A stretch of DNA of 64,000 nt from Prescottella sp. R16 (GTDB lineage: Bacteria; Actinomycetota; Actinomycetes; Mycobacteriales; Mycobacteriaceae): contig NZ_CP130943.1 of the NCBI RefSeq assembly GCF_030656875.1, positions 868,001-932,000 of the forward strand. The letters are read 5' to 3'. The notes under the pieces were generated by a model that was not told the DNA's origin, ran no database searches, and saw only the letters and a list, made by a program, of their open reading frames with translations. The position numbers were made by a program, and so were the translations under genes. Every line of letters begins with the position of its first letter. Within the stretch, counting starts at the first letter, position 1. Shown one piece after another: positions 1 to 64,000 of the stretch.

Positions 1-452
1 CGGCCGTCGTCGAGGATCGGGACCACCGCGCGGATCGACGGGCCCAACGACCCCGTGTACGTCTCGGTGGACGTCTCACCCGCCAGCGCCCGCTCGACAT
101 GCCCCTCGAACGGTTTACCGATCAGCGCCGGATCCGGATGCGTGAACCGGGTGCGGTCCGGGGCCATGACCACGATGAAGTCGGTGCCCGTCGCCGCCCG
201 GATCTTCTCGACCTCCGGCTGCAGCACCGCCGACGGATCGGGGCCGCGCAACGCGGCGACCGTCGACTCCGACAGCGCGAGCGTCTCTGCGATGCTCGTC
301 ACCGTCCGGCGTGTCGCCTCGTCCGAGTCGCGGCGCTCGTCGAACACCGCCAGCCCCGCCACCGCCGCCGTGACCAGCGCCAACACGATCAGCTGCAGCA
401 CCAGCAGCTGACGGGCGACACTCAGCGGTCGATGCGGACGGGTGTAGGGCAC
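1..452 (-). CDS. Dicarboxylate/citrate-type sensor histidine kinase, N-terminal part (partial)
   Basis: This frame runs open from a GTG at 450-452 to the window edge, so only about 150 N-terminal residues are present. GAGAGGA precedes the start as a ribosome binding site. A basic N-terminus leads into a hydrophobic segment (about residues 16-37, LLVLQLIVLALVTAAVAGLA). An extracytoplasmic domain follows with the pattern RFTHPDPALIGKPF near residues 105-118, which is typical of the CitA/DcuS-type ligand-binding (sCache) domain of sensor kinases. The kinase domain is outside the window. Divergence from dctA suggests it senses C4-dicarboxylates and controls that transporter through a response regulator; that role is inferred from family and position. 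Confidence 0.78.
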   Translation of the reverse strand, partial: MPYTRPHRPLSVARQLLVLQLIVLALVTAAVAGLAVFDERRDSDEATRRTVTSIAETLALSESTVAALRGPDPSAVLQPEVEKIRAATGTDFIVVMAPDRTRFTHPDPALIGKPFEGHVERALAGETSTETYTGSLGPSIRAVVPILDDG

Positions 453-596
453 GGTGATCCTCTCGTGAAAACAATGAACACAATCTTCACCGTCGCCCCG
501 AACGATACGACGATCACCGACGGGCCTCGTGACCTCGATCACTCGACGATCGGGGACGTCGGCCCCACGAGTATCCGTCCGATCAAGGGAACACCG

Positions 597-2042
597 ATGA
601 GCACGAGTGCACCGGGGAAGCTGAGCGCCGCGCAACCGACACTGCAACCCGCCGACCCCGGTAGGAAGCGGGACCGCACCCACTGGCTGTACATCGGTGT
701 GATCGTCGCCGTCGTGGGCGGCATCCTCGTCGGCTGGCTCGCCCCCGACACCGGAAAATCGTTCGGTGTCCTCGGCACGATGTTCGTCGACCTCATCAAA
801 ATGATGATCAGCCCGGTCATCTTCTGCACCATCGTCCTCGGCATCGGATCGGTCCGCGCCGCCGCCAGCGTCGGCAAGATCGGCGGCCTCGCCCTCACCT
901 ACTTCCTCGGCATGTCGACCGTCGCGCTCGGCGTCGGCCTGCTCGTCGGCAACCTCATCAGCCCCGGCGGCGGCCTCGACATCGCCGGCACCTCCGGAGC
1001 CGGAGCCGTGTACGCCGAGAAGGCCCACGCCGCCGGCGGCACCATGGACTTCATCGCGTCGATCATCCCGACGTCGCTGCTGTCCGCGCTCACCGAGGGC
1101 AGCGTCCTGCAGACGCTGTTCGTGGCGCTGCTCGTCGGCTTCGGCCTGCAGGCCCTCGGCAAGCAGGGCGAACCGATCCTCCGCGGTGTCGGCTACGCCC
1201 AGAAGCTCGTCTTCAAGATCCTCACCATGATCCTGTGGCTCGCCCCCGTCGGCGCGTTCGGTGCGATGGCGAACGTCGTCGGGCAGACCGGCCTGTCCGC
1301 CGTCGTCCAGCTCGCCGCCCTCATGCTCGGCTTCTACCTGACCTGCCTGATCTTCGTGTTCGGTGTGCTCGGCAGCCTGCTGCGCGTCTTCGCCGGCGTC
1401 TCCGTCTTCAAGCTCGTGCGCTACCTGGCCCGCGAATACCTGCTCATCTTCGCGACGTCGTCCTCCGAGTCCGCGCTGCCGCGCCTCATCGCGAAGATGG
1501 AACACGCCGGCGTCGAACGCACCACCGTCGGCATCGTCGTCCCCACCGGCTACTCGTTCAACCTCGACGGCACCGCGATCTACCTCACCATGGCGTCCAT
1601 CTTCATCGCCGACGCCATGCACCAGCCGCTGTCGTTGACCGAACAGCTGTCCCTGCTGGTGTTCATGATCGTCGCCTCGAAGGGTGCCGCGGGCGTCACC
1701 GGTGCCGGATTGGCCACTCTCGCAGGCGGTTTGCAGAGCCATCGCCCCGAACTCCTCGACGGTGTCGGCCTCATCGTCGGCATCGACCGGTTCATGTCCG
1801 AGGCCCGCGCGCTCACCAACTTCTCCGGCAACGCCGTCGCCACCCTCCTCGTCGGCACGTGGACCAAGTCCGTCGACGCCGCCCGCGTCCGCGACGTCCT
1901 CGACGGCAAGCTGCCGTTCGACGAGTCGACGATGCTCGACGCCGACGACACGGCCGACACCGACGGCACAGGGGTGGGCGCCGATCCGACCCCTGCACAG
2001 CCGACGCCCGTCCGGGACGAGCGGAAACTGGCCAGCGCCTGA
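597..2042 (+). CDS. dctA: C4-dicarboxylate:cation symporter (DctA family)
   Basis: This 481-residue protein is a sodium/proton:dicarboxylate symporter of the DAACS family, taking up succinate, fumarate or malate across the inner membrane. The ATG at 597 is preceded by AAGGGA at 585-590; longer upstream readings have no hydrophobic content and overlap the divergent sensor gene. It has about eight membrane segments, the serine-rich re-entrant-loop motif TSSSESALPRL in the second half, and the substrate-site segment FNLDGTAIYLT. Length matches the family. The C-terminal 40 residues are acidic and probably cytoplasmic. The divergent sensor kinase makes dicarboxylate induction likely, by inference. 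Confidence 0.93.
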   Translation: MSTSAPGKLSAAQPTLQPADPGRKRDRTHWLYIGVIVAVVGGILVGWLAPDTGKSFGVLGTMFVDLIKMMISPVIFCTIVLGIGSVRAAASVGKIGGLALTYFLGMSTVALGVGLLVGNLISPGGGLDIAGTSGAGAVYAEKAHAAGGTMDFIASIIPTSLLSALTEGSVLQTLFVALLVGFGLQALGKQGEPILRGVGYAQKLVFKILTMILWLAPVGAFGAMANVVGQTGLSAVVQLAALMLGFYLTCLIFVFGVLGSLLRVFAGVSVFKLVRYLAREYLLIFATSSSESALPRLIAKMEHAGVERTTVGIVVPTGYSFNLDGTAIYLTMASIFIADAMHQPLSLTEQLSLLVFMIVASKGAAGVTGAGLATLAGGLQSHRPELLDGVGLIVGIDRFMSEARALTNFSGNAVATLLVGTWTKSVDAARVRDVLDGKLPFDESTMLDADDTADTDGTGVGADPTPAQPTPVRDERKLASA

Positions 2043-2166
2043 CCCCGTCCGTCCCTCGAAGCGGGGTGTGAGCCGGTACTGCCGAGCCACACCCCGCATC
2101 GGCGTCTTTCCGGGGCCGGGTCGGCGGCACCGCGCTGACCTGGCCGGACGTTCAGGTTCGGGATGC

Positions 2167-2207
2167 AGGTCACATATTGACACCCGGAATGGCCTAGGTC
2201 ACACTAT
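2167..2207 (+). promoter_or_regulatory. Probable promoter region of the polyamine-type ABC operon with AGGTCACA direct repeats
   Basis: A perfect TTGACA hexamer lies at 2177-2182. CACTAT at 2202-2207 is a candidate -10, although the 19-nt spacing is long; TAATAA at 2212-2217 is an alternative AT-rich element. The octamer AGGTCACA occurs twice, at 2167-2174 and 2196-2203, flanking the TTGACA. The repeat could be a regulator site. No experimental support is available from sequence alone. Confidence 0.35.
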
Positions 2208-2248
2208 CGGCTAATAACTGATCCGTCAGTCAGTATGGGAGCCGAAAC

Positions 2249-3307
2249 GTGACCTCAGTGAAAAGGAGAGCCGGCCTCGGCATCGGGCTCGTCGCCCTGA
2301 TGGCCGCGTCGGCCTGTGGCGGTACCACCGACCCGTCGAAGACGCTCACCGTCACGATGTGGGGCGGAGCCGCCCAGCGGGTACACCTCCAGAGCTACGT
2401 CAACCCCTGGGCCAAGGGCGCCGGTGTCACCGTCCTCGAGGACTCGCCGACCGACTACGCGAAGATCGGCGCACAGGTGCAGAGCGGCCGCGTCACCTGG
2501 GGTGTCGTCGAAGTGGAACCGAACTACGCCGAAACCGCCTGCGCCGAAGGAACCCTCACCCCGCTCGCCGACGAGGTCGTCGCCGCGGCCGCAGCCGCCG
2601 GAATCGACCCGACGTTCCTGGGGAAGTGCTCGATACCGAACCTGCTGTACTCCTTCACGATCGCCTACAACACCAAGAAGTTCGCCGACCGTCACCCCAC
2701 CACGTGGGCCGAGTTCTTCGACACCGAACGCTTCCCCGGCAAACGTGGCTTCTGGAACTACGCCACCGGCGGCATGTTCGAAGCCGCACTCCTCGCCGAC
2801 GGCGTCGCACCCGACCGGCTCTACCCCCTCGACATCGACCGCGCCTTCCGCAAACTCGACACCATCAAGAAGGACATCGTCTTCTACGACACCGGCGACG
2901 AACAGGCACAACTCGTCGCCAGCGGCGAGGCCCCGCTCGTCCAGGCCTGGAGCGGACGCATCGACCAGGCCGCGATGGAAGGCCAGCCGATCGCCAACGA
3001 GTGGGGACAGAACCTCGTCTCCTACGACCAGGTCGCCGTCCCCACCGGATACCCGAACACCGACCTCGCCATGGACTGGATGGCGCACTTCCTCGGTGAC
3101 GTCGACGGACAGGCCCGCGACGCCGAACGCAGCCTGTTCGCCCCCGTCAACCCGGCCGCACTCGACAAGGTGCCCTCCGACGTCGCCGAACGACTGTCCA
3201 CCGATCCCGCGAACGTCGCGAAGTCCGCCGGCACCATCGACTACCGCTACTGGGCCGAGCACTACAACGAGGTCACCGAACGACTGAATGCATGGGTGCT
3301 GTCGTGA
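2249..3307 (+). CDS. Spermidine/putrescine-type ABC transporter substrate-binding lipoprotein
   Basis: This 352-residue periplasmic-type binding protein of the PotD family captures the ligand for the three genes downstream. The GTG start at 2249 follows GGGAG at 2237-2241. A lipoprotein signal peptide ends in the lipobox ASAC with Cys23 as the lipidated residue. The mature part has the extracellular solute-binding fold (TVTMWGGAA near the start, conserved aromatic and acidic residues throughout). It opens a four-gene operon whose junctions overlap or nearly overlap. The true ligand could be a polyamine, opine or another cation; the sequence does not decide it. Confidence 0.88.
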   Translation: MTSVKRRAGLGIGLVALMAASACGGTTDPSKTLTVTMWGGAAQRVHLQSYVNPWAKGAGVTVLEDSPTDYAKIGAQVQSGRVTWGVVEVEPNYAETACAEGTLTPLADEVVAAAAAAGIDPTFLGKCSIPNLLYSFTIAYNTKKFADRHPTTWAEFFDTERFPGKRGFWNYATGGMFEAALLADGVAPDRLYPLDIDRAFRKLDTIKKDIVFYDTGDEQAQLVASGEAPLVQAWSGRIDQAAMEGQPIANEWGQNLVSYDQVAVPTGYPNTDLAMDWMAHFLGDVDGQARDAERSLFAPVNPAALDKVPSDVAERLSTDPANVAKSAGTIDYRYWAEHYNEVTERLNAWVLS

Positions 3308-4227
3308 CCCGGATCCTCGATACGGCGCCCGCGCCGGACTCCCCACCCCTGCCCGAGACGACATCCGGCCGCCGTCGACGTCCCCGGCGGCCGAAGTTCG
3401 AATTCAACGGCTGGGCACTGCTGCTCGTGCCGCTGCTCGTGTTCCTCGCCGTCGTGTTCGTGATCCCCCTGATCCTGATGTTCTCCAAGAGCTTCACCGA
3501 TCCCACGATCGGGCTCGGGAACTACCGGGCCATCTGGGAGAACCCGCTCTACCTGAAGGTCCTCGGCAACACCTTCCTCGTCGCCGGCGCGACCACCGTG
3601 GTGACGGTGCTCCTCGCCTTCCCCTACGCCTACCTCATGACGCTCGCAACCCCGTTCTGGCGCACGATCATGCTCGTCGCCGTCCTCGTCCCGTTCTGGA
3701 CGAGCCTGCTGGTCCGGAGCTTCGCACTGGTGCTCGTGCTGCGCGACACCGGCGCCCTCAACATCGGACTGGAATCGATCGGCCTGATCGACGAGCCGCT
3801 GCCGCTGCTCCGTCACCTGTGGGGAGTCCTGTTCGGCATGGTGCAGATCACGCTGCCGTTCGCGGTGCTCCCGCTGTACGCCACGATGCGCGGCATCGAT
3901 CGACGACTGTTGCTCGCGGCCGAAAGCCTCGGCGCCCGACCGTCTCTCGCGTTCGTGCGAGTGTTCGTCCCACTGACCCTGCCCGGCCTGTTCGCCGGTA
4001 TCGTGCTGGTGTTCATCCAGGCACTCGGTTACTACATCACCCCCGCACTGCTCGGCGGCCCGCAGAACACCATGATCGGCGAACTCATCGTCCAACAGAT
4101 CAGCACCGTCCTGCGGTTCGGTTTCGCCGCCGCACTCGGTGTGGTCCTGCTCGCGAGCACCCTGATCCTGCTCGGTATCGCCGGCCGGTTCGTGGACATG
4201 AAGAAATACCTGATGGGGCAATCATGA
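3304..4227 (+). CDS. ABC transporter permease (PotB-like)
   Basis: This is an inner-membrane permease of about 307 residues with six predicted membrane segments and the cytoplasmic EAA loop (AAESLGARPSLAFVRVFVPL) that contacts the ATPase. The GTG at 3304 overlaps the stop of the binding-protein gene as GTGA, which suggests translational coupling. An in-frame ATG at 3292 would add four residues and is the alternative start. Its place as second gene of the operon and its similarity to the next permease support a heterodimeric channel of the polyamine/thiamine uptake class. Confidence 0.88.
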   Translation: MTRILDTAPAPDSPPLPETTSGRRRRPRRPKFEFNGWALLLVPLLVFLAVVFVIPLILMFSKSFTDPTIGLGNYRAIWENPLYLKVLGNTFLVAGATTVVTVLLAFPYAYLMTLATPFWRTIMLVAVLVPFWTSLLVRSFALVLVLRDTGALNIGLESIGLIDEPLPLLRHLWGVLFGMVQITLPFAVLPLYATMRGIDRRLLLAAESLGARPSLAFVRVFVPLTLPGLFAGIVLVFIQALGYYITPALLGGPQNTMIGELIVQQISTVLRFGFAAALGVVLLASTLILLGIAGRFVDMKKYLMGQS

Positions 4228-5060
4228 CTCGACTACTCACCCGCGCCGGCCTGATACTGCTCGTCACCCTCACCGTCGCCTACCTGATCCTCCCGGTCCT
4301 CGTCGTCATCCCGATGTCCTTCGCGGACAGCGCTTTTCTGACCTTCCCGCCCAAAGCGTTCTCCACCCGCTGGTACCAGCAGTTGCTCGACGACCCCACC
4401 TGGATCGCCTCGGCCCTCGTCAGCCTCCGGGTCGCAGTCCTGTCCACGATCTGCGCGGTGATCCTCGGCGTGCTCGCGGCACTGGGGCTCGTCCGCGGCA
4501 GGTACCCGCTGCGCGGCCCGATCGCCGCGTTGCTCCTGGCGCCGATCATCGTCCCGTACGTGATCGTCGGCCTCGCTGTGTACATCGTGTTCCTGAAAAT
4601 CGGGCTCACCGAGACCACCCTCGGGTTCGTCCTCGTCCACACCGCGCTCGCCGTGCCGTACGTGACGATCAACGTCGCCTCCAGCCTGGTGAGCTTCGAC
4701 CGCGGCCTCGAACGCGCCGCACAGTCGCTCGGATCCGGGCCCGTCTCCACGTTCTTCCGCATCACCTTCCCGAACATCGCGGCCGGTGTCTTCGCCGGCG
4801 CCCTGTTCGCCTTCATCACCTCGTGGGACGAGGTCGTCAGCGCGATCTTCCTCTCCGGACCGCAGATGACCACCCTGCCGGTGCGCATCTGGTCCGGCGT
4901 GAAGGTCTCGGTGGATCCCACCGTCGCCGCCATCTCCGGACTGACCCTGTTCGTCATCATCGGATCGTTCGTCCTCTTCGGAGCAATGAAGCTGACCCGC
5001 AAGGCCGTTCGCACATTCAAGTACCGCGATTCCGTCAAAGTGATCGGAGCACTCCCGTGA
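4224..5060 (+). CDS. ABC transporter permease (PotC-like)
   Basis: This second permease subunit has 278 residues. It starts with ATG at 4224, overlapping the previous stop as ATGA. It has an N-terminal membrane helix, a conserved segment SFADSAFLTFPP typical of PotC-type permeases, and an EAA loop (AAQSLGSGPVSTFFRITFPN). Together with the upstream gene it should form the transmembrane channel. Its last bases overlap the ATPase gene by four, so all four transporter genes appear translationally coupled. Confidence 0.88.
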   Translation: MTRLLTRAGLILLVTLTVAYLILPVLVVIPMSFADSAFLTFPPKAFSTRWYQQLLDDPTWIASALVSLRVAVLSTICAVILGVLAALGLVRGRYPLRGPIAALLLAPIIVPYVIVGLAVYIVFLKIGLTETTLGFVLVHTALAVPYVTINVASSLVSFDRGLERAAQSLGSGPVSTFFRITFPNIAAGVFAGALFAFITSWDEVVSAIFLSGPQMTTLPVRIWSGVKVSVDPTVAAISGLTLFVIIGSFVLFGAMKLTRKAVRTFKYRDSVKVIGALP

Positions 5061-6178
5061 GCATCTCGACCCCGACCGCCCCGCGTGCGACGACCGTGAC
5101 CGGTGCGCCGATCACCGTCACCGGGATCAGCAAGACCTACGGTGCCACCACCGTGCTCGACAACCTCGACCTCGAGATCCGCGGCGGCGAATTCCTCACC
5201 CTCCTCGGTGCCAGCGGCTCCGGAAAATCCACCCTGCTGGGCATCATCTCGGGCTTCATCAAGCCGACAGCCGGCACCGTCGAGGTCGCCGGACGCACCC
5301 TGAACCGGGTGCCGCCGCACAAGCGCGGATTCGGCGTCGTCTTCCAGAACTACTCGCTGTTCCCGCACATGAGCATCGCCGACAACGTCGCTTTCCCCCT
5401 CGCCCGGCACGGCTGGCCCAAGAGCGAGATCGGACGCAGTGTCGCCGAAGCACTCGACCTCGTCCAACTGGGACACCTCGCAGCACGCATGCCGTCGGAA
5501 CTCTCCGGTGGACAGCAGCAACGCGTCGCCCTCGCCCGCGCCATCGTGTTCCGCCCGCCGGTACTGCTGATGGACGAACCGCTCGGCGCCCTCGACAAAC
5601 TCCTCCGCGAACAACTGCAACTCGAAATCCGGCGCCTGCACCAGGAACTCGGCATCACCTTCGTGTTCGTCACCCACGACCAGGACGAGGCCCTCGCCAT
5701 GTCGGACCGGATCGCATTGCTGCGGGGCGGCTCCATAGTGCAGGTCGGCACTCCCGAAGAACTCTACGAACGCCCCAACTGCCGATACGCCGCCGAATTC
5801 GTCGGTGCCTCCAACATCTTCCGCGGAACCATCGACACCGCCGGCTTCACCGAAGACGGCACCGCACACCGGTTCCGCGTCCCGGAATCCCCGGAAATCG
5901 CAGCCCGCACCGGCGGAGCACATTCGGTGATGCTGCGGCCCGAACGCATCGGCGTGGTCGGTGCGGGGGAGCACGTGCCCGGTGGGCGCGACGGCCTCGA
6001 CGGCGTCGTCGAGGACACTGTCTACTTCGGCACCAACCGCCAGGTCCAGGTACGTACCCCCGACGGCCGGCTCGTCCTCGCCCGCACCCCCGTGCCCCAC
6101 ACCGCGGACGGAGTCGTCCCCGGTGCCGCGGTACGCATGCACTGGGGTGTCGAGGACGTCGTCGTCCTCGGCTCCTGA
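5057..6178 (+). CDS. ABC transporter ATP-binding protein (PotA-like)
   Basis: This is the ATPase subunit energising the preceding binding protein and permeases, 373 residues long. It shows Walker A GASGSGKST, the signature LSGGQQQR, Walker B VLLMDEP and the H-loop VTHDQDEA, in that order. A C-terminal TOBE domain (about residues 285-370) is typical of the PotA/CysA/MalK class. The GTG start at 5057 lies in a GTGA overlap with the permease stop. The substrate is inferred to be a polyamine or related compound from the class of the whole operon. Confidence 0.9.
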   Translation: MSISTPTAPRATTVTGAPITVTGISKTYGATTVLDNLDLEIRGGEFLTLLGASGSGKSTLLGIISGFIKPTAGTVEVAGRTLNRVPPHKRGFGVVFQNYSLFPHMSIADNVAFPLARHGWPKSEIGRSVAEALDLVQLGHLAARMPSELSGGQQQRVALARAIVFRPPVLLMDEPLGALDKLLREQLQLEIRRLHQELGITFVFVTHDQDEALAMSDRIALLRGGSIVQVGTPEELYERPNCRYAAEFVGASNIFRGTIDTAGFTEDGTAHRFRVPESPEIAARTGGAHSVMLRPERIGVVGAGEHVPGGRDGLDGVVEDTVYFGTNRQVQVRTPDGRLVLARTPVPHTADGVVPGAAVRMHWGVEDVVVLGS

Positions 6179-6199
6179 CCCGGCGGATTCCCGACCCCG

Positions 6200-7150
6200 A
6201 TGTCGACCCGCACCGAACAGTCCGGCGCACAGGTCCTTTCGGGCGCCACACCGCACATCGCCGTCGCCTGGGCGTGTGGCTTCGCATCCGTGATCGTCTA
6301 CGGACTGACCCCCACCGTCGCGGCACTGTCGTACGACACCGGACTGACCCCGACCGTGCTGGTGGCATTGCGGAGCCTGTGCGGGGCGATCCTGATCCTG
6401 GCGTTCGCCGCCGCCACCGGGCGGATCCGGCGTGTACCCGTGCGCGCCGCGCTCGGGCTGGCGCTGGTGTGCGGACCCCTGTTCGGACTCCAGGTGATCT
6501 GCTACTTCGCCGCCGTCCGGTCGACCGGCGCCCAGGTGTCGGTGGTCGTCGTGCACGTCTACCCGGTGTTCGTGCTGCTCTTCGTGTGGCTCACCACCCG
6601 CCGTCGGCAGAACCCCGCCGTGATCGCGCTGTGCCTGACGATGATCGGCGGCATCGCCCTGGTCGGCGGATCCGGGGGCGCGGCCGTCGCCCCCGCCGGC
6701 GTGGGACTCGCCGTGACGAGCGCCGTCGGATACGCCCTCTACCTGGTGCTCGGCGAACGCTGGGTCCGCGAGGCGGGCGCAGTCCTGTCCAGCGGCCTCG
6801 TCATCGTCGGCGCCGCCGTCACCGCCGCCCTCGTCGCGGTGGCCACCGCACAACCGATGTCCTTCACCGCGACCGGATGGATGTCGGTGATCGCGCAGGG
6901 CGCGTTCATGATTCCGATCGGCGTCGGCTGCGCCTTCTACGCGGTGCGCCGCCTGGGATCCGTCTCACTGAGCCTGCTCGGGCTCCTCGAACCGGTCGTC
7001 GGAGTCCTCGCGGCCCGCGTCGTGCTGGGAGAACGACTGCAGCCGATGCAGTGGGCGGGGATGCTCGTCGTCCTGGTGGCATGCGCGGCACTGCCGTGCG
7101 TGTCCACTGCACGGAAAGCCTCGGTGGGCACCGACGGCGCAGCCCACTAG
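6200..7150 (+). CDS. EamA-family (DMT) transporter
   Basis: This integral membrane protein of 316 residues has about ten hydrophobic helices and two EamA-type repeats, as in drug/metabolite exporters of the DMT superfamily. The first repeat covers about residues 18-150 and the second 165-300, ending in the typical LLEPVVGVLAARVVLGE segment. It starts 21 bp after the ABC operon on the same strand and could be co-transcribed with it. The transported compound cannot be told from sequence; efflux of an amino acid or metabolite is usual for the family. Confidence 0.85.
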   Translation: MSTRTEQSGAQVLSGATPHIAVAWACGFASVIVYGLTPTVAALSYDTGLTPTVLVALRSLCGAILILAFAAATGRIRRVPVRAALGLALVCGPLFGLQVICYFAAVRSTGAQVSVVVVHVYPVFVLLFVWLTTRRRQNPAVIALCLTMIGGIALVGGSGGAAVAPAGVGLAVTSAVGYALYLVLGERWVREAGAVLSSGLVIVGAAVTAALVAVATAQPMSFTATGWMSVIAQGAFMIPIGVGCAFYAVRRLGSVSLSLLGLLEPVVGVLAARVVLGERLQPMQWAGMLVVLVACAALPCVSTARKASVGTDGAAH

Positions 7151-7160
7151 GTTGGGCCGC

Positions 7161-7649
7161 ATGACAACTCCTCTGCAGGACATCACGATCGACACCCTCG
7201 GTGGCGTCCCCACCAACCTCGGCGAATACGGCGGCCGCGTGGTCCTCGTGGTCAACGTCGCCTCCAAGTGCGGCCTGACCCCGCAGTACACGGCCCTCGA
7301 GAAACTGGCCTCCGAGTACGCCGAACGCGGCCTCACCGTCATCGGCGTCCCCTGCAACCAGTTCATGGGACAGGAACCCGGCACCCCCGAGGAAATCCAG
7401 ACCTTCTGCTCCACCACCTACGGCGTCACCTTCCCCCTCACGGAGAAGATCGAGGTCAACGGCGACAACCGGCACCCCCTGTACGCCGAACTCACCAAGA
7501 CCCCCGACGCCGACGGCGAAGCCGGCGACATCCAGTGGAACTTCGAGAAGTTCCTCATCGCCCGCGACGGCACCGTCACCAACCGCTTCCGCCCCCGCAC
7601 CGAACCCGACGCCCCCGAAGTTCTCGCCGCGATCGACGCGCTGCTCTAG
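7161..7649 (+). CDS. Glutathione peroxidase-family thiol peroxidase
   Basis: This cytosolic peroxidase of 162 residues reduces hydroperoxides. The catalytic position is Cys37 (VASKCGLTPQY), not selenocysteine, so it is a Cys-type GPx. The other active-site elements are visible: GVPCNQF (second Cys and Gln context) and WNFEKFLI (Trp-Asn). ATG at 7161 is preferred over an in-frame TTG at 7152, which lies 2 bp past the previous stop. Actinobacteria lack glutathione, so thioredoxin or another thiol is the probable reductant, by family knowledge. A hairpin follows directly. Confidence 0.92.
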   Translation: MTTPLQDITIDTLGGVPTNLGEYGGRVVLVVNVASKCGLTPQYTALEKLASEYAERGLTVIGVPCNQFMGQEPGTPEEIQTFCSTTYGVTFPLTEKIEVNGDNRHPLYAELTKTPDADGEAGDIQWNFEKFLIARDGTVTNRFRPRTEPDAPEVLAAIDALL

Positions 7650-7663
7650 GCGGAACTTCCTTC

Positions 7664-7703
7664 GTGCCCCTTTCCGGTAGCCGGAACTACCGGAAAGGGG
7701 CAC
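7664..7703 (+). terminator. Strong hairpin after the glutathione peroxidase gene
   Basis: Arms 7664-7680 and 7687-7703 are perfectly complementary over 17 bp (GTGCCCCTTTCCGGTAG and its complement) with the 6-nt loop CCGGAA. There is no T tract, which is common for terminators in high-GC actinobacteria. It lies between two plus-strand genes, so termination of the upstream unit is the simplest reading. Confidence 0.7.
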
Positions 7704-7748
7704 AGGCGTGTAAGCGCCCGTTCACTTTCGGCTGCCATTCTGGAGTGC

Positions 7749-8453
7749 ATGACCGGGCAACTGATCGTGTCGGTGTCGGGAATCAGGGACGAGACCTGCG
7801 ACGGGGTCGCCGAGTTCGCTGCCGAAATGGATCGGCGGTCCGTTCCGCTGTCGCTGTTGGTCGCGCCGCGACTCAAGGACAAATACCGTCTCGTCACCGA
7901 TACGGCCACCCAGGACTGGCTGCGTGGACGCCGGGACCGCGGCGACGCGATCGTTCTGCACGGCTACGACCAGGCTGCCACGAAACGGCGGCGAGCCGAG
8001 TTCGCCGTCCTACCCGAGCACGAGGCCCGGCTGCGGCTCCTTGCCGCGGACCGGGTCCTCGAGGAGACCGGGTTGCGGACGCGACTGTTCGCGGCACCCC
8101 GCTGGGTCGCTTCACCGGGCGCGGTGTCGGTGCTGCCCGGCACCGGGTTCCGGCTGCTCGCCGGTCTGACCGCGATCCGCGACCTCGCCCACGGCACCAC
8201 TGTCCGCAGCTCGGTCCTCGGGCTCGGCGACGGCTTCCGCGCCGAACCGTGGCGCTGCCGCACCCTGGTGCTCGGCGCCGCCCGGGCTGCCCGCCGTGGC
8301 CGGATCGTCCGGCTCGCGATCACCGGGAAGCAACTCGGCAAACCAGGTCCCCGGCAGGCCCTGCTCGATGCCGTCGACCTCGCCCTGCACCACGACGCCA
8401 CCCCGGCCGTCTACCACTGGCCGCTGTCGGGAGGCGTCAGCGAGGTGGCGTGA
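7749..8453 (+). CDS. DUF2334 (polysaccharide deacetylase-like) protein
   Basis: This 234-residue protein resembles the DUF2334 family, a branch of the NodB-like polysaccharide deacetylase fold. It starts with a strand leading to SVSGIRDET, where deacetylases carry their first metal-binding Asp, and has HGYDQA near residue 77, matching the HG(Y/F) strand of the fold. No signal peptide is visible. Substrate and activity are unknown. Its last 17 bp overlap the 3' end of the convergent TetR gene. Confidence 0.72.
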   Translation: MTGQLIVSVSGIRDETCDGVAEFAAEMDRRSVPLSLLVAPRLKDKYRLVTDTATQDWLRGRRDRGDAIVLHGYDQAATKRRRAEFAVLPEHEARLRLLAADRVLEETGLRTRLFAAPRWVASPGAVSVLPGTGFRLLAGLTAIRDLAHGTTVRSSVLGLGDGFRAEPWRCRTLVLGAARAARRGRIVRLAITGKQLGKPGPRQALLDAVDLALHHDATPAVYHWPLSGGVSEVA

Positions 8454-9174
8454 CGCCGCCGATCAGCGACTGCAACGCGTCCAGCACCCGCTCGAGCCCG
8501 AACGCCCGGGCAGCGTCGGGGCTGTACGGCGTGTTCATCGCTGCACCCGCGGCCGCGCCGACCCGCTGCGCCAGCGGATGCTCGTCGCCGAGATAGCCGG
8601 CGAGCCGCCGCTGCCACGACGCCCACACCTCGGCCATGTCCGCGGCGTGTGGGTCCGGCCGGCGTGCTCGGGCGGCAGCCCGGGCGAAATCCAGCACGAA
8701 CGTCAGCGCGGCATCCCGATCGACGTCGGTCAGCGGGGTGCCGTCGAACGCGTGCAGCTGACGGTCGTACGTCGCGATCGTCCCGGGCCCGAACGACGTG
8801 CGCTGATCGGTGACGTCCAGCAGCCACCAGTGCGCGGCGTGCAGGGCCGTCTCCTCGTCGGCGACCTGCCGGACCCGATCACGCCAGTCGTCGCTCACGT
8901 AGGGCGGACGGCCGCTGCGGGCACGGACCGTGTCGGCCATGAGGACGAGCAGATCGTCGCGGGAGCCGACGTGCGTGTAGAGCGCCATCGCGGAGACGCC
9001 CAGATCGCCGGCGAGGCGACGGACGGTGACGGCGTCCGGTCCTTCGGCGTCGGCGAGCGTGATCGCGGCGTCCACGGCCTGCGAGGTGGTGACTTTCGCG
9101 CGCGGGCCGCGGCTGCCGCCGCTCGGCGCCCCGGGGTGGTCACGCCACAGCAGGTCGATCAGGTCGCGGGCCAT
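8437..9174 (-). CDS. TetR-family transcriptional regulator
   Basis: This repressor-type regulator has 245 residues. A helix-turn-helix near residues 30-75 contains VTVRRLAGDLGVSAMALYTHV, the typical TetR recognition helix. The rest resembles the TetR_C_1 ligand-binding region and ends in LIGGVTPP. Start 9174 is chosen because AAGAGGA lies just upstream; an ATG at 9198 would add eight residues. It is divergent from a VOC-family gene, with a palindromic AT-rich site between them. It probably controls itself and that neighbour; the ligand is unknown. Confidence 0.86.
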   Translation of the reverse strand: MARDLIDLLWRDHPGAPSGGSRGPRAKVTTSQAVDAAITLADAEGPDAVTVRRLAGDLGVSAMALYTHVGSRDDLLVLMADTVRARSGRPPYVSDDWRDRVRQVADEETALHAAHWWLLDVTDQRTSFGPGTIATYDRQLHAFDGTPLTDVDRDAALTFVLDFARAAARARRPDPHAADMAEVWASWQRRLAGYLGDEHPLAQRVGAAAGAAMNTPYSPDAARAFGLERVLDALQSLIGGVTPPR

Positions 9175-9215
9175 CGGTCCTCTTCGTGGTGGGAACATCT
9201 CGACGAATCCACTAC

Positions 9216-9230
9216 TCTATACAATGTAGA
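9216..9230. promoter_or_regulatory. Candidate TetR operator / promoter between the TetR and VOC genes
   Basis: The AT-rich imperfect palindrome TCTATACAATGTAGA sits in the intergenic gap, 42 bp from the TetR start and 26 bp from the VOC start. It contains TACAAT, a good -10 for the VOC gene. Overlap of an inverted repeat with a -10 element is a typical arrangement for TetR repression. Confidence 0.45.
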
Positions 9231-9255
9231 AGGTTTCTCGATTCGTGGAGGTCAC

Positions 9256-9633
9256 ATGAAGATCACCGGTACCGCGTTGTCGCTGAACGTCGCCGACACC
9301 GACGCGTCGGCCGAATTCGCCAAGACCCACTTCGGATTCACCGAAGCCATGGCGGACGACGGCTTCGTCTCCCTCTCCCACCCCGACGCCGGCGTCAACC
9401 TCGTGTTCCTGCGCACCGGGCTCGGCACTTTCACGCCCGCGTCGATCGCCGGGCCCGCCGGACAGGGGCTGCTGATCGCATTCGTCGTCGACGACCTCGA
9501 CGCCGAGTACGCCCGCATCGCCGCCACCGGGGCCACCGTCGTCACCGAACCCGAGACCGAACCGTGGGGCGAAAGGTACTGCCAGTTCTCCGACCCCAAC
9601 GGCATCGTGTGGCAACTCGTGCAGTGGGTATAG
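9256..9633 (+). CDS. VOC-family (glyoxalase/bleomycin-resistance fold) protein
   Basis: This small protein of 125 residues is a vicinal-oxygen-chelate single unit with paired beta-alpha-beta-beta-beta motifs. It ends with the usual YCQFSDPNGIVWQLVQW strand, and the Asp-Pro-Asn-Gly turn is diagnostic. The ATG at 9256 follows GGAGG at 9247-9251. It lies divergent to a TetR regulator, so it is probably an inducible detoxification or resistance protein. Substrate is not predictable from the sequence. Confidence 0.85.
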   Translation: MKITGTALSLNVADTDASAEFAKTHFGFTEAMADDGFVSLSHPDAGVNLVFLRTGLGTFTPASIAGPAGQGLLIAFVVDDLDAEYARIAATGATVVTEPETEPWGERYCQFSDPNGIVWQLVQWV

Positions 9634-9648
9634 AGCAGGGGGTGCGGG

Positions 9649-10296
9649 TCAGGACACCTCGACGCCCGACTCCTCGGGAAGCACCCGCAACTCGGTGCCA
9701 CCGGGAGCCATCTCGGTGAGCCGGCCGTAATAGATACCGCGGGCGTCCTTCGCGACCACACCCTGGTGGATCGGTACCGCCACCCGCGGATGCACGGCCC
9801 GCAGATAGTCCACGGCCTCGGAGATCTTCAGCCACGGCGCCGCCGCCGGGATCGCCAGCACGTCCACCTGCTGCTCGGGGACGAACAGCGAATCCCCCGG
9901 ATGCATCAACTTCGCCGGGTTCTCCGCGTCCCCGAGCAGATAGGCCGTGTTGTCGATCAACGGAATCTCCGGATGGATCACCGCGTGCGTGCCACCGGTC
10001 CCGGTCACCTGCACCTCGCCGACGTTGAACACGTCACCCGGATACACCGCCGTCCACGTCTCGCCCAGCAGCGCCGACGTCTCCGGATCGGCGTACAGGC
10101 CCGCCCCCGGATTCGCGTCGACCAGCGCCGGCAGCCGTTCGGGATCGGCATGATCGGGATGCTGATGCGTGATCAGAATCGCGTCGAGGTCCGTGATCCC
10201 CTCGAATCCGTGCGAGAAATTACCCGGATCGAACAGGATCTTGGCGCCGTCGAGCTCCACCAGGACACAGGAATGGCCGAAGTGCGTCAGTCGCAT
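9649..10296 (-). CDS. MBL-fold metallo-hydrolase
   Basis: This metallo-beta-lactamase-fold hydrolase has 215 residues. The metal-binding motif THQHPDHAD appears near residue 45, with a further histidine in GTHAVIHPE and the terminal PIHQG. This order matches the UlaG/UPF0173-like branch. ATG at 10296 gives the family start MRLTHFGHSC; an upstream codon at 10317 would add seven residues. It is divergent from purS. Physiological substrate is unknown. Confidence 0.85.
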   Translation of the reverse strand: MRLTHFGHSCVLVELDGAKILFDPGNFSHGFEGITDLDAILITHQHPDHADPERLPALVDANPGAGLYADPETSALLGETWTAVYPGDVFNVGEVQVTGTGGTHAVIHPEIPLIDNTAYLLGDAENPAKLMHPGDSLFVPEQQVDVLAIPAAAPWLKISEAVDYLRAVHPRVAVPIHQGVVAKDARGIYYGRLTEMAPGGTELRVLPEESGVEVS

Positions 10297-10437
10297 GGAA
10301 CGAGTATGCGGGATCACACTCGTGAGCGCGGCGACCTCGCACGATCACTCGATGCCGAGGACCGTTCACCTGACCGGTAAACTTCTGCACGCCCGGTGCG
10401 ATCCCGGGCAGAAACCAGCCATAGCGAGGAGCAGCAC

Positions 10438-10674
10438 GTGGCCCGTGTCGTTGTCGATGTCATGCCCAAGGCCGAAATTCTCGACCCGCAGGGGCAGGCC
10501 ATTGCCGGGGCGCTGTCCCGGCTCGGTCATGCCGGCGTGTCGGAAGTCCGCCAGGGTAAGCGGTTCGAACTCGAAGTCGACGACAGCGTCAGCGACGACG
10601 AGCTCGCCACCATCGCCGAGTCGCTGCTCGCGAACACGGTGATCGAGGACTGGAAGGTCACGCGAGTCCAGTGA
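10438..10674 (+). CDS. purS: Phosphoribosylformylglycinamidine synthase subunit PurS
   Basis: This 78-residue small subunit couples PurQ and PurL in the fourth step of purine synthesis. It has the typical pattern [18 protein letters not shown] at the N-terminus and ends WKVTRVQ. The GTG at 10438 is preceded by GAGGAG about 8 nt upstream. Its stop overlaps the purQ start (GTGA), the standard actinobacterial purS-purQ coupling. TAAACT at 10377-10382 is a plausible -10 element. Confidence 0.95.
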
Positions 10675-11348
10675 GTGCACGCATCGGAGTCATCACGTTC
10701 CCGGGCACGCTCGACGACGTCGACGCCGCCCGCGCCGTGAAGCTGGCCGGCGGCGAGGCCGTCAGCCTGTGGCACGGCGACGCCGACCTCAAGGGCGTCG
10801 ACGCAGTCATCGTTCCCGGTGGTTTCTCGTACGGCGACTACCTGCGCTGCGGTGCCATCGCCCGTTTCGCTCCCGTCATGGGCGAGGTCGTCAAGGCCGC
10901 CGAGGGTGGCATGCCGGTCCTCGGCATCTGCAACGGCTTCCAGGTGCTGTGCGAGGCCGGTCTGCTGCCGGGCGCCCTCACCCGCAACGCCGGCCTGCAC
11001 TTCGTGTGCCGCGACCAGTGGCTGAAGGTCGAGTCCAACTCCACGGCCTGGACGTCCCGCTACGAAGCCGGCGCCGAGATCCTCGTCCCGCTCAAGTCCG
11101 GCGAAGGCCGCTACCAGGCGTCCGAGCAGGTGCTCGACGAGCTCGAAGGTGAGGGCCGCGTCGTGTTCCGCTACGCCGGCGACAACCCCAACGGCTCGCA
11201 GCGCGGCATCGCCGGCATCGCGTCCGCCAACGGCCGCGTCGTCGGCCTCATGCCGCACCCCGAGCACGCCACCGAGGCCCTCACCGGCCCCAGCGACGAC
11301 GGACTGGGCATGTTCTACTCCGCACTCGAGAGTGTGCTGACCGCCTGA
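10671..11348 (+). CDS. purQ: Phosphoribosylformylglycinamidine synthase glutaminase subunit PurQ
   Basis: This 225-residue class I glutamine amidotransferase supplies ammonia for FGAM synthesis. The nucleophile motif GICNGFQ is near residues 84-90 (Cys86), and the His-Glu pair is in MPHPEHA near the C-terminus. The GTG start overlaps purS by four bases. PurL, its synthase partner, lies about 4.7 kb downstream rather than adjacent, as in M. tuberculosis. Confidence 0.97.
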
Positions 11349-11385
11349 GCCGTCGGCGCGGTACCGCGCCCACCTCCGGGTCCAC

Positions 11386-11436
11386 AGCTGAAGGGACCCT
11401 TCAGTCGCCCACAGCGACCGAAGGGTCCCTTCAGCT
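11386..11436 (+). terminator. Terminator-like inverted repeat after purQ
   Basis: Arms 11386-11402 and 11420-11436 pair perfectly over 17 bp; beyond one mismatch a further 5 bp pair, leaving a short loop. Each arm is itself a short palindrome (TGAAGGG-A-CCCTTCA type). No T tract follows. It sits 37 bp past the purQ stop. Confidence 0.7.
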
Positions 11437-11484
11437 GTTCTGAAGTGGCCACACTCGGTGGCGAGGTTCGCTAGCGTCCCGCGC

Positions 11485-12561
11485 ATGATCACCACCGTCG
11501 TCTGGGGTACCGGCAACGTCGGCCGCGCGGCGATCCGCGCCGTGCACGCCAACCCGCACCTGGAACTGTCCGCGGTCGTCGTGCACGATCCGGCGAAGGT
11601 CGGCCGCGACGCCGGCGATCTCGGGGACGTCGGCGTCGACACCGGAGTGTCGGCCACCGACGACGTCGACGCCGTTCTCGCCACCCGTCCCGGCGCGGTC
11701 GTGTACGCGGCGTCCGGCGAGATCCGCCCCGACGACGCGGTCGCCGACATCGTGCGGATCCTTCGCACCGGGGCGGTGGTGGTGACGCCGTCGGTGTACG
11801 CCCTCTACGACCACCGCAGTGCACCCCCGGAGCTCCGTGACCCGATCGTCGACGCGATCGCGGCGGCCGGCGGGTCGCTGTTCGTGTCGGGTGTCGACCC
11901 GGGTTGGGGCAACGACGTCCTGCCGCTGCTGATCAGCGGGCTCGGCTCCACCGTCGACACGATCCGCTGCCAGGAGATCTTCGACTACGCGGACTACGAC
12001 CAGCCCGACTCGGTGCGCTACCTCGTCGGGATGGGGCAGCCGATGGACTACGAGCCGCCGATGATCGCGCCGTCCGTGCCGACGATGGTGTGGGGCGGGC
12101 AGATCCGGTTGATGGCGCGGGCACTCGGCGTCGAACTCGACGAGATCCGCGAGACCGTGCAGCGGCGGCCCCTCGAATCGGACGTCACCACCGCGACCAT
12201 GGGCGACTTCGCCGCGGGAACCCAGGGCGCACTGCGCTTCGAGGTGCAGGGCATCGTCGGGGGAGTGCCGCGGATCGTCGTCGAGCACGTCACCCGCATC
12301 CATCCGTCGTGCGCGCCGGACTGGCCGACGCCACCCGACGGCGGCGCCGGCGCACACCGCGTGATCATCGAGGGGCGGCCGCGGATCGAGGTCACCGTCG
12401 AGGCCACCGACGAGGGCGGTAGTCGGGCCGCGGGCGGCAACGCCACCGCCGTCGGACGCCTCGTGGGCGCGATCGACTGGCTCGTCGCCGCCGAACCCGG
12501 CCTGTACGACGCCCTCGACGTGCCGCTGCGACCGTCGCCGTCGATGCTGCCGCGCAGCTGA
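11485..12561 (+). CDS. DapB-like NAD(P)-dependent dehydrogenase
   Basis: This 358-residue oxidoreductase has an N-terminal Rossmann motif VVWGTGNVGRAAI (residues 5-17) and resembles the dihydrodipicolinate reductase / 2,4-diaminopentanoate dehydrogenase-like family that is abundant in mycolata. SGVDPGWGNDVLP near residues 138-150 is typical of this group. ATG at 11485 is chosen over 11458 because the Rossmann strand begins immediately after it. Specific substrate and pathway are unknown; the gene stands alone. Confidence 0.8.
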   Translation: MITTVVWGTGNVGRAAIRAVHANPHLELSAVVVHDPAKVGRDAGDLGDVGVDTGVSATDDVDAVLATRPGAVVYAASGEIRPDDAVADIVRILRTGAVVVTPSVYALYDHRSAPPELRDPIVDAIAAAGGSLFVSGVDPGWGNDVLPLLISGLGSTVDTIRCQEIFDYADYDQPDSVRYLVGMGQPMDYEPPMIAPSVPTMVWGGQIRLMARALGVELDEIRETVQRRPLESDVTTATMGDFAAGTQGALRFEVQGIVGGVPRIVVEHVTRIHPSCAPDWPTPPDGGAGAHRVIIEGRPRIEVTVEATDEGGSRAAGGNATAVGRLVGAIDWLVAAEPGLYDALDVPLRPSPSMLPRS

Positions 12562-12642
12562 GGGCTGTCCCGAGCGGGCACCGTCGACGGGTGAGTGAGA
12601 ATCGGCGCCACACGGCGGCCTCGGCGGAGCACACTGGGCGCC

Positions 12643-13122
12643 ATGAACATAGACATCCCAGAGGGTAAGGATCCGGTCGGTTACGTGTGGGGCGAGATGG
12701 TCCCCGAGATCGGGGTCGCCGCCTCGAAGTTCTCCCTGTCGGTGTACGCGAACTCGACACTGGACCTGCGCGAGTTCGAGGCCGCCCGGTTGCGGATCGC
12801 GCAGATCAACGGCTGCATCGTCTGCATGGACTGGCGCACCGAACGCGACGGACAGAAGGTCGAGGACGACTTCTTCGAGTCCGTCGAGAACTGGCGCACC
12901 ACCGACGCGTTCGACGACCGGGTCCGGCTGGCTGCCGAGTACGCCGAACGGTACGCGCTCGATCACCACAACCTCGACGACGAGTTCTGGGCGCGGATGA
13001 GCGCTCGCTACAGCCAGGCCGAGATCGTCGAACTGTCGATGTGCCTCGGCTCCTGGATCGCGTTCGGCCGCCTCAACCACGTGCTGGGGTTGGACACCGT
13101 CTGCGCATTGCCCGGCAGCTGA
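12643..13122 (+). CDS. Carboxymuconolactone decarboxylase (CMD/AhpD-like) family protein
   Basis: This all-helical protein of 159 residues has the redox CxxC motif INGCIVCMDW (Cys58, Cys61) followed by a conserved C-terminal helix. The CxxC form places it nearer the AhpD-like peroxidase/disulfide-reducing branch than true decarboxylases. ATG at 12643 gives the natural start. It is likely a cytosolic antioxidant or disulfide oxidoreductase; this is inferred from the family. Confidence 0.82.
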   Translation: MNIDIPEGKDPVGYVWGEMVPEIGVAASKFSLSVYANSTLDLREFEAARLRIAQINGCIVCMDWRTERDGQKVEDDFFESVENWRTTDAFDDRVRLAAEYAERYALDHHNLDDEFWARMSARYSQAEIVELSMCLGSWIAFGRLNHVLGLDTVCALPGS

Positions 13123-13126
13123 GCCG

Positions 13127-13252
13127 TCAGGCGGTCGAGGACGGCGGCAGCGCCTCGAGGAAGCCCTCGCCGGCCGCGAAGAACAGCGAACCGGTGACCG
13201 CGACGGAGAAGTCCGGCACCCGAATGTCGGTGCCGCGCGCTACCGTCCGGCC
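13127..13252 (-). pseudogene. Possible 3' remnant of a lost gene (coding-like tail)
   Basis: On the minus strand about 35 codons ending in TGA at 13127 read as a plausible protein C-terminus (VPDFSVAVTGSLFFAAGEG, then FLEALPPSS). Third codon positions are almost all G or C, as in real genes here. The frame continues upstream only into the antisense of the VOC and pepC genes, and no start lies in this gap. It may be a decayed gene tail or chance. In M. tuberculosis a minus-strand acetyltransferase gene lies in this area between purL and the pepC/VOC pair, but I see no acetyltransferase motif here. Confidence 0.25.
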
Positions 13253-13603
13253 ATGACGCTGACACTCGGCATGATCACATTCGATTCGACGGATCCCGGG
13301 CCGCTCGCGCGCTGGTGGGCGGACCTGACCGGCGGCACGATCGAGCAGGAGAACGACGGCTGGTTCTACATGGTCGGGATTCCCGGCTGGGGACAGAAGT
13401 TGGGCTTCCAGAAGGTAGAGGATCCGACGCCCGGCAAGAACCGTCAACACCTGGACCTGGGGGCGGCCGACCTGGACGCCGAGGTCGAGCGGGTCCTCGC
13501 GGCCGGCGCCACCGAGGTGCACCGCGAGAACCTGGACGGCTTCCGCTGGGTCGTGTTCGCCGATCCGCAGGGCAACCAGTTCTGTGTGTCGGGAGCACAC
13601 TGA
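13253..13603 (+). CDS. VOC-family protein
   Basis: This 116-residue vicinal-oxygen-chelate protein is of the small glyoxalase-like type. It starts with LGMITFDSTDPGPLARWW, the typical first strand and helix, and ends with FRWVVFADPQGNQFCV. A VOC gene next to the M18 aminopeptidase is also found in M. tuberculosis, so this is a conserved neighbour pair. Function is unknown; no partner enzyme is apparent. Confidence 0.85.
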   Translation: MTLTLGMITFDSTDPGPLARWWADLTGGTIEQENDGWFYMVGIPGWGQKLGFQKVEDPTPGKNRQHLDLGAADLDAEVERVLAAGATEVHRENLDGFRWVVFADPQGNQFCVSGAH

Positions 13604-13627
13604 GCCCGGTGCTGCATGATGGTCGGT

Positions 13628-14920
13628 ATGCCAGCGAAGACCCGCGCCGATGCCCAGGGATTGTGTTCGTTCGTCGATGCCTCGCCGTCGCCGTTCCACG
13701 TGTGTGCGACGGTCGCAGCCGAGTTGTCCGACAACGGATTCACCGAACTGCGTGAGACGGACGCGTGGCCGGAGACGCCGGGCCGCTACTACCTGATCCG
13801 GGGCGGTTCGCTGATCGCGTGGAGCACCGAGGGCGTCCCGAGCGGCGGTCCATCGTCGCCGTTCCGGATCGTCGGCGGGCACACCGACAGTCCCAACCTG
13901 CGGGTCAAGCAGCATCCGGATCTCGTCTCGGCGGGCTGGCAGTTGGTCGGCCTCGAGCCGTACGGCGGGGCATGGCTCAACTCGTGGCTCGACCGTGATC
14001 TCGGTATCTCCGGTCGGATCGGGGTCCGTGACGGCGACACGGTCCGGGACGTGCTGGTGCGCATCGACCGCCCGATCCTGCGGGTGCCGCAGCTGGCGAT
14101 CCACCTGTCGGAGGACCGCAAGGGTGTGCAACTCGACCCGCAGCGGAACGTCAACGCGGTGTGGGGGATCGGCGACGAGCCACGCTCGTTCCTCGGTTTC
14201 GTCGCCGGGGAAGCGGGCGTCGACCCGGCCGCGGTTCTCGGATGGGAACTCATGACCCACGACCTCGCCCCGTCCGCCGTGGTGGGGGAGGACGCGTCGC
14301 TGGTGAGCGCGCCGCGGCTCGACAACCAGGGCACGTGCTACGCGGGGCTGCAGGCCCTGCTCGCCGCGGTCGCCGAGCCCGGCCACGGTATCCCGGTACT
14401 GGCCCTGTTCGATCACGAGGAGGTCGGCAGCATGTCCGACCGCGGCGCCTTCTCCGACCTGCTGAACTCGGTCCTCGAACGGATCGTGCTGCTCCGCGGC
14501 GGCGGCCGCGAGGACTTCCTACGGGCACTGTCCGGGTCGGTGTGCGCGTCCGGCGACATGGCGCACGCCACCCACCCGAACTACCCGGACCGGCACGAGC
14601 CCGCACATCGCATCCGCGTCAATGCCGGCCCCGTACTCAAGGTCAACCAGAACCTGCGCTACGCGTCCGACACCACCGGGGCCGCCGAGTTCGCGCTGGC
14701 CTGCGACCGGGCCGGTGTTCCGCTGCAGCGCTACGTGCACCGCGCCGACCTGCCGTGCGGGTCCACGATCGGGCCGATCACCGCGTCCCGCACCGGGGTG
14801 TCGACGGTCGACGTGGGCGCCCCGCAGTTGGCGATGCACTCGGCGCGGGAACTGATGGGCGCCGATGACGTCCGGATGTATGCGGACGCGCTGGCGGCGT
14901 TCCTGACGCCGGTGCGGTAG
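13628..14920 (+). CDS. pepC: M18-family aminopeptidase (PepC/ApeB)
   Basis: This cytosolic zinc aminopeptidase has 430 residues, the usual M18 length. Metal ligands and catalytic residues are visible in order: [30 protein letters not shown] and [12 protein letters not shown] at 13628 is preferred over 13616 because the conserved N-terminus begins there. It cleaves N-terminal, often acidic or aliphatic, residues from peptides. It is encoded directly after a VOC gene and ends a small plus-strand cluster. Confidence 0.95.
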
Positions 14921-14946
14921 GGGGCTTTTCTCCGTTCTCCTGCGAA

Positions 14947-14964
14947 ACTGGACGCCGGTCCAGT
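14947..14964. promoter_or_regulatory. Palindrome upstream of the first secreted-protein gene
   Basis: The sequence ACTGGAC-GCCG-GTCCAGT is a perfect 7-bp inverted repeat with a 4-bp centre. It begins 27 bp after the pepC stop and 119 bp before the next start. Size and symmetry suit a TetR-type operator, though the regulator is unknown. A weak terminator role is also possible. Confidence 0.4.
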
Positions 14965-15082
14965 AGAAAGAGGCACGGCTGTAATCGAGTCGGCCCGCAA
15001 CGGGTCGGCAGGGGCTGCTTCTGCGCTGACTGCGGGGATGTTCGGCACGGTGGTGGCCCTCGTCAACCGAATGGAGATCTGG

Positions 15083-15817
15083 ATGTCCCGCACCCCGATG
15101 CGCCGCCTCGCGGCCGCAACCGCCTCTCTGGCAGTTCTCGCCGGAGGTATCACCGTCGGACTCGGAGCCTCCGTGGCGCAGGCCGCGCCCGCATGTGCGC
15201 TCAGCCAGTCGGTCACCGAAAAGTGGGCCGGTTCCCTCGGGACGCCGTACACCGTGAGCAAGGAGATCGTCGGTGACGGCACCGTCGCACCGGGCGGCAC
15301 TGTCACGTACCTCACGAAGGTGTCCGGTTCGGGGGCGCTCGTCAACGAGATCCGCGACTTCCATCCGGCGGGCTTCCAGCTCGTGAAGGCCCGTCTGAAC
15401 GTCAAGTGGGTTCTCGGTGGTCAGCAGTGGGAGGACGTCACCGGCACCGTCGTGACCGGCAACAACTCCGTCAAGGCCACGGGCACCGGTTGGACCACGG
15501 CGGGCGGCGCAGTCATCGCCCTGGAAACCACCTACAAGGTCCCGGACAACGCGGTGGTCGGCACCAAGATCGACAGTGGCGCCGGCACCAAGATCGTGCT
15601 CGCAGGCGGCGACTGGAACATCGATCCGATGGGCGTGTGTGTCACCGTTCGTCAGCCGAACCCGGTCGAGGCCGGCGCGGGCAGCCTCGAGGACCTGGGC
15701 TTCGGCTCGGTGAACTCCGGATCGGGCCAGGTCTTCGGATCCGTCACCGACCCGCAGGGCTCCATGACCAATGTGATCAGCGGAGTCCTGGGCAACGTGC
15801 TCGGCAACATGAGCTGA
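15083..15817 (+). CDS. Secreted protein of unknown function, paralogue of the gene at 41950
   Basis: This 244-residue exported protein has a Sec signal peptide of about 34 residues (basic MSRTPMRRL start, hydrophobic core, cleavage after AQA). The mature part has the motif GDGTVAPGGTVTY, a PAGFQL turn, TTYKVPDNAVVGT-DSGA and DPMGVCVTVR with one of two cysteines, which probably form a disulfide with Cys38. The pattern suits a single Ig-like (DUF11-like) beta domain followed by a glycine/serine linker and a short amphipathic tail. ATG at 15083 has GGAG six bases upstream. It stands alone between pepC and purL. No known activity is recognisable. Confidence 0.78.
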   Translation: MSRTPMRRLAAATASLAVLAGGITVGLGASVAQAAPACALSQSVTEKWAGSLGTPYTVSKEIVGDGTVAPGGTVTYLTKVSGSGALVNEIRDFHPAGFQLVKARLNVKWVLGGQQWEDVTGTVVTGNNSVKATGTGWTTAGGAVIALETTYKVPDNAVVGTKIDSGAGTKIVLAGGDWNIDPMGVCVTVRQPNPVEAGAGSLEDLGFGSVNSGSGQVFGSVTDPQGSMTNVISGVLGNVLGNMS

Positions 15818-15876
15818 TTCGGCTCGTCGCCAGGATCCTGCGGAACGGCAGCCATGCGCTGAGCGGAGGTTCCGAA

Positions 15877-15907
15877 TCGCTCCCGGAAGCAGTGCTTCCG
15901 GGAGCGA
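15877..15907 (+). terminator. Terminator of the first secreted-protein gene
   Basis: A perfect 15-bp inverted repeat (15877-15891 and 15893-15907, TCGCTCCCGGAAGCA and complement) lies about 60 bp after the stop and is followed by TTTCCG. The very short centre means the real loop uses the innermost bases. Confidence 0.75.
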
Positions 15908-16068
15908 TTTCCGTTTCGGAACGCGGTCGGCCGGGTTTCGCGAAGCGGATCGGGAGAACCGGCACGTAGTGGGTGCGCGGTGTGTCGGTACGCCCGGCTA
16001 GACTTCGACCTGGCAGTGCGCCGCCCGCCCTGCCGATTCGATCCCAGAGGGAAGGGACCACACGCCCC

Positions 16069-18348
<2,280 letters not shown>

Positions 18349-18351
18349 TGC

Positions 18352-20136
18352 GTGACGGACTCGGGGGTCGAACGGGAGGTGGTCGCCGAGCTGCGGGAGA
18401 ACCCGCAGCCGGTGACCCCTGCCGCCGACCCCCGGTTCGATCAACGACATCCGTTCGTCGTCTGGGCGTGGGGCCTGCTGCGCCTGGACTTCACGGGCAT
18501 CGCGTTCGGCACCCTGTTCTTCTGCTGGTCGCTGACGCCGTCGCTGCTGCCGCGTGACTGGCTCTTCCAAGGGCTGATCGGCGGCATCAACGCCGCGTTC
18601 GGATATGCGGTGGGCACGGCGCTCGGCTGGGTCGTCTACGAGTTCGGGCTCGCGCGCCGGTCGTGGTGGCCGCTGCCGGACCAGTACATGCGGGCGATCA
18701 AGGTCGCGGTGCCGGCGCTGTCCGCGCTGGCCGCGGTCATCATGCTGGTGTACGCGGCCGGGTGGCAGCGGGAACTGTCGGCGCTCATGAACGCCGAGGG
18801 CACCACCACCACCGGCTACATCCGCACCGGCGGGCTGAGCCTGCTCGTGGCGGCCGCCCTCATCTCGCTGTGGCGGGTGATGCGCGACCTCGTCCGATGG
18901 GTCGCCCGGCAGCTCAACAAGTGGCTGAAGATCCCGCGTCCCGCCGCGTCGGCGGCCGGTTTCGCCGTCGTGCTCGTGCTCGTGTTCATGCTCGTCGACG
19001 GCATCCTGCTGCGCGTCGGCTACGCGGCCGTCAACTCGGCATTCAGTCTGCAGAACAACGAGACCCGTCCCGGCGCGGTGCAGCCGATCCTGCCCGAGAA
19101 GTCGGGCAGCCCGGCGTCCGTGGCGCCGTGGGACACCCTCGGTTTCGAGGGCCGCAACTTCGTCTCCGGCGGTATCCACGCCGACGAACTGACCGCCGCC
19201 AACGGCAAGCCCGCCAAGGAACCGATCCGGGTGTACGCGGGCCTCGAGACCGCCGACGACACCGCCGCCCGAATGAACGTCGTGCTGGACGAACTGGAGC
19301 GGACCAAGGCCTTCGAACGCAAGACGCTCGTCATCATCCCGACCACCGGCACCGGCTGGGTCAATCCCACCGCCGCGCAGGCGATCGAGCTCGTCGAGAA
19401 CGGTGACAGCGCGCTCGTCGCGGCCCAATACTCGTACCTGCCGAGCTGGATCTCGTTCGTCGCCGACCGCGGCCGGGCCGCGGTCGCCGGCGACGCGCTG
19501 ATCAATGCCGTCCACGACCGCTGGCTCACCAAGCCGGAGGCCACCCGGCCCAAGCTGTACGTGTACGGCGAGAGCCTCGGCACCCAGGCCGGCGAGGGCG
19601 CCTTCGACGGACTCGCCGACATCCGGGAGACCGTCGACGGTGTGCTGTGGGTGGGGCCGCCCAACTCGAACCCGTTGTGGAGTGCGCTCACCGAGCGGCG
19701 CGACCCCGGCACCCCCGAGGTGCAGCCGGTGTACGCGGACGGCCTGGTGGTGCGGTTCGCCGACGACGCGGACGCGATCCCGGGTGGCCCCGGGCCGTGG
19801 CTCGAACCACGGGTGCTCTACATCCAGCATCCGTCGGACCCGGTCGTGTGGTGGTCGCCGGATCTGGCGTTCACTCGGCCCGACTGGCTGTCGGAGCCAC
19901 CGGGTTTCGATCGGCTGCCGTCGATGAAGTGGTTCCCGTTCGTCACCTTCTGGCAGGTGAGCGCAGACCTCGCGAACGCGGCCGGCGTGCCGGACGGACA
20001 CGGCCACAACTACGGCACCGTCATCCTCGACGGCTGGGTCACCGTCACGCAGCCACCCGGGTGGACGCCCGCCGACACCGAACGGACCCGGGTCGTGCTC
20101 GAGGCGTTGCGCGGCCACGACGGGCCCGAGAAGTGA
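18352..20136 (+). CDS. Membrane-anchored alpha/beta hydrolase (Abhydrolase_9-like)
   Basis: This 594-residue protein has an N-terminal region with about four to five hydrophobic helices (residues 45-225) and a C-terminal catalytic region with the nucleophile elbow YGESLGTQAGE near residue 404. This two-part structure matches the actinobacterial Abhydrolase_9 family (N-terminal membrane domain plus hydrolase). It probably acts on lipids at the membrane, by inference. The GTG start lies 3 bp after the purL stop, and its own stop overlaps the next gene by four bases, so it is coupled to the CPBP protease gene. Confidence 0.82.
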   Translation: MTDSGVEREVVAELRENPQPVTPAADPRFDQRHPFVVWAWGLLRLDFTGIAFGTLFFCWSLTPSLLPRDWLFQGLIGGINAAFGYAVGTALGWVVYEFGLARRSWWPLPDQYMRAIKVAVPALSALAAVIMLVYAAGWQRELSALMNAEGTTTTGYIRTGGLSLLVAAALISLWRVMRDLVRWVARQLNKWLKIPRPAASAAGFAVVLVLVFMLVDGILLRVGYAAVNSAFSLQNNETRPGAVQPILPEKSGSPASVAPWDTLGFEGRNFVSGGIHADELTAANGKPAKEPIRVYAGLETADDTAARMNVVLDELERTKAFERKTLVIIPTTGTGWVNPTAAQAIELVENGDSALVAAQYSYLPSWISFVADRGRAAVAGDALINAVHDRWLTKPEATRPKLYVYGESLGTQAGEGAFDGLADIRETVDGVLWVGPPNSNPLWSALTERRDPGTPEVQPVYADGLVVRFADDADAIPGGPGPWLEPRVLYIQHPSDPVVWWSPDLAFTRPDWLSEPPGFDRLPSMKWFPFVTFWQVSADLANAAGVPDGHGHNYGTVILDGWVTVTQPPGWTPADTERTRVVLEALRGHDGPEK

Positions 20137-20798
20137 GGCGAGCCCTCGCAGTCGGTGTCGCCGCGGCGCTGGTGGCGTGGAACAACGGTGTGCTGCCCGC
20201 GCTGCGGTTGTCGTCGCGGGGCCGGGCGACCGCCGGAACGAGCGTGGCGCTCGGGACGGTGGGTGTCGCCGTCGCGGGTGGGCTGCGCCGTGACGAACTG
20301 GGATTCGGGCATGTCCGGTCCGGGGCGGTGTGGGGGAGTGCCGCGGCGGCGGTGCCGCTCGCCGGGTACGCGGTCGCGTGGGCGACACCGGCGCTGCACA
20401 CCCGGTTCACGGTGCCCGACGAGGTGCGGCACGATTTCGCCGAATGGGTCGGTGCGCACATTCCGTTCGGCACGGTCGTCACCGAGGAACTGCTGTTCCG
20501 GGGCGTACTGACGGCGCTGACCGATCGGGCGTTCGCGCCCGCGACGGCGAGGGCCGTCCGGGCCGCGGCATTCGGGTTGTGGCACGTGCATCCGGCGCAC
20601 ATCGCCGGCGACTCGGTGCCCGGCACGATCGCGGTCACCGCGGCGGCGTCGCTCGTGTTCGACGGCCTGCGCGCCCGCAGCGGCAGCGTCCTGGCGCCGG
20701 CCCTGCTGCACCTGGTGGTGAACGCCGGGGGTGCCCTGGTGCTGCGTCGTATCCAGGTGACCACCGGAACCCGTGAGGTCCCGTTGCCGCCGGTGTGA
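20133..20798 (+). CDS. CPBP-family intramembrane metalloprotease
   Basis: This polytopic membrane protein of 221 residues has the CPBP/Abi signature: VTEELLFRG (Glu118-Glu119, Arg at +4), then FGLWHVHPAH and LLHLVVN. These motifs carry the metal ligands of Rce1-like proteases. The GTG at 20133 overlaps the hydrolase stop as GTGA. The coupling suggests related roles at the membrane, but no substrate is known. A strong bidirectional hairpin overlaps its last codons. Confidence 0.88.
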   Translation: MRRALAVGVAAALVAWNNGVLPALRLSSRGRATAGTSVALGTVGVAVAGGLRRDELGFGHVRSGAVWGSAAAAVPLAGYAVAWATPALHTRFTVPDEVRHDFAEWVGAHIPFGTVVTEELLFRGVLTALTDRAFAPATARAVRAAAFGLWHVHPAHIAGDSVPGTIAVTAAASLVFDGLRARSGSVLAPALLHLVVNAGGALVLRRIQVTTGTREVPLPPV

Positions 20799-20818
20799 TC
20801 CGGCGGCAACGGGACCTC
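20775..20818. terminator. Bidirectional terminator between the CPBP and thiolase genes
   Basis: A perfect 19-bp stem (20775-20793 with 20800-20818) and a 6-nt loop overlap the last eight codons of the protease gene and lie just past the 3' end of the convergent thiolase gene. Using coding sequence as one arm is notable. Confidence 0.75.
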
Positions 20819-20833
20819 GTCGGTGGTGGGACG

Positions 20834-21994
20834 TCAGCGCCCGCTGAGATTTTCGAAGATAGTGGCGTTGGCCATGCCGCCACCCTCGCACATCGTCTGC
20901 AGGCCGTACCGGAGGCCGTTCGCGCTCAGGTGGTGCACGAGCGTGGTGGCCAGGCGGGCACCCGAACCACCCAGCGGGTGCCCGATCGCGATGGCACCGC
21001 CGCTCACGTTCACCCGGTCCTCCGGGGCGCCGGTCGCCCGCAGCCAGGCGCCGACGACACTCGCGAACGCCTCGTTGACCTCGAAGGCGTCGATGTCGCC
21101 CAGACTCAGGCCCGCCCGCTGCAGTACCCGCTCGGTGGCCGGGATCGGGCCGGCGAGCATGGTGATCGGGTCGTCGCCGACGACGGTCGCGGTGTGGATC
21201 CGTGCCAGCGGGGTCAGACCCAGTTGCCGTGCGCGTTCGCTGGTCATCACCAGCAGGGCCGATGCGCCGTCCGAGATCTGGGAGGCGTTGCCGGCCGTGA
21301 CCCGGCCGTCCTCGGCGAACGGTGTCGGCAGCTGGCCGAGCTTGTCGAGCGTCGAATCCCGCCGCACCCCCTCGTCGGTGGTGAATTTGCTGCCGTCGGC
21401 GAGCAGCACCGGCGCGATCTCGGCATCGAAACGCCCCTCGTCGATCGCTTGCGCGGCCCGCTGGTGGGACCGGAGGCTGTACTCGTCCAGCCAGGCCCGG
21501 CCGAGGTCGTACCGGTCGGCGAGGATCTCCGCGCCGCGGCCCTGGTTGAACTCGTGGCCGTCGTAGCGGTTCTTGAGCGCGTCGCTGTTGGGGTCGCCGA
21601 GACCGACGCGCCGGGCCGAGCCCATCGGGATCCGGGTCATCGACTCGACACCGCCGGCGACGGCGACGTCGTACTGGCCCGCGATCACCCCGGCCGCGGC
21701 GAAATGCAGTGCCTGCTGGCTCGATCCGCACTGCCGTTCGACGGTGGTGCCGGGCACCTGCTCCGGCCAGCCCGCGGCCAGCACGGTGTTGCGGGCGATG
21801 TTGCCGGCCTGTTCACCGACCTGGCCGACGCAGCCCCAGACGACGTCGTCGACGACGTCCGGTGCCAGCCCGACCCGCTCGATCAGTGAGTTCAGCACCG
21901 TCGCCGACAGGTCGACGGGGTGGATGTCGGCGAGGCTGCCTTTCCGGCGCCCGATCGGCGTCCGGACGGCCTCCACCACTACTGCGTCACGCAT
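20834..21994 (-). CDS. Thiolase (acetyl-CoA C-acyltransferase)
   Basis: This 386-residue degradative-type thiolase cleaves 3-ketoacyl-CoA to acyl-CoA and acetyl-CoA. The nucleophile motif is VERQCGSSQQA (Cys about 91), followed by GGVESMTR, NEAFAS, GHPLGGSGAR (His) and the second Cys in MCEGGGMAN. It is the last gene of a six-gene minus-strand operon and lies 30 bp after the crotonase gene. It should carry out the final step of the operon's beta-oxidation turn; the acyl group is unknown. Confidence 0.93.
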   Translation of the reverse strand: MRDAVVVEAVRTPIGRRKGSLADIHPVDLSATVLNSLIERVGLAPDVVDDVVWGCVGQVGEQAGNIARNTVLAAGWPEQVPGTTVERQCGSSQQALHFAAAGVIAGQYDVAVAGGVESMTRIPMGSARRVGLGDPNSDALKNRYDGHEFNQGRGAEILADRYDLGRAWLDEYSLRSHQRAAQAIDEGRFDAEIAPVLLADGSKFTTDEGVRRDSTLDKLGQLPTPFAEDGRVTAGNASQISDGASALLVMTSERARQLGLTPLARIHTATVVGDDPITMLAGPIPATERVLQRAGLSLGDIDAFEVNEAFASVVGAWLRATGAPEDRVNVSGGAIAIGHPLGGSGARLATTLVHHLSANGLRYGLQTMCEGGGMANATIFENLSGR

Positions 21995-22024
21995 GGTTCT
22001 CTCCTTGTCGCTGGGTCCGGGCGG

Positions 22025-22801
22025 TCACGACGCCGTCCAGACCGGGGTACGGCGCTCGGCGAACGCGGTCGCGCCCTCGCGCGCGTCGTTCGTGGCGAAG
22101 ATCGGCATCACGATCTCGCGGGCGCGGGCGAACGCCTGGTCCGGCGCCCAGGACGCCGATTCGTCGACGACGCGCTTGCTCGCCCGGACCGCGAGCGGGC
22201 CGTTGGCCGCGATCTCCGTGGCCAGTTCCAGCGCGGCGTCGAGTGCTTGCCCGTCCGGCACCACACGGTTGACCAGCCCGTGGTGGTGCAATTCCGTTGC
22301 GGTGGCGTTTCTTCCGGTCAGCACCAGTTCGAGGGCGACGGCCCGCGGCACCCGCGCGGGCAGCCGAGTGAGCCCGCCGGCGGCGGCGGCCAGGCCGCGA
22401 CGCACCTCGGGAAGGCCGAAGACCGCGTTCGACGACGCCACGATCAGGTCGGCGGCGAGCGCCATCTCGAAGCCGCCGGCCAGGGCGGGACCGTCGACCG
22501 CGGCGATCAGGGGTTTGCCGGGCGGGGCCTCGGTGAGCCCGGCGAAGCCGCGGCCCTCGATCCGGGGGCTCTCGCCGCGCAGGAACGCCTTGAGGTCCAT
22601 GCCGGCGCTGAAGTAGCCGCCCGCGCCGGTCACGATGCCGACGTACAGGTCCGGATCGGTCTCGAGCAGGTCGATCGCTGCCGCAACGGCCTGGGACACC
22701 GCCTGGTTCACGGCGTTGCGGGCCTGCGGCCGATCCAGCGTGATGACCAGGATCGGGCCGCGACGCTCGACCCGGACCGGTGACTGCTCGTCGGTGGTCA
22801 T
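22025..22801 (-). CDS. Enoyl-CoA hydratase/isomerase (crotonase) family protein
   Basis: This 258-residue crotonase-fold enzyme shows LDRPQARNAV, the oxyanion-hole strand YFSAGMDLKAF and DGPALAGGFEMALAADL. LPEVRRGL carries the usual second catalytic Glu position. The family acts on enoyl-CoA thioesters by hydration or isomerisation. It overlaps the preceding SDR gene by four bases (ATGA type), so hydration followed by dehydrogenation is the likely sequence of steps. Substrate chain is unknown. Confidence 0.9.
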   Translation of the reverse strand: MTTDEQSPVRVERRGPILVITLDRPQARNAVNQAVSQAVAAAIDLLETDPDLYVGIVTGAGGYFSAGMDLKAFLRGESPRIEGRGFAGLTEAPPGKPLIAAVDGPALAGGFEMALAADLIVASSNAVFGLPEVRRGLAAAAGGLTRLPARVPRAVALELVLTGRNATATELHHHGLVNRVVPDGQALDAALELATEIAANGPLAVRASKRVVDESASWAPDQAFARAREIVMPIFATNDAREGATAFAERRTPVWTAS

Positions 22802-23562
22802 CGGGGTGCCATCCGGATCGCGCCGTCGAGCCGGATCGTCTCGCCGTTGAGCATCCCGTTCTCGATGATGTGCGTTGCGAGCGAAGCGAACTCGATCGGT
22901 TCACCGAGCCGCTGCGGATGCGGGACCGACGCGGCCAGCGCGTCGCGGATGTCGTCGCGGGCGTTCAGCAGCAACGGTGTGGCGAAGACACCGGGGGCGA
23001 TGGTGCAGACCCGGATGCCGACGCCGGCGAGGTCGCGGGCGGCGGGCAAGGTCATGCCCACCACACCGGCCTTCGAGGTGGCGTAGTTGATCTGCCCGAT
23101 CTGGCCCTCGTAGGCGGCAACCGAGGCCGTCAGGACGCAGACACCTCGGTCGCCGTCGCGGATATCGTTGGCGGCCATCGTCTCGGCCGCGTACCGGAGC
23201 ACGTTGAAGGTGCCGATGACGTTGAGCCGGATGACGGACTCGAACGGCTCGAGGTCCGCGGCCCTGCCGTCCTTGGTGAGGATGCGCATGGGCCGTCCGC
23301 GGCCGGCGCAGTGGACCACGGCCCGCACCGGTCCGTGTTCGGCGGCGGAGACGAAAGCCGCTGCCACGGCGTCGGAGTCGGTCACGTCGGTCGGCACGAA
23401 CCGTGCGGCGGGGCCGAGTGCCTCGGCCTGCTCGGCGCCCGCCGAGTTCGGTAGGTCGAGAAGGGTGACGGTGGCACCGGATTCGACGAGTCGCGTGGCG
23501 GTGGCCAGGCCGAGTCCGGAGGCGCCGCCGGTGACGACGGCGTTGATGTCCTTGATCTGCAT
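22798..23562 (-). CDS. SDR-family 3-hydroxyacyl-CoA dehydrogenase (type II-like)
   Basis: This 254-residue short-chain dehydrogenase has the NAD-binding motif TGGASGLGLATA, the catalytic Ser region and YATSKAG (Tyr-x3-Lys). The long loop around RPMRILTKDG and IAPGVFATPLL resembles HSD10-type 3-hydroxyacyl-CoA dehydrogenases, not FabG. Its position between acyl-CoA dehydrogenase and crotonase genes supports oxidation of the 3-hydroxyacyl-CoA in a beta-oxidation turn. Confidence 0.88.
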   Translation of the reverse strand: MQIKDINAVVTGGASGLGLATATRLVESGATVTLLDLPNSAGAEQAEALGPAARFVPTDVTDSDAVAAAFVSAAEHGPVRAVVHCAGRGRPMRILTKDGRAADLEPFESVIRLNVIGTFNVLRYAAETMAANDIRDGDRGVCVLTASVAAYEGQIGQINYATSKAGVVGMTLPAARDLAGVGIRVCTIAPGVFATPLLLNARDDIRDALAASVPHPQRLGEPIEFASLATHIIENGMLNGETIRLDGAIRMAPR

Positions 23563-23598
23563 GGGGGTGGATCCTTCGCTGCGTTTCGGGTGGGTTGC

Positions 23599-24747
23599 TC
23601 AGATTCCCAACGACTTCGAGATCACGCTCTTCATGACCTCGCTGGTGCCGCCGTAGATCCGGGTGACGCGGGCGTCGGTGTACAGGCGGGCGATCGGGTA
23701 CTCGGTCATGTAGCCGTACCCGCCGTGCAGTTGCAGGCACTTGTCGATGACGCGGGCCTGCATCTCGGTGCTGAACAGCTTCACCTTCGCGGCGTCGGCC
23801 GGGGTGAGGGTGCGTGCGTCCAGGGCGGCCAGTGCCTGGTCGATCATCGACTGCGCGGCCTGCAGTTCGGTCGCGCACTCGGCGAGCACGAACTTGGTGT
23901 TCTGGAAGCTGGACAGCGGCTTGCCGAACACCTGGCGCTCCCGGGCGTAGTCGAGGGCGAGGTTCACCGCGGCGGTGGCGGTGGCCTGTGCGGTGATCGC
24001 GATCGACAGCCGCTCCTGCGGCAGGTTGTGGCCGAGCATCGCGAACGCGCCACCCTCCTCGCCGAGCAGGTTGGCCGCGGGCACGCGGACGTTGTCGAAG
24101 GTGAGTTCCGCGGTGTCGGACGACTTGATCCCGATCTTGTGCAGGTTCCGGCCGCGGATGAACCCGGGCATGCCGGACTCGACGACCAACAGCGACAGGC
24201 CGTTACGGCGGTTCTCGTCGTCCTTGGAGGTACGCGCCACCACGATCACCAGGTCGGCACCGATGCCGCCGGTGATGAACGTCTTGTTGCCGTTGAGGAT
24301 GTAGTCGTCGCCGTCGCGGACCGCGGTGGTGGCGACGCCGGCGAGGTCGGAGCCGATGCCGGGTTCGGTCATCGCAATCGAGCTCACCAGGCTGCCGTCG
24401 GCGAAACCGGGGAACCAGCGCTCGCGCTGCTCCTCGTCGGCATACTCGAGGAAGTAGGGCAGCACGGTGTTCAGGTGCACCTGGAAGCCGCCGAGAGAGG
24501 CTGCGGCGTAACCGATCTCCTCGTAGACGACGGTGTTGAACAGGAAGCTTTCGATCCCGCCGCCGCCGTACTGCTCTGGCACCTGGAGGCCGTTGATGCC
24601 GATCTCCGCGGTCTTGTAGTAGAAGTCACGGGGGATGCAGCCCGCCTCCTCCCACTCGGGCATGTTCGGGGTGATCTCCTTGGCGATGAACTGGCGGACC
24701 GAGTCGCGGAAGGCGTCGTGGTCCTCGGTGAAGATGGTGCGCTGCAT
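23599..24747 (-). CDS. Acyl-CoA dehydrogenase
   Basis: This 382-residue flavoprotein introduces the alpha-beta double bond in an acyl-CoA. It has IAMTEPGIGSDLAG (FAD and substrate site), the QRT/Q-type FAD contact region and the C-terminal LHGGYGYMTEYPIARLY-type segment ending in a catalytic-base area. ATG at 24747 gives the native start MQRTIFTEDHDAF. The longer reading to 24903 overlaps the CoA-transferase gene. The gap of 46 bp from that gene keeps it in the operon. Confidence 0.94.
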   Translation of the reverse strand: MQRTIFTEDHDAFRDSVRQFIAKEITPNMPEWEEAGCIPRDFYYKTAEIGINGLQVPEQYGGGGIESFLFNTVVYEEIGYAAASLGGFQVHLNTVLPYFLEYADEEQRERWFPGFADGSLVSSIAMTEPGIGSDLAGVATTAVRDGDDYILNGNKTFITGGIGADLVIVVARTSKDDENRRNGLSLLVVESGMPGFIRGRNLHKIGIKSSDTAELTFDNVRVPAANLLGEEGGAFAMLGHNLPQERLSIAITAQATATAAVNLALDYARERQVFGKPLSSFQNTKFVLAECATELQAAQSMIDQALAALDARTLTPADAAKVKLFSTEMQARVIDKCLQLHGGYGYMTEYPIARLYTDARVTRIYGGTSEVMKSVISKSLGI

Positions 24748-24793
24748 GGTGTTTCCTTCGAACGAGAATGAGGGGGAAGAAGGTCGGCGGGCG

Positions 24794-25984
24794 TCAGCGT
24801 GCGAGGCCGACGACACGGCCGGCCGCGAGATCGCGGATCGTCTCGGGGGAGTAGTCGAGTTCGCGCAGGATCTCGGTGGTGTGCTGGCCGAGGGCCGGTG
24901 CACCCGCCGACGAGGTCTTCGGGATGCTCGCCAGATGCCACGGGGTGCCGAGCGCGGTGGTGCTGACCCCGTCCGGGCGGCTGACCTCGATGAAGAGCCC
25001 GGAGGCCTCGACGTCGGGGCTGCGCATCGCCTCCGGGTACGTGTTGATCCGTCCCGCGACGACCCCGTTCCCGGTGAGCATCTCCATCGCCTCGGCGCTG
25101 GTCATCGTGGCGAATGCGCTGTGCAGTTCGGCCAGCAGCGCGGGCCGGTTCCGTACCCGCGCAGGGTTGTCCGCGAACCGGGGATCGTCGGCGAGTTCCG
25201 GTCGCCCGAGCAGTCCGCACAGCCGCCGGAAGTGGACCTCGGAGTACGCGGACACCACGATGCTGCCGTCGCTGGTGGGCATGATGTCCGCGGCGGGGGC
25301 CACCGTGGGCTGGCCGTTGCCCATCCGGACCGGTTCGACGCCGGTGGCGAGGTAGGCGCCCCAGTTCGGGGCCTGCAGGTGGAGCGCGACGTCCAGCAGC
25401 GACACCTCGATCGTGTCGCCCTCGCCGGTGCGCAGGCGCCGGATGTAGGCCGCGAGGATGGCCTGGGCGCACACGTATGCGGTTGCGGCGTCGACGATCT
25501 GGGCGCCGATCTTCTGTGGTTCCCCGCCGGCCTCGCCGGTGACCCACATGAGGCCGCTCTCCGCCTGCGCCGCGATGTCGAGGCCGGCGCGGGTGCGGGA
25601 CGGGCCGTGCAGTCCGAAGCCGCTGACGGTGGCGTACACCAGGTGGGGGTGCTCGTCGCGGATCCGGTCCGCGCCCAGGCACAGGGAGTCCATGACCCCC
25701 GGTCGCAGGTTCTGCACGACGATATCGGCGCGGGCGATCAGTTCGCGGGCGATCCGCCGGCCTCGCGGGTCCTTGAGGTCGAGCGCGATCGCGCGCTTGC
25801 CGCGGTTGTAGTTCTCGACCATCGCCTCGCCGTGCGGCCCGATGCCGCGTGCGGATTCGCCGTGCAGTGGTTCGATCTTGACGACGTCGGCGCCGAGGTC
25901 GACGAGGATCTGTGCGGCGGCCGGGGCGGCGATGAACTGTCCGAAGTCGACGACGCGGACGCCGTCCAGGGGCTTGTCGATCAT
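24794..25984 (-). CDS. CaiB/BaiF-family (class III) CoA-transferase
   Basis: This 396-residue transferase moves CoA from a CoA donor to a carboxylic acid. It begins GVRVVDFGQFIAAPAAA and has DLGADVVKIEPLHG, with the conserved Asp nucleophile near residue 165 in AGLDIAAQAESG, both typical of family III. It overlaps the MFS gene by four bases. In the operon it would activate an imported acid to its CoA thioester before dehydrogenation, replacing an acyl-CoA ligase. Confidence 0.92.
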   Translation of the reverse strand: MIDKPLDGVRVVDFGQFIAAPAAAQILVDLGADVVKIEPLHGESARGIGPHGEAMVENYNRGKRAIALDLKDPRGRRIARELIARADIVVQNLRPGVMDSLCLGADRIRDEHPHLVYATVSGFGLHGPSRTRAGLDIAAQAESGLMWVTGEAGGEPQKIGAQIVDAATAYVCAQAILAAYIRRLRTGEGDTIEVSLLDVALHLQAPNWGAYLATGVEPVRMGNGQPTVAPAADIMPTSDGSIVVSAYSEVHFRRLCGLLGRPELADDPRFADNPARVRNRPALLAELHSAFATMTSAEAMEMLTGNGVVAGRINTYPEAMRSPDVEASGLFIEVSRPDGVSTTALGTPWHLASIPKTSSAGAPALGQHTTEILRELDYSPETIRDLAAGRVVGLAR

Positions 25985-27297
25985 GAGATTCCTTCGGTGC
26001 GACGGCGGATGACGGCGATGTCGCGTTCGGGGTTGACGAGGAAGACCGCGACGACGGCGCCGACGATCATCAGGGCGCCGCTGGACTGGAAGCCGATCGC
26101 GTAGCCGGTGATCTTGTCGACGGACGAGCCGACGGCGAAGCCGAGGACGAGCGGCGCCACCATTCCGGAGATACTCGCGACCGCCGAGAGCATGCCGAGC
26201 ACCATGCCGCGTTTCTTGGCCGCGACGACGTCGGCGATTGCCGAGAGTGCGACACCGAAGGCTGCGGTGTTCAGCGAGAAGGCGAGTGTGATGAGGACCA
26301 GTTGAAGTCCGCCCTGGGGCAGCAGCGTGAAGCCGGCCATCGAGATTCCGGCGCCGGCGACGAGCGCCGCACTGAAGTAGCCGCGGGCGCCCCGGCGGGA
26401 GACGCCCCGCGAGATCAGACGGCCGGAGATCCAGCCCGCCCCGATGGCGCCGACGGCGGCGAGCCCGTACGGCAGCATCATGAGCCGGCCGGTGGTGGCG
26501 GTGTCGTAACCCAGGCCTTCCTGGAGGTAGACGGGCAGCCAGGCGATCTTCAGGGTGGTGGACCAGTACGAGCTGAACATCAGTACCGCGATGCCGACCA
26601 CGGTGCCGGTCTTCAGGATCGTCCTGTACGGGGCGTCGACGGTCTCGACCACGACCGTGGAGACCGGAGCCGCGCTGCTGTCACCCGCGCTGCGGCCGAG
26701 CAGCAGCCAGGCCGCCGCCCACAGGATGCCCATCGCGATGAGCACGTAGAACGCGGCGTGCCAGTCCCACCGGGCGATGATGAAGGTGAGTGTGGGTGCT
26801 GCGATCAGGGTGCCGATCGAGGCGCCGGCGGAGACGAAGCCTCCCGCCATCGCCCGCTTCTCCGGCGGGAACCAGGAGTGTGCGGCGTGGTTGGCCAGTG
26901 CGAACGCGGGGCCCTCGGCGAACCCGAGGATCACTCGGCAGGCGATGAGGACGCCGAAGCTGACCGTGCCGAGTAGCGGAACCATCGTTGCGACCCAGGT
27001 CAGCATCAGGCCGGCGAGCAACCATCGGAGGCTCACTCGCGAGGAGAGCCAGCCGAAGAACAGCGCGCCCGCCGCGAACAGCCAGAAGAAACTGCTCTGC
27101 AGGAGCCCGAACTGCTGCGAGCTCAACCCCAGATCCTTCTGGATCTGCACGCCCGCGAAGGCGATGACGGACTTGTCCGCATGGTTGATCAGCATGAAGA
27201 GGACGAGCAGGCCGATGATGATCCAGGCTCGCCTCGTGCTCGTCGGTTTCGAGGGAGCGACCGACGGTGCTGCCGCCGGCAGTGTGGTCTCTGACAT
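25981..27297 (-). CDS. MFS transporter (anion:cation symporter-like)
   Basis: This 438-residue permease has about twelve membrane segments. LINHADKSVIAFAG in the first helix and ILGFAEGPAFALANHAA in the fourth resemble the ACS family of organic-anion symporters. It is the first gene of the catabolic operon and should import the acid used by the enzymes downstream. Its stop overlaps the CoA-transferase start. Confidence 0.9.
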   Translation of the reverse strand: MSETTLPAAAPSVAPSKPTSTRRAWIIIGLLVLFMLINHADKSVIAFAGVQIQKDLGLSSQQFGLLQSSFFWLFAAGALFFGWLSSRVSLRWLLAGLMLTWVATMVPLLGTVSFGVLIACRVILGFAEGPAFALANHAAHSWFPPEKRAMAGGFVSAGASIGTLIAAPTLTFIIARWDWHAAFYVLIAMGILWAAAWLLLGRSAGDSSAAPVSTVVVETVDAPYRTILKTGTVVGIAVLMFSSYWSTTLKIAWLPVYLQEGLGYDTATTGRLMMLPYGLAAVGAIGAGWISGRLISRGVSRRGARGYFSAALVAGAGISMAGFTLLPQGGLQLVLITLAFSLNTAAFGVALSAIADVVAAKKRGMVLGMLSAVASISGMVAPLVLGFAVGSSVDKITGYAIGFQSSGALMIVGAVVAVFLVNPERDIAVIRRRTEGIS

Positions 27298-27500
27298 GTG
27301 TGCCCCTTTCGGGGACGATCGGAACGGCTCACAGTGCGCACTGGCCGGGTCGTGCGAGGCGGTCGCGGTCCGACCTCGCTGCCGACCTCAGATGTGACGG
27401 CCATTGCTTGCAGTGCGGCATGTGACTTACTGCACATGATTCAAAGCCGCTGGATCAATAGAGTCAAAGACGAAAAAGGTAGGAAATGTACTGCAATTGC
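27298..27500. promoter_or_regulatory. Promoter region of the catabolic operon with TGCAGT inverted repeats
   Basis: This 203-bp gap holds the promoter for the minus-strand operon. TGCAGT (27411-27416) and ACTGCA (27431-27436) form a perfect 6-bp inverted repeat with a 14-bp spacer, and a further TACTGCA lies near 27490. LysR regulators often bind such spaced dyads. The assignment to the adjacent LysR gene is inference. Confidence 0.35.
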
Positions 27501-28508
27501 CTATGAGTCGAGTGTGTCCCGTCGACAGTTCTCCTCGCGCATCGCGGCGTCGCTCTCGTCGCGGGTCGATCTGGCGGCCTCGACCAGCGACATCCCCTCC
27601 GCCATGTGGGCGGCGATCGACTGCGCGAAATCCTCGAAAGACGCTCGGGCGCAAGCGAGGAACTCCGTCGCAGCCCGCGTCGTCCGCCCGGATCGACGGA
27701 TCACGCCCATCTGCCGGGTCATCGGCGGGGACAACTCGCGCACCACACCACCGCGCAGCAGGGCGTCGAGTCCACTGCGCAACGGGACGATCGACACCCC
27801 GCCGCCCGCAAGGACGATCGGCAGCACTGCGCCGCGCTGACGCACCTCCACTGCGACCTCGGGTTCGACGCCGTTCGAGCGGAGGGATCGCTCGATGAAG
27901 TCGCGTGTCGCCGTGCCCCGCTCACCCAGCACGAACGGGACACCGGACAACCGCGCGACAGGGACGTGCTCGGGCCACTGTGCGTCGGTGCCGGGCGGGC
28001 ACACCAGGACCAGGCGCTGCTCGATGAGGGCCTCGCCTTCGACGTCCTCGGTCGGCAGCGGCAGCGAGAGGATGCCGAGTTCGCATGCGCCGGATTTGAC
28101 GAGTGCCACGACGTCGGCGGTCGCGTCGCGTTCCTCGATGTGGAAACGGATGTCCGGATAGAGGCGGCGGAACTTGGCCACCCACACGGACAGGGGGTCC
28201 GACGACAGGTCCGAGAGCGACGCGATGTCGATCCGGCCCCCGCGCATGGCAGCTACGTCGCGTACCGCGTTCTCGGCGGCCTGGACCTCCCGCAGGATTG
28301 CGCGCGCCGGGCCGACCAGGGCCTCCCCGGCGGGGGAGAGGACCAGTCCGCGCCCGACGCGGTGGAAGAGTTCGGTGTCGAGGTCTTTCTCGAGCTTGCG
28401 CACCGCTTGTGACAGAGAGGGCTGTGCGACATGCAGCCGTTCCGCTGCCCGGGTCACCCCACCGCAGTCGACGACGGCGAGGAAGTACTCCATCTGGCGC
28501 AGGTCCAT
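27501..28508 (-). CDS. LysR-family transcriptional regulator
   Basis: This 335-residue regulator has the N-terminal winged helix-turn-helix (MEYFLAVVDCGGVTRAAERL, then VAQPSLSQAVRKLE) and a C-terminal effector domain of the periplasmic-binding type. ATG at 28508 gives MDLRQMEYF, the usual LysR start; the open frame beyond it is antisense of the SCP-like gene. It lies directly upstream of, and on the same strand as, the MFS-to-thiolase operon, and is its probable activator. Confidence 0.92.
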   Translation of the reverse strand: MDLRQMEYFLAVVDCGGVTRAAERLHVAQPSLSQAVRKLEKDLDTELFHRVGRGLVLSPAGEALVGPARAILREVQAAENAVRDVAAMRGGRIDIASLSDLSSDPLSVWVAKFRRLYPDIRFHIEERDATADVVALVKSGACELGILSLPLPTEDVEGEALIEQRLVLVCPPGTDAQWPEHVPVARLSGVPFVLGERGTATRDFIERSLRSNGVEPEVAVEVRQRGAVLPIVLAGGGVSIVPLRSGLDALLRGGVVRELSPPMTRQMGVIRRSGRTTRAATEFLACARASFEDFAQSIAAHMAEGMSLVEAARSTRDESDAAMREENCRRDTLDS

Positions 28509-28602
28509 GCGAAGAATGTAGGCCGCCTCACAATCGTGGGCCCGTGGACGGATCGTGCGGGGACGGCGCCGACGTCGGTGGTTTCCGCTAGATTCCGTGC
28601 CC

Positions 28603-28989
28603 ATGCCGCCCCGTCGTGCCGTCGACCCCGCCGAACTCCGTGCCGCCCTGCTCGCAGTGGGGCCGTGGCTGCGGGGGGAGGTCGACGAGAAGCCGGCCCG
28701 GGCCGAACTGGCCGCCGCGGTCCGGTCGAGTGCCCGCACCCTCGAGCAGATCGCGCCGGGGTCGAGCGTCGAGGTGCGGGTGCCGCCGTTCGTCGCGGTG
28801 CAGTGCATCGAGGGTCCCCGGCACACGCGTGGGACGCCGCCGAACGTCGTCGAGACCGACCCCTTCACCTGGCTGCTGCTGGTGACCGGGCTCCTCGGAT
28901 TCGACGACGCTGTCGCCGCCGGAAGTCTCGACGCGTCGGGTGGCCGGGCCGGGGAGATCGGTCGTTGGCTGCCGCTGCTACGCCTGTGA
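28603..28989 (+). CDS. Sterol-carrier-protein-like family protein
   Basis: This 128-residue protein resembles the actinobacterial sterol carrier family (SCP_3-like) encoded just before purF, as in M. tuberculosis. Notable segments are SVEVRVPPFVAVQCIEGP and TDPFTWLLLVTG. It has no signal peptide. Lipid binding is inferred from the family name only. ATG at 28603 is chosen over an upstream Arg-rich extension. Confidence 0.75.
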   Translation: MPPRRAVDPAELRAALLAVGPWLRGEVDEKPARAELAAAVRSSARTLEQIAPGSSVEVRVPPFVAVQCIEGPRHTRGTPPNVVETDPFTWLLLVTGLLGFDDAVAAGSLDASGGRAGEIGRWLPLLRL

Positions 28990-29059
28990 TCTGCGTGTGA
29001 CGGTCGTCGCATCGGGGTGATCGGACGTACCGAAGGTCGATCGATGTGATCGCGGTCGT

Positions 29060-29065
29060 TAGAAT
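29060..29065 (+). promoter_or_regulatory. Probable -10 element of the purF promoter
   Basis: TAGAAT stands 44 bp before the purF GTG in an otherwise GC-rich gap and matches the actinobacterial housekeeping -10. No clear -35 hexamer is visible 17 bp upstream. Confidence 0.45.
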
Positions 29066-29109
29066 GGGGCACGCCCCCCCACACCGAATCCCCTAAGGGA
29101 GCGCCTGCC

Positions 29110-30699
29110 GTGACTCGTGCCGATCTGTCGGTCAACAGTCGGAATCTTCTCGCAACGACCGCCCCGGACGAGGACGAGAACGAACCTCGTGAGGAGTGTG
29201 GCGTCTTCGGCGTCTGGGCGCCGGACGAGGACGTCGCCAAGCTCACCTACTACGGGCTCTACGCCCTCCAGCACCGTGGCCAGGAAGCGGCCGGTATCGC
29301 CGTCGCGGACGGCTCGCAGGTGCTGGTGTTCAAGGATCTCGGCCTGGTCAGTCAGGTGTTCGACGAGCAGACCCTCGGCGCGATGCCCGGGCACGTCGCC
29401 ATCGGCCACTGCCGTTACTCCACGACCGGTTCGACGACGTGGGAGAACGCACAGCCGATCTTCCGCACCACCGCCGCCGGCACCGGTGTGGCGCTCGGCC
29501 ACAACGGCAACCTGGTCAACACTGCGGAGCTTGCACAGCGGGCCCGTGAGGCCGGTCTGATCAACGACAAGCGTCCCGGTGCCGCGACGTCGGACTCCGA
29601 CATCGTCGGTGCGCTGCTCGCGCACGCCGCCGCCGACAGCACCCTCGAGCAGGCCGCGATGACGCTGCTGCCGACGCTGCGCGGCGCGTTCTGCCTGACG
29701 TTCATGGACGAGCACACGCTGTACGCGGCGCGGGACCCGTGGGGTATCCGCCCGCTGTGCCTGGGCCGCCTGGATCGCGGCTGGGTCGTCGCGTCGGAGA
29801 CCGCCGCGCTCGACATCGTCGGTGCGTCGTTCGTCCGCGAGATCGAGCCCGGTGAGCTGCTCGCGATCGATGCGGACGGTGTCCGGTCGTCGCGGTTCGC
29901 GAACCCGGAGCCGAAGGGCTGCGTGTTCGAGTTCGTGTACCTGGCGCGCCCGGACAGCGTCATCTCGGGGCGGTCGGTGCATTCGACGCGTGTCGAGATC
30001 GGCCGCCGTCTCGCGAAGGAACATCCCGCCGACGGCGACCTGGTGATCCCGGTGCCGGAGTCCGGCACCCCGGCCGCGGTCGGGTACGCGCAGGGTTCGG
30101 GTATCCCGTACGGCCAGGGTCTGATGAAGAACGCCTACGTGGGCCGCACCTTCATCCAGCCGTCGCAGACCATTCGCCAGCTCGGTATCCGGCTCAAGCT
30201 GAACCCGCTGCGTGAGGTGATCCGCGGCAAGCGTCTCGTCGTCGTCGACGACTCGATCGTGCGCGGCAACACGCAGCGCGCCCTGATCCGGATGCTGCGC
30301 GAGGCCGGCGCCCTGGAGATCCATGTGCGGATCGCCTCCCCGCCGGTGAAGTGGCCGTGCTTCTACGGCATCGACTTCGCGTCGCCCGCCGAGTTGATCG
30401 CGAACGGTGCCGAGGGCAGCGGTATCAACGACACGTTCGAGGAGATGCTCGAGGGGGTGCGCCGGTCGATCGGTGCCGATTCGCTCGGCTACATCTCGAT
30501 CGACGGCATGGTCGCGGCGACGGAGCAGCCGACGAGCCGGCTGTGCAAGGCGTGCTTCGACGGTGACTACCCGATCGCGCTGCCGACCGCCGGTGTGGGC
30601 AAGAACGTCCTCGAGGGGATGTTGGAGTCCGCCGCGGCCGCCGATGCCGGAGCGGTCCCGCACGGCAACGACAACGCGGACGCATTGTCCCGCCCCTAG
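29110..30699 (+). CDS. purF: Amidophosphoribosyltransferase
   Basis: This 529-residue enzyme catalyses the first committed purine step, PRPP plus glutamine to phosphoribosylamine. A propeptide of 29 residues precedes the catalytic Cys30 (REECGVFGVW). The glutaminase motif HRGQEAAG follows, and the PRPP loop VVVDDSIVRGNT lies near residue 378. Cysteines in the last third (e.g. KWPCFYGID, RLCKACFDGDYP) fit an Fe-S-containing class. GTG at 29110 follows AAGGGAG. A hairpin separates it from purM. Confidence 0.97.
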   Translation: MTRADLSVNSRNLLATTAPDEDENEPREECGVFGVWAPDEDVAKLTYYGLYALQHRGQEAAGIAVADGSQVLVFKDLGLVSQVFDEQTLGAMPGHVAIGHCRYSTTGSTTWENAQPIFRTTAAGTGVALGHNGNLVNTAELAQRAREAGLINDKRPGAATSDSDIVGALLAHAAADSTLEQAAMTLLPTLRGAFCLTFMDEHTLYAARDPWGIRPLCLGRLDRGWVVASETAALDIVGASFVREIEPGELLAIDADGVRSSRFANPEPKGCVFEFVYLARPDSVISGRSVHSTRVEIGRRLAKEHPADGDLVIPVPESGTPAAVGYAQGSGIPYGQGLMKNAYVGRTFIQPSQTIRQLGIRLKLNPLREVIRGKRLVVVDDSIVRGNTQRALIRMLREAGALEIHVRIASPPVKWPCFYGIDFASPAELIANGAEGSGINDTFEEMLEGVRRSIGADSLGYISIDGMVAATEQPTSRLCKACFDGDYPIALPTAGVGKNVLEGMLESAAAADAGAVPHGNDNADALSRP

Positions 30700-30710
30700 A
30701 GCGCACGATT

Positions 30711-30741
30711 GCTACCGGAGCCCGTGACGGACTCCGGTAGC
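30711..30741 (+). terminator. Hairpin between purF and purM
   Basis: Perfect 10-bp arms GCTACCGGAG (30711-30720) and its complement (30732-30741) enclose an 11-nt loop, 12 bp after the purF stop. It may terminate or attenuate transcription into purM, about 105 bp downstream. Confidence 0.6.
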
Positions 30742-30845
30742 GTAGGAGCGCAATCGAGCTGATTGCGCGTGTACACGTATGCGCGGCTGCCGTGAGTTGC
30801 GGCAGTCGAGACGTTCCCTGAAATCAAGGCTGGAGCCAGAAACCG

Positions 30846-31925
30846 ATGACCGAGGACAGTACCCGCACGCAGGGCGCTTCGTACGCCGCCGCCGGAGTCG
30901 ACATCGAAGCGGGCGACCGGGCAGTCGAGCTGTTCGCCCCGCTTGCGAAGAAGGCCAGCCGCCCGGAGGTCATGGGCGGCCTCGGCGGGTTCGCCGGACT
31001 GTTCTCGCTCAAGGGCGGCTACAAGGAGCCGCTGCTGGCCGCGTCCACCGACGGTGTCGGCACCAAGCTGGCTGTTGCGCAGGCGATGGACAAGCACGAC
31101 ACGGTCGGTCTCGACCTGGTCGCGATGGTCGTCGACGATCTCGTGGTGTGCGGCGCGGAGCCGCTGTTCCTGCAGGACTACATCGCGGTCGGCAAGGTTG
31201 TGCCGGAGCGGGTCGCGGAGATCGTCGGTGGTATCGCCGAGGGCTGCATCCAGGCCGGCTGTGCGCTGCTCGGTGGTGAGACGGCGGAGCATCCCGGTGT
31301 GATGGCGGACGGTGACTACGACATCTCGGCGACGGGTGTCGGTGTCGTCGAGGCCGACCAGGTGCTCGGCCCGGACCGGGTCCGCCCGGGTGACGTCGTC
31401 ATCGGCATGGGGGCGTCGGGTCTGCACTCGAACGGCTACTCGCTGGCCCGCAACGTGCTGCTCGAGATCGGCCGTATGCCGCTGACCGGGCATGTCGACG
31501 AGTTCGGTCGCACCCTCGGCGAGGAGCTGCTCGAGCCGACCAAGATCTACGCCAAGGACTGCCTGGCGCTCGCCGCCGAGACCGATGTGCGCACCTTCTG
31601 CCACGTCACCGGTGGCGGTCTGGCGAACAACCTCGCCCGCGTCATGCCGAAGGGCCTCGTCGCCGAGCTCGATCGCGGCACGTGGAGCCCGGCCCCGATC
31701 TTCACGATGATCGCGCAGCGTGGTCGCGTGGAGCGCGCCGAGATGGAGGCGACGTTCAACATGGGCGTCGGCATGGTCGCGATCGTCGCGCCCGAGGACG
31801 TCGATCGGGCGCTCGCGGTCCTCACCGCCCGCCACATCGACTGCTGGACGCTCGGCACCGTCAAGAAGGCGTCGGATGCCGAGGCGGCGCGTGCTCTGCT
31901 GCTGGGTGATCACCCGCGCTTCTGA
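30846..31925 (+). CDS. purM: Phosphoribosylformylglycinamidine cyclo-ligase (AIR synthetase)
   Basis: This 359-residue enzyme closes the imidazole ring of AIR from FGAM with ATP. It has GGFAGLFSL, the substrate loop STDGVGTKLAVAQ, MVVDDLVVCGAEPLFLQDY and HVTGGGLANNLAR, all diagnostic of PurM. It lies 146 bp downstream of purF, the classical order, and is followed by a strong terminator. Confidence 0.97.
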   Translation: MTEDSTRTQGASYAAAGVDIEAGDRAVELFAPLAKKASRPEVMGGLGGFAGLFSLKGGYKEPLLAASTDGVGTKLAVAQAMDKHDTVGLDLVAMVVDDLVVCGAEPLFLQDYIAVGKVVPERVAEIVGGIAEGCIQAGCALLGGETAEHPGVMADGDYDISATGVGVVEADQVLGPDRVRPGDVVIGMGASGLHSNGYSLARNVLLEIGRMPLTGHVDEFGRTLGEELLEPTKIYAKDCLALAAETDVRTFCHVTGGGLANNLARVMPKGLVAELDRGTWSPAPIFTMIAQRGRVERAEMEATFNMGVGMVAIVAPEDVDRALAVLTARHIDCWTLGTVKKASDAEAARALLLGDHPRF

Positions 31926-31936
31926 GTCGACCGAAA

Positions 31937-31978
31937 CGAAACGTCCCCGGCCCTCTGCGGAGGGCTGGGGACGTTTCG
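31937..31978 (+). terminator. Terminator after purM
   Basis: A 19-bp stem with a single G-U pair (31937-31955 with 31960-31978, CGAAACGTCCCC at its base) and the loop TGCG lies 12 bp past the purM stop and is followed by TGTTTC. Confidence 0.85.
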
Positions 31979-32114
31979 TGTTTCACGGATGCCGACGAAC
32001 CGTCTGCCCGGATTCGGGGGGACGCCCCGGATGCAATCCGGCATACCACTGTTGAGGGGGAGCCGCGATTGGCTCCCCCTCACAGGGTGTGTTTCAGACT
32101 TATCGGTTCGACGC

Positions 32115-32315
32115 TCAGCGACGCCAGTCGTCGTAGTCGTCGTCCTCCCAATGGGAGCGACTCTCCGTATCGGAGCGCTGATCTGCGAGGACGCCGTTTC
32201 GCGACGAGTTGCCCGAGAGCTCTCGTTGCAGGCTGTCGAAATCCGTGGACGGAGAACTGTACTTGAGTTCCCGTGCAACCTTGGTCTGCTTTGCCTTAGC
32301 CCGGCCGCGGCCCAT
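32115..32315 (-). CDS. DUF3073 family protein
   Basis: This small, highly charged protein has 66 residues. The N-terminus MGRGRAKAKQTKVARELKY is the conserved DUF3073 signature; the rest is polar and ends in an acidic DDDYDDW tail. It occurs next to purM across actinobacteria. No function is established. The basic head and acidic tail suggest nucleic-acid or ribosome contact, which is speculation. It is convergent with purM. Confidence 0.9.
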   Translation of the reverse strand: MGRGRAKAKQTKVARELKYSSPSTDFDSLQRELSGNSSRNGVLADQRSDTESRSHWEDDDYDDWRR

Positions 32316-32373
32316 GGCTGACCCCCTCGCGCTTTTCGCGGGGCGGCCTGGGGAAAAGGTGGCGGCCCCGCGT

Positions 32374-32403
32374 GAGTGTTGAATGTTGTCCTGCCCAACA
32401 CTC
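32374..32403. repeat. Inverted repeat upstream of the DUF3073 gene
   Basis: GAGTGTTG (32374-32381) and CAACACTC (32396-32403) form a perfect 8-bp dyad with a 14-bp spacer, 59-88 bp upstream of the DUF3073 start and past the end of the asparaginase gene. It may be the operator of the former or a terminator of the latter. Confidence 0.4.
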
Positions 32404-32461
32404 TAGCGTGGAAAAGTCTGTTCCGCTCCCACGTGGCGCCCCCGGCAGTGTCTGTTTTGTC

Positions 32462-33457
32462 TCAGAGGGGGTGTGAACTGGTGCTATCCGGGCTTTCTGC
32501 AGACTGGAACACATCGGGAACGGCGCGTACGGTGCCGACCCTGGCCCCGCCGCCGAACACCGGTTGCGATGCGAGCGCCGCACGGTCCTCGGTCCACGTC
32601 ACGCCGAGACGGTGCAGGAGCGCCGCGGTCAGCGGGAGCCGGGCCCGCTCGTGGCCGTCGTCGATCTTGAGAGCGAACGCGGTGCCGTCGGGCAGGGCGC
32701 CGGCGTGGACGCCGTCGGCGCCGGTCTTGCACAGCAGTCCCGGCACTGCGGGCATCAGGCGGGCGTCGTCCCGCCCGGTCCCCGAGACCAGCCGAGGATG
32801 GGCCCGGATCGCGTCCGCCACGGCCCGCTCCGGGGATCCGGGTGCGGCGGTCACGAGCGTCGTGTAGGCGCGGGCGAGGGCGGCCAGCGGCAGTGGGACG
32901 ATCGGCAGCCCGCAGCCGTCGATGCCCAGTTCGGTGTCGGTGTCGCCGTCGACCCCGGAGACAGCGTCGACGATCGTCTGCTGCAGCGGGTGCGTGGGGT
33001 CGAGGTACGAGTCGAGCGGCCAGCCGTTGACGACGCACGTGGCGAGCAGTGCGGCATGGTTGCCGGAGCAGTTCATGGCGATCGCCCGCGGTGGCCCACC
33101 GGCCGCGACGACCGCGGCGCGGGCGGTCTCGTTGCCGGGCAGCTCGGGTGGGCACCGCAGGGCGGACTCGTCGAGACCGTGGCGGTGCAGCAACTGCTCG
33201 ACGAGCACGATGTGCTCGGGTTCGCCGTCGTGCGACGCGCACGCGATCGCCAGTTCGGCGTCCGAGGCGGGCTCGAAGCCGTGGCGGAGCATCGTGACGG
33301 CCTGCAGCGGCTTGTTCGTCGACCGCGGGTAGATCGGGGTGTGCACCTCGCCGAGCGCGAAAAGTGGCGTGCCGTCCGGGGCCAGGGCGACCAGCGAGCC
33401 ACGGTGCACGCACTCGCGGAAACCGGATCGGACGACCTCCACCAGTTCGACGCTCAC
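32462..33457 (-). CDS. Asparaginase (type II-like, PF06089 class)
   Basis: This 331-residue protein matches the asparaginase family found in actinobacteria and rhizobia (AnsA-like, unrelated to E. coli AnsB). Conserved elements are YPRSTNKPLQA, CASHDGEPEH, MNCSGNHAALL and GIDGCGLP. Predicted reaction is hydrolysis of asparagine to aspartate and ammonia. No signal peptide is seen, so it is cytosolic. It lies 52 bp upstream of the ygfZ stop on the same strand. Confidence 0.87.
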   Translation of the reverse strand: MSVELVEVVRSGFRECVHRGSLVALAPDGTPLFALGEVHTPIYPRSTNKPLQAVTMLRHGFEPASDAELAIACASHDGEPEHIVLVEQLLHRHGLDESALRCPPELPGNETARAAVVAAGGPPRAIAMNCSGNHAALLATCVVNGWPLDSYLDPTHPLQQTIVDAVSGVDGDTDTELGIDGCGLPIVPLPLAALARAYTTLVTAAPGSPERAVADAIRAHPRLVSGTGRDDARLMPAVPGLLCKTGADGVHAGALPDGTAFALKIDDGHERARLPLTAALLHRLGVTWTEDRAALASQPVFGGGARVGTVRAVPDVFQSAESPDSTSSHPL

Positions 33458-33509
33458 GACGCCACCTCCGTTCCGGACGAGTTGCCCGCTGCCCGCTGAC
33501 CCCTGCCCG

Positions 33510-34649
33510 CTACCTGCGCCCGCGCAGTCGTTCGACGGCTTCCCGCCCCGCCTGGACCTCGTCGTGCAGCGGCATCGAGTCGGCGTCGATCGACGCGGCG
33601 CACGGGCCGGCGGTCAGGTCGGTGTCGGCGGGCACCGATCGTTTGACGAGGGCCAGCGCGATCGGACCCCACTCGTAATGGTCGACGACGGTGCCGAGCC
33701 GGCCGACGGCGCGCCCGCCGGCGGTCACCGGTTCGCCGGTCTCGGGCCGGCCGTCGGCGGAGCCGTCGAGGTGCAGCATCACCAGGTGCCGGGGCGGCTT
33801 GCCGAGGTTGTGGACGCGGGCGACGGTCTCCTGGCCGCGGTAGCAGCCCTTGTCGAGGTGGACGGCGCCGTGTTCGTCGGGGCCGCCGATCCAGCCGGCC
33901 TCGTGCGGGATGGTGCGCTCGTCGGTGTCGACGCCGATCCGCGGCCGGTAGGCGGCCACCCGCAGTGCCTCGAACGCCCACGATCCGGCCGGGCGGGCAC
34001 CGGCGGCGGTGAGGGCCGTCCACCGGCTCACCAGTTCGGTGCGCGGGATCAGCAGGTCGAACGAGTCGGCCGTCGGCCACGGCATGCGTCGCACGAATCC
34101 GCCGCCGGGCAGTGCGACGGCCCGGTAGGTGTCCGGCAGTGCGTCGATGCCGAGGGCGCCTCGGATCGTGAGGGACGACGCGTCGGGGCCGAGCAGGCTC
34201 AGGACGGCCATCTCGTTGCCGTCGCGAGGTTCGGCCTTCGCCCAGAACACCATTTTCTGCAGGAACGCCAGCAGGTCGGGGCCGCGCTCGGCCTCGGTGT
34301 CGAGCCACGTGACGCCGCCGCGGTCGGTCTGCACCCAGTGGTGCTCGACGCGGCCGTTGACGTCCAGGCTCAGGTTTTCGGCGCTCGCCCCGTCCGGGAG
34401 GGACGCGACGTGCTGGCTGGAGACGGTGTGCAGCCACGTCAGTCGTTCGTCGCCGGCGATCGCGGCGACGAACCGGTGGGAGCGGTCGACGACGGCGACG
34501 GCCCCGGTGGCGGCGCGCTGCTCGGCGAACGGATCGCCGTAGTGCCAGGCGACCCCGGTGTCCGGGGACCCCTCGGGCGGCGGCACGGCACCGGGCGTGG
34601 TGAGAAGTGGACTGGATGCAACGAGCGGAGTGTCGGCCACGCCCCCCAT
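33510..34649 (-). CDS. ygfZ: Folate-binding YgfZ/GcvT-like protein
   Basis: This protein of about 379 residues belongs to the tetrahydrofolate-binding YgfZ family, which supports Fe-S cluster assembly or repair. The diagnostic motif KGCYRGQETVAR is present near residue 267. ATG at 34649 is used; a GTG at 34640 is an alternative. The open frame continues far upstream but only as antisense of pabC and cydA. It is divergent from pabC, the standard actinobacterial arrangement. Confidence 0.92.
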   Translation of the reverse strand: MGGVADTPLVASSPLLTTPGAVPPPEGSPDTGVAWHYGDPFAEQRAATGAVAVVDRSHRFVAAIAGDERLTWLHTVSSQHVASLPDGASAENLSLDVNGRVEHHWVQTDRGGVTWLDTEAERGPDLLAFLQKMVFWAKAEPRDGNEMAVLSLLGPDASSLTIRGALGIDALPDTYRAVALPGGGFVRRMPWPTADSFDLLIPRTELVSRWTALTAAGARPAGSWAFEALRVAAYRPRIGVDTDERTIPHEAGWIGGPDEHGAVHLDKGCYRGQETVARVHNLGKPPRHLVMLHLDGSADGRPETGEPVTAGGRAVGRLGTVVDHYEWGPIALALVKRSVPADTDLTAGPCAASIDADSMPLHDEVQAGREAVERLRGRR

Positions 34650-34727
34650 TCTAGGAGCGGAAACCGGTCGTGTCGGGGCCGTGTCGCCGGACCGGTCGGT
34701 TCGACGGTCCTCGATAGGGTGGTGCGC

Positions 34728-35588
34728 ATGGCAGAGCAGGTGCTGGTGACGCTGGACGGACAGGTGCGGGACGCCGACGCGCCGCTGCTGACCGTGGACG
34801 ATCTCGCCGTCGTGCGGGGTGACGGCGTGTTCGAGACACTGCTGGTCCGTGACGGCCGCGTGTGTAAACCGGCCCTGCACCTGGATCGTCTGGAGTCGTC
34901 GGCGCGGGCGCTCGAGTTGCCGTGGCCGGGCCGGGGCCTGTGGGTGCGGGCGATCGAGGCGGCGTCCCGCGAGTGGGGGAGCGACCGGGAGGGCTGGATG
35001 CGGTTGGTGCTCAGCCGGGGCCGTGAGGGTGGTGGGGCGCCGACGGCGTTCGTCACCGTGGGGCCTGTCGCCGAGCGGGTCCTGCAGGCCCGCCGGGACG
35101 GCGTCGCGGCGATCACGTTGCCGCGTGGCTACTCCGTCGACCTGTCGGCGACCGCACCGTGGCAGCTGGTGGGGGCGAAGACGCTGTCGTATGCGACGAA
35201 CATGGCGGCCCTGCGACACGCGCGGGCGCAGGGGGCGGACGATGTCGTCTTCACGAGCAGTGAGGGACGGATTCTCGAGGGCCCGCGGTCGTCTGTCGTC
35301 ATTGCTCGCGGTAAGACGTTGATCACTCCGCCGCCGGGGCAGTCGATCCTTGCCGGCACCACGCAGAAGGCCCTGTTCGAGGTGGCGCCGGACAAGGGTT
35401 ACACGTGCGAGTACGCCCCCCTTCTTCCGTCCGATCTCATTGCAGCGGAAGGTATTTGGCTCATCTCGAGTGTCACCTTGGCGGCGCGGGTGCATACCCT
35501 CGACGGGCTGGCGTTGCGCCCGTCGCCGGCCGCGGAGGACGTGGCGTCGCTCGTCGAACTGGCGGTGGAGACGGTCGGGCTCGGCTGA
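34728..35588 (+). CDS. pabC: Aminodeoxychorismate lyase (PLP aminotransferase IV fold)
   Basis: This 286-residue fold-type IV PLP enzyme is predicted to release pyruvate from aminodeoxychorismate to give p-aminobenzoate for folate synthesis. The PLP lysine is Lys151 in VGAKTLSYATNM, followed by EGRILEGPRSSV, the usual phosphate-binding region. ATG at 34728 gives MAEQVLVTLDG. A branched-chain or D-amino-acid aminotransferase is the alternative for this fold. The divergent folate-binding ygfZ gene supports a folate link. Confidence 0.88.
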   Translation: MAEQVLVTLDGQVRDADAPLLTVDDLAVVRGDGVFETLLVRDGRVCKPALHLDRLESSARALELPWPGRGLWVRAIEAASREWGSDREGWMRLVLSRGREGGGAPTAFVTVGPVAERVLQARRDGVAAITLPRGYSVDLSATAPWQLVGAKTLSYATNMAALRHARAQGADDVVFTSSEGRILEGPRSSVVIARGKTLITPPPGQSILAGTTQKALFEVAPDKGYTCEYAPLLPSDLIAAEGIWLISSVTLAARVHTLDGLALRPSPAAEDVASLVELAVETVGLG

Positions 35589-35614
35589 CCCCGGATGGTT
35601 TCGATCCGCTTTGT

Positions 35615-35633
35615 CTACTACATTGCGTAGTAG
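35615..35633. promoter_or_regulatory. Palindromic operator candidate upstream of cydA
   Basis: CTACTAC-ATTGC-GTAGTAG is a perfect 7-bp inverted repeat with a 5-bp centre, 112 bp before the cydA ATG. TACTAC/GTAGTA half-sites resemble those of BlaI/MecI-type repressors in actinobacteria. The assignment to such a regulator is inference; it could also be a redox-responsive site. Confidence 0.5.
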
Positions 35634-35744
35634 CGAACTGCTGCGAGGAAGACCGACCCCGCAGTAGCTTGTGACCAGGGATCGGGTGGATACCCACGCC
35701 TCGACCCCGATGCCTGTCCTGCGGGTCGACTTTTCGGAGTAGCC

Positions 35745-37247
35745 ATGGATGTCTTGGACGTCTCTCGGTGGCAGTTCGGTATCACCACCGTTTATCACTT
35801 CATCTTCGTTCCACTCACGATCGGATTGGCACCGCTGATCGCGATCATGCAGACCATGTGGGTGGTCACGAAGAAGGACCACTGGTATCGCCTCACCAAG
35901 TTCTTCGGCAAGTTCTTCCTCATCAACTTCGCGATCGGTGTCGCAACCGGCATCGTCCAGGAATTCCAGTTCGGCATGAACTGGAGCGAATACTCCCGCT
36001 TCGTCGGTGACGTGTTCGGTGCGCCGCTCGCCCTCGAAGGCCTGATCGCGTTCTTCCTCGAGTCGACGTTCCTGGGCCTGTGGATCTTCGGTTGGACGAG
36101 GCTGCCGAAACTCGTGCACCTCGCGACCATCTGGTTGGTCGCGATCGGTGTGAACGCGTCGGCGTACTTCATCATCGCCGCAAACTCGTTCATGCAGCAC
36201 CCCGTCGGCGCGCGCTACAACCCGGAGACCGGGCGTGCCGAACTCGAGAGCATCTGGGCGCTGCTCACCAACAACACCGCGATCGCGGCATTCGCGCACG
36301 CCGTCGCCGGCGCGTTCCTCACCGCCGCGACGTTCATTGTCGGCATCGCCGGTTGGTGGATGGTGCGCAACATGCGCAAGTCCAAGACCGCGGCCCCGGC
36401 CGAGTCCGAGACGATGGTGCGCGACGCCCGCGAGATGTTCCGTCCCGCTGCACGGCTCGGCATGATCGTGATGCTGGTGTCCGGTATCGGACTCATCGCG
36501 ACCGGCGACATCCAGGGCAAGCTGATGTTCGAGCAGCAGCCGATGAAGATGGCGTCCGCGGAATCGTTGTGCCGCACCGAGACCGATCCGGACTTCTCGA
36601 TCCTCACCGTCGGCACGCACAACAACTGCGACAGCGTCACGCACGTGCTGAAGGTTCCCGGCATCCTGCCGTTCCTCGCCGAGGGCAAGTTCGAGGGCGT
36701 CACGTTGCAGGGCATCGAGGATCTGCAGGCGCAGTACGAGGATCAGTTCGGTCCCGGCAACTACCGGCCCAACCTGTTCGTCACGTACTGGTCGTTCCGC
36801 GCGATGATCGGCCTCGGCGTCGGCTCCCTCGCGCTCGCACTGGCCGGGCTGTGGGTCACCCGCCGCGGCCGCATCCCCGACCAGAAATGGTTCAAGTGGC
36901 TGTGCCTCGTCGCGATCCCGACACCGTTCCTCGCGAACAGCGCCGGCTGGATCTTCACCGAGATGGGCCGCCAGCCGTGGGTGGTGCACCCCAACCCGAC
37001 CGGCGTCGACCAGATCCGGCTGATGGTCGACCAGGGCGTCTCCGATCATGCGGTGGGCACGGTGCTGACGTCGCTGATCGTGTTCACGCTGCTGTACGGG
37101 GCGCTCGGCGTCGTCTGGTTCTACCTGATCCGGCGCTACACCATCGCGGGACCGTCCGAGCACGACGTGCACCCGCCGGGCACCGGCCCGAAGCCCGGCG
37201 GACCGGACGATTCCGAGTCCGAAGACCAACTGTCGTTCGCGTACTAG
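35745..37247 (+). CDS. cydA: Cytochrome bd ubiquinol/menaquinol oxidase subunit I
   Basis: This 500-residue membrane subunit holds hemes b558, b595 and d and oxidises quinol. It begins WQFGITTVYHFIFVPL with His18 as a heme ligand, and has the quinol-loop motif GKLMFEQQPMKMASAE and the C-terminal GWIFTEMGRQPW. The quinol loop is of the short type usual in actinobacteria. It starts the cydABDC operon, followed by cydB after 9 bp. Expression under low oxygen is expected from the family. Confidence 0.97.
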   Translation: MDVLDVSRWQFGITTVYHFIFVPLTIGLAPLIAIMQTMWVVTKKDHWYRLTKFFGKFFLINFAIGVATGIVQEFQFGMNWSEYSRFVGDVFGAPLALEGLIAFFLESTFLGLWIFGWTRLPKLVHLATIWLVAIGVNASAYFIIAANSFMQHPVGARYNPETGRAELESIWALLTNNTAIAAFAHAVAGAFLTAATFIVGIAGWWMVRNMRKSKTAAPAESETMVRDAREMFRPAARLGMIVMLVSGIGLIATGDIQGKLMFEQQPMKMASAESLCRTETDPDFSILTVGTHNNCDSVTHVLKVPGILPFLAEGKFEGVTLQGIEDLQAQYEDQFGPGNYRPNLFVTYWSFRAMIGLGVGSLALALAGLWVTRRGRIPDQKWFKWLCLVAIPTPFLANSAGWIFTEMGRQPWVVHPNPTGVDQIRLMVDQGVSDHAVGTVLTSLIVFTLLYGALGVVWFYLIRRYTIAGPSEHDVHPPGTGPKPGGPDDSESEDQLSFAY

Positions 37248-37256
37248 GAGAGCGTC

Positions 37257-38276
37257 ATGGGACTGCAGGAATTCTGGTTCGTTCTCATCGCGGTGCTCTT
37301 CACCGGTTACTTCGTGCTCGAGGGCTTCGACTTCGGTGTCGGCATGCTGCTGCGGGTACTCGGGAGAACCGACACCCGACGTCGCGTACTGCTCAACACC
37401 ATCGGCCCCGTGTGGGACGGCAACGAGGTGTGGCTCATCACCGCCGGCGGCGCGATGTTCGCGGCGTTCCCGGAGTGGTACGCGACGTTGTTCTCCGGCT
37501 TCTACCTGCCGCTGCTGCTGATCCTGGTGGCGCTGATCCTGCGGATCGTCGCGATCGAATGGCGCGGCAAGATCGACGACGACCGCTGGCGCAGCCGCGC
37601 CGACCTGGGCATCATGATCGGCTCCTGGGTCCCGGCCGTCCTGTGGGGTGTGGCGTTCGCGAACATCGTCCGCGGCGTCGCGATCGACGAGAACAAGAAG
37701 GTCACCTCGAGCCTGTTCGATCTGCTCAACCCGTACGCGCTGCTCGGCGGCATCACCATCGCCCTCGTGTTCGCGCTGCACGGTGCCGTGTTCATCGCCC
37801 TCAAGACCGCCGACGACGTCCACGTCGACGCCGCCGACCTGGCGAAGAAGCTCGCGATCCCCACGGTGCCCATCGCCGGCGGATTCGTACTGTGGACGCA
37901 GTTGGCGTACGGCAAGAGCTGGACGTGGATCCTGGTGGCGCTCGCGGCGATCGCCGTCGTCGCGGTCGTGTTCCTGACCCGTGTCGAACGCGAGGGCTGG
38001 GCATTCGTGTTCACCACCGTGGCGATCGTCGCGACGAGCGTGCTGCTGTTCGCGTCGCTGTTCCCGAACGTGATGCCGTCGACGACCGATGCGGCGTTCA
38101 GTCTCACGATCGACAACGCGTCGTCCAGCCCGTACACGCTGAAGGTGATGAGCTGGGCCGCGGTGATCCTCACCCCGATCGTCCTGATCTACCAGGGATG
38201 GACGTACTGGGTGTTCCGGAAGCGCATCTCCACCAAGCACATTCCGCCGTCGATCGGTCTCCCGGTCGGGAAGTGA
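37257..38276 (+). CDS. cydB: Cytochrome bd oxidase subunit II
   Basis: This 339-residue polytopic subunit is needed for heme d insertion and stability. Conserved elements are LEGFDFGVGMLL and GPVWDGNEVWLI near the N-terminus. About eight to nine membrane helices are predicted. It lies 9 bp after cydA and 1 bp before cydD, so the four cyd genes form one transcript. Confidence 0.97.
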   Translation: MGLQEFWFVLIAVLFTGYFVLEGFDFGVGMLLRVLGRTDTRRRVLLNTIGPVWDGNEVWLITAGGAMFAAFPEWYATLFSGFYLPLLLILVALILRIVAIEWRGKIDDDRWRSRADLGIMIGSWVPAVLWGVAFANIVRGVAIDENKKVTSSLFDLLNPYALLGGITIALVFALHGAVFIALKTADDVHVDAADLAKKLAIPTVPIAGGFVLWTQLAYGKSWTWILVALAAIAVVAVVFLTRVEREGWAFVFTTVAIVATSVLLFASLFPNVMPSTTDAAFSLTIDNASSSPYTLKVMSWAAVILTPIVLIYQGWTYWVFRKRISTKHIPPSIGLPVGK

Positions 38277-38277
38277 G

Positions 38278-39990
38278 ATGAGCACTGCCACCGACCGGCC
38301 CGTCCCGGCCCCGCGCCGGGCGGGGCCGGTCGACCCCCGGATCTGGAAGTACTCGGCATCGGCGCGCGGCTACCTGACCCTCACCGTCGTGCTGTCGACG
38401 GTGAACGTCGCGATGGTGATCGTCTCGGCGGTACTCATCGGACGGATTCTCGCCGGCGTCATCACATCCGATCGCCGGCAGCTCGCCGACTGGCGCACCG
38501 ACCTGGTGTGGCTCGCGGTGGCCGTCGCGGTCCGGGTGGTGGCGGCGTGGCTGCACGCCCGCTACGCGCACCGCTCGTCCAACCGTGTCGTCGCCGAACT
38601 CGAGACGGAGGTGCTGCGGGCCGCGACCGCGATGTCGCCGCGCGACCTGGACCCTCGGCGCGACGAGATCGCCACCCTCCTCACCCGCGGTGTGCGGGCC
38701 CTCGCCCCGTACCTGACCGGCTACCTGCCGGCACTCGTCCTGGCCGCCACACTGACCCCGGCCACGTTCGTCGTCATCCTCCTCCAGGACACCACGTCGG
38801 CCCTGATCGTGGTCGTCACACTGCCCCTGATCCCGGTGTTCATGATCCTCATCGGGCTGCTGACGAAGGGAAAAGCGGACCGGACCCTCACCGCACTGAC
38901 CCGGCTGTCGGCGCAACTGCTCGACCTTATCGCCGGCCTGCCCACCCTGCGGGCCCTCGGCCGCGAACACGGGCCGGCTGCCCGCGTCCGGGAACTCGGT
39001 GACGCCCACCGGAAGACGACGATGTCGTCGCTGCGGGTGGCGTTCCTGTCGTCGATGGTGCTCGAGATGCTCGCGACGCTGTCCGTGGCGCTCATCGCCG
39101 TCAGCATCGGCCTGCGCCTGGTGTTCGGGAACATGGAACTCGAACCCGGCATCATCGCACTCGTCCTCGCCCCCGAGGTGTATCTACCGCTGCGCATGGT
39201 CGGCGCCCAGTTCCATGCCGCCGAAGACGGACTCGCAGCCGCCACCAAGGCGTTCGGGGTGCTCGACGAGTCCCCACGAGAGCGGCGGTCCGGAACCGCC
39301 ACGGTCGACGCCGACGGCGCCGTGATCGACCTCGACGGGGTGAGTGTCGACTCCCGCTCCGGGGCGGCCCCGCACCGACTCGACGCGTCCTGCCGCCCGG
39401 GTACCGTCACCGTGCTGACCGGAGCCAACGGATCCGGCAAAACCACTGCGCTGCACACGATCCTCGGGCTCACCGTGCCCGACAGCGGCACCGTCCGCGT
39501 CGCCGGCATCGACGTCGACGAACTCGACCCGGACCGCTGGTGGGCGCAGATCTCCTGGCTGCCACAGCATCCCGTGATCGTCCCGGGCACCCTGGTGGAG
39601 AACCTCGCCCTCACCGGCGACACCGACCTGGACTCCGGCGCCGTCCGGGACGCCTGCCGAGCCACCGGATTCGACACCGTCCTGGACGAACTGCCCGACG
39701 GCTGGAGCACCGTCGTCGGCGTCGGCGGGCTGGGCCTGTCGCTCGGGCAACGGCAGCGGCTCGCCCTGACCCGGCTGCTCGTGTCACCCCGGCCCGTGCT
39801 GCTGCTCGACGAACCCACCGCCCACCTCGACGACGGCACCGAACGCGCCGTGCTCGCATCGCTGCACGCACTTGCAGACGCCGGACGGACCGTCGTCGTG
39901 GTCGGTCACCGGCCCACCGTGCTGGCGGCCGGTGACCGCGTGATCGAGGTCCGGGCACGGCATTCCGGAGAGACGACCGATGAACCGTGA
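38278..39990 (+). CDS. cydD: Thiol reductant ABC exporter subunit CydD
   Basis: This 570-residue half-transporter has an N-terminal membrane domain (six helices, residues 30-320) and a C-terminal ATPase with Walker A GANGSGKTT, signature LSLGQRQR and Walker B LLLDEPTAHLD. With CydC it exports thiol reductant or heme-related compounds needed to assemble cytochrome bd. The ATG begins right after the cydB stop, and its 3' end overlaps cydC by 11 bp. Confidence 0.95.
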   Translation: MSTATDRPVPAPRRAGPVDPRIWKYSASARGYLTLTVVLSTVNVAMVIVSAVLIGRILAGVITSDRRQLADWRTDLVWLAVAVAVRVVAAWLHARYAHRSSNRVVAELETEVLRAATAMSPRDLDPRRDEIATLLTRGVRALAPYLTGYLPALVLAATLTPATFVVILLQDTTSALIVVVTLPLIPVFMILIGLLTKGKADRTLTALTRLSAQLLDLIAGLPTLRALGREHGPAARVRELGDAHRKTTMSSLRVAFLSSMVLEMLATLSVALIAVSIGLRLVFGNMELEPGIIALVLAPEVYLPLRMVGAQFHAAEDGLAAATKAFGVLDESPRERRSGTATVDADGAVIDLDGVSVDSRSGAAPHRLDASCRPGTVTVLTGANGSGKTTALHTILGLTVPDSGTVRVAGIDVDELDPDRWWAQISWLPQHPVIVPGTLVENLALTGDTDLDSGAVRDACRATGFDTVLDELPDGWSTVVGVGGLGLSLGQRQRLALTRLLVSPRPVLLLDEPTAHLDDGTERAVLASLHALADAGRTVVVVGHRPTVLAAGDRVIEVRARHSGETTDEP

Positions 39991-41695
39991 CCTGCTGCGG
40001 GCGATCCGCCTGCTCGAACTCGAACCACGCCGCGTCCTCGCAGCGATCACGGCGGGCGTAGCAACCCTCGGCAGTGCGCTCGCGCTCGCGGCCCTGTCGG
40101 CATGGCTCATCACCAGGGCCTGGCAGATGCCGCCCGTCCTCGATCTCACCGTCGCAGTCGTCGCGGTGCGCGCACTGGGCATCTCCCGCGGCATCTTCCG
40201 CTACCTCGAACGACTCGCGACACACGACGCCGCACTGCGCGGGACCACGTCGGCACGCACCCTGATCTACCGCCGCCTCGCCGACGGCGACCCGGCTGCT
40301 GCAGCCGGCCTGCGACGCGGAGACCTGTTGTCGCGCACCGGCACCGACATCGACACTCTCGGCGACGTAGTGGTGCGTGCACTGATTCCGATCGCGGTCG
40401 GCGCAATCCTGGCGGTGAGCGCGGTGGCGCTGCTGGCGTTCGTCTCCCCGGCCGCGGCCGTCGTGCTGGCGGTTGCGCTCGCCGTGTCGGGGGTGCTGGC
40501 GCCGTGGTTGTCGGCGCGAGCCGCGCACCTCGCCGAGGACGAGAGCGCCGGTGCCGCAGCTCAGTTCAGCGAGACCGCGGTGACCGCGCTCGACCACGCG
40601 GCGGAACTGCGCGTCGCGGGCCGACTCGACGACGTCCTCGCCGATGCGGAGACCGTGAACCGGGACGCGGTGGAGGCCACCGACCGGGCGGCGCTGCCGG
40701 CCGCGTTCGCGGCCGCCGCGACCCCGCTGGCGATCGGGGCGAGCGTGCTGGGGTCGCTGCTCATCGGTATCGGTCTCTACGGACCGGACGGCGGCGCCCC
40801 CGGCGGTATGACGCCGATGTCGCTGGCGATTCTCGTGCTGGTTCCCCTGGCCGCGTTCGAGGCGACCTCGGCGCTCCCCGCGGCGGCGCTGGCGCTGACC
40901 CGGGCGCGGATCGCGGCGAGGCGCATCATGGCGCTCGTGGACCGGGCCGGGGAGCCGGCGGTCGACGGAACCGAAACCCTGTCCGACCCGGTCGGTCTCG
41001 TTGCCCGCGACGTGCGCTGTGGCTGGCCGGGCAGTGAGCGGGTGACGGCGCCGCTGGATCTCGACGTGTCACCGGGTGCCCGGATCGCGATCGTCGGGGC
41101 GAGCGGTGCGGGCAAGACGACACTGCTCATGACCCTGGCCGGGCTGTTGCCGCCGCGCGCCGGCGAGGTGACCGTCGACGGCACACCGCTCGACCGGTTC
41201 CGGGCCGACGAGTTGCGCAGGGCCGTCGGCTTCTTCGCGGAGGACGCGCACGTGTTCGACACGTCGGTGCTCGAGAATCTGCGGGTGTCCCGCGGGGACC
41301 TCACGGCGGACGAGGCCCGGGACGCGCTGCACACGGTGGGGTTGGGGGAGTGGGTGACCCGGTTGCCGCGGGGCGTACACACTCCGCTCGCCGGTGGGGC
41401 GCGCGCGATCTCGGGCGGGCAGCGGAGGCGACTGCTGCTGGCTCGGGCGCTGGTGTCGCCGGCGCGGGTGCTGCTGCTCGACGAACCGACCGAGCATCTC
41501 GACGCCGCCGACGGCGACGCGATCCTGACGGCGCTGCTCGACCGCCGGTCCACGCTGGTCGACGAGGGGCGCACAGTGGTTCTCGTCACGCACCAGTTGC
41601 CGGCGGGAACCCGGGCCGACCGGGTGGTGGCGGTCTGCAGTGGCGGTTCCCCGATCGCAGACGAGGGCGGGAACGTGCAGGTCGGTCGGTTCTGA
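39980..41695 (+). CDS. cydC: Thiol reductant ABC exporter subunit CydC
   Basis: This 571-residue partner of CydD has an N-terminal membrane domain and an ATPase with Walker A GASGAGKTT, signature ISGGQRRR and Walker B LLLDEPTEHLD. The start overlaps the end of cydD by 11 bp, so expression is likely coupled. It closes the cyd operon; no obvious terminator hairpin follows within the 254-bp gap to the next gene. Confidence 0.95.
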   Translation: MNRDLLRAIRLLELEPRRVLAAITAGVATLGSALALAALSAWLITRAWQMPPVLDLTVAVVAVRALGISRGIFRYLERLATHDAALRGTTSARTLIYRRLADGDPAAAAGLRRGDLLSRTGTDIDTLGDVVVRALIPIAVGAILAVSAVALLAFVSPAAAVVLAVALAVSGVLAPWLSARAAHLAEDESAGAAAQFSETAVTALDHAAELRVAGRLDDVLADAETVNRDAVEATDRAALPAAFAAAATPLAIGASVLGSLLIGIGLYGPDGGAPGGMTPMSLAILVLVPLAAFEATSALPAAALALTRARIAARRIMALVDRAGEPAVDGTETLSDPVGLVARDVRCGWPGSERVTAPLDLDVSPGARIAIVGASGAGKTTLLMTLAGLLPPRAGEVTVDGTPLDRFRADELRRAVGFFAEDAHVFDTSVLENLRVSRGDLTADEARDALHTVGLGEWVTRLPRGVHTPLAGGARAISGGQRRRLLLARALVSPARVLLLDEPTEHLDAADGDAILTALLDRRSTLVDEGRTVVLVTHQLPAGTRADRVVAVCSGGSPIADEGGNVQVGRF

Positions 41696-41721
41696 CGCGG
41701 CGGACGACTCGGCGTCGACCT

Positions 41722-41735
41722 TGAAACGTGTTCCA
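41722..41735. promoter_or_regulatory. KstR-type operator motif, distal copy
   Basis: TGAAACGTGTTCCA fits the published KstR consensus T-NN-AAC-NN-GTT-NN-A exactly. It lies 27 bp after the cydC stop and 215 bp before the secreted-protein start. A second copy lies exactly 170 bp downstream and shares the core TGAAACGTGTTC. Confidence 0.45.
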
Positions 41736-41891
41736 ATTTTGCCGACGATCGTCGCGTGACGAGGCGGTGTTACGGGTTCCGGGGGCGAAAAAGTGCCTCT
41801 CATCTGCGGTGGCACAACTTGAACGAACGTTCGGCAGCGTGTCATGATGTGACGGCATTCGCCTGTATGTGCGGTTCGGTGAACGCAGACC

Positions 41892-41905
41892 TGAAACGTG
41901 TTCTA
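41892..41905. promoter_or_regulatory. KstR-type operator motif, proximal copy
   Basis: TGAAACGTGTTCTA again fits T-NN-AAC-NN-GTT-NN-A, 45 bp before the ATG at 41950, a position suited to repression. The half-sites AAC/GTT are symmetrical. Whether this genome encodes KstR is not visible in the window. Confidence 0.5.
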
Positions 41906-41949
41906 CGCATCTTGATTCCCCCTCGTCAGGACGACCGAAGGAGCTTTTC

Positions 41950-42651
41950 ATGACCCGACCCCTGACTCGCCGCATCGCAGCCTCCGCTGCCGCCGCAGCC
42001 ATCGTCGCCGGAGGACTCACCTTCGGTACCGGCGTCGCTTCGGCCGCGCCGGCCGAGTGCGGTACCCAGGCATCGCAGGTCTTCGCCGGCCCCGCCGGTC
42101 TGGTGAAGATCAAGCTGACCAAGCAGGTCATCGGCGACGGCACTGTTGCCCCGGGTGGCACCGTGAGCTACAAGATCACGGTCGGTAAGGAGTCGGGTGC
42201 TGCGACGCTGCTGCGTACCATGACCGACTACTTCCCGGCGGGCTTCACCCTCCAATCGGCCACGGTCAACGGCAAGGACGTCAAGACCAACAACGACTAC
42301 ACGGCGAACAGCGTGTCCACGACCTCGGCCTTGGGATGGGCGATCGACGGTAGCCCGGCAGAGTTCGTCACCACGTACAAGGTTCCGGCGGATGCCAAGG
42401 TCGGCACGGTCTACGACAGTGGCGCGTCGGCGAAGCCGGATGCGTGGGGCGAGAAGAAGGCCGACCCGATGGGTGTGTGCGTGACGGTTCGCGCCGCCAA
42501 CCCGGGTGAGATCGTGACCGGCAGCCTCGATTCGTCGGGCTTCGGTTCGTCGGGCCCGGTTGCGAGCGGTTCGGCGGCGTCGTCGATCATCAACGACCCG
42601 GCCGGTTTCATCGGTGACATCATCGGCAATGTACTGAAGAGCGCCAGCTAG
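41950..42651 (+). CDS. Secreted protein of unknown function, paralogue of the gene at 15083
   Basis: This 233-residue exported protein has a signal peptide of about 32 residues (cleavage after ASA). The mature part shares with the 15083 gene GDGTVAPGGTV, PAGF-L, TTYKVP-A-VGT-DSGA, DPMGVCVTVR and a GSL--GFGS segment, plus a hydrophobic-amphipathic tail (IINDPAGFIGDIIGNVL). Two cysteines (Cys37 and the one in GVCVTV) are conserved in both. ATG at 41950 is preceded by AAGGAG. It is monocistronic with its own terminator. An Ig-like (DUF11-like) domain is the best structural guess; no function is known. Confidence 0.8.
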   Translation: MTRPLTRRIAASAAAAAIVAGGLTFGTGVASAAPAECGTQASQVFAGPAGLVKIKLTKQVIGDGTVAPGGTVSYKITVGKESGAATLLRTMTDYFPAGFTLQSATVNGKDVKTNNDYTANSVSTTSALGWAIDGSPAEFVTTYKVPADAKVGTVYDSGASAKPDAWGEKKADPMGVCVTVRAANPGEIVTGSLDSSGFGSSGPVASGSAASSIINDPAGFIGDIIGNVLKSAS

Positions 42652-42664
42652 TTTCCCCGACAGC

Positions 42665-42696
42665 AGCCCCGTCCCGGATCCGTCCGGGGCGGGGCT
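42665..42696 (+). terminator. Terminator of the second secreted-protein gene
   Basis: A 14-bp stem with one mismatch (42665-42678 with 42683-42696, AGCCCCGTCCCGGA type) and a 4-nt loop lies 13 bp after the stop and is followed by TCGCTGT. Confidence 0.8.
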
Positions 42697-42721
42697 TCGC
42701 TGTGGGCGGACGAAAAATCCG

Positions 42722-42751
42722 TTGCAGAGTCCGCGGATCCGGGCGTACCTT
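42722..42751 (+). promoter_or_regulatory. Probable promoter of a small-ORF transcript
   Basis: TTGCAG (42722-42727) and TACCTT (42746-42751) are spaced 18 bp and sit immediately upstream of a perfect Shine-Dalgarno. The transcription start would fall near 42758. Confidence 0.4.
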
Positions 42752-42783
42752 CGGCTCTACACGAGGAAGGAGGTGGTCTGGAG

Positions 42784-42822
42784 TTGAATGACAAACGGAC
42801 ACGTGAGGTGGCTGTCCGCTAG
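42784..42822 (+). CDS. Candidate 12-codon small ORF with perfect Shine-Dalgarno
   Basis: AAGGAGGT at 42767-42774 is a full match to the anti-Shine-Dalgarno, unlike any other site in this window, and lies 9 bp before a TTG that opens MNDKRTREVAVR and a TAG. An ATG four bases later (42788) opens a different 19-residue reading (MTNGHVRWLSAS then HDALGIH, stop at 42847) with a 13-bp spacing. The TAG lies inside the hairpin GTGGCT-N7-AGCCAC (42808-42826). The 341-bp gap 42652-42992 holds nothing else but terminators, so this looks like a stand-alone small transcript. Whether it encodes a peptide or a regulatory RNA is open. Confidence 0.35.
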   Translation: MNDKRTREVAVR

Positions 42823-42935
42823 CCACGATGCTCTCGGAATTCACTGACCGCGTCAGGCCGGCGAATCCCAGGCAGCTACCCGATCCCCGAGCCCCCCCGA
42901 CCGTGTCCAGGTCGGGACGCCACGAAAGACGAAAC

Positions 42936-42969
42936 CCCCGGGCTTCGTCCGCAGTGGACGGGCCCGGGG
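42936..42969. terminator. Bidirectional terminator after the nitrobindin-like gene
   Basis: CCCCGGGC-TTC-GTCC-GCAGT-GGAC-GG-GCCCGGGG forms a two-part stem 24 bp past the minus-strand stop at 42993. It would also end a plus-strand transcript started near 42758, together with the smaller hairpin at 42896-42916 (CCCGACC/GGTCGGG). Confidence 0.75.
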
Positions 42970-42992
42970 ATCGCTGCTGTTCCGGGGTTGTT

Positions 42993-43697
42993 CTAGCCGG
43001 CGTAGCGCTGTAGTCGCGCCGAGAAACGCGGCTCGAGGGGGCCGTCGGCGATGACGCGTTCCTCGACGTAGGCGAGGTCACCGCCTTCGACGATGCCGTA
43101 CAGGCGCTTGGCGCCACCGATCAGTTCACCGGATTCGGAGCGGATCACGACATCGGTGCCGAGTTCCCACGACGACTGCGTCAACGCCTGGCCGTAGAAC
43201 AGTTCGACGACACCGGAGGCGTGGGTGAGCAGCAGTTCGATGACTTCCTCGTTGGTGCTGCCCGGGATGCCGTCGCCGGCGACACGCCAGTAACCGCTCT
43301 CGCGCTGGTCGGGGGCCGCATAGTTACCGTCGGCGTCCAGGCGCCACGACCGCGACTCCCAGGTCAGGTAGTTCTCACCGTCGTGGGAGACGACGATCTG
43401 CTGGCCGAAACGGTAGTCGCCGTCGGCGTCACGACCCTCGCCCTCACCGCGCCACACGCCGACGAGCGGGATCAGCGCGAGCATGCCCGGATTGAGGTCC
43501 GGGCCGAAGCGAAGATTCGCGGTGTCGTCGGGTAGCGGCAGACCCGGCAGGTTCGCGATGTTGCGTCCCGCCGTGTCCTCGGCACGAACCACGGCATCCT
43601 CGACAGCCTGGTTACCGCTACCGCGCACTACCTGCGGCTCGGACGCCTCGGGCTGCTCGGACGCCGAATCGGCGCCGGCTTCCGGATCCTGACTCAC
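42993..43697 (-). CDS. Nitrobindin-like heme-binding FABP-fold protein
   Basis: This 234-residue protein has a disordered acidic N-terminus (about 50 residues) and a ten-stranded beta-barrel of the nitrobindin family. The signature [12 protein letters not shown] is near residues 76-87, and later strands carry YLTWESRSW and ESGYWRV. Such proteins bind heme and may scavenge peroxynitrite or NO, as known for M. tuberculosis Rv0813c. The GTG at 43697 overlaps the stop of a 35-residue membrane protein gene. A strong hairpin follows. Confidence 0.9.
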
Positions 43698-43801
43698 GGC
43701 TGGTCGGTGACCAGGCGGTACACCGTGTACACGGAGAACCAGGTGATCAGGATGGCGGCAAGGACAAGAAGAACCTCGAAGAAGATGACCACGTCGCTCA
43801 T
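43694..43801 (-). CDS. Small single-helix membrane protein (35 residues)
   Basis: ATG at 43801 opens 35 codons, [19 protein letters not shown] then [16 protein letters not shown], ending in TGA that overlaps the nitrobindin-like GTG as GTGA. One hydrophobic helix spans about residues 4-30, with an acidic start and a basic stop. The tight coupling and the coding-like sequence argue for a real gene. It could tether or regulate the heme protein, but this is inference. It is too short for standard gene callers. Confidence 0.6.
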
Positions 43802-43864
43802 CCTAGACCTCTGCGCGGGAACGTTCGAAATCGGTGGTTCGTTCCCGTGTTCGCGGGCAGAGGC

Positions 43865-44014
43865 TCACGGGTGTGCGCGATCCCAGCCGTCGCGGCGGCA
43901 CACCTCGTCGAAAGCTTCTCGGAGCGGTCGACGCTTCCGCTCGAGTCTGGCGTCGTTCACCACGTCGCCGCACGGTCGCCGATCGGCGGCATCCCACGGT
44001 TCGGCGCCCTCCAC
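43865..44014 (-). CDS. Possible small charged protein (49 residues)
   Basis: A GTG at 44014 opens 49 codons (MEGAEPWDAADRRPCGDV, later REAFDEVCRRDGWDRAHP). The composition is protein-like and GC3 is fair, but no good Shine-Dalgarno precedes it and no family is recognised. It begins 15 bp after the membrane protein gene on the same strand. A competing 21-codon ATG reading overlaps it. Treat as tentative. Confidence 0.25.
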   Translation of the reverse strand: MEGAEPWDAADRRPCGDVVNDARLERKRRPLREAFDEVCRRDGWDRAHP

Positions 44015-44028
44015 GGGTTCATCTGCCG

Positions 44029-44448
44029 CTATTCCGCATCCGACGAACACTGCACCGGGGCCGGCGCGAGGAACAGTGTGCACACGTAGGTCACGGCGGC
44101 GCACACTGCCGAGACCGCCACGAACCACGCCCCGCCGGACGGGCTCGCACCCGTCGTCGACACACCCCACACGAAGAACACGGCGACGAACAGGAACACC
44201 GCGCCCGCCGACCAGGTCGCGAACCGGTGCCGCCGGCACCGCGCCGAATGCGGTGGCCACGCCTGCGCCGATCGCAGCGCCAGGGAGCCGCCTACCACCG
44301 ACACGGATCCGACCACCACTCCGGCGAACACCCCCACCGCCAGCGCCACCGGCATCGATCCGAGGCTGCCGGACCGGATCGTCTCGACCGCCGCCACCGC
44401 GGCACCGACCCCGGACGCAACACCGATCTCTCTCGCGATCCACCCCAT
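44029..44448 (-). CDS. Hypothetical membrane protein
   Basis: This 139-residue protein has about four hydrophobic segments, including ALAVGVFAGVVVGSVSVVGG, TWSAGAVFLFVAVFFVWG and AWFVAVSAVCAAVTYVCTLF. No family is recognised. ATG at 44448 is favoured over 44466, which adds six residues. It is divergent from a small PLDc_N-type gene across a 62-bp gap that must hold both promoters. Confidence 0.6.
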   Translation of the reverse strand: MGWIAREIGVASGVGAAVAAVETIRSGSLGSMPVALAVGVFAGVVVGSVSVVGGSLALRSAQAWPPHSARCRRHRFATWSAGAVFLFVAVFFVWGVSTTGASPSGGAWFVAVSAVCAAVTYVCTLFLAPAPVQCSSDAE

Positions 44449-44510
44449 ACGTGCAGCCAAGCACATCCGCTAGCGTCGGGCCCGCATCGTTTCGAGGGGG
44501 GAGAGCCGAG

Positions 44511-44729
44511 ATGGACCGCAACAACCCGACCGTGCCGCTGATCTTCGACATCCAGGTGCTGGTCATCGTCGGGCTCACCGTCGCCGCACTGGTCTCGATC
44601 TTCCGGACCCGTCACGACCGCGCCGGGTCGAAGTTCTGGTGGTCGGTGCTCACCGTCGTCCTGCCCGTCATCGGGCCGGCCGCCTGGTTCCTGTTCGGGG
44701 CGCCGCCGCTGCGTAAGCGAATCCATTGA
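44511..44729 (+). CDS. PLDc_N (cardiolipase N-terminal)-type small membrane protein
   Basis: This 72-residue protein has two membrane helices. The second ends WWSVLTVVLPVIGPAAWFLFG, the pattern of the PLDc_N / cardiolipin-synthase N-terminal family found as stand-alone proteins. GAGGGGGGAGAG lies just upstream of the ATG as a strong ribosome binding site. Function is unknown; related small proteins act as immunity or accessory membrane factors in some systems. Confidence 0.75.
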   Translation: MDRNNPTVPLIFDIQVLVIVGLTVAALVSIFRTRHDRAGSKFWWSVLTVVLPVIGPAAWFLFGAPPLRKRIH

Positions 44730-44750
44730 CGGGCCCCTGCCGACACGCCA

Positions 44751-44785
44751 CAGGGGCGCCGCTCCGTCACGGAACGACGCCCCTG
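44751..44785. terminator. Bidirectional terminator between the PLDc_N and sseC genes
   Basis: CAGGGGCG (44751-44758) pairs with CGCCCCTG (44778-44785), and an inner CCGT/ACGG pair strengthens the stem. It lies between two convergent genes. Confidence 0.65.
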
Positions 44786-44801
44786 CCGGGTTCTCGGTGA
44801 C

Positions 44802-45107
44802 CTACTTGGTGACGGTCACGTCCACGCTGTGCACGCCGGGGGCGGACGGGCTGATGCGCACGTCGCCGTTGCCGGCGGCGGAGAGGGCGCGGACCTTCCA
44901 GTCGCCGGGGGCGGCGAAGAAGCGGAAGTCGCCGGTCGCGGAGGCGACGACCTCGGCGGTGAACTCGTCGGTGCTGTCGAGGAGGCGGACGAACGCGCCA
45001 CCGACCGGCTGGCCGGCGGTGTCGAGGACGCGGCCGGTGATGACCGTTTCCGTCTCGACGTTGACGCCTGCGGGCAGGGTCTGGGTCTGAACAGGTGCTC
45101 CGCACAT
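44802..45107 (-). CDS. sseC: DUF1416 protein (SseC-like)
   Basis: This 101-residue protein of the DUF1416 family is found with cysA2-type sulfurtransferases in actinobacteria (SseC in mycobacteria). It begins MCGAP and has TVITGRVLDTAGQPVGGAFVRLL, a carboxypeptidase-regulatory-like beta sandwich, and ends VHSVDVTVTK. It starts 5 bp after the sulfurtransferase stop and is in the same operon. A role in sulfur handling is inferred from context. Confidence 0.9.
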   Translation of the reverse strand: MCGAPVQTQTLPAGVNVETETVITGRVLDTAGQPVGGAFVRLLDSTDEFTAEVVASATGDFRFFAAPGDWKVRALSAAGNGDVRISPSAPGVHSVDVTVTK

Positions 45108-45112
45108 AACTC

Positions 45113-45946
45113 TTATGCTCCCAACTCGATCGGTGCGCCGACCAGCGAGCCGTACTCGACCCAGCTGCCGTCGTAGTTCTTCACGTTCTGCTTACCGAGG
45201 ATCTCCTGCAGCACGAACCAGGTGTGGCTCGAGCGCTCGCCGATACGGCAGTAGGCGATGGTTTCCTTGGAGTCGTCGAAGCCCTTGTCCGCGTACAGCT
45301 TCGCGAGGTCTTCGTCGGACTTGAAGGTGCCGTCCTCGTTGGCGGTGGTGCTCCACGGGATGTTGATGGCGCCGGGGACGTGGCCACGCTGCTGTGCCTG
45401 TTCCTGCGGCAGGTGCGCCGGCGCGAGGATCTTGCCCGAGTACTCGTCGGGGGAGCGGACGTCCACCAGGTTCGCGGAACCGATCGCGGCGATCACGTCG
45501 TCGCGGAAGGCGCGGATCGAGGTGTCGGGCGCTGCGGCCTTGTACTCGGTGGCCGGGCGGGTGACGGTCTCCTTCGACAGCGGACGGCCGTCGAGCTCCC
45601 ACTTCTTGCGGCCACCGTCGATCAGCTTGACGTCCTGGTGGCCGTACAGCTTGAAGTACCAGTACGCGTACGCGGCGAACCAGTTGTTGTTGCCGCCGTA
45701 GAGGACCACGGTGTCGTCGTTCGCGACGCCCTTCGCGGACAGCAGCGCAGAGAACTGTTCCTGGTTCAGGAAGTCGCGGCGGACCGCGTCCTGCAGATCC
45801 TTGCGCCAGTCGAGCTTGATCGCGCCCTCGATGTGGCCGCCGTCGTAGGCGGAGGTGTCCTCGTCGACCTCGACGAAGACGGTCTTGGGTGCGGTCAGAT
45901 TCTGCTCGGCCCAGTCTGCGGAGACCAGGACGTCGGAGCGAGCCAT
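45113..45946 (-). CDS. cysA: Thiosulfate sulfurtransferase (rhodanese, CysA2-type)
   Basis: This 277-residue two-domain rhodanese has an inactive N-terminal domain and a catalytic C-terminal domain with Cys233 in YCRIGERSS, the CRxGxR loop of thiosulfate sulfurtransferases. It moves sulfane sulfur to cyanide or thiol acceptors. ATG at 45946 follows AAAGGACC. It lies between the DUF4395 gene and sseC on the minus strand, downstream of a polycysteine leader ORF. Confidence 0.94.
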   Translation of the reverse strand: MARSDVLVSADWAEQNLTAPKTVFVEVDEDTSAYDGGHIEGAIKLDWRKDLQDAVRRDFLNQEQFSALLSAKGVANDDTVVLYGGNNNWFAAYAYWYFKLYGHQDVKLIDGGRKKWELDGRPLSKETVTRPATEYKAAAPDTSIRAFRDDVIAAIGSANLVDVRSPDEYSGKILAPAHLPQEQAQQRGHVPGAINIPWSTTANEDGTFKSDEDLAKLYADKGFDDSKETIAYCRIGERSSHTWFVLQEILGKQNVKNYDGSWVEYGSLVGAPIELGA

Positions 45947-46001
45947 AGGTGGTCCTTTCGGGTTCGGAACGACGAGTGGAGAATTCGAGAAAACTGTGGG
46001 G

Positions 46002-46469
46002 TCAGGCCAGGTTTCGGGTGTTGCCGCGCAGGCGTGCGACCAGTGGGTAGATCTGGCAGCCCAGGCAGACCCCGAAAGCGGCGTTGAGGAGCGCGGCGAA
46101 CAGTGCGAACCCGGTCGCGACGGCCCCGACGAGCCCGGCGCCGGCGAGGAAACCGACGGTGCCGACGGCCGCGAAGACGAGACCGACGAGCTGTGCGAAC
46201 CGCAGCGGTGCGACGGGCTCACGTTCGGTGACCGGCCCCAGCCGTGGGGAGACGACGGCCGCGAACAGTCGGCCGTACGGGCTGCGGCGCGGCCCGGCCA
46301 GGGCGCCGATCGCGAAGACGACGGCCTGCGCGGCCAGCAGGATGCCGGCGACCAGCGGCGACACCGTCGACACGATCAGGACGATCACCAGGACGGCGGT
46401 GGTGACCCAGGCGGCGAAACGTGGACCGCGGACGTCGACCTGCTGTGCGGTGAGGGTGGGAGTGGACAT
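46002..46469 (-). CDS. DUF4395 membrane protein
   Basis: This 155-residue protein has about four membrane helices and the DUF4395 signature FGVCLGCQIYP (CxxC) near residues 132-142, which suggests redox or sulfur chemistry at the membrane. It is encoded first after the polycysteine leader and 55 bp before the rhodanese gene. ATG at 46469 follows GCAGGAGC. The upstream frame extension to 46631 lies antisense to nothing known but overlaps the leader and is not used. Confidence 0.88.
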   Translation of the reverse strand: MSTPTLTAQQVDVRGPRFAAWVTTAVLVIVLIVSTVSPLVAGILLAAQAVVFAIGALAGPRRSPYGRLFAAVVSPRLGPVTEREPVAPLRFAQLVGLVFAAVGTVGFLAGAGLVGAVATGFALFAALLNAAFGVCLGCQIYPLVARLRGNTRNLA

Positions 46470-46605
46470 GCGGAGTGCTCCTGCGGGATACCGAGTGCTG
46501 AGATGCCGGCGCGTGGCGGCGGGCTTTTCGGATGCACCGATCACGGGTGGGTTCGTCGGACAGCGACGACACGCTGGGCCGGAAAGAGGCGTCGACCTGC
46601 CGTGA

Positions 46606-46671
46606 TCAACAGCAGGGACAGCAACAACCACCGAGGCGGCACAGGTCGACTGCGCGGCGTCGGGTGAGCAT
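46606..46671 (-). CDS. Polycysteine leader peptide (cysteine attenuator uORF)
   Basis: ATG at 46671 opens MLTRRRAVDLCRLGGCCCPCC and a TGA at 46606. Six of 21 codons are Cys, five in the last six positions. It lies 136 bp upstream of the DUF4395-rhodanese-sseC genes on the same strand and only 55 bp past the thioredoxin stop. Short upstream ORFs ending in a Cys run are known in mycobacteria to sense cysteine supply through ribosome stalling and to attenuate sulfur operons. A candidate extended -10 (TGTACT) lies about 25 bp upstream, so the message has a very short or no leader. Confidence 0.75.
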   Translation of the reverse strand: MLTRRRAVDLCRLGGCCCPCC

Positions 46672-46726
46672 CAGCTCGTGGTTGGAGTACACGAGGTGCA
46701 GCGTACCCAATTTTTCGCGATGTGGG

Positions 46727-47182
46727 TCACTCGGTTTCGAGGAGTGGGACCAGGGCCGCTTCGAGGTCGGCCGCCGACGGCACCCCGGAGATGCGGAAAC
46801 GTTCGGTCAGATCGCCGTCGAGGATGAACGTGGTGGGAAGCGACAGGACGCCGAGAGTCTTTGCCAGGGCGGGGTTTTCGTCGATGTCGAGTTCGATGTC
46901 GAGAGCGGCCGGACCGTCGGTGCGGGATGCGTCGAGCTTGGCGAGAACGTTCCCGACGACGCGACGGACCGCCGCGCACGGGCCGCACCAGTCGGCGGAG
47001 AAATGGAGGACGACGGGGTGTCCGGTCGCAGTCACCCCGGCCTCGGTGAGGAGCACGGTCCGCTCGTCGCCGGCCGTCGCGGCAGGTTCCGACGCGCGCA
47101 CCCTCCCGGCTCGCGCCCGCAGCGCGAGACCGACGGCGAGGGTGGCGGCGACCGCGATCAGTAGAACGACGACAGCGGTCAT
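46727..47182 (-). CDS. Membrane-anchored thioredoxin-family protein
   Basis: This 151-residue protein has an N-terminal membrane anchor (residues 1-22) and a thioredoxin domain with the active site DWCGPCAAV (Cys66, Cys69) and the cis-proline segment LSLPTTFI. It corresponds in position to the thioredoxin-like Rv0816c. Its start overlaps the lmeA-like gene stop by four bases. It probably works on disulfides near the membrane, as part of the sulfur cluster. Confidence 0.92.
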   Translation of the reverse strand: MTAVVVLLIAVAATLAVGLALRARAGRVRASEPAATAGDERTVLLTEAGVTATGHPVVLHFSADWCGPCAAVRRVVGNVLAKLDASRTDGPAALDIELDIDENPALAKTLGVLSLPTTFILDGDLTERFRISGVPSAADLEAALVPLLETE

Positions 47183-47961
47183 GCGGCCTCCTGGAGACGA
47201 TCGAGATCGATGACGAGATCGTCGCCGATGCCCTCGACGACGATCTGCGATCCCTCGGCGTACACGTCGGTGGGCATGATGCCGAACGGGAGTGCCTGCG
47301 GGTCGATGGTCTTGGTGAACAGGTCGAGCACTCCCTGGCGCAGCGGATTCGGGACGGAGAAGTCCGCCTCGCCCTCGGGGCCGTAGTAGAAGTCGGTGGC
47401 CACGATCATCAACTGCTCACCGCGCAGCACCAGGTCGGCCTGCACGCTCACCGATGTCTGCAGCGGGCCCACCGGGACGGTGCCGGTGAACACGATGCCG
47501 CCGGTGGTCGGCGACCCGGATCCGCCGGATCCTCCGGTGCCGTCCGACTTGTCCGCCGGCGGCGCCGACACCTGCAGATCGGGGATGCCGAGGAATTTCC
47601 CCAGGTCGGTGGCGTCGATCATCATCCGGCCCTCCAGATGGTCGACGGGCACCTGGGACACGGAACCGTCGAGGATCGTGGACGCCGGTACGGACACCCC
47701 GTTCAGGGTCGCCTCGATCGTCACGTCGCCGATCATGTCCCGGTGCACCTGCTGGGCGCGGATCTCGACGTCGTCGTACTTGCCGCGCCACGCCTGGGTG
47801 AGGAACGGGAAGCCGTGGATGGTGACCTCGGGGTCGGCGGTGAGCGAGCCGCCCTCACGTAGCGCCCGGGACACCCGGTACTCGGAGTAGGCGGCGGCGC
47901 CGAAGTCGACGACGACGGCGATTCCGACGAGGCACACCAGCCCGATGATCAGTTTCCGCAC
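47179..47961 (-). CDS. lmeA: LmeA-family phospholipid-binding protein (DUF2993)
   Basis: This 260-residue protein has an N-terminal signal/anchor (KLIIGLVCLVGIAVVVDFG) and a DUF2993 body (TIHGFPFLTQAWRGKYDDVEI and later IVFTGTVPVG). In mycobacteria the homologue LmeA binds phospholipids in the periplasm and supports lipomannan elongation. A Gly/Ser-rich insert lies near residue 152. The GTG at 47961 has no in-frame ATG nearby. It is divergent from glnR and coupled to the thioredoxin gene. Confidence 0.88.
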   Translation of the reverse strand: MRKLIIGLVCLVGIAVVVDFGAAAYSEYRVSRALREGGSLTADPEVTIHGFPFLTQAWRGKYDDVEIRAQQVHRDMIGDVTIEATLNGVSVPASTILDGSVSQVPVDHLEGRMMIDATDLGKFLGIPDLQVSAPPADKSDGTGGSGGSGSPTTGGIVFTGTVPVGPLQTSVSVQADLVLRGEQLMIVATDFYYGPEGEADFSVPNPLRQGVLDLFTKTIDPQALPFGIMPTDVYAEGSQIVVEGIGDDLVIDLDRLQEAA

Positions 47962-48100
47962 AATCCCATTGTTACTGTTCGCCTCGGGTGCCGGTGCGGC
48001 GGTCCGGTGTCGGCTCGCGCTAGTCTGTGCGCGAAAACTTGTCGGACCACTCGGTGTCGGCCCTCCGCCGGCGTTCGCGGCGACAGAGAGGGAGGCCTGA

Positions 48101-48871
48101 GTGGAGCTTCTGCTTCTGACCTCCGACCCCGATCCGGAGACGGTGCTGCCGTCGTTGGCCCTGCTGTCGCACACGGTGCGGCCGGCTCCGGCCGACGTGT
48201 CGTCACTTCTCGAGGCGGGTGCGGCGGACGTCGCGCTCGTCGATGCCCGCACCGATCTGGCCGCGGCGCGCGGCCTGTGCCGGTTGCTGGGGACGACGGG
48301 CTCGGCGATCCCGGTCGTGGCCGTCCTGACCGAGGGCGGACTCGTCGCCGTCAACGCGGAATGGGGTCTCGACGACATCCTGCTCCCGACGACCGGGCCG
48401 GCGGAACTCGATGCGAGACTGCGGTTGCTCGTCGGCCGCAACGGGGGTGTGACCGCGCCCGAAGCGACCGGCAAGATCACGCTCGGTGAGCTGGTGATCG
48501 ACGAGGGGACGTACACCGCACGACTGCGGGGTCGTCCCCTCGATCTGACTTACAAGGAGTTCGAGCTCCTCAAATATCTCGCGCAGCACGCGGGCCGGGT
48601 GTTCACCCGCGCGCAGTTGCTGCAGGAGGTGTGGGGGTACGACTTCTTCGGCGGCACCCGCACCGTCGACGTCCATGTCCGACGGCTGCGTGCCAAACTC
48701 GGCTCGGACTACGAGTCCCTCATCGGGACCGTCCGCAACGTCGGCTACAAGGCGGTGCGTCCGCCGTCCCGGCCCGGCCCGGCGCCGACCGACCCGGCCC
48801 CCGACGACGATCCGGCTCCGGACGGACCGGACTCCAGCCCTGCCCCTACCCAAGGATCGGCATATCGATGA
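48101..48871 (+). CDS. glnR: OmpR-family regulator GlnR
   Basis: This 256-residue orphan response-regulator-like protein has an N-terminal receiver domain (residues 1-120, Asp in VALVDAR near 47) and a C-terminal winged helix (residues 128-228: [17 protein letters not shown], then [16 protein letters not shown]). The order lmeA-glnR-mshD matches M. tuberculosis. GlnR controls nitrogen assimilation genes in actinobacteria. A Pro/Asp-rich tail of about 30 residues is extra. The stop overlaps the mshD start (ATGA). Confidence 0.92.
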
Positions 48872-49782
48872 ACACTCTGCAGCTCGACTGGATCGATTCA
48901 CCGCCGGCCGCGGAGATCCGGGACCTCGTCGCCCGCGCCACGACGGCCGACGGCACCGCGCCCGTGTCGGAGCAGGCGCTGCACGCACTCACCGGCCCCG
49001 GTGCGGCCCGGCACCTGACGGCGACGGTCGACGGCCGCGTCGTCGGTTACGCGCAGCTCGAGCCCGGGCACGGGGACCATCCGGCGATGGCGGAGGTCGT
49101 CGTCGATCCCGACGGCCGCGGGGCCGGGACCGGGCGCCGGCTCGTCGCGGAGGCGCTGCGTTCCGGAGGGGCGGGCACCCGGGTGTGGGCGCACGGCAAC
49201 CTGCCGGCCGCCGTCGCCGTCGCCGGCCGGCTCGACCTGATCGGGGCGCGGGAACTGCTGCAGCTGCGCCGGTCGCTGACCGAGCCGCTGCCCGACGTCG
49301 TCGTGCCGGACGATGTCACGCTGCGCACGTACCGGGGCCCGGAGGACGACGCGGAGCTCCTGCGGGTCAATGCCGCCGCGTTCGCGTGGCATCCGGAGCA
49401 GGGCACGTGGACGCAGCGCGACATCGACGAACGCCGCAGCGAACCGTGGTTCGATCCTGCCGGACTGTTCCTGGCGTTCCCCGCAGAGCACGGCGACGGC
49501 GCCCCGGACCGTCTGCTGGGCTTCCACTGGACCAAGGTGCACGCGCCGGAGAACGACACCCCCGCACTCGGGGAGGTGTACGTCGTCGGAATCGACCCCG
49601 ACGCGCAGGGCCGCGGCCTGGGCCGGGTGCTCACGCTGGCGGGCCTGCACCATCTGCGGGCCCGCGGTCTCGGCACCGTCCTGCTGTACGTCGAAGGGGA
49701 CAACACCGCAGCTCTGCACACGTACGAGCGGCTCGGATTCGAGCGGTTCCACGTCGACGTCGCGTACACCGCGCGGGGCTGA
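48868..49782 (+). CDS. mshD: Mycothiol synthase (tandem GNAT acetyltransferase)
   Basis: This 304-residue enzyme has two GNAT domains and acetylates Cys-GlcN-Ins to mycothiol with acetyl-CoA, the last step of mycothiol synthesis. The C-terminal acetyl-CoA loop [20 protein letters not shown] and [20 protein letters not shown] are conserved. The ATG overlaps the glnR stop by four bases. Its presence shows the organism uses mycothiol instead of glutathione. Confidence 0.95.
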
Positions 49783-49835
49783 TCTTCCGCACGAATCCGG
49801 CGTGTGACGAAGTTCTCGGGCAGATTCCGGCGGGA

Positions 49836-49853
49836 GTTCACCTTCCGTTCACC
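49836..49853 (+). promoter_or_regulatory. PHO box upstream of pstS
   Basis: Two direct GTTCACC heptamers (49836-49842 and 49847-49853) with 11-bp periodicity match the PhoP/RegX3-type PHO box of actinobacteria. They lie 142 bp before the pstS GTG, so phosphate-starvation control is expected. Confidence 0.75.
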
Positions 49854-49994
49854 GAACCGGGTCCCGATGGCTACCGGGCACCCTTACCTTTCTGGCCTGG
49901 GTGGCGGATCGCCACCCGGTGCGGTCCCGTGCGGACCGACATCTTCCACGCCGCCCGACGACGGGCGGAACGCCAGGACAGCGGAGGATCCAGG

Positions 49995-51122
49995 GTGAAG
50001 CTCGAGCGTAACGGCGCAGTGTTCGGAGCAGTGGTGTTCGGTGCTGTCGCGGCCATGACGCTGACGGCGTGCGGCAGCGACAACAACGCCGCCTCCTCGA
50101 CGGTCGACACGTCCGCGTCCACGGCACTGTGTGACGGCAAGGACAAGCTGTCCGGGGCCGGGTCGTCGGCGCAGAAGAACGCGATGGACGAGTTCACCTC
50201 CACCTACATCGCGGCCTGCCAGAACAAGGGCAAGTCCGTCAACGTCGCCTACAACCCGAGCGGTTCCGGCGACGGCCGCACCCAGTTCATTGCGAACCAG
50301 ATCGACTTCGCGGGCTCGGACTCGGCGATCAAGGGGGAGCAGGCCGAGCAGGCCAAGCAGCGCTGCAACGGCAACGACGCGTGGAACCTGCCGCTCGTGT
50401 TCGGCCCGGTCGCGCTCGCCTACAACCTCGACGGCGTCGACGACCTGGTCCTCAGCGGCGAGGTCGTCGCCAAGATCTTCAACGGCACCGTCACCACGTG
50501 GAACGATCCGGCGATCGCCGCCCTCAACTCGGGCACCGAGCTCCCGGACGAGAAGATCAACCCGATCTTCCGCTCCGACTCCTCGGGCACCAGCGACAAC
50601 TTCCAGCAGTACCTCGAGGCGTCGTCCAAGGGCGCCTGGACGGTCGGCGCGGGCTCCGACTTCAAGGGTGGCGTCGGTGAGGGTGCCAAGGGTTCGGCGG
50701 GTGTCGCGCAGGCCGTCGCGTCGGCTCCCGGATCGATCACGTACGTCGAGAAGTCGTTCGCGGATCAGCAGAAGCTGGCGATCGCGCAGATCGACAACGG
50801 CTCCGGCCCGGTGGAGCTGACGCAGGACACCGCCGGCAAGGCGATCGCGAACGCCGCGTTCAAGGGTTCGGGCACCGGTGACCTCACCCTCGACCTGAAG
50901 TCGATCTACGGCAGCACCGAGGCCGGCACCTACCCGCTGATCCTGGCCACCTACGAGATCGTGTGCTCGGCCGGGTACCCCGCGGACACCTCCGCCGCCG
51001 TGAAGTCGTTCCTGACGAGTGCCGCGAACGAGGGCCAGCAGACGCTCGCCGACCAGGGCTACGTCCCGCTGCCGGAGTCGTTCCGCGCCAAGATCAACGA
51101 GTCGATCGCGGCCATCGGCTGA
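49995..51122 (+). CDS. pstS: Phosphate ABC transporter substrate-binding lipoprotein PstS
   Basis: This 375-residue phosphate-binding lipoprotein has a signal peptide ending in LTAC with Cys26 lipidated. Phosphate-binding elements are GAGSSAQ, NPSGSGDGR, DFAGSDSAI and SDSSGTSDNF. The GTG at 49995 follows GGAGGATCC. It heads the pstSCAB operon and is preceded by a PHO box. Confidence 0.96.
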   Translation: MKLERNGAVFGAVVFGAVAAMTLTACGSDNNAASSTVDTSASTALCDGKDKLSGAGSSAQKNAMDEFTSTYIAACQNKGKSVNVAYNPSGSGDGRTQFIANQIDFAGSDSAIKGEQAEQAKQRCNGNDAWNLPLVFGPVALAYNLDGVDDLVLSGEVVAKIFNGTVTTWNDPAIAALNSGTELPDEKINPIFRSDSSGTSDNFQQYLEASSKGAWTVGAGSDFKGGVGEGAKGSAGVAQAVASAPGSITYVEKSFADQQKLAIAQIDNGSGPVELTQDTAGKAIANAAFKGSGTGDLTLDLKSIYGSTEAGTYPLILATYEIVCSAGYPADTSAAVKSFLTSAANEGQQTLADQGYVPLPESFRAKINESIAAIG

Positions 51123-51179
51123 TCGGGACGCACCGCATCCGGACTGCCCATCTATATTCGACGGAGAATGTGAGCGCAG

Positions 51180-52232
51180 ATGACTGACGCGAGCACACGG
51201 TCAACACCACGCGCCTCCGGCCCCGCGGACGGCGGGGCCGGGGTGGGCGGTCCGAACGGTACCCCGGAGGCCCCGATCACTTCCTCACCGGAAACGAAGA
51301 ACAAGGCTGTCACCCGGCCCGGAGACCGGATCTTCGGTTCCTTCGCCTCGGGTTCGGCAGTTTTCATCACACTCCTCGTCGCGGCCGTCGGCATCTTCCT
51401 GATCTGGCGGGCGGTGCCCGCGTTGCAGCGCAACGAGGTCAACTTCCTCACCAGCCGGGTATGGGACACGGTCGACATCGACGCGATGGCGTTCGGTGTG
51501 CTCGACCTGTTCATCACCACCGTCAAGGTGTCGGTGTTCGCACTGATCCTGGCGATGCCGATCGCACTCGGCATCGCGATCTTCCTCACCGAATACGCGC
51601 CGAAACGCCTCGCCGGCCCCCTCGCGTACATGATCGACCTGCTGGCGGCGGTGCCGTCGATCGTCTACGGCCTGTGGGGGCTGCTGGTGTTCGCGCCGGC
51701 CGTCGCACCGGTCGCGATGTGGCTCAACGAGCACCTCGGCTGGATCCCGTTCTTCGCGGACGGCACCGGCTCGATCCGCGGCGGCGGCACCGTCTTCACC
51801 GCCGGCATCGTGCTCGCGGTGATGATCCTGCCGGTCATCACGGCCGTGACCCGCGAGGTGTTCGCCCAGACCCCCAAGGCGCACATCGAGGCGGCCCTCG
51901 CGCTCGGCGCGACCCGGTGGGAAGTGGTGCGCACCACCGTCATCCCGTTCGGCAAGTCCGGCTACATCAGCGGATCCATGCTCGGCCTGGGCCGCGCCCT
52001 CGGCGAGACCATGGCCCTCTACATGATCCTGCGGACCACGTCCGCGCCGGCATCGTGGCTCGGCCTCAACGACTCCGGCTCGACGATCGCGTCCAAGATC
52101 GCGCTCGGATACGCCGAGTTCAACAACGACATCCAGGCGGGCGCCTACATCGCCGCCGGCCTCGTCCTCTTCGTGCTCACCTTCGTGGTCAACGCGGCCG
52201 CACGCGCCGTGATCTCCGGAAAGCGGGACTGA
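51180..52232 (+). CDS. pstC: Phosphate ABC transporter permease PstC
   Basis: This 350-residue permease has a polar N-terminus of about 60 residues, six or more membrane helices and the EAA loop EAALALGATRWEVVRTTVIPF. LGRALGETMALYMIL is typical of PstC. It follows pstS after 57 bp and precedes pstA by 3 bp. It forms the phosphate channel with PstA. Confidence 0.96.
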   Translation: MTDASTRSTPRASGPADGGAGVGGPNGTPEAPITSSPETKNKAVTRPGDRIFGSFASGSAVFITLLVAAVGIFLIWRAVPALQRNEVNFLTSRVWDTVDIDAMAFGVLDLFITTVKVSVFALILAMPIALGIAIFLTEYAPKRLAGPLAYMIDLLAAVPSIVYGLWGLLVFAPAVAPVAMWLNEHLGWIPFFADGTGSIRGGGTVFTAGIVLAVMILPVITAVTREVFAQTPKAHIEAALALGATRWEVVRTTVIPFGKSGYISGSMLGLGRALGETMALYMILRTTSAPASWLGLNDSGSTIASKIALGYAEFNNDIQAGAYIAAGLVLFVLTFVVNAAARAVISGKRD

Positions 52233-52235
52233 CCG

Positions 52236-53141
52236 ATGACCAGCGTTCTCGACAAGCCGATCAAGGCACCCGCCTTCCAAGGGGTGGGCCTGCGCCGCCG
52301 CATCACCGATCACACCGCCACCGTGCTGGTCACCCTGTCCGTGCTGATCGCGCTCGTGCCGCTCGTGTGGGTGCTGTGGACGGTGATCGTCAAGGGCCTG
52401 CCGGCCGTCACGTCGCAGACGTGGTTCACGCACTCGTTCAGCGGCCTGTCCGCGTCCGCACAGGGCGGCGGCATCTACCACGCTCTCGTCGGCACTCTCC
52501 TGCAAGGCCTGTTCTGCGCGATCCTGGCGGTGCCGCTCGGCCTGTTCGTCGCCGTCTACCTCGTCGAATACGCGGGTACCTCGAAGCTCGGCAAGCTCAC
52601 GACGTTCATGGTCGACATCCTCTCGGGCATCCCGTCGATCGTCGCCGCCCTGTTCATCTACGCGCTGTGGGTCGCCACGTTCGGCTTCCCCAAGTCGGCG
52701 CTGGCCGTGTCGCTCGCCCTGGTGCTGCTGATGGTCCCGGTCGTGGTCCGCAGCACCGAGGAAATGCTGCGGATCGTGCCGAACGACCTGCGGGAGGCGT
52801 CGTACGCGCTGGGCGTCCCCAAATGGAAGACGATCATGCGGATCGTCGTCCCGACCGCGCTGCCCGGCACCATCACCGGCGTCATGCTCGCCCTCGCCCG
52901 CGTCCTCGGCGAGAGCGCGCCGCTGCTGATCCTGGTCGGCTACGCACCGTTCATCAACTTCAACCTGTTCGGCGGCGAGATGGGCACCCTGCCCGGCGTG
53001 ATGGTCGCCGAGATGAACAACCCGACCGACGCCGGCTCCAACCGGATCTGGGGTGCCGCACTGACCCTGATCCTCGTCATCGCGATCCTCAACGTCGTCG
53101 CCAAGGTGATCGGCCGCTTCACCGCCGTCCGCGGCAAGTGA
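52236..53141 (+). CDS. pstA: Phosphate ABC transporter permease PstA
   Basis: This 301-residue permease has six membrane helices, the segment DILSGIPSIVAALFIY, the EAA loop EASYALGVPKWKTIMRIVVPT and ALARVLGESAPLLI, all typical of PstA. It begins 3 bp after pstC. A tiny open frame overlaps its stop and fills the gap to pstB. Confidence 0.96.
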   Translation: MTSVLDKPIKAPAFQGVGLRRRITDHTATVLVTLSVLIALVPLVWVLWTVIVKGLPAVTSQTWFTHSFSGLSASAQGGGIYHALVGTLLQGLFCAILAVPLGLFVAVYLVEYAGTSKLGKLTTFMVDILSGIPSIVAALFIYALWVATFGFPKSALAVSLALVLLMVPVVVRSTEEMLRIVPNDLREASYALGVPKWKTIMRIVVPTALPGTITGVMLALARVLGESAPLLILVGYAPFINFNLFGGEMGTLPGVMVAEMNNPTDAGSNRIWGAALTLILVIAILNVVAKVIGRFTAVRGK

Positions 53142-53236
53142 GCACCGGTTTCGTGACGGACACCGCGATCACCGCCACCACCGAACCTCGTCAGTACATA
53201 CTCGAGCAGAAGCTCACACCAGTAGGGAGCCGATGA

Positions 53237-54013
53237 ATGGCCAAGCGTCTGGATCTCAAGGACGTCAACATCTACTACGGCAAGTTCCATGCCGTCGCCG
53301 ATGTGGGGCTGTCGGTACCGCCGCGCAGCGTCACCGCGTTCATCGGCCCGTCCGGCTGCGGCAAGTCGACGGTGCTGCGCTCCCTCAACCGCATGCACGA
53401 GGTGACGCCCGGCGCCCGCGTCGAGGGCTCCGTCCTTCTCGACGGTGAGGACATCTACGGTTCCACCGTCGACCCCGTCGGTGTCCGCAAGACCATCGGC
53501 ATGGTGTTCCAGCGGCCCAACCCGTTCCCCACCATGTCGATCCGCGACAACGTCGTCGCCGGCCTCAAGTTGCAGGGCGTGCGGAACAAGAAGGAACTCG
53601 ACGAGGTCGCCGAGAAGTCGCTGCGCGGCGCCAACCTGTGGAACGAGGTCAAGGACCGGCTCGACAAGCCCGGCGGTGGCCTGTCCGGTGGACAGCAGCA
53701 GCGTCTGTGCATCGCCCGCGCGATCGCCGTCTCCCCGGACGTGCTGCTCATGGACGAGCCCTGCTCGGCACTCGACCCGATCTCGACGCTCGCGATCGAG
53801 GACCTCATCACCGAACTCAAGCAGGACTTCACGATCGTCATCGTCACCCACAACATGCAGCAGGCCGCCCGCGTGAGCGACCAGACCGCATTCTTCAACC
53901 TCGAGGCCACCGGCAAGCCGGGCAAACTCATCGAGATCGACGACACCGAGAAGATCTTCTCCAACCCCACCCAGAAGGCCACCGAGGACTACATCTCGGG
54001 CCGCTTCGGCTGA
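53237..54013 (+). CDS. pstB: Phosphate ABC transporter ATP-binding protein PstB
   Basis: This 258-residue ATPase has Walker [10 protein letters not shown], signature LSGGQQQR, Walker [12 protein letters not shown] and H-loop VTHNMQQA, the specific PstB variants. Length is standard. It ends the pst operon; phoU follows about 1.1 kb away on the opposite strand. Confidence 0.97.
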
Positions 54014-54044
54014 GCCTCGCGGCTGCACCCGAGGGGCGGTCCGG

Positions 54045-55028
54045 TCACGAACCGTCGGTGCTCAGGCCGACGTCGGCCACCAGGCCGTGATGATCGGATC
54101 CGGCGATGTCGATGCGTTCGAGGCTCGTCACCACCGCCCCCTTCGTGACGACGCGGTCGATGCCGGTGACAGCGGGATACCACCGGGACGCCGGCATGGT
54201 CGGCACCAGCCCGGCACCCACCTGATCGGCGGCGTCGGCATAGCCGTCGGTGAGCAGCGCCCGGTACTGCGGCTGGGTGTAGTCGGCGTTGAAGTCGCCG
54301 CTGACGACGACGTTGTCGCGCCCCGCGACGGCGAGCATCTCGTCGTGGATGCCGCGCAGCTCCGCCGCCCACAGCTGCGCCGGGAACAGGTAGGCCGGTG
54401 CCGGGTGAACCATCAACAGTGCCAGCGGTTCCCGCAGCCCCACCTCTATGTCGGCGGCGAGGTTGGCGGAGAGGAAGCCCGGCAGGTTGCGTGTGTTCGC
54501 CAACGGGAACCGGCTGTAGATCCCGCCGCCCTGTCCACCCGGCCCGTACGACACCACGAACCGATGCGGAAGCACGTCGTCCAGACCGGCGACGTCCAGC
54601 GCCTCGATCGATTCGTCGGTCAGTTCCTGCACGGTCAGGACGTCCACGCCGCGATCCCGGACCGTGTGGACGAGCGCTTCCGGATCGGCCTGCCCCACTT
54701 TGACGTTGGCCTGCATCACGCGAACGGTCGGGCCGGTGGCAGTGGGGGAGATGCCGCCGGCACCCGGGAGGTACAGCGGGGCGAGCAGCCACACGCCCAG
54801 CGTGCAGACCACGAGACACGCGGCGGCCGCGAGCCAGCGGCGGCCGAGCGTGGCGACGACGGCGCCGAAGAGTGCCATCAGGAGCAGCGACGGCGTCCGG
54901 CCGGCCAGCAGGACGACGAACCGGTTCTCCACGGGGACGGTCGATGCGAGCAGTCCCGCCGCCCCGTACAGCGCGCACAGGGCGCCGACCGTTCCGGTGG
55001 CTCGTCCGATGTGTCGCGGCAGGTGCAC
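54045..55028 (-). CDS. Membrane-anchored endonuclease/exonuclease/phosphatase-family protein
   Basis: This 327-residue protein has three N-terminal hydrophobic helices (residues 8-85) and an EEP domain with VMQANVKVGQ, DVLTVQELTDES (catalytic Glu), VVSGDFNADY and GSDHHGLVADV. These motifs define the DNase I/inositol-phosphatase fold. The catalytic domain probably faces outside. Proximity to the pst and phoU genes suggests phosphate release from an extracellular ester, an inference. It is convergent with pstB. Confidence 0.85.
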   Translation of the reverse strand: MHLPRHIGRATGTVGALCALYGAAGLLASTVPVENRFVVLLAGRTPSLLLMALFGAVVATLGRRWLAAAACLVVCTLGVWLLAPLYLPGAGGISPTATGPTVRVMQANVKVGQADPEALVHTVRDRGVDVLTVQELTDESIEALDVAGLDDVLPHRFVVSYGPGGQGGGIYSRFPLANTRNLPGFLSANLAADIEVGLREPLALLMVHPAPAYLFPAQLWAAELRGIHDEMLAVAGRDNVVVSGDFNADYTQPQYRALLTDGYADAADQVGAGLVPTMPASRWYPAVTGIDRVVTKGAVVTSLERIDIAGSDHHGLVADVGLSTDGS

Positions 55029-55076
55029 GTGTCGATCATGCCCGCGGTCGGCTCTCGTGCGGTGCGGCCGGGAGAC

Positions 55077-55112
55077 GCGAAACGCCCGCCGGATGTCCGG
55101 CGGGCGTTTCGC
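55077..55112 (-). terminator. Terminator of phoU
   Basis: A perfect 17-bp stem (55077-55093 with 55096-55112, GCGAAACGCCCGCCGGA and complement) around TG lies 10 bp past the phoU stop. It lies in the gap upstream of the EEP gene. Confidence 0.85.
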
Positions 55113-55122
55113 TGCGGTCTCG

Positions 55123-55812
55123 CTACAGTTCGGGGTACGAGGCGATGTCGTCGAAGTCCTTGCTGGGCTCGACGGGCATCTTGCCGGTGACGAGGAAGAT
55201 CACCCGGCGCGCGACCTCGACGGTGTGGTCGGCGAAGCGCTCGTAGAAGCGGCCCAGGAGGGTGACGTCGACGGCGGCGGCGACACCGTGCTGCCATTCG
55301 CGGTCCATGAGAACACTGAACAGGTGGCGATGGAGGTCGTCCATCGCGTCGTCCTCTTCACTCATCTTCGCGGCGCGTTCGGGGTCGCGGGTCTCGAGGA
55401 CTTCCTTGGCGCCCGCACCGAGGGCGACGGCGATCCGACCCATCTCGGCGAAGTATCCGTTGACCTCCTCGGGGAGGACGTGGTTGGGGTGCCGGCGACG
55501 CGTGATCTTGGCGACGTGCAGTGCGAGCGCGCCCATGCGGTCGATGTCGGCGACGATCTGGATGCCGCTCACCACCGACCGGAGATCGCCGGCCACCGGG
55601 GCCTGCAGGGCGAGGAGCGCGAACGCCCGCTCCTCGGCGATCACGCTCAGTTCGGTGATCTTCTCGTGCTCACCGATGACCTGCTCGGCGAGCCCGAGGT
55701 CCGCCTGCAGAAGTGCCTGGGTTGCCTTCTCCATGGCCGCTCCGGCCAAACCCGCCATCTCGCCGAGGGTGTCGGCGAGCTCGGTCATCTGTTCGTTGTA
55801 AGCGACGCGCAT
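55123..55812 (-). CDS. phoU: Phosphate signalling protein PhoU
   Basis: This 229-residue all-helical protein with two PhoU repeats (e.g. [20 protein letters not shown] and [17 protein letters not shown]) links the Pst transporter to the phosphate two-component system. It corresponds to PhoY2 in M. tuberculosis. A PHO-box-like direct repeat lies upstream, so it seems to be phosphate-regulated along with pstS. Confidence 0.96.
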
Positions 55813-55857
55813 GAGGTCACAGCCTACGGCGTGTCGGAAACCAAGTCACCACGGTCA

Positions 55858-55875
55858 GGTGAACGTCGGGTGAAT
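55858..55875 (-). promoter_or_regulatory. PHO box upstream of phoU
   Basis: On the minus strand ATTCACC-N4-GTTCACC repeats with 11-bp periodicity, 46 bp before the phoU start. One base differs from the pstS box. It also lies 20 bp past the end of the LCP gene. Confidence 0.65.
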
Positions 55876-55894
55876 GTGCACGCTGCCGATTCGG

Positions 55895-57727
55895 TCAGGC
55901 GCACGGGTTGTCGGTCGCGTTCGTCACGGCCAGGTCGGCGGGCAGTTCGACCTCCTCGGACTCGGCGATCCGGGTGGGGGGCGAGGAGACGGACTCCCCG
56001 GCCTCCGCCGGGGCGGTCAGGGTGCGGTCGAACGCCGTCCCCAGCACGACCTCGACGATTGCGCCGAGCCCGGACGCCTGCTCGAGTACTGCACCGGGAA
56101 TCGACGACGCCACCGTCGCCGCCTCGGCCTCGTTGCCGGCGGAGAACCGAACCAGGGTCTGGGTACTCGAATCCGTGTAGTTGCCGACGCTGTAGATCTG
56201 GAACCCGTACGCGGCGAGCCGGTCGGCGGTGGACGCGGCCAGCCCGGACACCCCGGAACCGTTCGACACCTGCAGGCTCACCTCGTTGGGGGCGACGGCG
56301 AGCTGGGTCGGTGCCGGGGCCGGTGTGTGGGCCGAATCGGTGTCGGATTTCTCGGCGTCCCGCTTCTCACCGGGCAACGGCTCGTCGTCGATGATCGCCT
56401 GGAAGATGTCCTTGATGTCGTCGAGACGGGGGATCTCGTTGCCCCAGTCGTTGGTTCCGGCGGTCGGGACGGTGATGAACGTGACCGCGCCGGCGTCGAC
56501 GTTGCGCAGCGACTGCCCGAGGGTGAGCAGCGACTTGGTGTCCATGTTCTCGACGAACGTGGCGCGAGTGAACGCGTTGATGAACCCGTTGAGCTTGCCC
56601 GGATCGAACAGCACCTTGCTCGACATCGCCTCCCGCAGGAGCGCCGACAGGAACAGCTGCTGTCGTTTGATCCGGCCGTAGTCGCCGTTGCCCTCGGCGT
56701 CGACGTGGCGGGCCCGGACGTAGTCGAGGGCCTTGCGGCCGTCGAGGGTCTGGTTGCCGGCGACGGGCAGGACGGTGCCGAGTTCGCCGTCGATCAGGGG
56801 TTGCGGCACGCAGACCTGCACGCCGCCGACCTCGTCGACCATGCTCTCGAAGCCGGCGAAGTCCATGCCGACGAAGTGCCGGATCTTCACCCCCGAGAGT
56901 TTCTGGATCACTTTCACCAGGCACTTCGGCCCGCCCAACGCGTAGGTGGCGTTGAGTTTGTCGCCGTCCGCCGCCGGGTACATCTCGCCGGTGTACGTGC
57001 CGGTGTTGTTGTCCCAGCCCTCGCAGACGGGCCGTTCCACGTCCAGGTCGCGGGGGAAGGACACGGCGACGACGCGGCTACGGTCGGCCGGGACGTGTAC
57101 GAGCATGACGGTGTCCGATCGGGCGCCCTCGGCGTCTTCGACGGTGCCGGCGCCGACCTGGCCGGCCGCACCCGCCCGGGTGTCGGTGCCGACGATCAGA
57201 TAGGTCTCGTCGCCGGTCTGTCCGCCCGGATCCACGATGTCGGACGAGTCGGTGTCGAGCCGAGATCTGGGCGAACCGTCCCTCGGTGGACTGCAGGTAG
57301 CCCCAGATGACACCGGTCGCGCGAGCAGTGTCAGTACCGCGACGAACGCGACGGCGGACCGCCCTGCGACGAGCAGTCTGCGGCGTTTGCGGTCGCGGTT
57401 CGCGGCGAGACGGGTGCGGTTGGGGGAGCCGACGGCGCGGGGTGCGGCGGTGGTGACGGCGTCGGCGACCCACGACGGTTCCGGTTCGGGTTCCGGTGGG
57501 GGCGGCGGCGCGGCCGAGGTGATCGCCGGAATGACCTCGGTGTCGGGGTCGGGGTCGGGCGGGGGTGTGGCGTGACCCATCTTCGCCATCAGGTCGGCGA
57601 CGGAGAGCTGGTCGCCGGAGTCCGGATCGTCGATCCCCCTGCGGCCACGGCGTCGGTCGGCCAGTGGACGTTCCCAGGGGGCACGGCCTTCCCGTGCGTC
57701 ACGACCGGGATTGTGCTCGTCACCCAC
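55895..57727 (-). CDS. LytR-CpsA-Psr (LCP) family ligase with two compensating frame slips
   Basis: This protein of about 610 residues has a long cytoplasmic N-terminus (GTG at 57727, acidic/proline-rich), one membrane anchor, an LCP domain (about residues 165-440: VGTDTRAG, PRDLDVERPVC, RARHVDAEGNGDYGRIKRQQ) and a C-terminal LytR_C domain (EVSLQVSNGSGVSGLA). LCP enzymes attach arabinogalactan or similar polymers to peptidoglycan. Between 57261 and 57317 the main frame reads unnatural sequence, while another frame gives TGVIWGYLQSTEGRFAQIS, the expected rest of the anchor. Two compensating indels (near 57318-57322 and 57257-57260) keep the whole frame open. It corresponds in position to Rv0822c. 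Confidence 0.85.
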   Translation of the reverse strand: MGDEHNPGRDAREGRAPWERPLADRRRGRRGIDDPDSGDQLSVADLMAKMGHATPPPDPDPDTEVIPAITSAAPPPPPEPEPEPSWVADAVTTAAPRAVGSPNRTRLAANRDRKRRRLLVAGRSAVAFVAVLTLLARPVSSGATCSPPRDGSPRSRLDTDSSDIVDPGGQTGDETYLIVGTDTRAGAAGQVGAGTVEDAEGARSDTVMLVHVPADRSRVVAVSFPRDLDVERPVCEGWDNNTGTYTGEMYPAADGDKLNATYALGGPKCLVKVIQKLSGVKIRHFVGMDFAGFESMVDEVGGVQVCVPQPLIDGELGTVLPVAGNQTLDGRKALDYVRARHVDAEGNGDYGRIKRQQLFLSALLREAMSSKVLFDPGKLNGFINAFTRATFVENMDTKSLLTLGQSLRNVDAGAVTFITVPTAGTNDWGNEIPRLDDIKDIFQAIIDDEPLPGEKRDAEKSDTDSAHTPAPAPTQLAVAPNEVSLQVSNGSGVSGLAASTADRLAAYGFQIYSVGNYTDSSTQTLVRFSAGNEAEAATVASSIPGAVLEQASGLGAIVEVVLGTAFDRTLTAPAEAGESVSSPPTRIAESEEVELPADLAVTNATDNPCA

Positions 57728-57836
57728 CTGCGCGCCCTGACCTCTCCGCCTCCAAACAAGTACCGTCGCTCGACGACGCCGCAATGATACTGATCGATTG
57801 CGAGTTCGACAGGGGCGCGCGGCAGACCTGGCGGTC

Positions 57837-58991
57837 TTATCCGCCGGAGTGCATGATGTCGGCGCCGGCCGGTACCAGGGTGTCCTCGGGGTCGTCGAGC
57901 CATCCGTCCGGGAGGGCCACGGTGCCGGGGGAGCCCTGTCGGCCGCGCGGTCCTTCCGCGTCCTTGGGGAACGGCACCGTCGGATCGAGCTGCCCGAGGA
58001 AGCCCTCGAGTTCGGCCAGCGACGACACCCGGGCCATTCCGTTGCGCAGCTCGGAGCCGGCCGGGAATCCGCGCATGTACCAGGCGATGTGCTTGCGCAT
58101 CTCGCGCATGCCCCTGTCCTCACCGTGATGGTCGGCGAGGAGGCGTCCGTGCCGCATCATGATCGCGGCGACCTCGCCGAGATTCGGCGGTACGGGCATC
58201 TCGGTGCCGTTGAGTGCGGCGCTGAGTTCCGCGAACAGCCACGGCCGACCGAGGCAGCCGCGTCCGACGACGACGCCGTCGCAGCCGGTCTCGGCCATCA
58301 TCTTCTCGGCGTCCTCGGCGGCGAAGATGTCGCCGTTGCCGAGGACCGGGACGTCGGTGACGTGCTCCTTGAGCCGGGCGATCTCCGACCAGTCGGCCTG
58401 TCCGGAGTAGCGCTGGGCGGCGGTGCGGCCGTGCAGCGCGACGGCGGCGGCACCTTCGGCGGCGGCGATGCGTCCGGCGTCGAGGTGGGTGTGGTGTTCG
58501 GCGTCGATACCGACCCGCATCTTGACGGTGACGGGGATGTCGGTGCCCTCGGTGGCCTTCACGGCGGCGGCGACGATCTGCCCGAACAGGCGGCGCTTGT
58601 AGGGCAGGGCGGAGCCGCCGCCCTTGCGGGTGACCTTGGGGACGGGGCAGCCGAAGTTCATGTCGATGTGGTCGGCGAGGTTCTCGTCGACGATCATCTT
58701 CGCGGCGGCGTACGTGATCTCGGGGTCGACGGTGTACAGCTGCAGCGACCGCGGGGTCTCGGTGGGCCCGAACGTGGTCATGTGCATCGTCACCGGATGG
58801 CGTTCGACGAGGGCGCGGGCCGTCACCATCTCGCACACGTACAGGCCGGCGGTGCTGCCGGCGCGTTCGATCTCGAGTTCTCGGCACAGCGTCCGGAATG
58901 CGACGTTCGTGATTCCTGCCATGGGGGCGAGGACGACGGGGCTGCCCAGTTCGAGCGAACCGATGCGAAGGGGGGACCGGGAAGAAGACAT
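57837..58991 (-). CDS. dusB: tRNA-dihydrouridine synthase (DusB-type)
   Basis: This 384-residue FMN enzyme reduces uridines in tRNA to dihydrouridine. It has LAPMAGITNVAFR, the catalytic Cys115 in DMNFGCPVPKVTRKGGGSAL, LHGRTAAQRYSG and GNGDIFAAEDA. ATG at 58991 gives MSSSRSPLRIG; the upstream extension to 59054 is not needed. It is placed between the LCP and desaturase genes as in M. tuberculosis. Confidence 0.94.
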   Translation of the reverse strand: MSSSRSPLRIGSLELGSPVVLAPMAGITNVAFRTLCRELEIERAGSTAGLYVCEMVTARALVERHPVTMHMTTFGPTETPRSLQLYTVDPEITYAAAKMIVDENLADHIDMNFGCPVPKVTRKGGGSALPYKRRLFGQIVAAAVKATEGTDIPVTVKMRVGIDAEHHTHLDAGRIAAAEGAAAVALHGRTAAQRYSGQADWSEIARLKEHVTDVPVLGNGDIFAAEDAEKMMAETGCDGVVVGRGCLGRPWLFAELSAALNGTEMPVPPNLGEVAAIMMRHGRLLADHHGEDRGMREMRKHIAWYMRGFPAGSELRNGMARVSSLAELEGFLGQLDPTVPFPKDAEGPRGRQGSPGTVALPDGWLDDPEDTLVPAGADIMHSGG

Positions 58992-59086
58992 GCGACCTCG
59001 GGAGGAGCGTTTCGGGGAAAAGGTGTGCCCGGTACCGAATCCGGTACCGGGCACAGGATAGCCGCAACGGGCCAGGTGGGGGCCTG

Positions 59087-60040
59087 TCAGGACGCCTTTT
59101 CCGCGCGGGCGGCGTCACGCGCGAGGGAACGGTCGCGCATCTCCTCGAACCGCACCGCCTGCTGTTCGAGGCCTTCGAGGAAGGCGGCGAGTTCCTCGCG
59201 GGTGTCCTCGCCGCGGGCGGTGAAGTCGGTGCGCTCGAACACCTTCCACTTCCGCAGCACCGGCTGCACGACCTCCTCGAGGTGCTGACGCAGGTCGTAG
59301 ATGCCGTGCTTGGCCATGAGCACGCCGTTGCGCCGGAAGTTCGGCATGCCGGCGCCCGGCATCTCGAAGTTCTTGATGATGTCGGTCACGGCCCGCAGCG
59401 TCTGGTCGGGGGCGAGGTCCATCGCGGCACCACAGATGTTGCGGTAGAAGATCATGTGCAGGTTCTCGTCGGCGGCGATGCGCTGCAGCATCCGGTCGGC
59501 GATCGGATCCTGGCAGGCCTTGCCGGTGTTCCGGTGCGAGACCCGCGTCGCGAGTTCCTGGAACGTCACGTACGAGACCGAGTGCAGCAGGCCCACGCTG
59601 TCGCCGGCGGGGGAGTTGTACCCGTTCGTCATGTGGATCATCCGGGCGTTCTCGAGCTCGACCGGGTCGACTCCGCGGGTGACGACGAGGTAGTCGCGCA
59701 TCACGATGCCGTGCCGGTTCTCCTCGGCCGTCCACCGGCCCACCCAGGTGCCCCAGGCGCCGTCCTGCGAGAAGTTCTCGGCGATCTCGCGGTGGTACGA
59801 CGGCAGGTTGTCCTCGGTGAGGAGGTTGGTGATCATCGCGGCCTTCGCGACGTCGTCGAGCCGGGACTGTTCGGGATCCCAGTCGTCGCCGCCCATCGCC
59901 GCGAAGTTGCGGCCCTCGTCCCACGGAACGTAGTCGTGAGGGTGCCAGTCCTTGGCCATCGAGAGATGTCGGTTGACGTTCTCTTCTGCGACGGGCTGCA
60001 GTTCCTGCAGCAACTCGAGCTGGGTGAGGTCCCTCGACAT
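59087..60040 (-). CDS. desA1: Acyl-ACP desaturase (DesA1-type)
   Basis: This 317-residue soluble diiron desaturase introduces a double bond into acyl-ACP, in mycobacteria for mycolic acid synthesis. Diiron ligands appear in TEDNLPSYH (Glu76), WTAEENRHG (106-110) and AADENLHMIF. ATG at 60040 has GGAGGC upstream; an ATG at 60055 would add five residues. Its place beside dus corresponds to Rv0824c. A 10-bp perfect palindrome lies about 100 bp upstream. Confidence 0.94.
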   Translation of the reverse strand: MSRDLTQLELLQELQPVAEENVNRHLSMAKDWHPHDYVPWDEGRNFAAMGGDDWDPEQSRLDDVAKAAMITNLLTEDNLPSYHREIAENFSQDGAWGTWVGRWTAEENRHGIVMRDYLVVTRGVDPVELENARMIHMTNGYNSPAGDSVGLLHSVSYVTFQELATRVSHRNTGKACQDPIADRMLQRIAADENLHMIFYRNICGAAMDLAPDQTLRAVTDIIKNFEMPGAGMPNFRRNGVLMAKHGIYDLRQHLEEVVQPVLRKWKVFERTDFTARGEDTREELAAFLEGLEQQAVRFEEMRDRSLARDAARAEKAS

Positions 60041-60142
60041 CAGTTCTGCCTCCATGAAAGTCGTTGACACGTAAAGACGTCGGCGTCTTCTGCAGGTGTC
60101 TTTCGCTGGCGTGCGCCGTCGGCGTGGTCGTCGGGCGGGTCG

Positions 60143-60166
60143 CAAACCTACGGTAGCGTAGGTTTG
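60143..60166. promoter_or_regulatory. Palindromic operator upstream of the desaturase gene
   Basis: CAAACCTACG-GTAG-CGTAGGTTTG is a perfect 10-bp inverted repeat with a 4-bp centre, about 103 bp before the desaturase ATG. It is the strongest non-terminator dyad in the window. TetR-type acyl-CoA-responsive repressors (MadR in mycobacteria) are known to control desA1-type genes, so this is a candidate site for such a protein. The core GTAG-CGTAG also looks like a promoter element. Confidence 0.6.
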
Positions 60167-60273
60167 TCCGCGGAAGTGGGGTCCAAAGCGGTCATCTGGT
60201 TGCCGAAAGTCCTGTCCCCCCTGGTCGCAGGTTTCGGCCGTCCCGACATATACCGAATCGGGTGTGGCGGACG

Positions 60274-61221
60274 TTACACGTCGGTGACCTTCTCGGGTGC
60301 GGTTTCCGTGGGTTCGCCGACATCGACGGGCGCGTGTGCCCGCACCGTGAACTCGAGGAACCGGGACGCCGCCGGGGCGAGGGGGCGGCCGGACGCCCAC
60401 ACCACCCCGATGTCTCGACCGGCCCCGCGCAGAGGAACGAGTGTCACGCCGTCGGGCCACGTGTGCGGCTCCTGCCACGGCATCACCGCCACGCCCAGGG
60501 ACGCGGCCACCAGTCCGCCGATGGTGGCCAGTTCGCTCGACTCGAAAACGACGTTCGGGACGAAACCGGCGGCAGCGCACAGGTCGTCGAGAATGCGGCG
60601 CATCCCGTAGTCCTCGTGCATGCCGATGAACGATTCGCCCGCCGCGGCGGTCAGGTCCACCGTCGTGTACTCCCCGAGCGGGTGGCCGGCCGGGACCGCG
60701 AGCGCGAGCCGCTGATGCGTGATCGGGGTCCAGTGCACCAGGGTGCTGCGGGGCCGAGGGGAGACGAAGGCGAGATCGTCGCGGCCCGCGACGACGCGGT
60801 CGACGAGCGTCGTGGCGGCGTCCTGGTAGAGAGCGAACGACACCCGCGGGCTCCGCTGCCGGTAGTCGCGCAGTACCCCGGGGACGAGCCACGTCCCGAA
60901 CGAGTGCAGGAATCCCAGCCGGACCGTCCCGCGGTCGGGGCTGTCGAACGCCGCGATCTCCTGCCGGGCGGCGGTGAGTTCCGCCGAGGCGCGCCGGGCG
61001 TGTTCGAGCAGGATGCGACCGCGGTCGTTGAGTTCGAGTCGCCGACCGTGCCGCTCGAACAACTCGCCGCCGAGGTCGCGTTCGAGCCGGGCCAGCCGCC
61101 GCGACAGGGTCGGCTGGGAGATACGCAGCATGTCCGACGCCGCAGTGACCTGTTCGGTCTCCGCGAGAGCGATGAACCAGCGCAGACCGTCGAGCAGTTC
61201 CACGACCACCAGCTTATGCAT
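60274..61221 (-). CDS. LysR-family transcriptional regulator
   Basis: This regulator of about 315 residues has an N-terminal helix-turn-helix (LLDGLRWFIALAETEQVTAA, then ISQPTLSRRLARLERDLG) and a LysR substrate domain (FVSPRPRSTLVH, GESFIGMHEDYGMRR). Start choice is uncertain: ATGs at 61221, 61230 and 61236 are all in frame and none has a clear ribosome binding site. It is divergent from an MFS exporter and is its likely regulator. Effector is unknown. Confidence 0.88.
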   Translation of the reverse strand: MHKLVVVELLDGLRWFIALAETEQVTAASDMLRISQPTLSRRLARLERDLGGELFERHGRRLELNDRGRILLEHARRASAELTAARQEIAAFDSPDRGTVRLGFLHSFGTWLVPGVLRDYRQRSPRVSFALYQDAATTLVDRVVAGRDDLAFVSPRPRSTLVHWTPITHQRLALAVPAGHPLGEYTTVDLTAAAGESFIGMHEDYGMRRILDDLCAAAGFVPNVVFESSELATIGGLVAASLGVAVMPWQEPHTWPDGVTLVPLRGAGRDIGVVWASGRPLAPAASRFLEFTVRAHAPVDVGEPTETAPEKVTDV

Positions 61222-61301
61222 CGAACGCATCAGCATGGGCGAAAGAATGCATTTCCTTTCGGTCGGGGGGTTTCGTGAGGATGGTCCTCGGAGGTGGGCA
61301 C

Positions 61302-62522
61302 GTGAGCCGGGCGACACGGGAAACGCAACTCGACGGGGCGACGCGCGTCGCCGATCCGGTCGAGCGCGGGTCGCGCCGCTACCGGGCGATCACCGTCGCC
61401 CTGTTCGCCGCCGGGCTGACGACGTTCGTGTCCATGTACTCGGCGCAGGCCCTGCTCCCCGCCCTCACCGACGACTTCGCGGTGCCGCCGGGAGTGGCCG
61501 CTCTCGCGGTGTCGGTGACCACCGGGTTGGTCGCGCTCGCGATCGTTCCCGCGAGCGTGCTGTCGGAGCGGTTCGGGCGCACCCGCGTCATGGTGGTGTC
61601 CGCGACGGTGTCGAGCGTCGTCGGTGTCCTCGCGCCGCTGAGCCCGAACATGGCCGTCCTCCTCACTGCCCGCGCCCTGCAGGGCATCGCCCTCGCCGGG
61701 ATTCCCGCGGTCGCGATGGCCTACCTGGCGGAGGAGGTCCACGGACGCGACCTCGGCTCCGCGATGGGCCGCTACATCGCGGGCACCACGATCGGAGGAC
61801 TGCTCGGCCGGCTGGTCCCGGCGGCCGTGCTCGACGTCGCATCGTGGCGGTGGGCGATGGAGGTCGCGGCTCTGACGGCACTGGCCCTGGCCGTCGTGAT
61901 GACCCGGACACTGCCGGCGTCGCACAGGTTCCGCCCGCAGCGGGTGCACCCGCGGATCGTCGTGGCCAACATCGCCGCACACGTCCGCGAACCCGCACTC
62001 TGCACGCTGTTCGCGCTGGGCTTCCTGCTCATGGGCGGATTCGTGTCGGCCTACAACTTTCTCGGGTTCCGACTGCTCGCCGCGCCGTTCTCGCTGCCCG
62101 CCGCGGCGGTGGGGCTGGTGTTCCTGCTGTACCTGGCGGGCACGTGGACGTCGACCGCAGCCGGTTCGGCGGCCGACCGGTTCGGGCGCCCCCGAGTCCT
62201 GCTCGGTGCGATCGTCGTGATGGCGGTGGGGCTGATGGTCACGCTGATCCCGGTGCTGCCCGTCGTGCTGGTCGGCATGCTGCTGTTCACCGGCGGTTTC
62301 TTCGCCGCTCACGCCGTGGCCAGCGGGTGGGTGGGGCTGCTCGCGACCGAGCACCGGGCCGAGGCGTCGTCGATGTATCTGTTCGCGTACTACCTCGGTT
62401 CCAGCATCGCCGGGGCGTGCGCCGGACTCGCGTACGCGGCGGGCGGATGGCCCGCGACCGTCGTGTTCGTCGGTGCCCTCCTCGTGGCCGCAGCAGCATC
62501 CGCGGCGACACTCCGCCGGTAG
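61302..62522 (+). CDS. MFS transporter (AraJ/YnfM-like)
   Basis: This 406-residue transporter has twelve membrane helices. The motif ERFGRTRVMVVSATVSS after helix 2 is the MFS signature A, and a second copy ADRFGRPRVLLGAI follows helix 8. GTG at 61302 is chosen because GGAGGT lies eight bases upstream; an earlier GTG at 61275 adds nine residues. The AraJ/YnfM-like group usually exports sugars or drugs. Its expression is probably under the divergent LysR regulator. Confidence 0.88.
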   Translation: MSRATRETQLDGATRVADPVERGSRRYRAITVALFAAGLTTFVSMYSAQALLPALTDDFAVPPGVAALAVSVTTGLVALAIVPASVLSERFGRTRVMVVSATVSSVVGVLAPLSPNMAVLLTARALQGIALAGIPAVAMAYLAEEVHGRDLGSAMGRYIAGTTIGGLLGRLVPAAVLDVASWRWAMEVAALTALALAVVMTRTLPASHRFRPQRVHPRIVVANIAAHVREPALCTLFALGFLLMGGFVSAYNFLGFRLLAAPFSLPAAAVGLVFLLYLAGTWTSTAAGSAADRFGRPRVLLGAIVVMAVGLMVTLIPVLPVVLVGMLLFTGGFFAAHAVASGWVGLLATEHRAEASSMYLFAYYLGSSIAGACAGLAYAAGGWPATVVFVGALLVAAAASAATLRR

Positions 62523-62609
62523 GTGTTGCGGCACCGACCACGGTGAGCACACAATTTCGCCAGGGTCGCGCTCGCGGACGGCGGCACCTTCTACGACGGG
62601 AGGACGAGC

Positions 62610-63206
62610 GTGAACGACATATCGGCTCCATCCGGTGATCCGGCCACCACCACGAAGCCGGGAATGCCGGCCTGGGCGAAGAAGACGATCTGGGTGGCGG
62701 TGATCGTCGCGGCACTCGTGATCGCCTACTTCGTTCTGGCCGCGTTCCTGCCGCGCTGGTGGTCACAGCGCGTCGCATCGCTCGCGGACGGAAGCTTCGG
62801 CCGAGGTATCGCCTGGGGACTGCTGTACGGGGTGGTGTGCACCGCGGTGCCACTGCTGCTCTTCGCCCTCGCCTGGCGGTCCCGGCGACGGACACACGCC
62901 AAGATATGGGTGCTCGCGAGCCTGGTCCTCGGTGTCGTCGTCGCGATTCCGAACCTCCTCACCCTGACCGTGGTCCTCGGCGGCAGCAGCGCGGCACACG
63001 CCGGTGAACGCACCCTCGACGTATCGGCACCCGGCTTCCGCGGCGCGTCCCTGTGGGGCGCGATCATCGGCGTCGCCCTGTTCGCGGTGGCCGTCTTCCT
63101 GCAACGCCGCTACCGCAAACGCGGAGAGGAAGTGACGCGACTGCGCAACGACCTGCACCAGCGCGAACCCGAGTCGCCCGGCGAGTCACCCGCACCGGAG
63201 ATCTGA
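62610..63206 (+). CDS. Conserved membrane protein of unknown function
   Basis: This 198-residue protein has four predicted membrane helices (IWVAVIVAALVIAYFVLAAF, GIAWGLLYGVVCTAVPLLLF, IWVLASLVLGVVVAIPNLLT and LWGAIIGVALFAVAVFLQ) and a charged C-terminal tail. AAHAGERTLDVSAPGFRGA forms an outside loop. GTG at 62610 follows GGGAGGACGAGC. It resembles the permease-annotated proteins common in mycolata; no substrate can be stated. Confidence 0.7.
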   Translation: MNDISAPSGDPATTTKPGMPAWAKKTIWVAVIVAALVIAYFVLAAFLPRWWSQRVASLADGSFGRGIAWGLLYGVVCTAVPLLLFALAWRSRRRTHAKIWVLASLVLGVVVAIPNLLTLTVVLGGSSAAHAGERTLDVSAPGFRGASLWGAIIGVALFAVAVFLQRRYRKRGEEVTRLRNDLHQREPESPGESPAPEI

Positions 63207-63291
63207 CCCGACCACCGCGAACACGCCTGACGGGGGCGTGGTTTCCGTGCGCGAACCGATCCCACTAGACTGCTCGCCGCACGTACTTCTC

Positions 63292-63364
63292 GCCCCTATA
63301 GCTCAGTTGGTAGAGCTACGGACTTTTAATCCGCAGGTCGTAGGTTCGAGCCCTACTGGGGGCA
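63292..63364 (+). tRNA. tRNA-Lys (anticodon TTT)
   Basis: The 73-nt sequence folds as a standard tRNA: acceptor GCCCCTA pairs with TGGGGGC, the D arm contains AGCTCAGTTGGTAGAGCT, the anticodon loop is CTTTTAA with TTT, and the T arm is TAGGTTCGAGCCCTA. The CCA end is not encoded. It lies alone between a membrane protein gene and a phoX-type gene. Confidence 0.95.
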
Positions 63365-63393
63365 CGTGCAGGCGGTGGATTCCGCCGCAGCGC

Positions 63394-63425
63394 AGCGGCC
63401 CGCTCCGAATTCGGAGCGGGCCGCT
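63394..63425. terminator. Terminator after tRNA-Lys (32-bp perfect palindrome)
   Basis: AGCGGCCCGCTCCGAA joins its exact complement without any spacer, giving a 16-bp dyad 29 bp past the tRNA. It also lies 26 bp past the stop of the convergent phoX-type gene, so it can serve both. Confidence 0.8.
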
Positions 63426-63451
63426 GTCGTTCGTCCGGTGTGAGGATTTTC

Positions 63452-64000
63452 CTACGAGCCGAAGCGGGGGCCCAGGGAGCCGGTGGACGATCCCGCGGCC
63501 GACCCGGTGGCCGGACGCCACGGCCCGCGGATCGCGAGGGTGATGCCGGGTGACTGGATGTTGGCGTAGAGGGTGGTGCCGTCGGCGCTGAACGCGGGTC
63601 CGCAGAATTCGCTGTCGTTCAGTTCGTTCCGGGCGACGGAGAACGGTTCGCCGCTCTCGGTCACACCGATCAGGTGGCTGATGCCGTCGCCGTCCTCGGC
63701 GAGGATCAGGCCGCCGTGCGGTGACACGGTGATGTTGTCGGGGCCGTCGTAGTTGCCGGTGTCCACGGACGGGTCCGGGTTCACGCCGAACAGGGTTTTC
63801 AGTTCGACGGTCTCGGTGGCCGGGTCGTAGAACCACACCTGCCCGTCGTGTTCGGCCACGCTGCCGTCGCTGGTACGGGCGAAGCTGGCGACGAAGTATG
63901 CGCCGCCGTCGCCCCACCACTGGCCTTCGAGTTTGCGGCTGCGGGTGACCTGGTCGTTCGTGAACTGCTTGCGCACCGAGGTGGTCTTGGCGTCGCGGTC
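63452..64000 (-). CDS. PhoX-family (DUF839) phosphatase, C-terminal part (partial)
   Basis: The frame is open from the stop at 63452 to the window edge, giving about 182 C-terminal residues. Elements GGAYFVASFAR, HDGQVWFYDPA, YDGPDNITVSPHGGLILAEDG and EFCGPAFSADGTTLYANIQSPG are typical of the DUF839/PhoX beta-propeller phosphatases that use calcium and iron. These are Tat-exported and phosphate-regulated in many bacteria; the N-terminus and promoter are outside the window. Its presence near the pst/phoU region may be coincidental. Confidence 0.85.
   Translation of the reverse strand, partial: DRDAKTTSVRKQFTNDQVTRSRKLEGQWWGDGGAYFVASFARTSDGSVAEHDGQVWFYDPATETVELKTLFGVNPDPSVDTGNYDGPDNITVSPHGGLILAEDGDGISHLIGVTESGEPFSVARNELNDSEFCGPAFSADGTTLYANIQSPGITLAIRGPWRPATGSAAGSSTGSLGPRFGS

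Follow-up and report, generated by a model that had tools for sequence, protein, structure and literature searches.

A conserved cysteine-rich leader ORF ahead of the DUF4395-rhodanese-sseC operon of Prescottella sp. R16 and its likely role as a cysteine-supply switch

The leader and the operon behind it

The window analysed in this work, a stretch of 64,000 nucleotides from Prescottella sp. R16 (contig NZ_CP130943.1), carries on its minus strand an operon related to cysteine or sulfur metabolism, as recognised by Pfam and by a survey of equivalent loci. Its first gene encodes a DUF4395 protein (46002..46469, PF14340), with a Shine-Dalgarno site AGGAG at 46478..46482, and it is followed by the genes for a rhodanese-type sulfurtransferase of the CysA2/SseA type (45113..45946, PF00581) and for a DUF1416 protein (44802..45107, PF07210), the latter being what we take to be the SseC-type product. 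Upstream of the operon, and on the same strand, lies a thioredoxin-like gene (46727..47182, PF13098/PF00085); among 145 loci that have a DUF4395 relative, 74 of the best 80 show this neighbour in the same orientation. Between the two sits a short ORF whose C-terminal end reads GGCCCPCC, so that consecutive cysteines (CCC-P-CC-stop) stand next to the stop codon; they are encoded by the tract TGT TGC TGT CCC TGC TGT (46609..46626, minus strand), proposed here to contain the sensor codons. Since the stop of this leader ends at 46606 and the DUF4395 gene starts at 46469, the gap between them is 136 bp.

The sequence-only reading that preceded this analysis had pointed to a 21-codon minus-strand ORF with a Cys run before its stop, placed in front of the DUF4395, rhodanese and sseC genes and separated from the first of them by 136 bp. 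The ORF is indeed there (the minus strand from 46671 to 46606 encodes MLTRRRAVDLCRLGGCCCPCC and a stop), and its position and spacing agree with the Pfam assignments (DUF4395, Rhodanese, DUF1416) and the coordinates. One point to refine is the ATG start at 46671, a codon that is not conserved (it is CTG in L076 and TTG in L050). The leader probably starts at an in-frame GTG at 46692, which yields an ORF of 28 codons (46606..46692, minus strand, MYSNHELMLTRRRAVDLCRLGGCCCPCC plus stop). Seven bases ahead of this GTG there is a candidate −10 box, TACGCT (46700..46705, minus strand), and the message would therefore be leaderless. The thioredoxin-like gene stops 34 bp ahead of the GTG and probably lies outside the leader transcript. 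The same layout was found in 77 of 77 leaders (that of the window plus those found at 76 of the best 80 of the 145 DUF4395 loci), all of them with a TANNNT box 6-8 nt ahead of an in-frame GTG (76) or ATG (1), it being understood that the starts were picked by means of this box; the background in the same loci, a count that takes in the leaders' own starts, is 186 of 12255 ATG or GTG triplets with a TANNNT box 5-9 nt upstream. Thus compared, the promoter layout of the window leader fits a leaderless start.

The leader peptide scored 32.5 bits with the NCBIfam model NF042934 (cis_reg_atten, putative leader peptide), above its 27-bit cut-off, and 43.2 bits with NF042933 (leader_Ms5788A), just below the family threshold of 45 bits, a model with which a peptide of the mycobacterial type reached 56.5 bits. 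NF042934 is a short motif model that also matches leaders of other operons in the same genome and is silent on mechanism. An Rfam search of 46300-46900 returned nothing relevant, and TGYTGYTGY counts over the whole genome carried no information, as the pattern read backward is more frequent.

The Ms5788A leader of Msmeg_5788 in Mycobacterium smegmatis and of cysA2 in M. tuberculosis (NF042933) occupies the same place ahead of the same operon, and in mycobacterial loci this type shares with the window leader the GTG layout, the terminal Cys run and an LTxRRAVDLCR core. It differs in that the run of the window leader, CCCPCC, is shorter than in most of the mycobacterial loci compared, and in that the gap of 136 bp exceeds the 86-112 bp of nearly all of them (60 bp in L045, where the start is uncertain). 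Shell 2015 (PMC4633059) describes this leader ahead of cysA2/Msmeg_5788, with ribosome occupancy in M. smegmatis, and bears out the likeness to mycobacterial polycysteine upstream ORFs drawn in the earlier reading. Cysteine-dependent attenuation in mycobacteria is attributed to Canestrari 2020 in the descriptions given by PMC9031893 and PMC13236596, while six Cys-rich small ORFs are treated as predicted regulators in Smith 2022 (PMC9094748). The actinobacterial cysteine leaders predicted in Seliverstov 2005 (PMC1262725) likewise have Cys codons near the leader stop, before sulfur genes, but concern other cases, namely the cys operon in Mycobacterium and in P. acnes, and cbs in B. longum. As given there, all of these leaders have Cys runs, P. 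acnes and B. longum being outside the host's family. Judging from its title, Lyubetsky 2014 links proteins with PF00480 or PF14340 domains to sulfur metabolism via expression regulation; PF14340 is the family of the operon's first gene, and this work may already cover the leader of the DUF4395 operon. Searches of an open-access library, which lacks most subscription journals, showed no paper on the leader in Rhodococcus-type bacteria and none on a nascent-peptide role for it.

Conservation of the leader and of its peptide

Conservation was examined in a near set made up of the best 80 of the 145 loci with a DUF4395 relative, which come from Mycobacterium and allied genera, Rhodococcus, Rhodococcoides, Nocardia and some metagenome bins. 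A short upstream ORF with a Cys-rich end was present in 76 of these 80 loci, including 74 of the 74 named loci with a rhodanese gene in the fetched stretch. The other six lacked the rhodanese gene in that stretch; two of them had the leader (L073, L106) and four did not (L040, L042, L046 and L109, the sequence of the last beginning only 155 bases ahead of DUF4395). In the window's genus, DUF4395 was found in 12 of 14 genomes, and all 12 DUF4395 loci have the leader. The end GGCCCPCC is kept in the window and in 11 of 11 same-genus relatives, for which the leader consensus is VY[AP]NHELMLTRRR[AT]VDLCR[LV]GGCCCPCC. The conservation in another genus surmised from the sequence alone thus finds counted support, and none of those same-genus and rhodanese-bearing loci was seen to retain the operon while losing the Cys codons. 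In this way, a mycobacterial regulatory element is extended to a further genus. As a separate observation, L040, L042 and L046, which correspond to M. persicum, M. innocens and M. gastri, have neither leader nor rhodanese nor sseC in the fetched stretch, and their DUF4395 gene comes directly after a thioredoxin-like gene.

A second set was anchored on the operon rather than on the leader. A search of 61 genomes of the order, 53 of which had a match, provided 51 rhodanese matches of at least 68% identity, from 50 genomes, and up to 1.2 kb upstream of each was scanned for short ORFs (12-45 codons) that had the leaderless layout and carried two or more Cys among their final twelve residues, the peptide motif being left unused. 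A qualifying leader ORF was found in 39 of the 51 regions, and the opposite strands yielded none (0 of 51); the leader ORF is, therefore, more than chance. RR-x-V/I occurred in all 39 leaders despite not being a search criterion (L209 has G in place of D), and relaxed rules that do use the motif added 8 regions, raising the count to 47 of 51, although two of those added (L245, L249) have no ATG or GTG start ahead of the motif. Four regions (L228, L233, L248, L253) lacked the motif even under the relaxed rules. Three consecutive cysteines, in turn, were found in the 6 leaders of the host's family and in 0 of the 33 anchored leaders of other families, which have two to four Cys each, as in MGTLLTKRRAVDLCRVATCLCRPVI. 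As the run occurs in host-family leaders alone and the motif in all 39, for this operon and in this sample the poly-Cys run is a trait of the host's family and the motif is wider: what was kept across the sampled families is the peptide motif, not the run.

In a profile search, 185 of 200 genomes matched at E values up to 0.1, with 52 above cut-off; one of 14 control genomes also matched, and weak matches are therefore not proof. The Ms5788A leader profile matched ten times in one genome (G188, family f14) and one to four times in each of the other matching genomes listed. A Rhodococcus leader gave no match in a phage collection.

The leaders of the other families also made it possible to estimate selection on the peptide. 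Among 30 distinct sequences out of the 33 anchored leaders from families other than the host's, pN/pS was 0.14 (0.06/0.45) for the eight specified residues of the LTxRRxVDLxR motif and 1.12 (0.48/0.43) for the residues ahead of it; both values come from pairwise, tree-free counts, the ORFs having been aligned according to their best fit to a motif consensus. The first L, both R, the D and the last R are invariant in 30 of 30; of the same 30 leaders, 28 have the V, 27 the second L, 25 the T and 25 a Cys after VDL. A previous dN/dS estimate of 0.09, obtained from a diverse set, was replaced by the operon-anchored one because the members of that set had been chosen by the motif. The non-Cys residues of LTxRRxVDLxR, which are kept in more families than the Cys run, are thus under strong selection at the peptide level, hinting at a role for the nascent peptide. 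Such conservation is not predicted by the counting of Cys codons, and it is the part of these results that falls outside the known model.

Predicted RNA pairings

Folding suggests that the Cys codons mask the Shine-Dalgarno site of the DUF4395 gene and that a stalled ribosome would release it. In the window, predicted probabilities of pairing with the Cys tract are 0.62-0.78 for four of the five Shine-Dalgarno bases, and values for other leaders were 0.74-1.0 (L076), 0.84-0.88 (L098), 0.92-0.94 (L043) and 0.33-0.52 (L052); of six leaders examined one by one, that of the window included, four pair strongly, and in L084 the site pairs with other parts, not with the tract. RNAalifold, unprompted, placed this pairing in the consensus of the 12 same-genus leaders and also in that of 22 Rhodococcus-type and Nocardia leaders, and individually it exceeded 0.5 in 6 of the 12 same-genus leaders and stayed below 0.2 in the other 6. 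When a ribosome was simulated by sliding a 30-nt footprint along 75 leaders, the predicted opening of the site was largest over the Cys tract, with a mean gain of 0.99 kcal/mol; the means elsewhere were −0.20 kcal/mol upstream and 0.09 in the gap, the tract giving the larger value in 54 and 53 of the 75 leaders, respectively. The mean gain over the tract was about 1 kcal/mol for the 12 same-genus leaders, and in the window a ribosome placed on the run's first Cys gave only about 0.2 kcal/mol, as against about 1.0 on the later Cys codons. For 36 distant leaders chosen by profile, the gain at a Cys codon exceeded that upstream in 29 of 36 and that in the gap in only 16 of 31, and the mean pairing between tail and site was 0.17.

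The predicted duplexes between tract and site average −16.3 kcal/mol, compared with −12.0 with a gap segment. Over all 75 leaders, a tract paired better with its own site than with swapped ones (20 of 5000 permutations reach the observed value), but within groups no such advantage was found (709 of 5000). Covariation for this pairing did not exceed that in shuffles (the named pairs hold in 98.0% of cells, and in 97.9% after shuffling), because both strands are constrained for other reasons. Compared with other AGGAG sites at the same loci, pairing with the DUF4395 site was stronger than their mean in 17 of 22 testable loci, where 7 of 32 such sites (2 of 9 in the window) paired at least as strongly. 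Support from the modelling is, in all, partial, uneven among the same-genus leaders and small in the window.

A further hairpin, indicated by wobble constraint and by RNAalifold, would form inside the leader ORF ahead of the Cys run (GCGCAG-UCGAC-CUGUGC, 46639..46655, minus strand). In the 77 near leaders, the codons for R-A/T-V-D-L-C can form GCRCAG-UNGAY-CUGUGC. Within the stem, the Ala/Thr codon (one Ser) ends in A in 74 of 77 leaders and each of the three remaining wobble positions has its commonest base in 75-77 of 77, while the loop wobbles of Val and Asp vary. The RNA would therefore explain part of the conservation in this near set. In the diverse set, the Ala/Thr codon is mostly GCG (24 of 39), as opposed to the A-ending codons of the near leaders. 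Among 46 distinct diverse leaders, some of them from the host's family, 11 break the third pair of the stem and 1-7 break each of the remaining five, and the hairpin was rejected as a general feature, being often broken there. After the leader stop, GATCACGG (46607-46600) may pair with CCGTGATC (46546-46539) in a hairpin spanning 46539..46607 on the minus strand, which was predicted in the same-genus alignment and is absent from the prediction for the wider one; the 136-bp gap is poorly conserved between species. The proposal that GTCGACCTG of the leader might switch between two CAGGTCGAC partners, one after the stop and one inside DUF4395, was dropped because, among 19 leaders compared, the post-stop copy occurs in the window only.

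Mode of action and related leaders

The leader is a real and conserved member of a known regulatory kind, from which we infer its function in this host; it is most likely a cysteine-supply switch such as those known from mycobacteria. By analogy with the mycobacterial counterpart, transcription would start at the leader, which would be translated and would stall ribosomes in response to cysteine. We consider it probable that, through this leaderless, Cys-rich ORF, translation of the DUF4395-rhodanese-sseC operon is matched to the supply of cysteine. In such a model, when Cys-tRNA is ample, ribosomes would complete the leader and leave, and the freed Cys codons would pair with the DUF4395 Shine-Dalgarno site and block it. 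With Cys-tRNA in short supply, a ribosome would wait in the Cys run and cover the tract strand, so that the site would open and the operon be translated. DUF4395 and the SseC-type gene would thereby be tied to cysteine supply.

The conservation of the non-Cys residues raises the question of whether the peptide acts besides the codons, with LTxRRxVDLxR contacting the exit tunnel and the ribosome pausing at the next Cys codons, perhaps in response to cysteine itself, and the poly-Cys run of the host's family as a later addition. Such a role, which can hold together with the translation switch, is possible but doubtful. It would account for the low pN/pS on the motif, for the presence of RR-x-V/I in every anchored leader, for the lack of a three-Cys run outside the host's family and for the similar motifs ahead of three other operons in the genome (with NF042934, one over and two under the cut-off). 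Against it, judging from trp leaders, ordinary attenuation can work with just two or three Cys codons; the selection could also reflect a small protein with its own function; the motif codons of the near set form the constrained hairpin described above; and the pN/pS values carry the limits of their treeless, motif-aligned counts. A broader proposal, to be taken as tentative and rather unlikely, is that the polycysteine attenuator of this operon is a lineage-specific variant of an older actinobacterial leader in which the nascent peptide, LTxRRxVDLxR plus Cys, takes part in sensing. The ribosome would then read cysteine status via the peptide, not just by waiting for Cys-tRNA, and, if the peptide does take part, a new family of arrest peptides would stand ahead of sulfur genes.

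Control might instead be exerted on transcription, either by stalled ribosomes shielding the message from Rho or by alternative hairpins ending transcription before DUF4395. Rho was proposed for mycobacterial cys leaders in Seliverstov 2005 (PMC1262725), where the prediction is termed rather weak, and the 136-base gap would offer room for such control; but the gap is poorly conserved between species, the pairing predicted between the Cys tract and the Shine-Dalgarno site suits control of translation, and a consensus scan of the minus strand found no convincing intrinsic terminator with a U tract between the leader and DUF4395, the sole candidate, of 5 pairs, lying inside the leader ORF. This alternative is accordingly regarded as distinctly unlikely. 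It is highly improbable that the ORF arose by chance, or that it encodes a small protein with a separate role, the operon not being regulated by it. Selection on the peptide would suit a small protein too, but the contrast between strands (39 of 51 against none), the way in which the leader's presence tracks the rhodanese gene and the leaderless layout common to all 77 near leaders speak against both. The translation switch responding to cysteine supply thus continues to be the preferred reading.

A search of the genome with NF042934 at a loose threshold, at which 10 of 14 control genomes also match (0 above cut-off), followed by inspection of the matches, revealed three further leaders of a similar type. 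A Cys-rich leader, MTDTGVRLVARRHVDLKRVCSCCCLPCGA, ending in VRLVARRHVDLKRVCSCCCLPCGA (L115/L255, G000:C1 2904249-2904305, plus strand), precedes a sulfite reductase gene, itself followed by a GTPase gene that looks like CysN and a CbiX gene. It scored 50.8 bits (cut-off 45) with NF042936, the model for the Ms4527A leader of nirA/sirA, and has CAGAAT at the box position; it represents a second leader of such kind in the genome, differing from that of the window in its operon and in its motif, RRHVDLKRV. The leader MTRSFLTRRLHLDLVRVAGAACCRFTMR, with FLTRRLHLDLVRVAGAACC (L114/L254, G000:C1 283984-284037, plus strand), is of the leaderless type, has a TANNNT box 7 nt ahead of its start and scores 31.6 bits with NF042934, above the cut-off; it precedes an SCO4226-like gene and an ABC transporter with an NMT1-type binding protein, which, as a guess, may serve sulfonate uptake. 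The third, MTEPRAIDSGALLTRRRHVDFALVCTCGCR, ending in LLTRRRHVDFALVCTCGCR (L116/L256, G000:C1 4154943-4154969, minus strand), falls below all family cut-offs; it is also of the leaderless type, with TANNNT 6 nt ahead of its start, and stands ahead of an OsmC gene.
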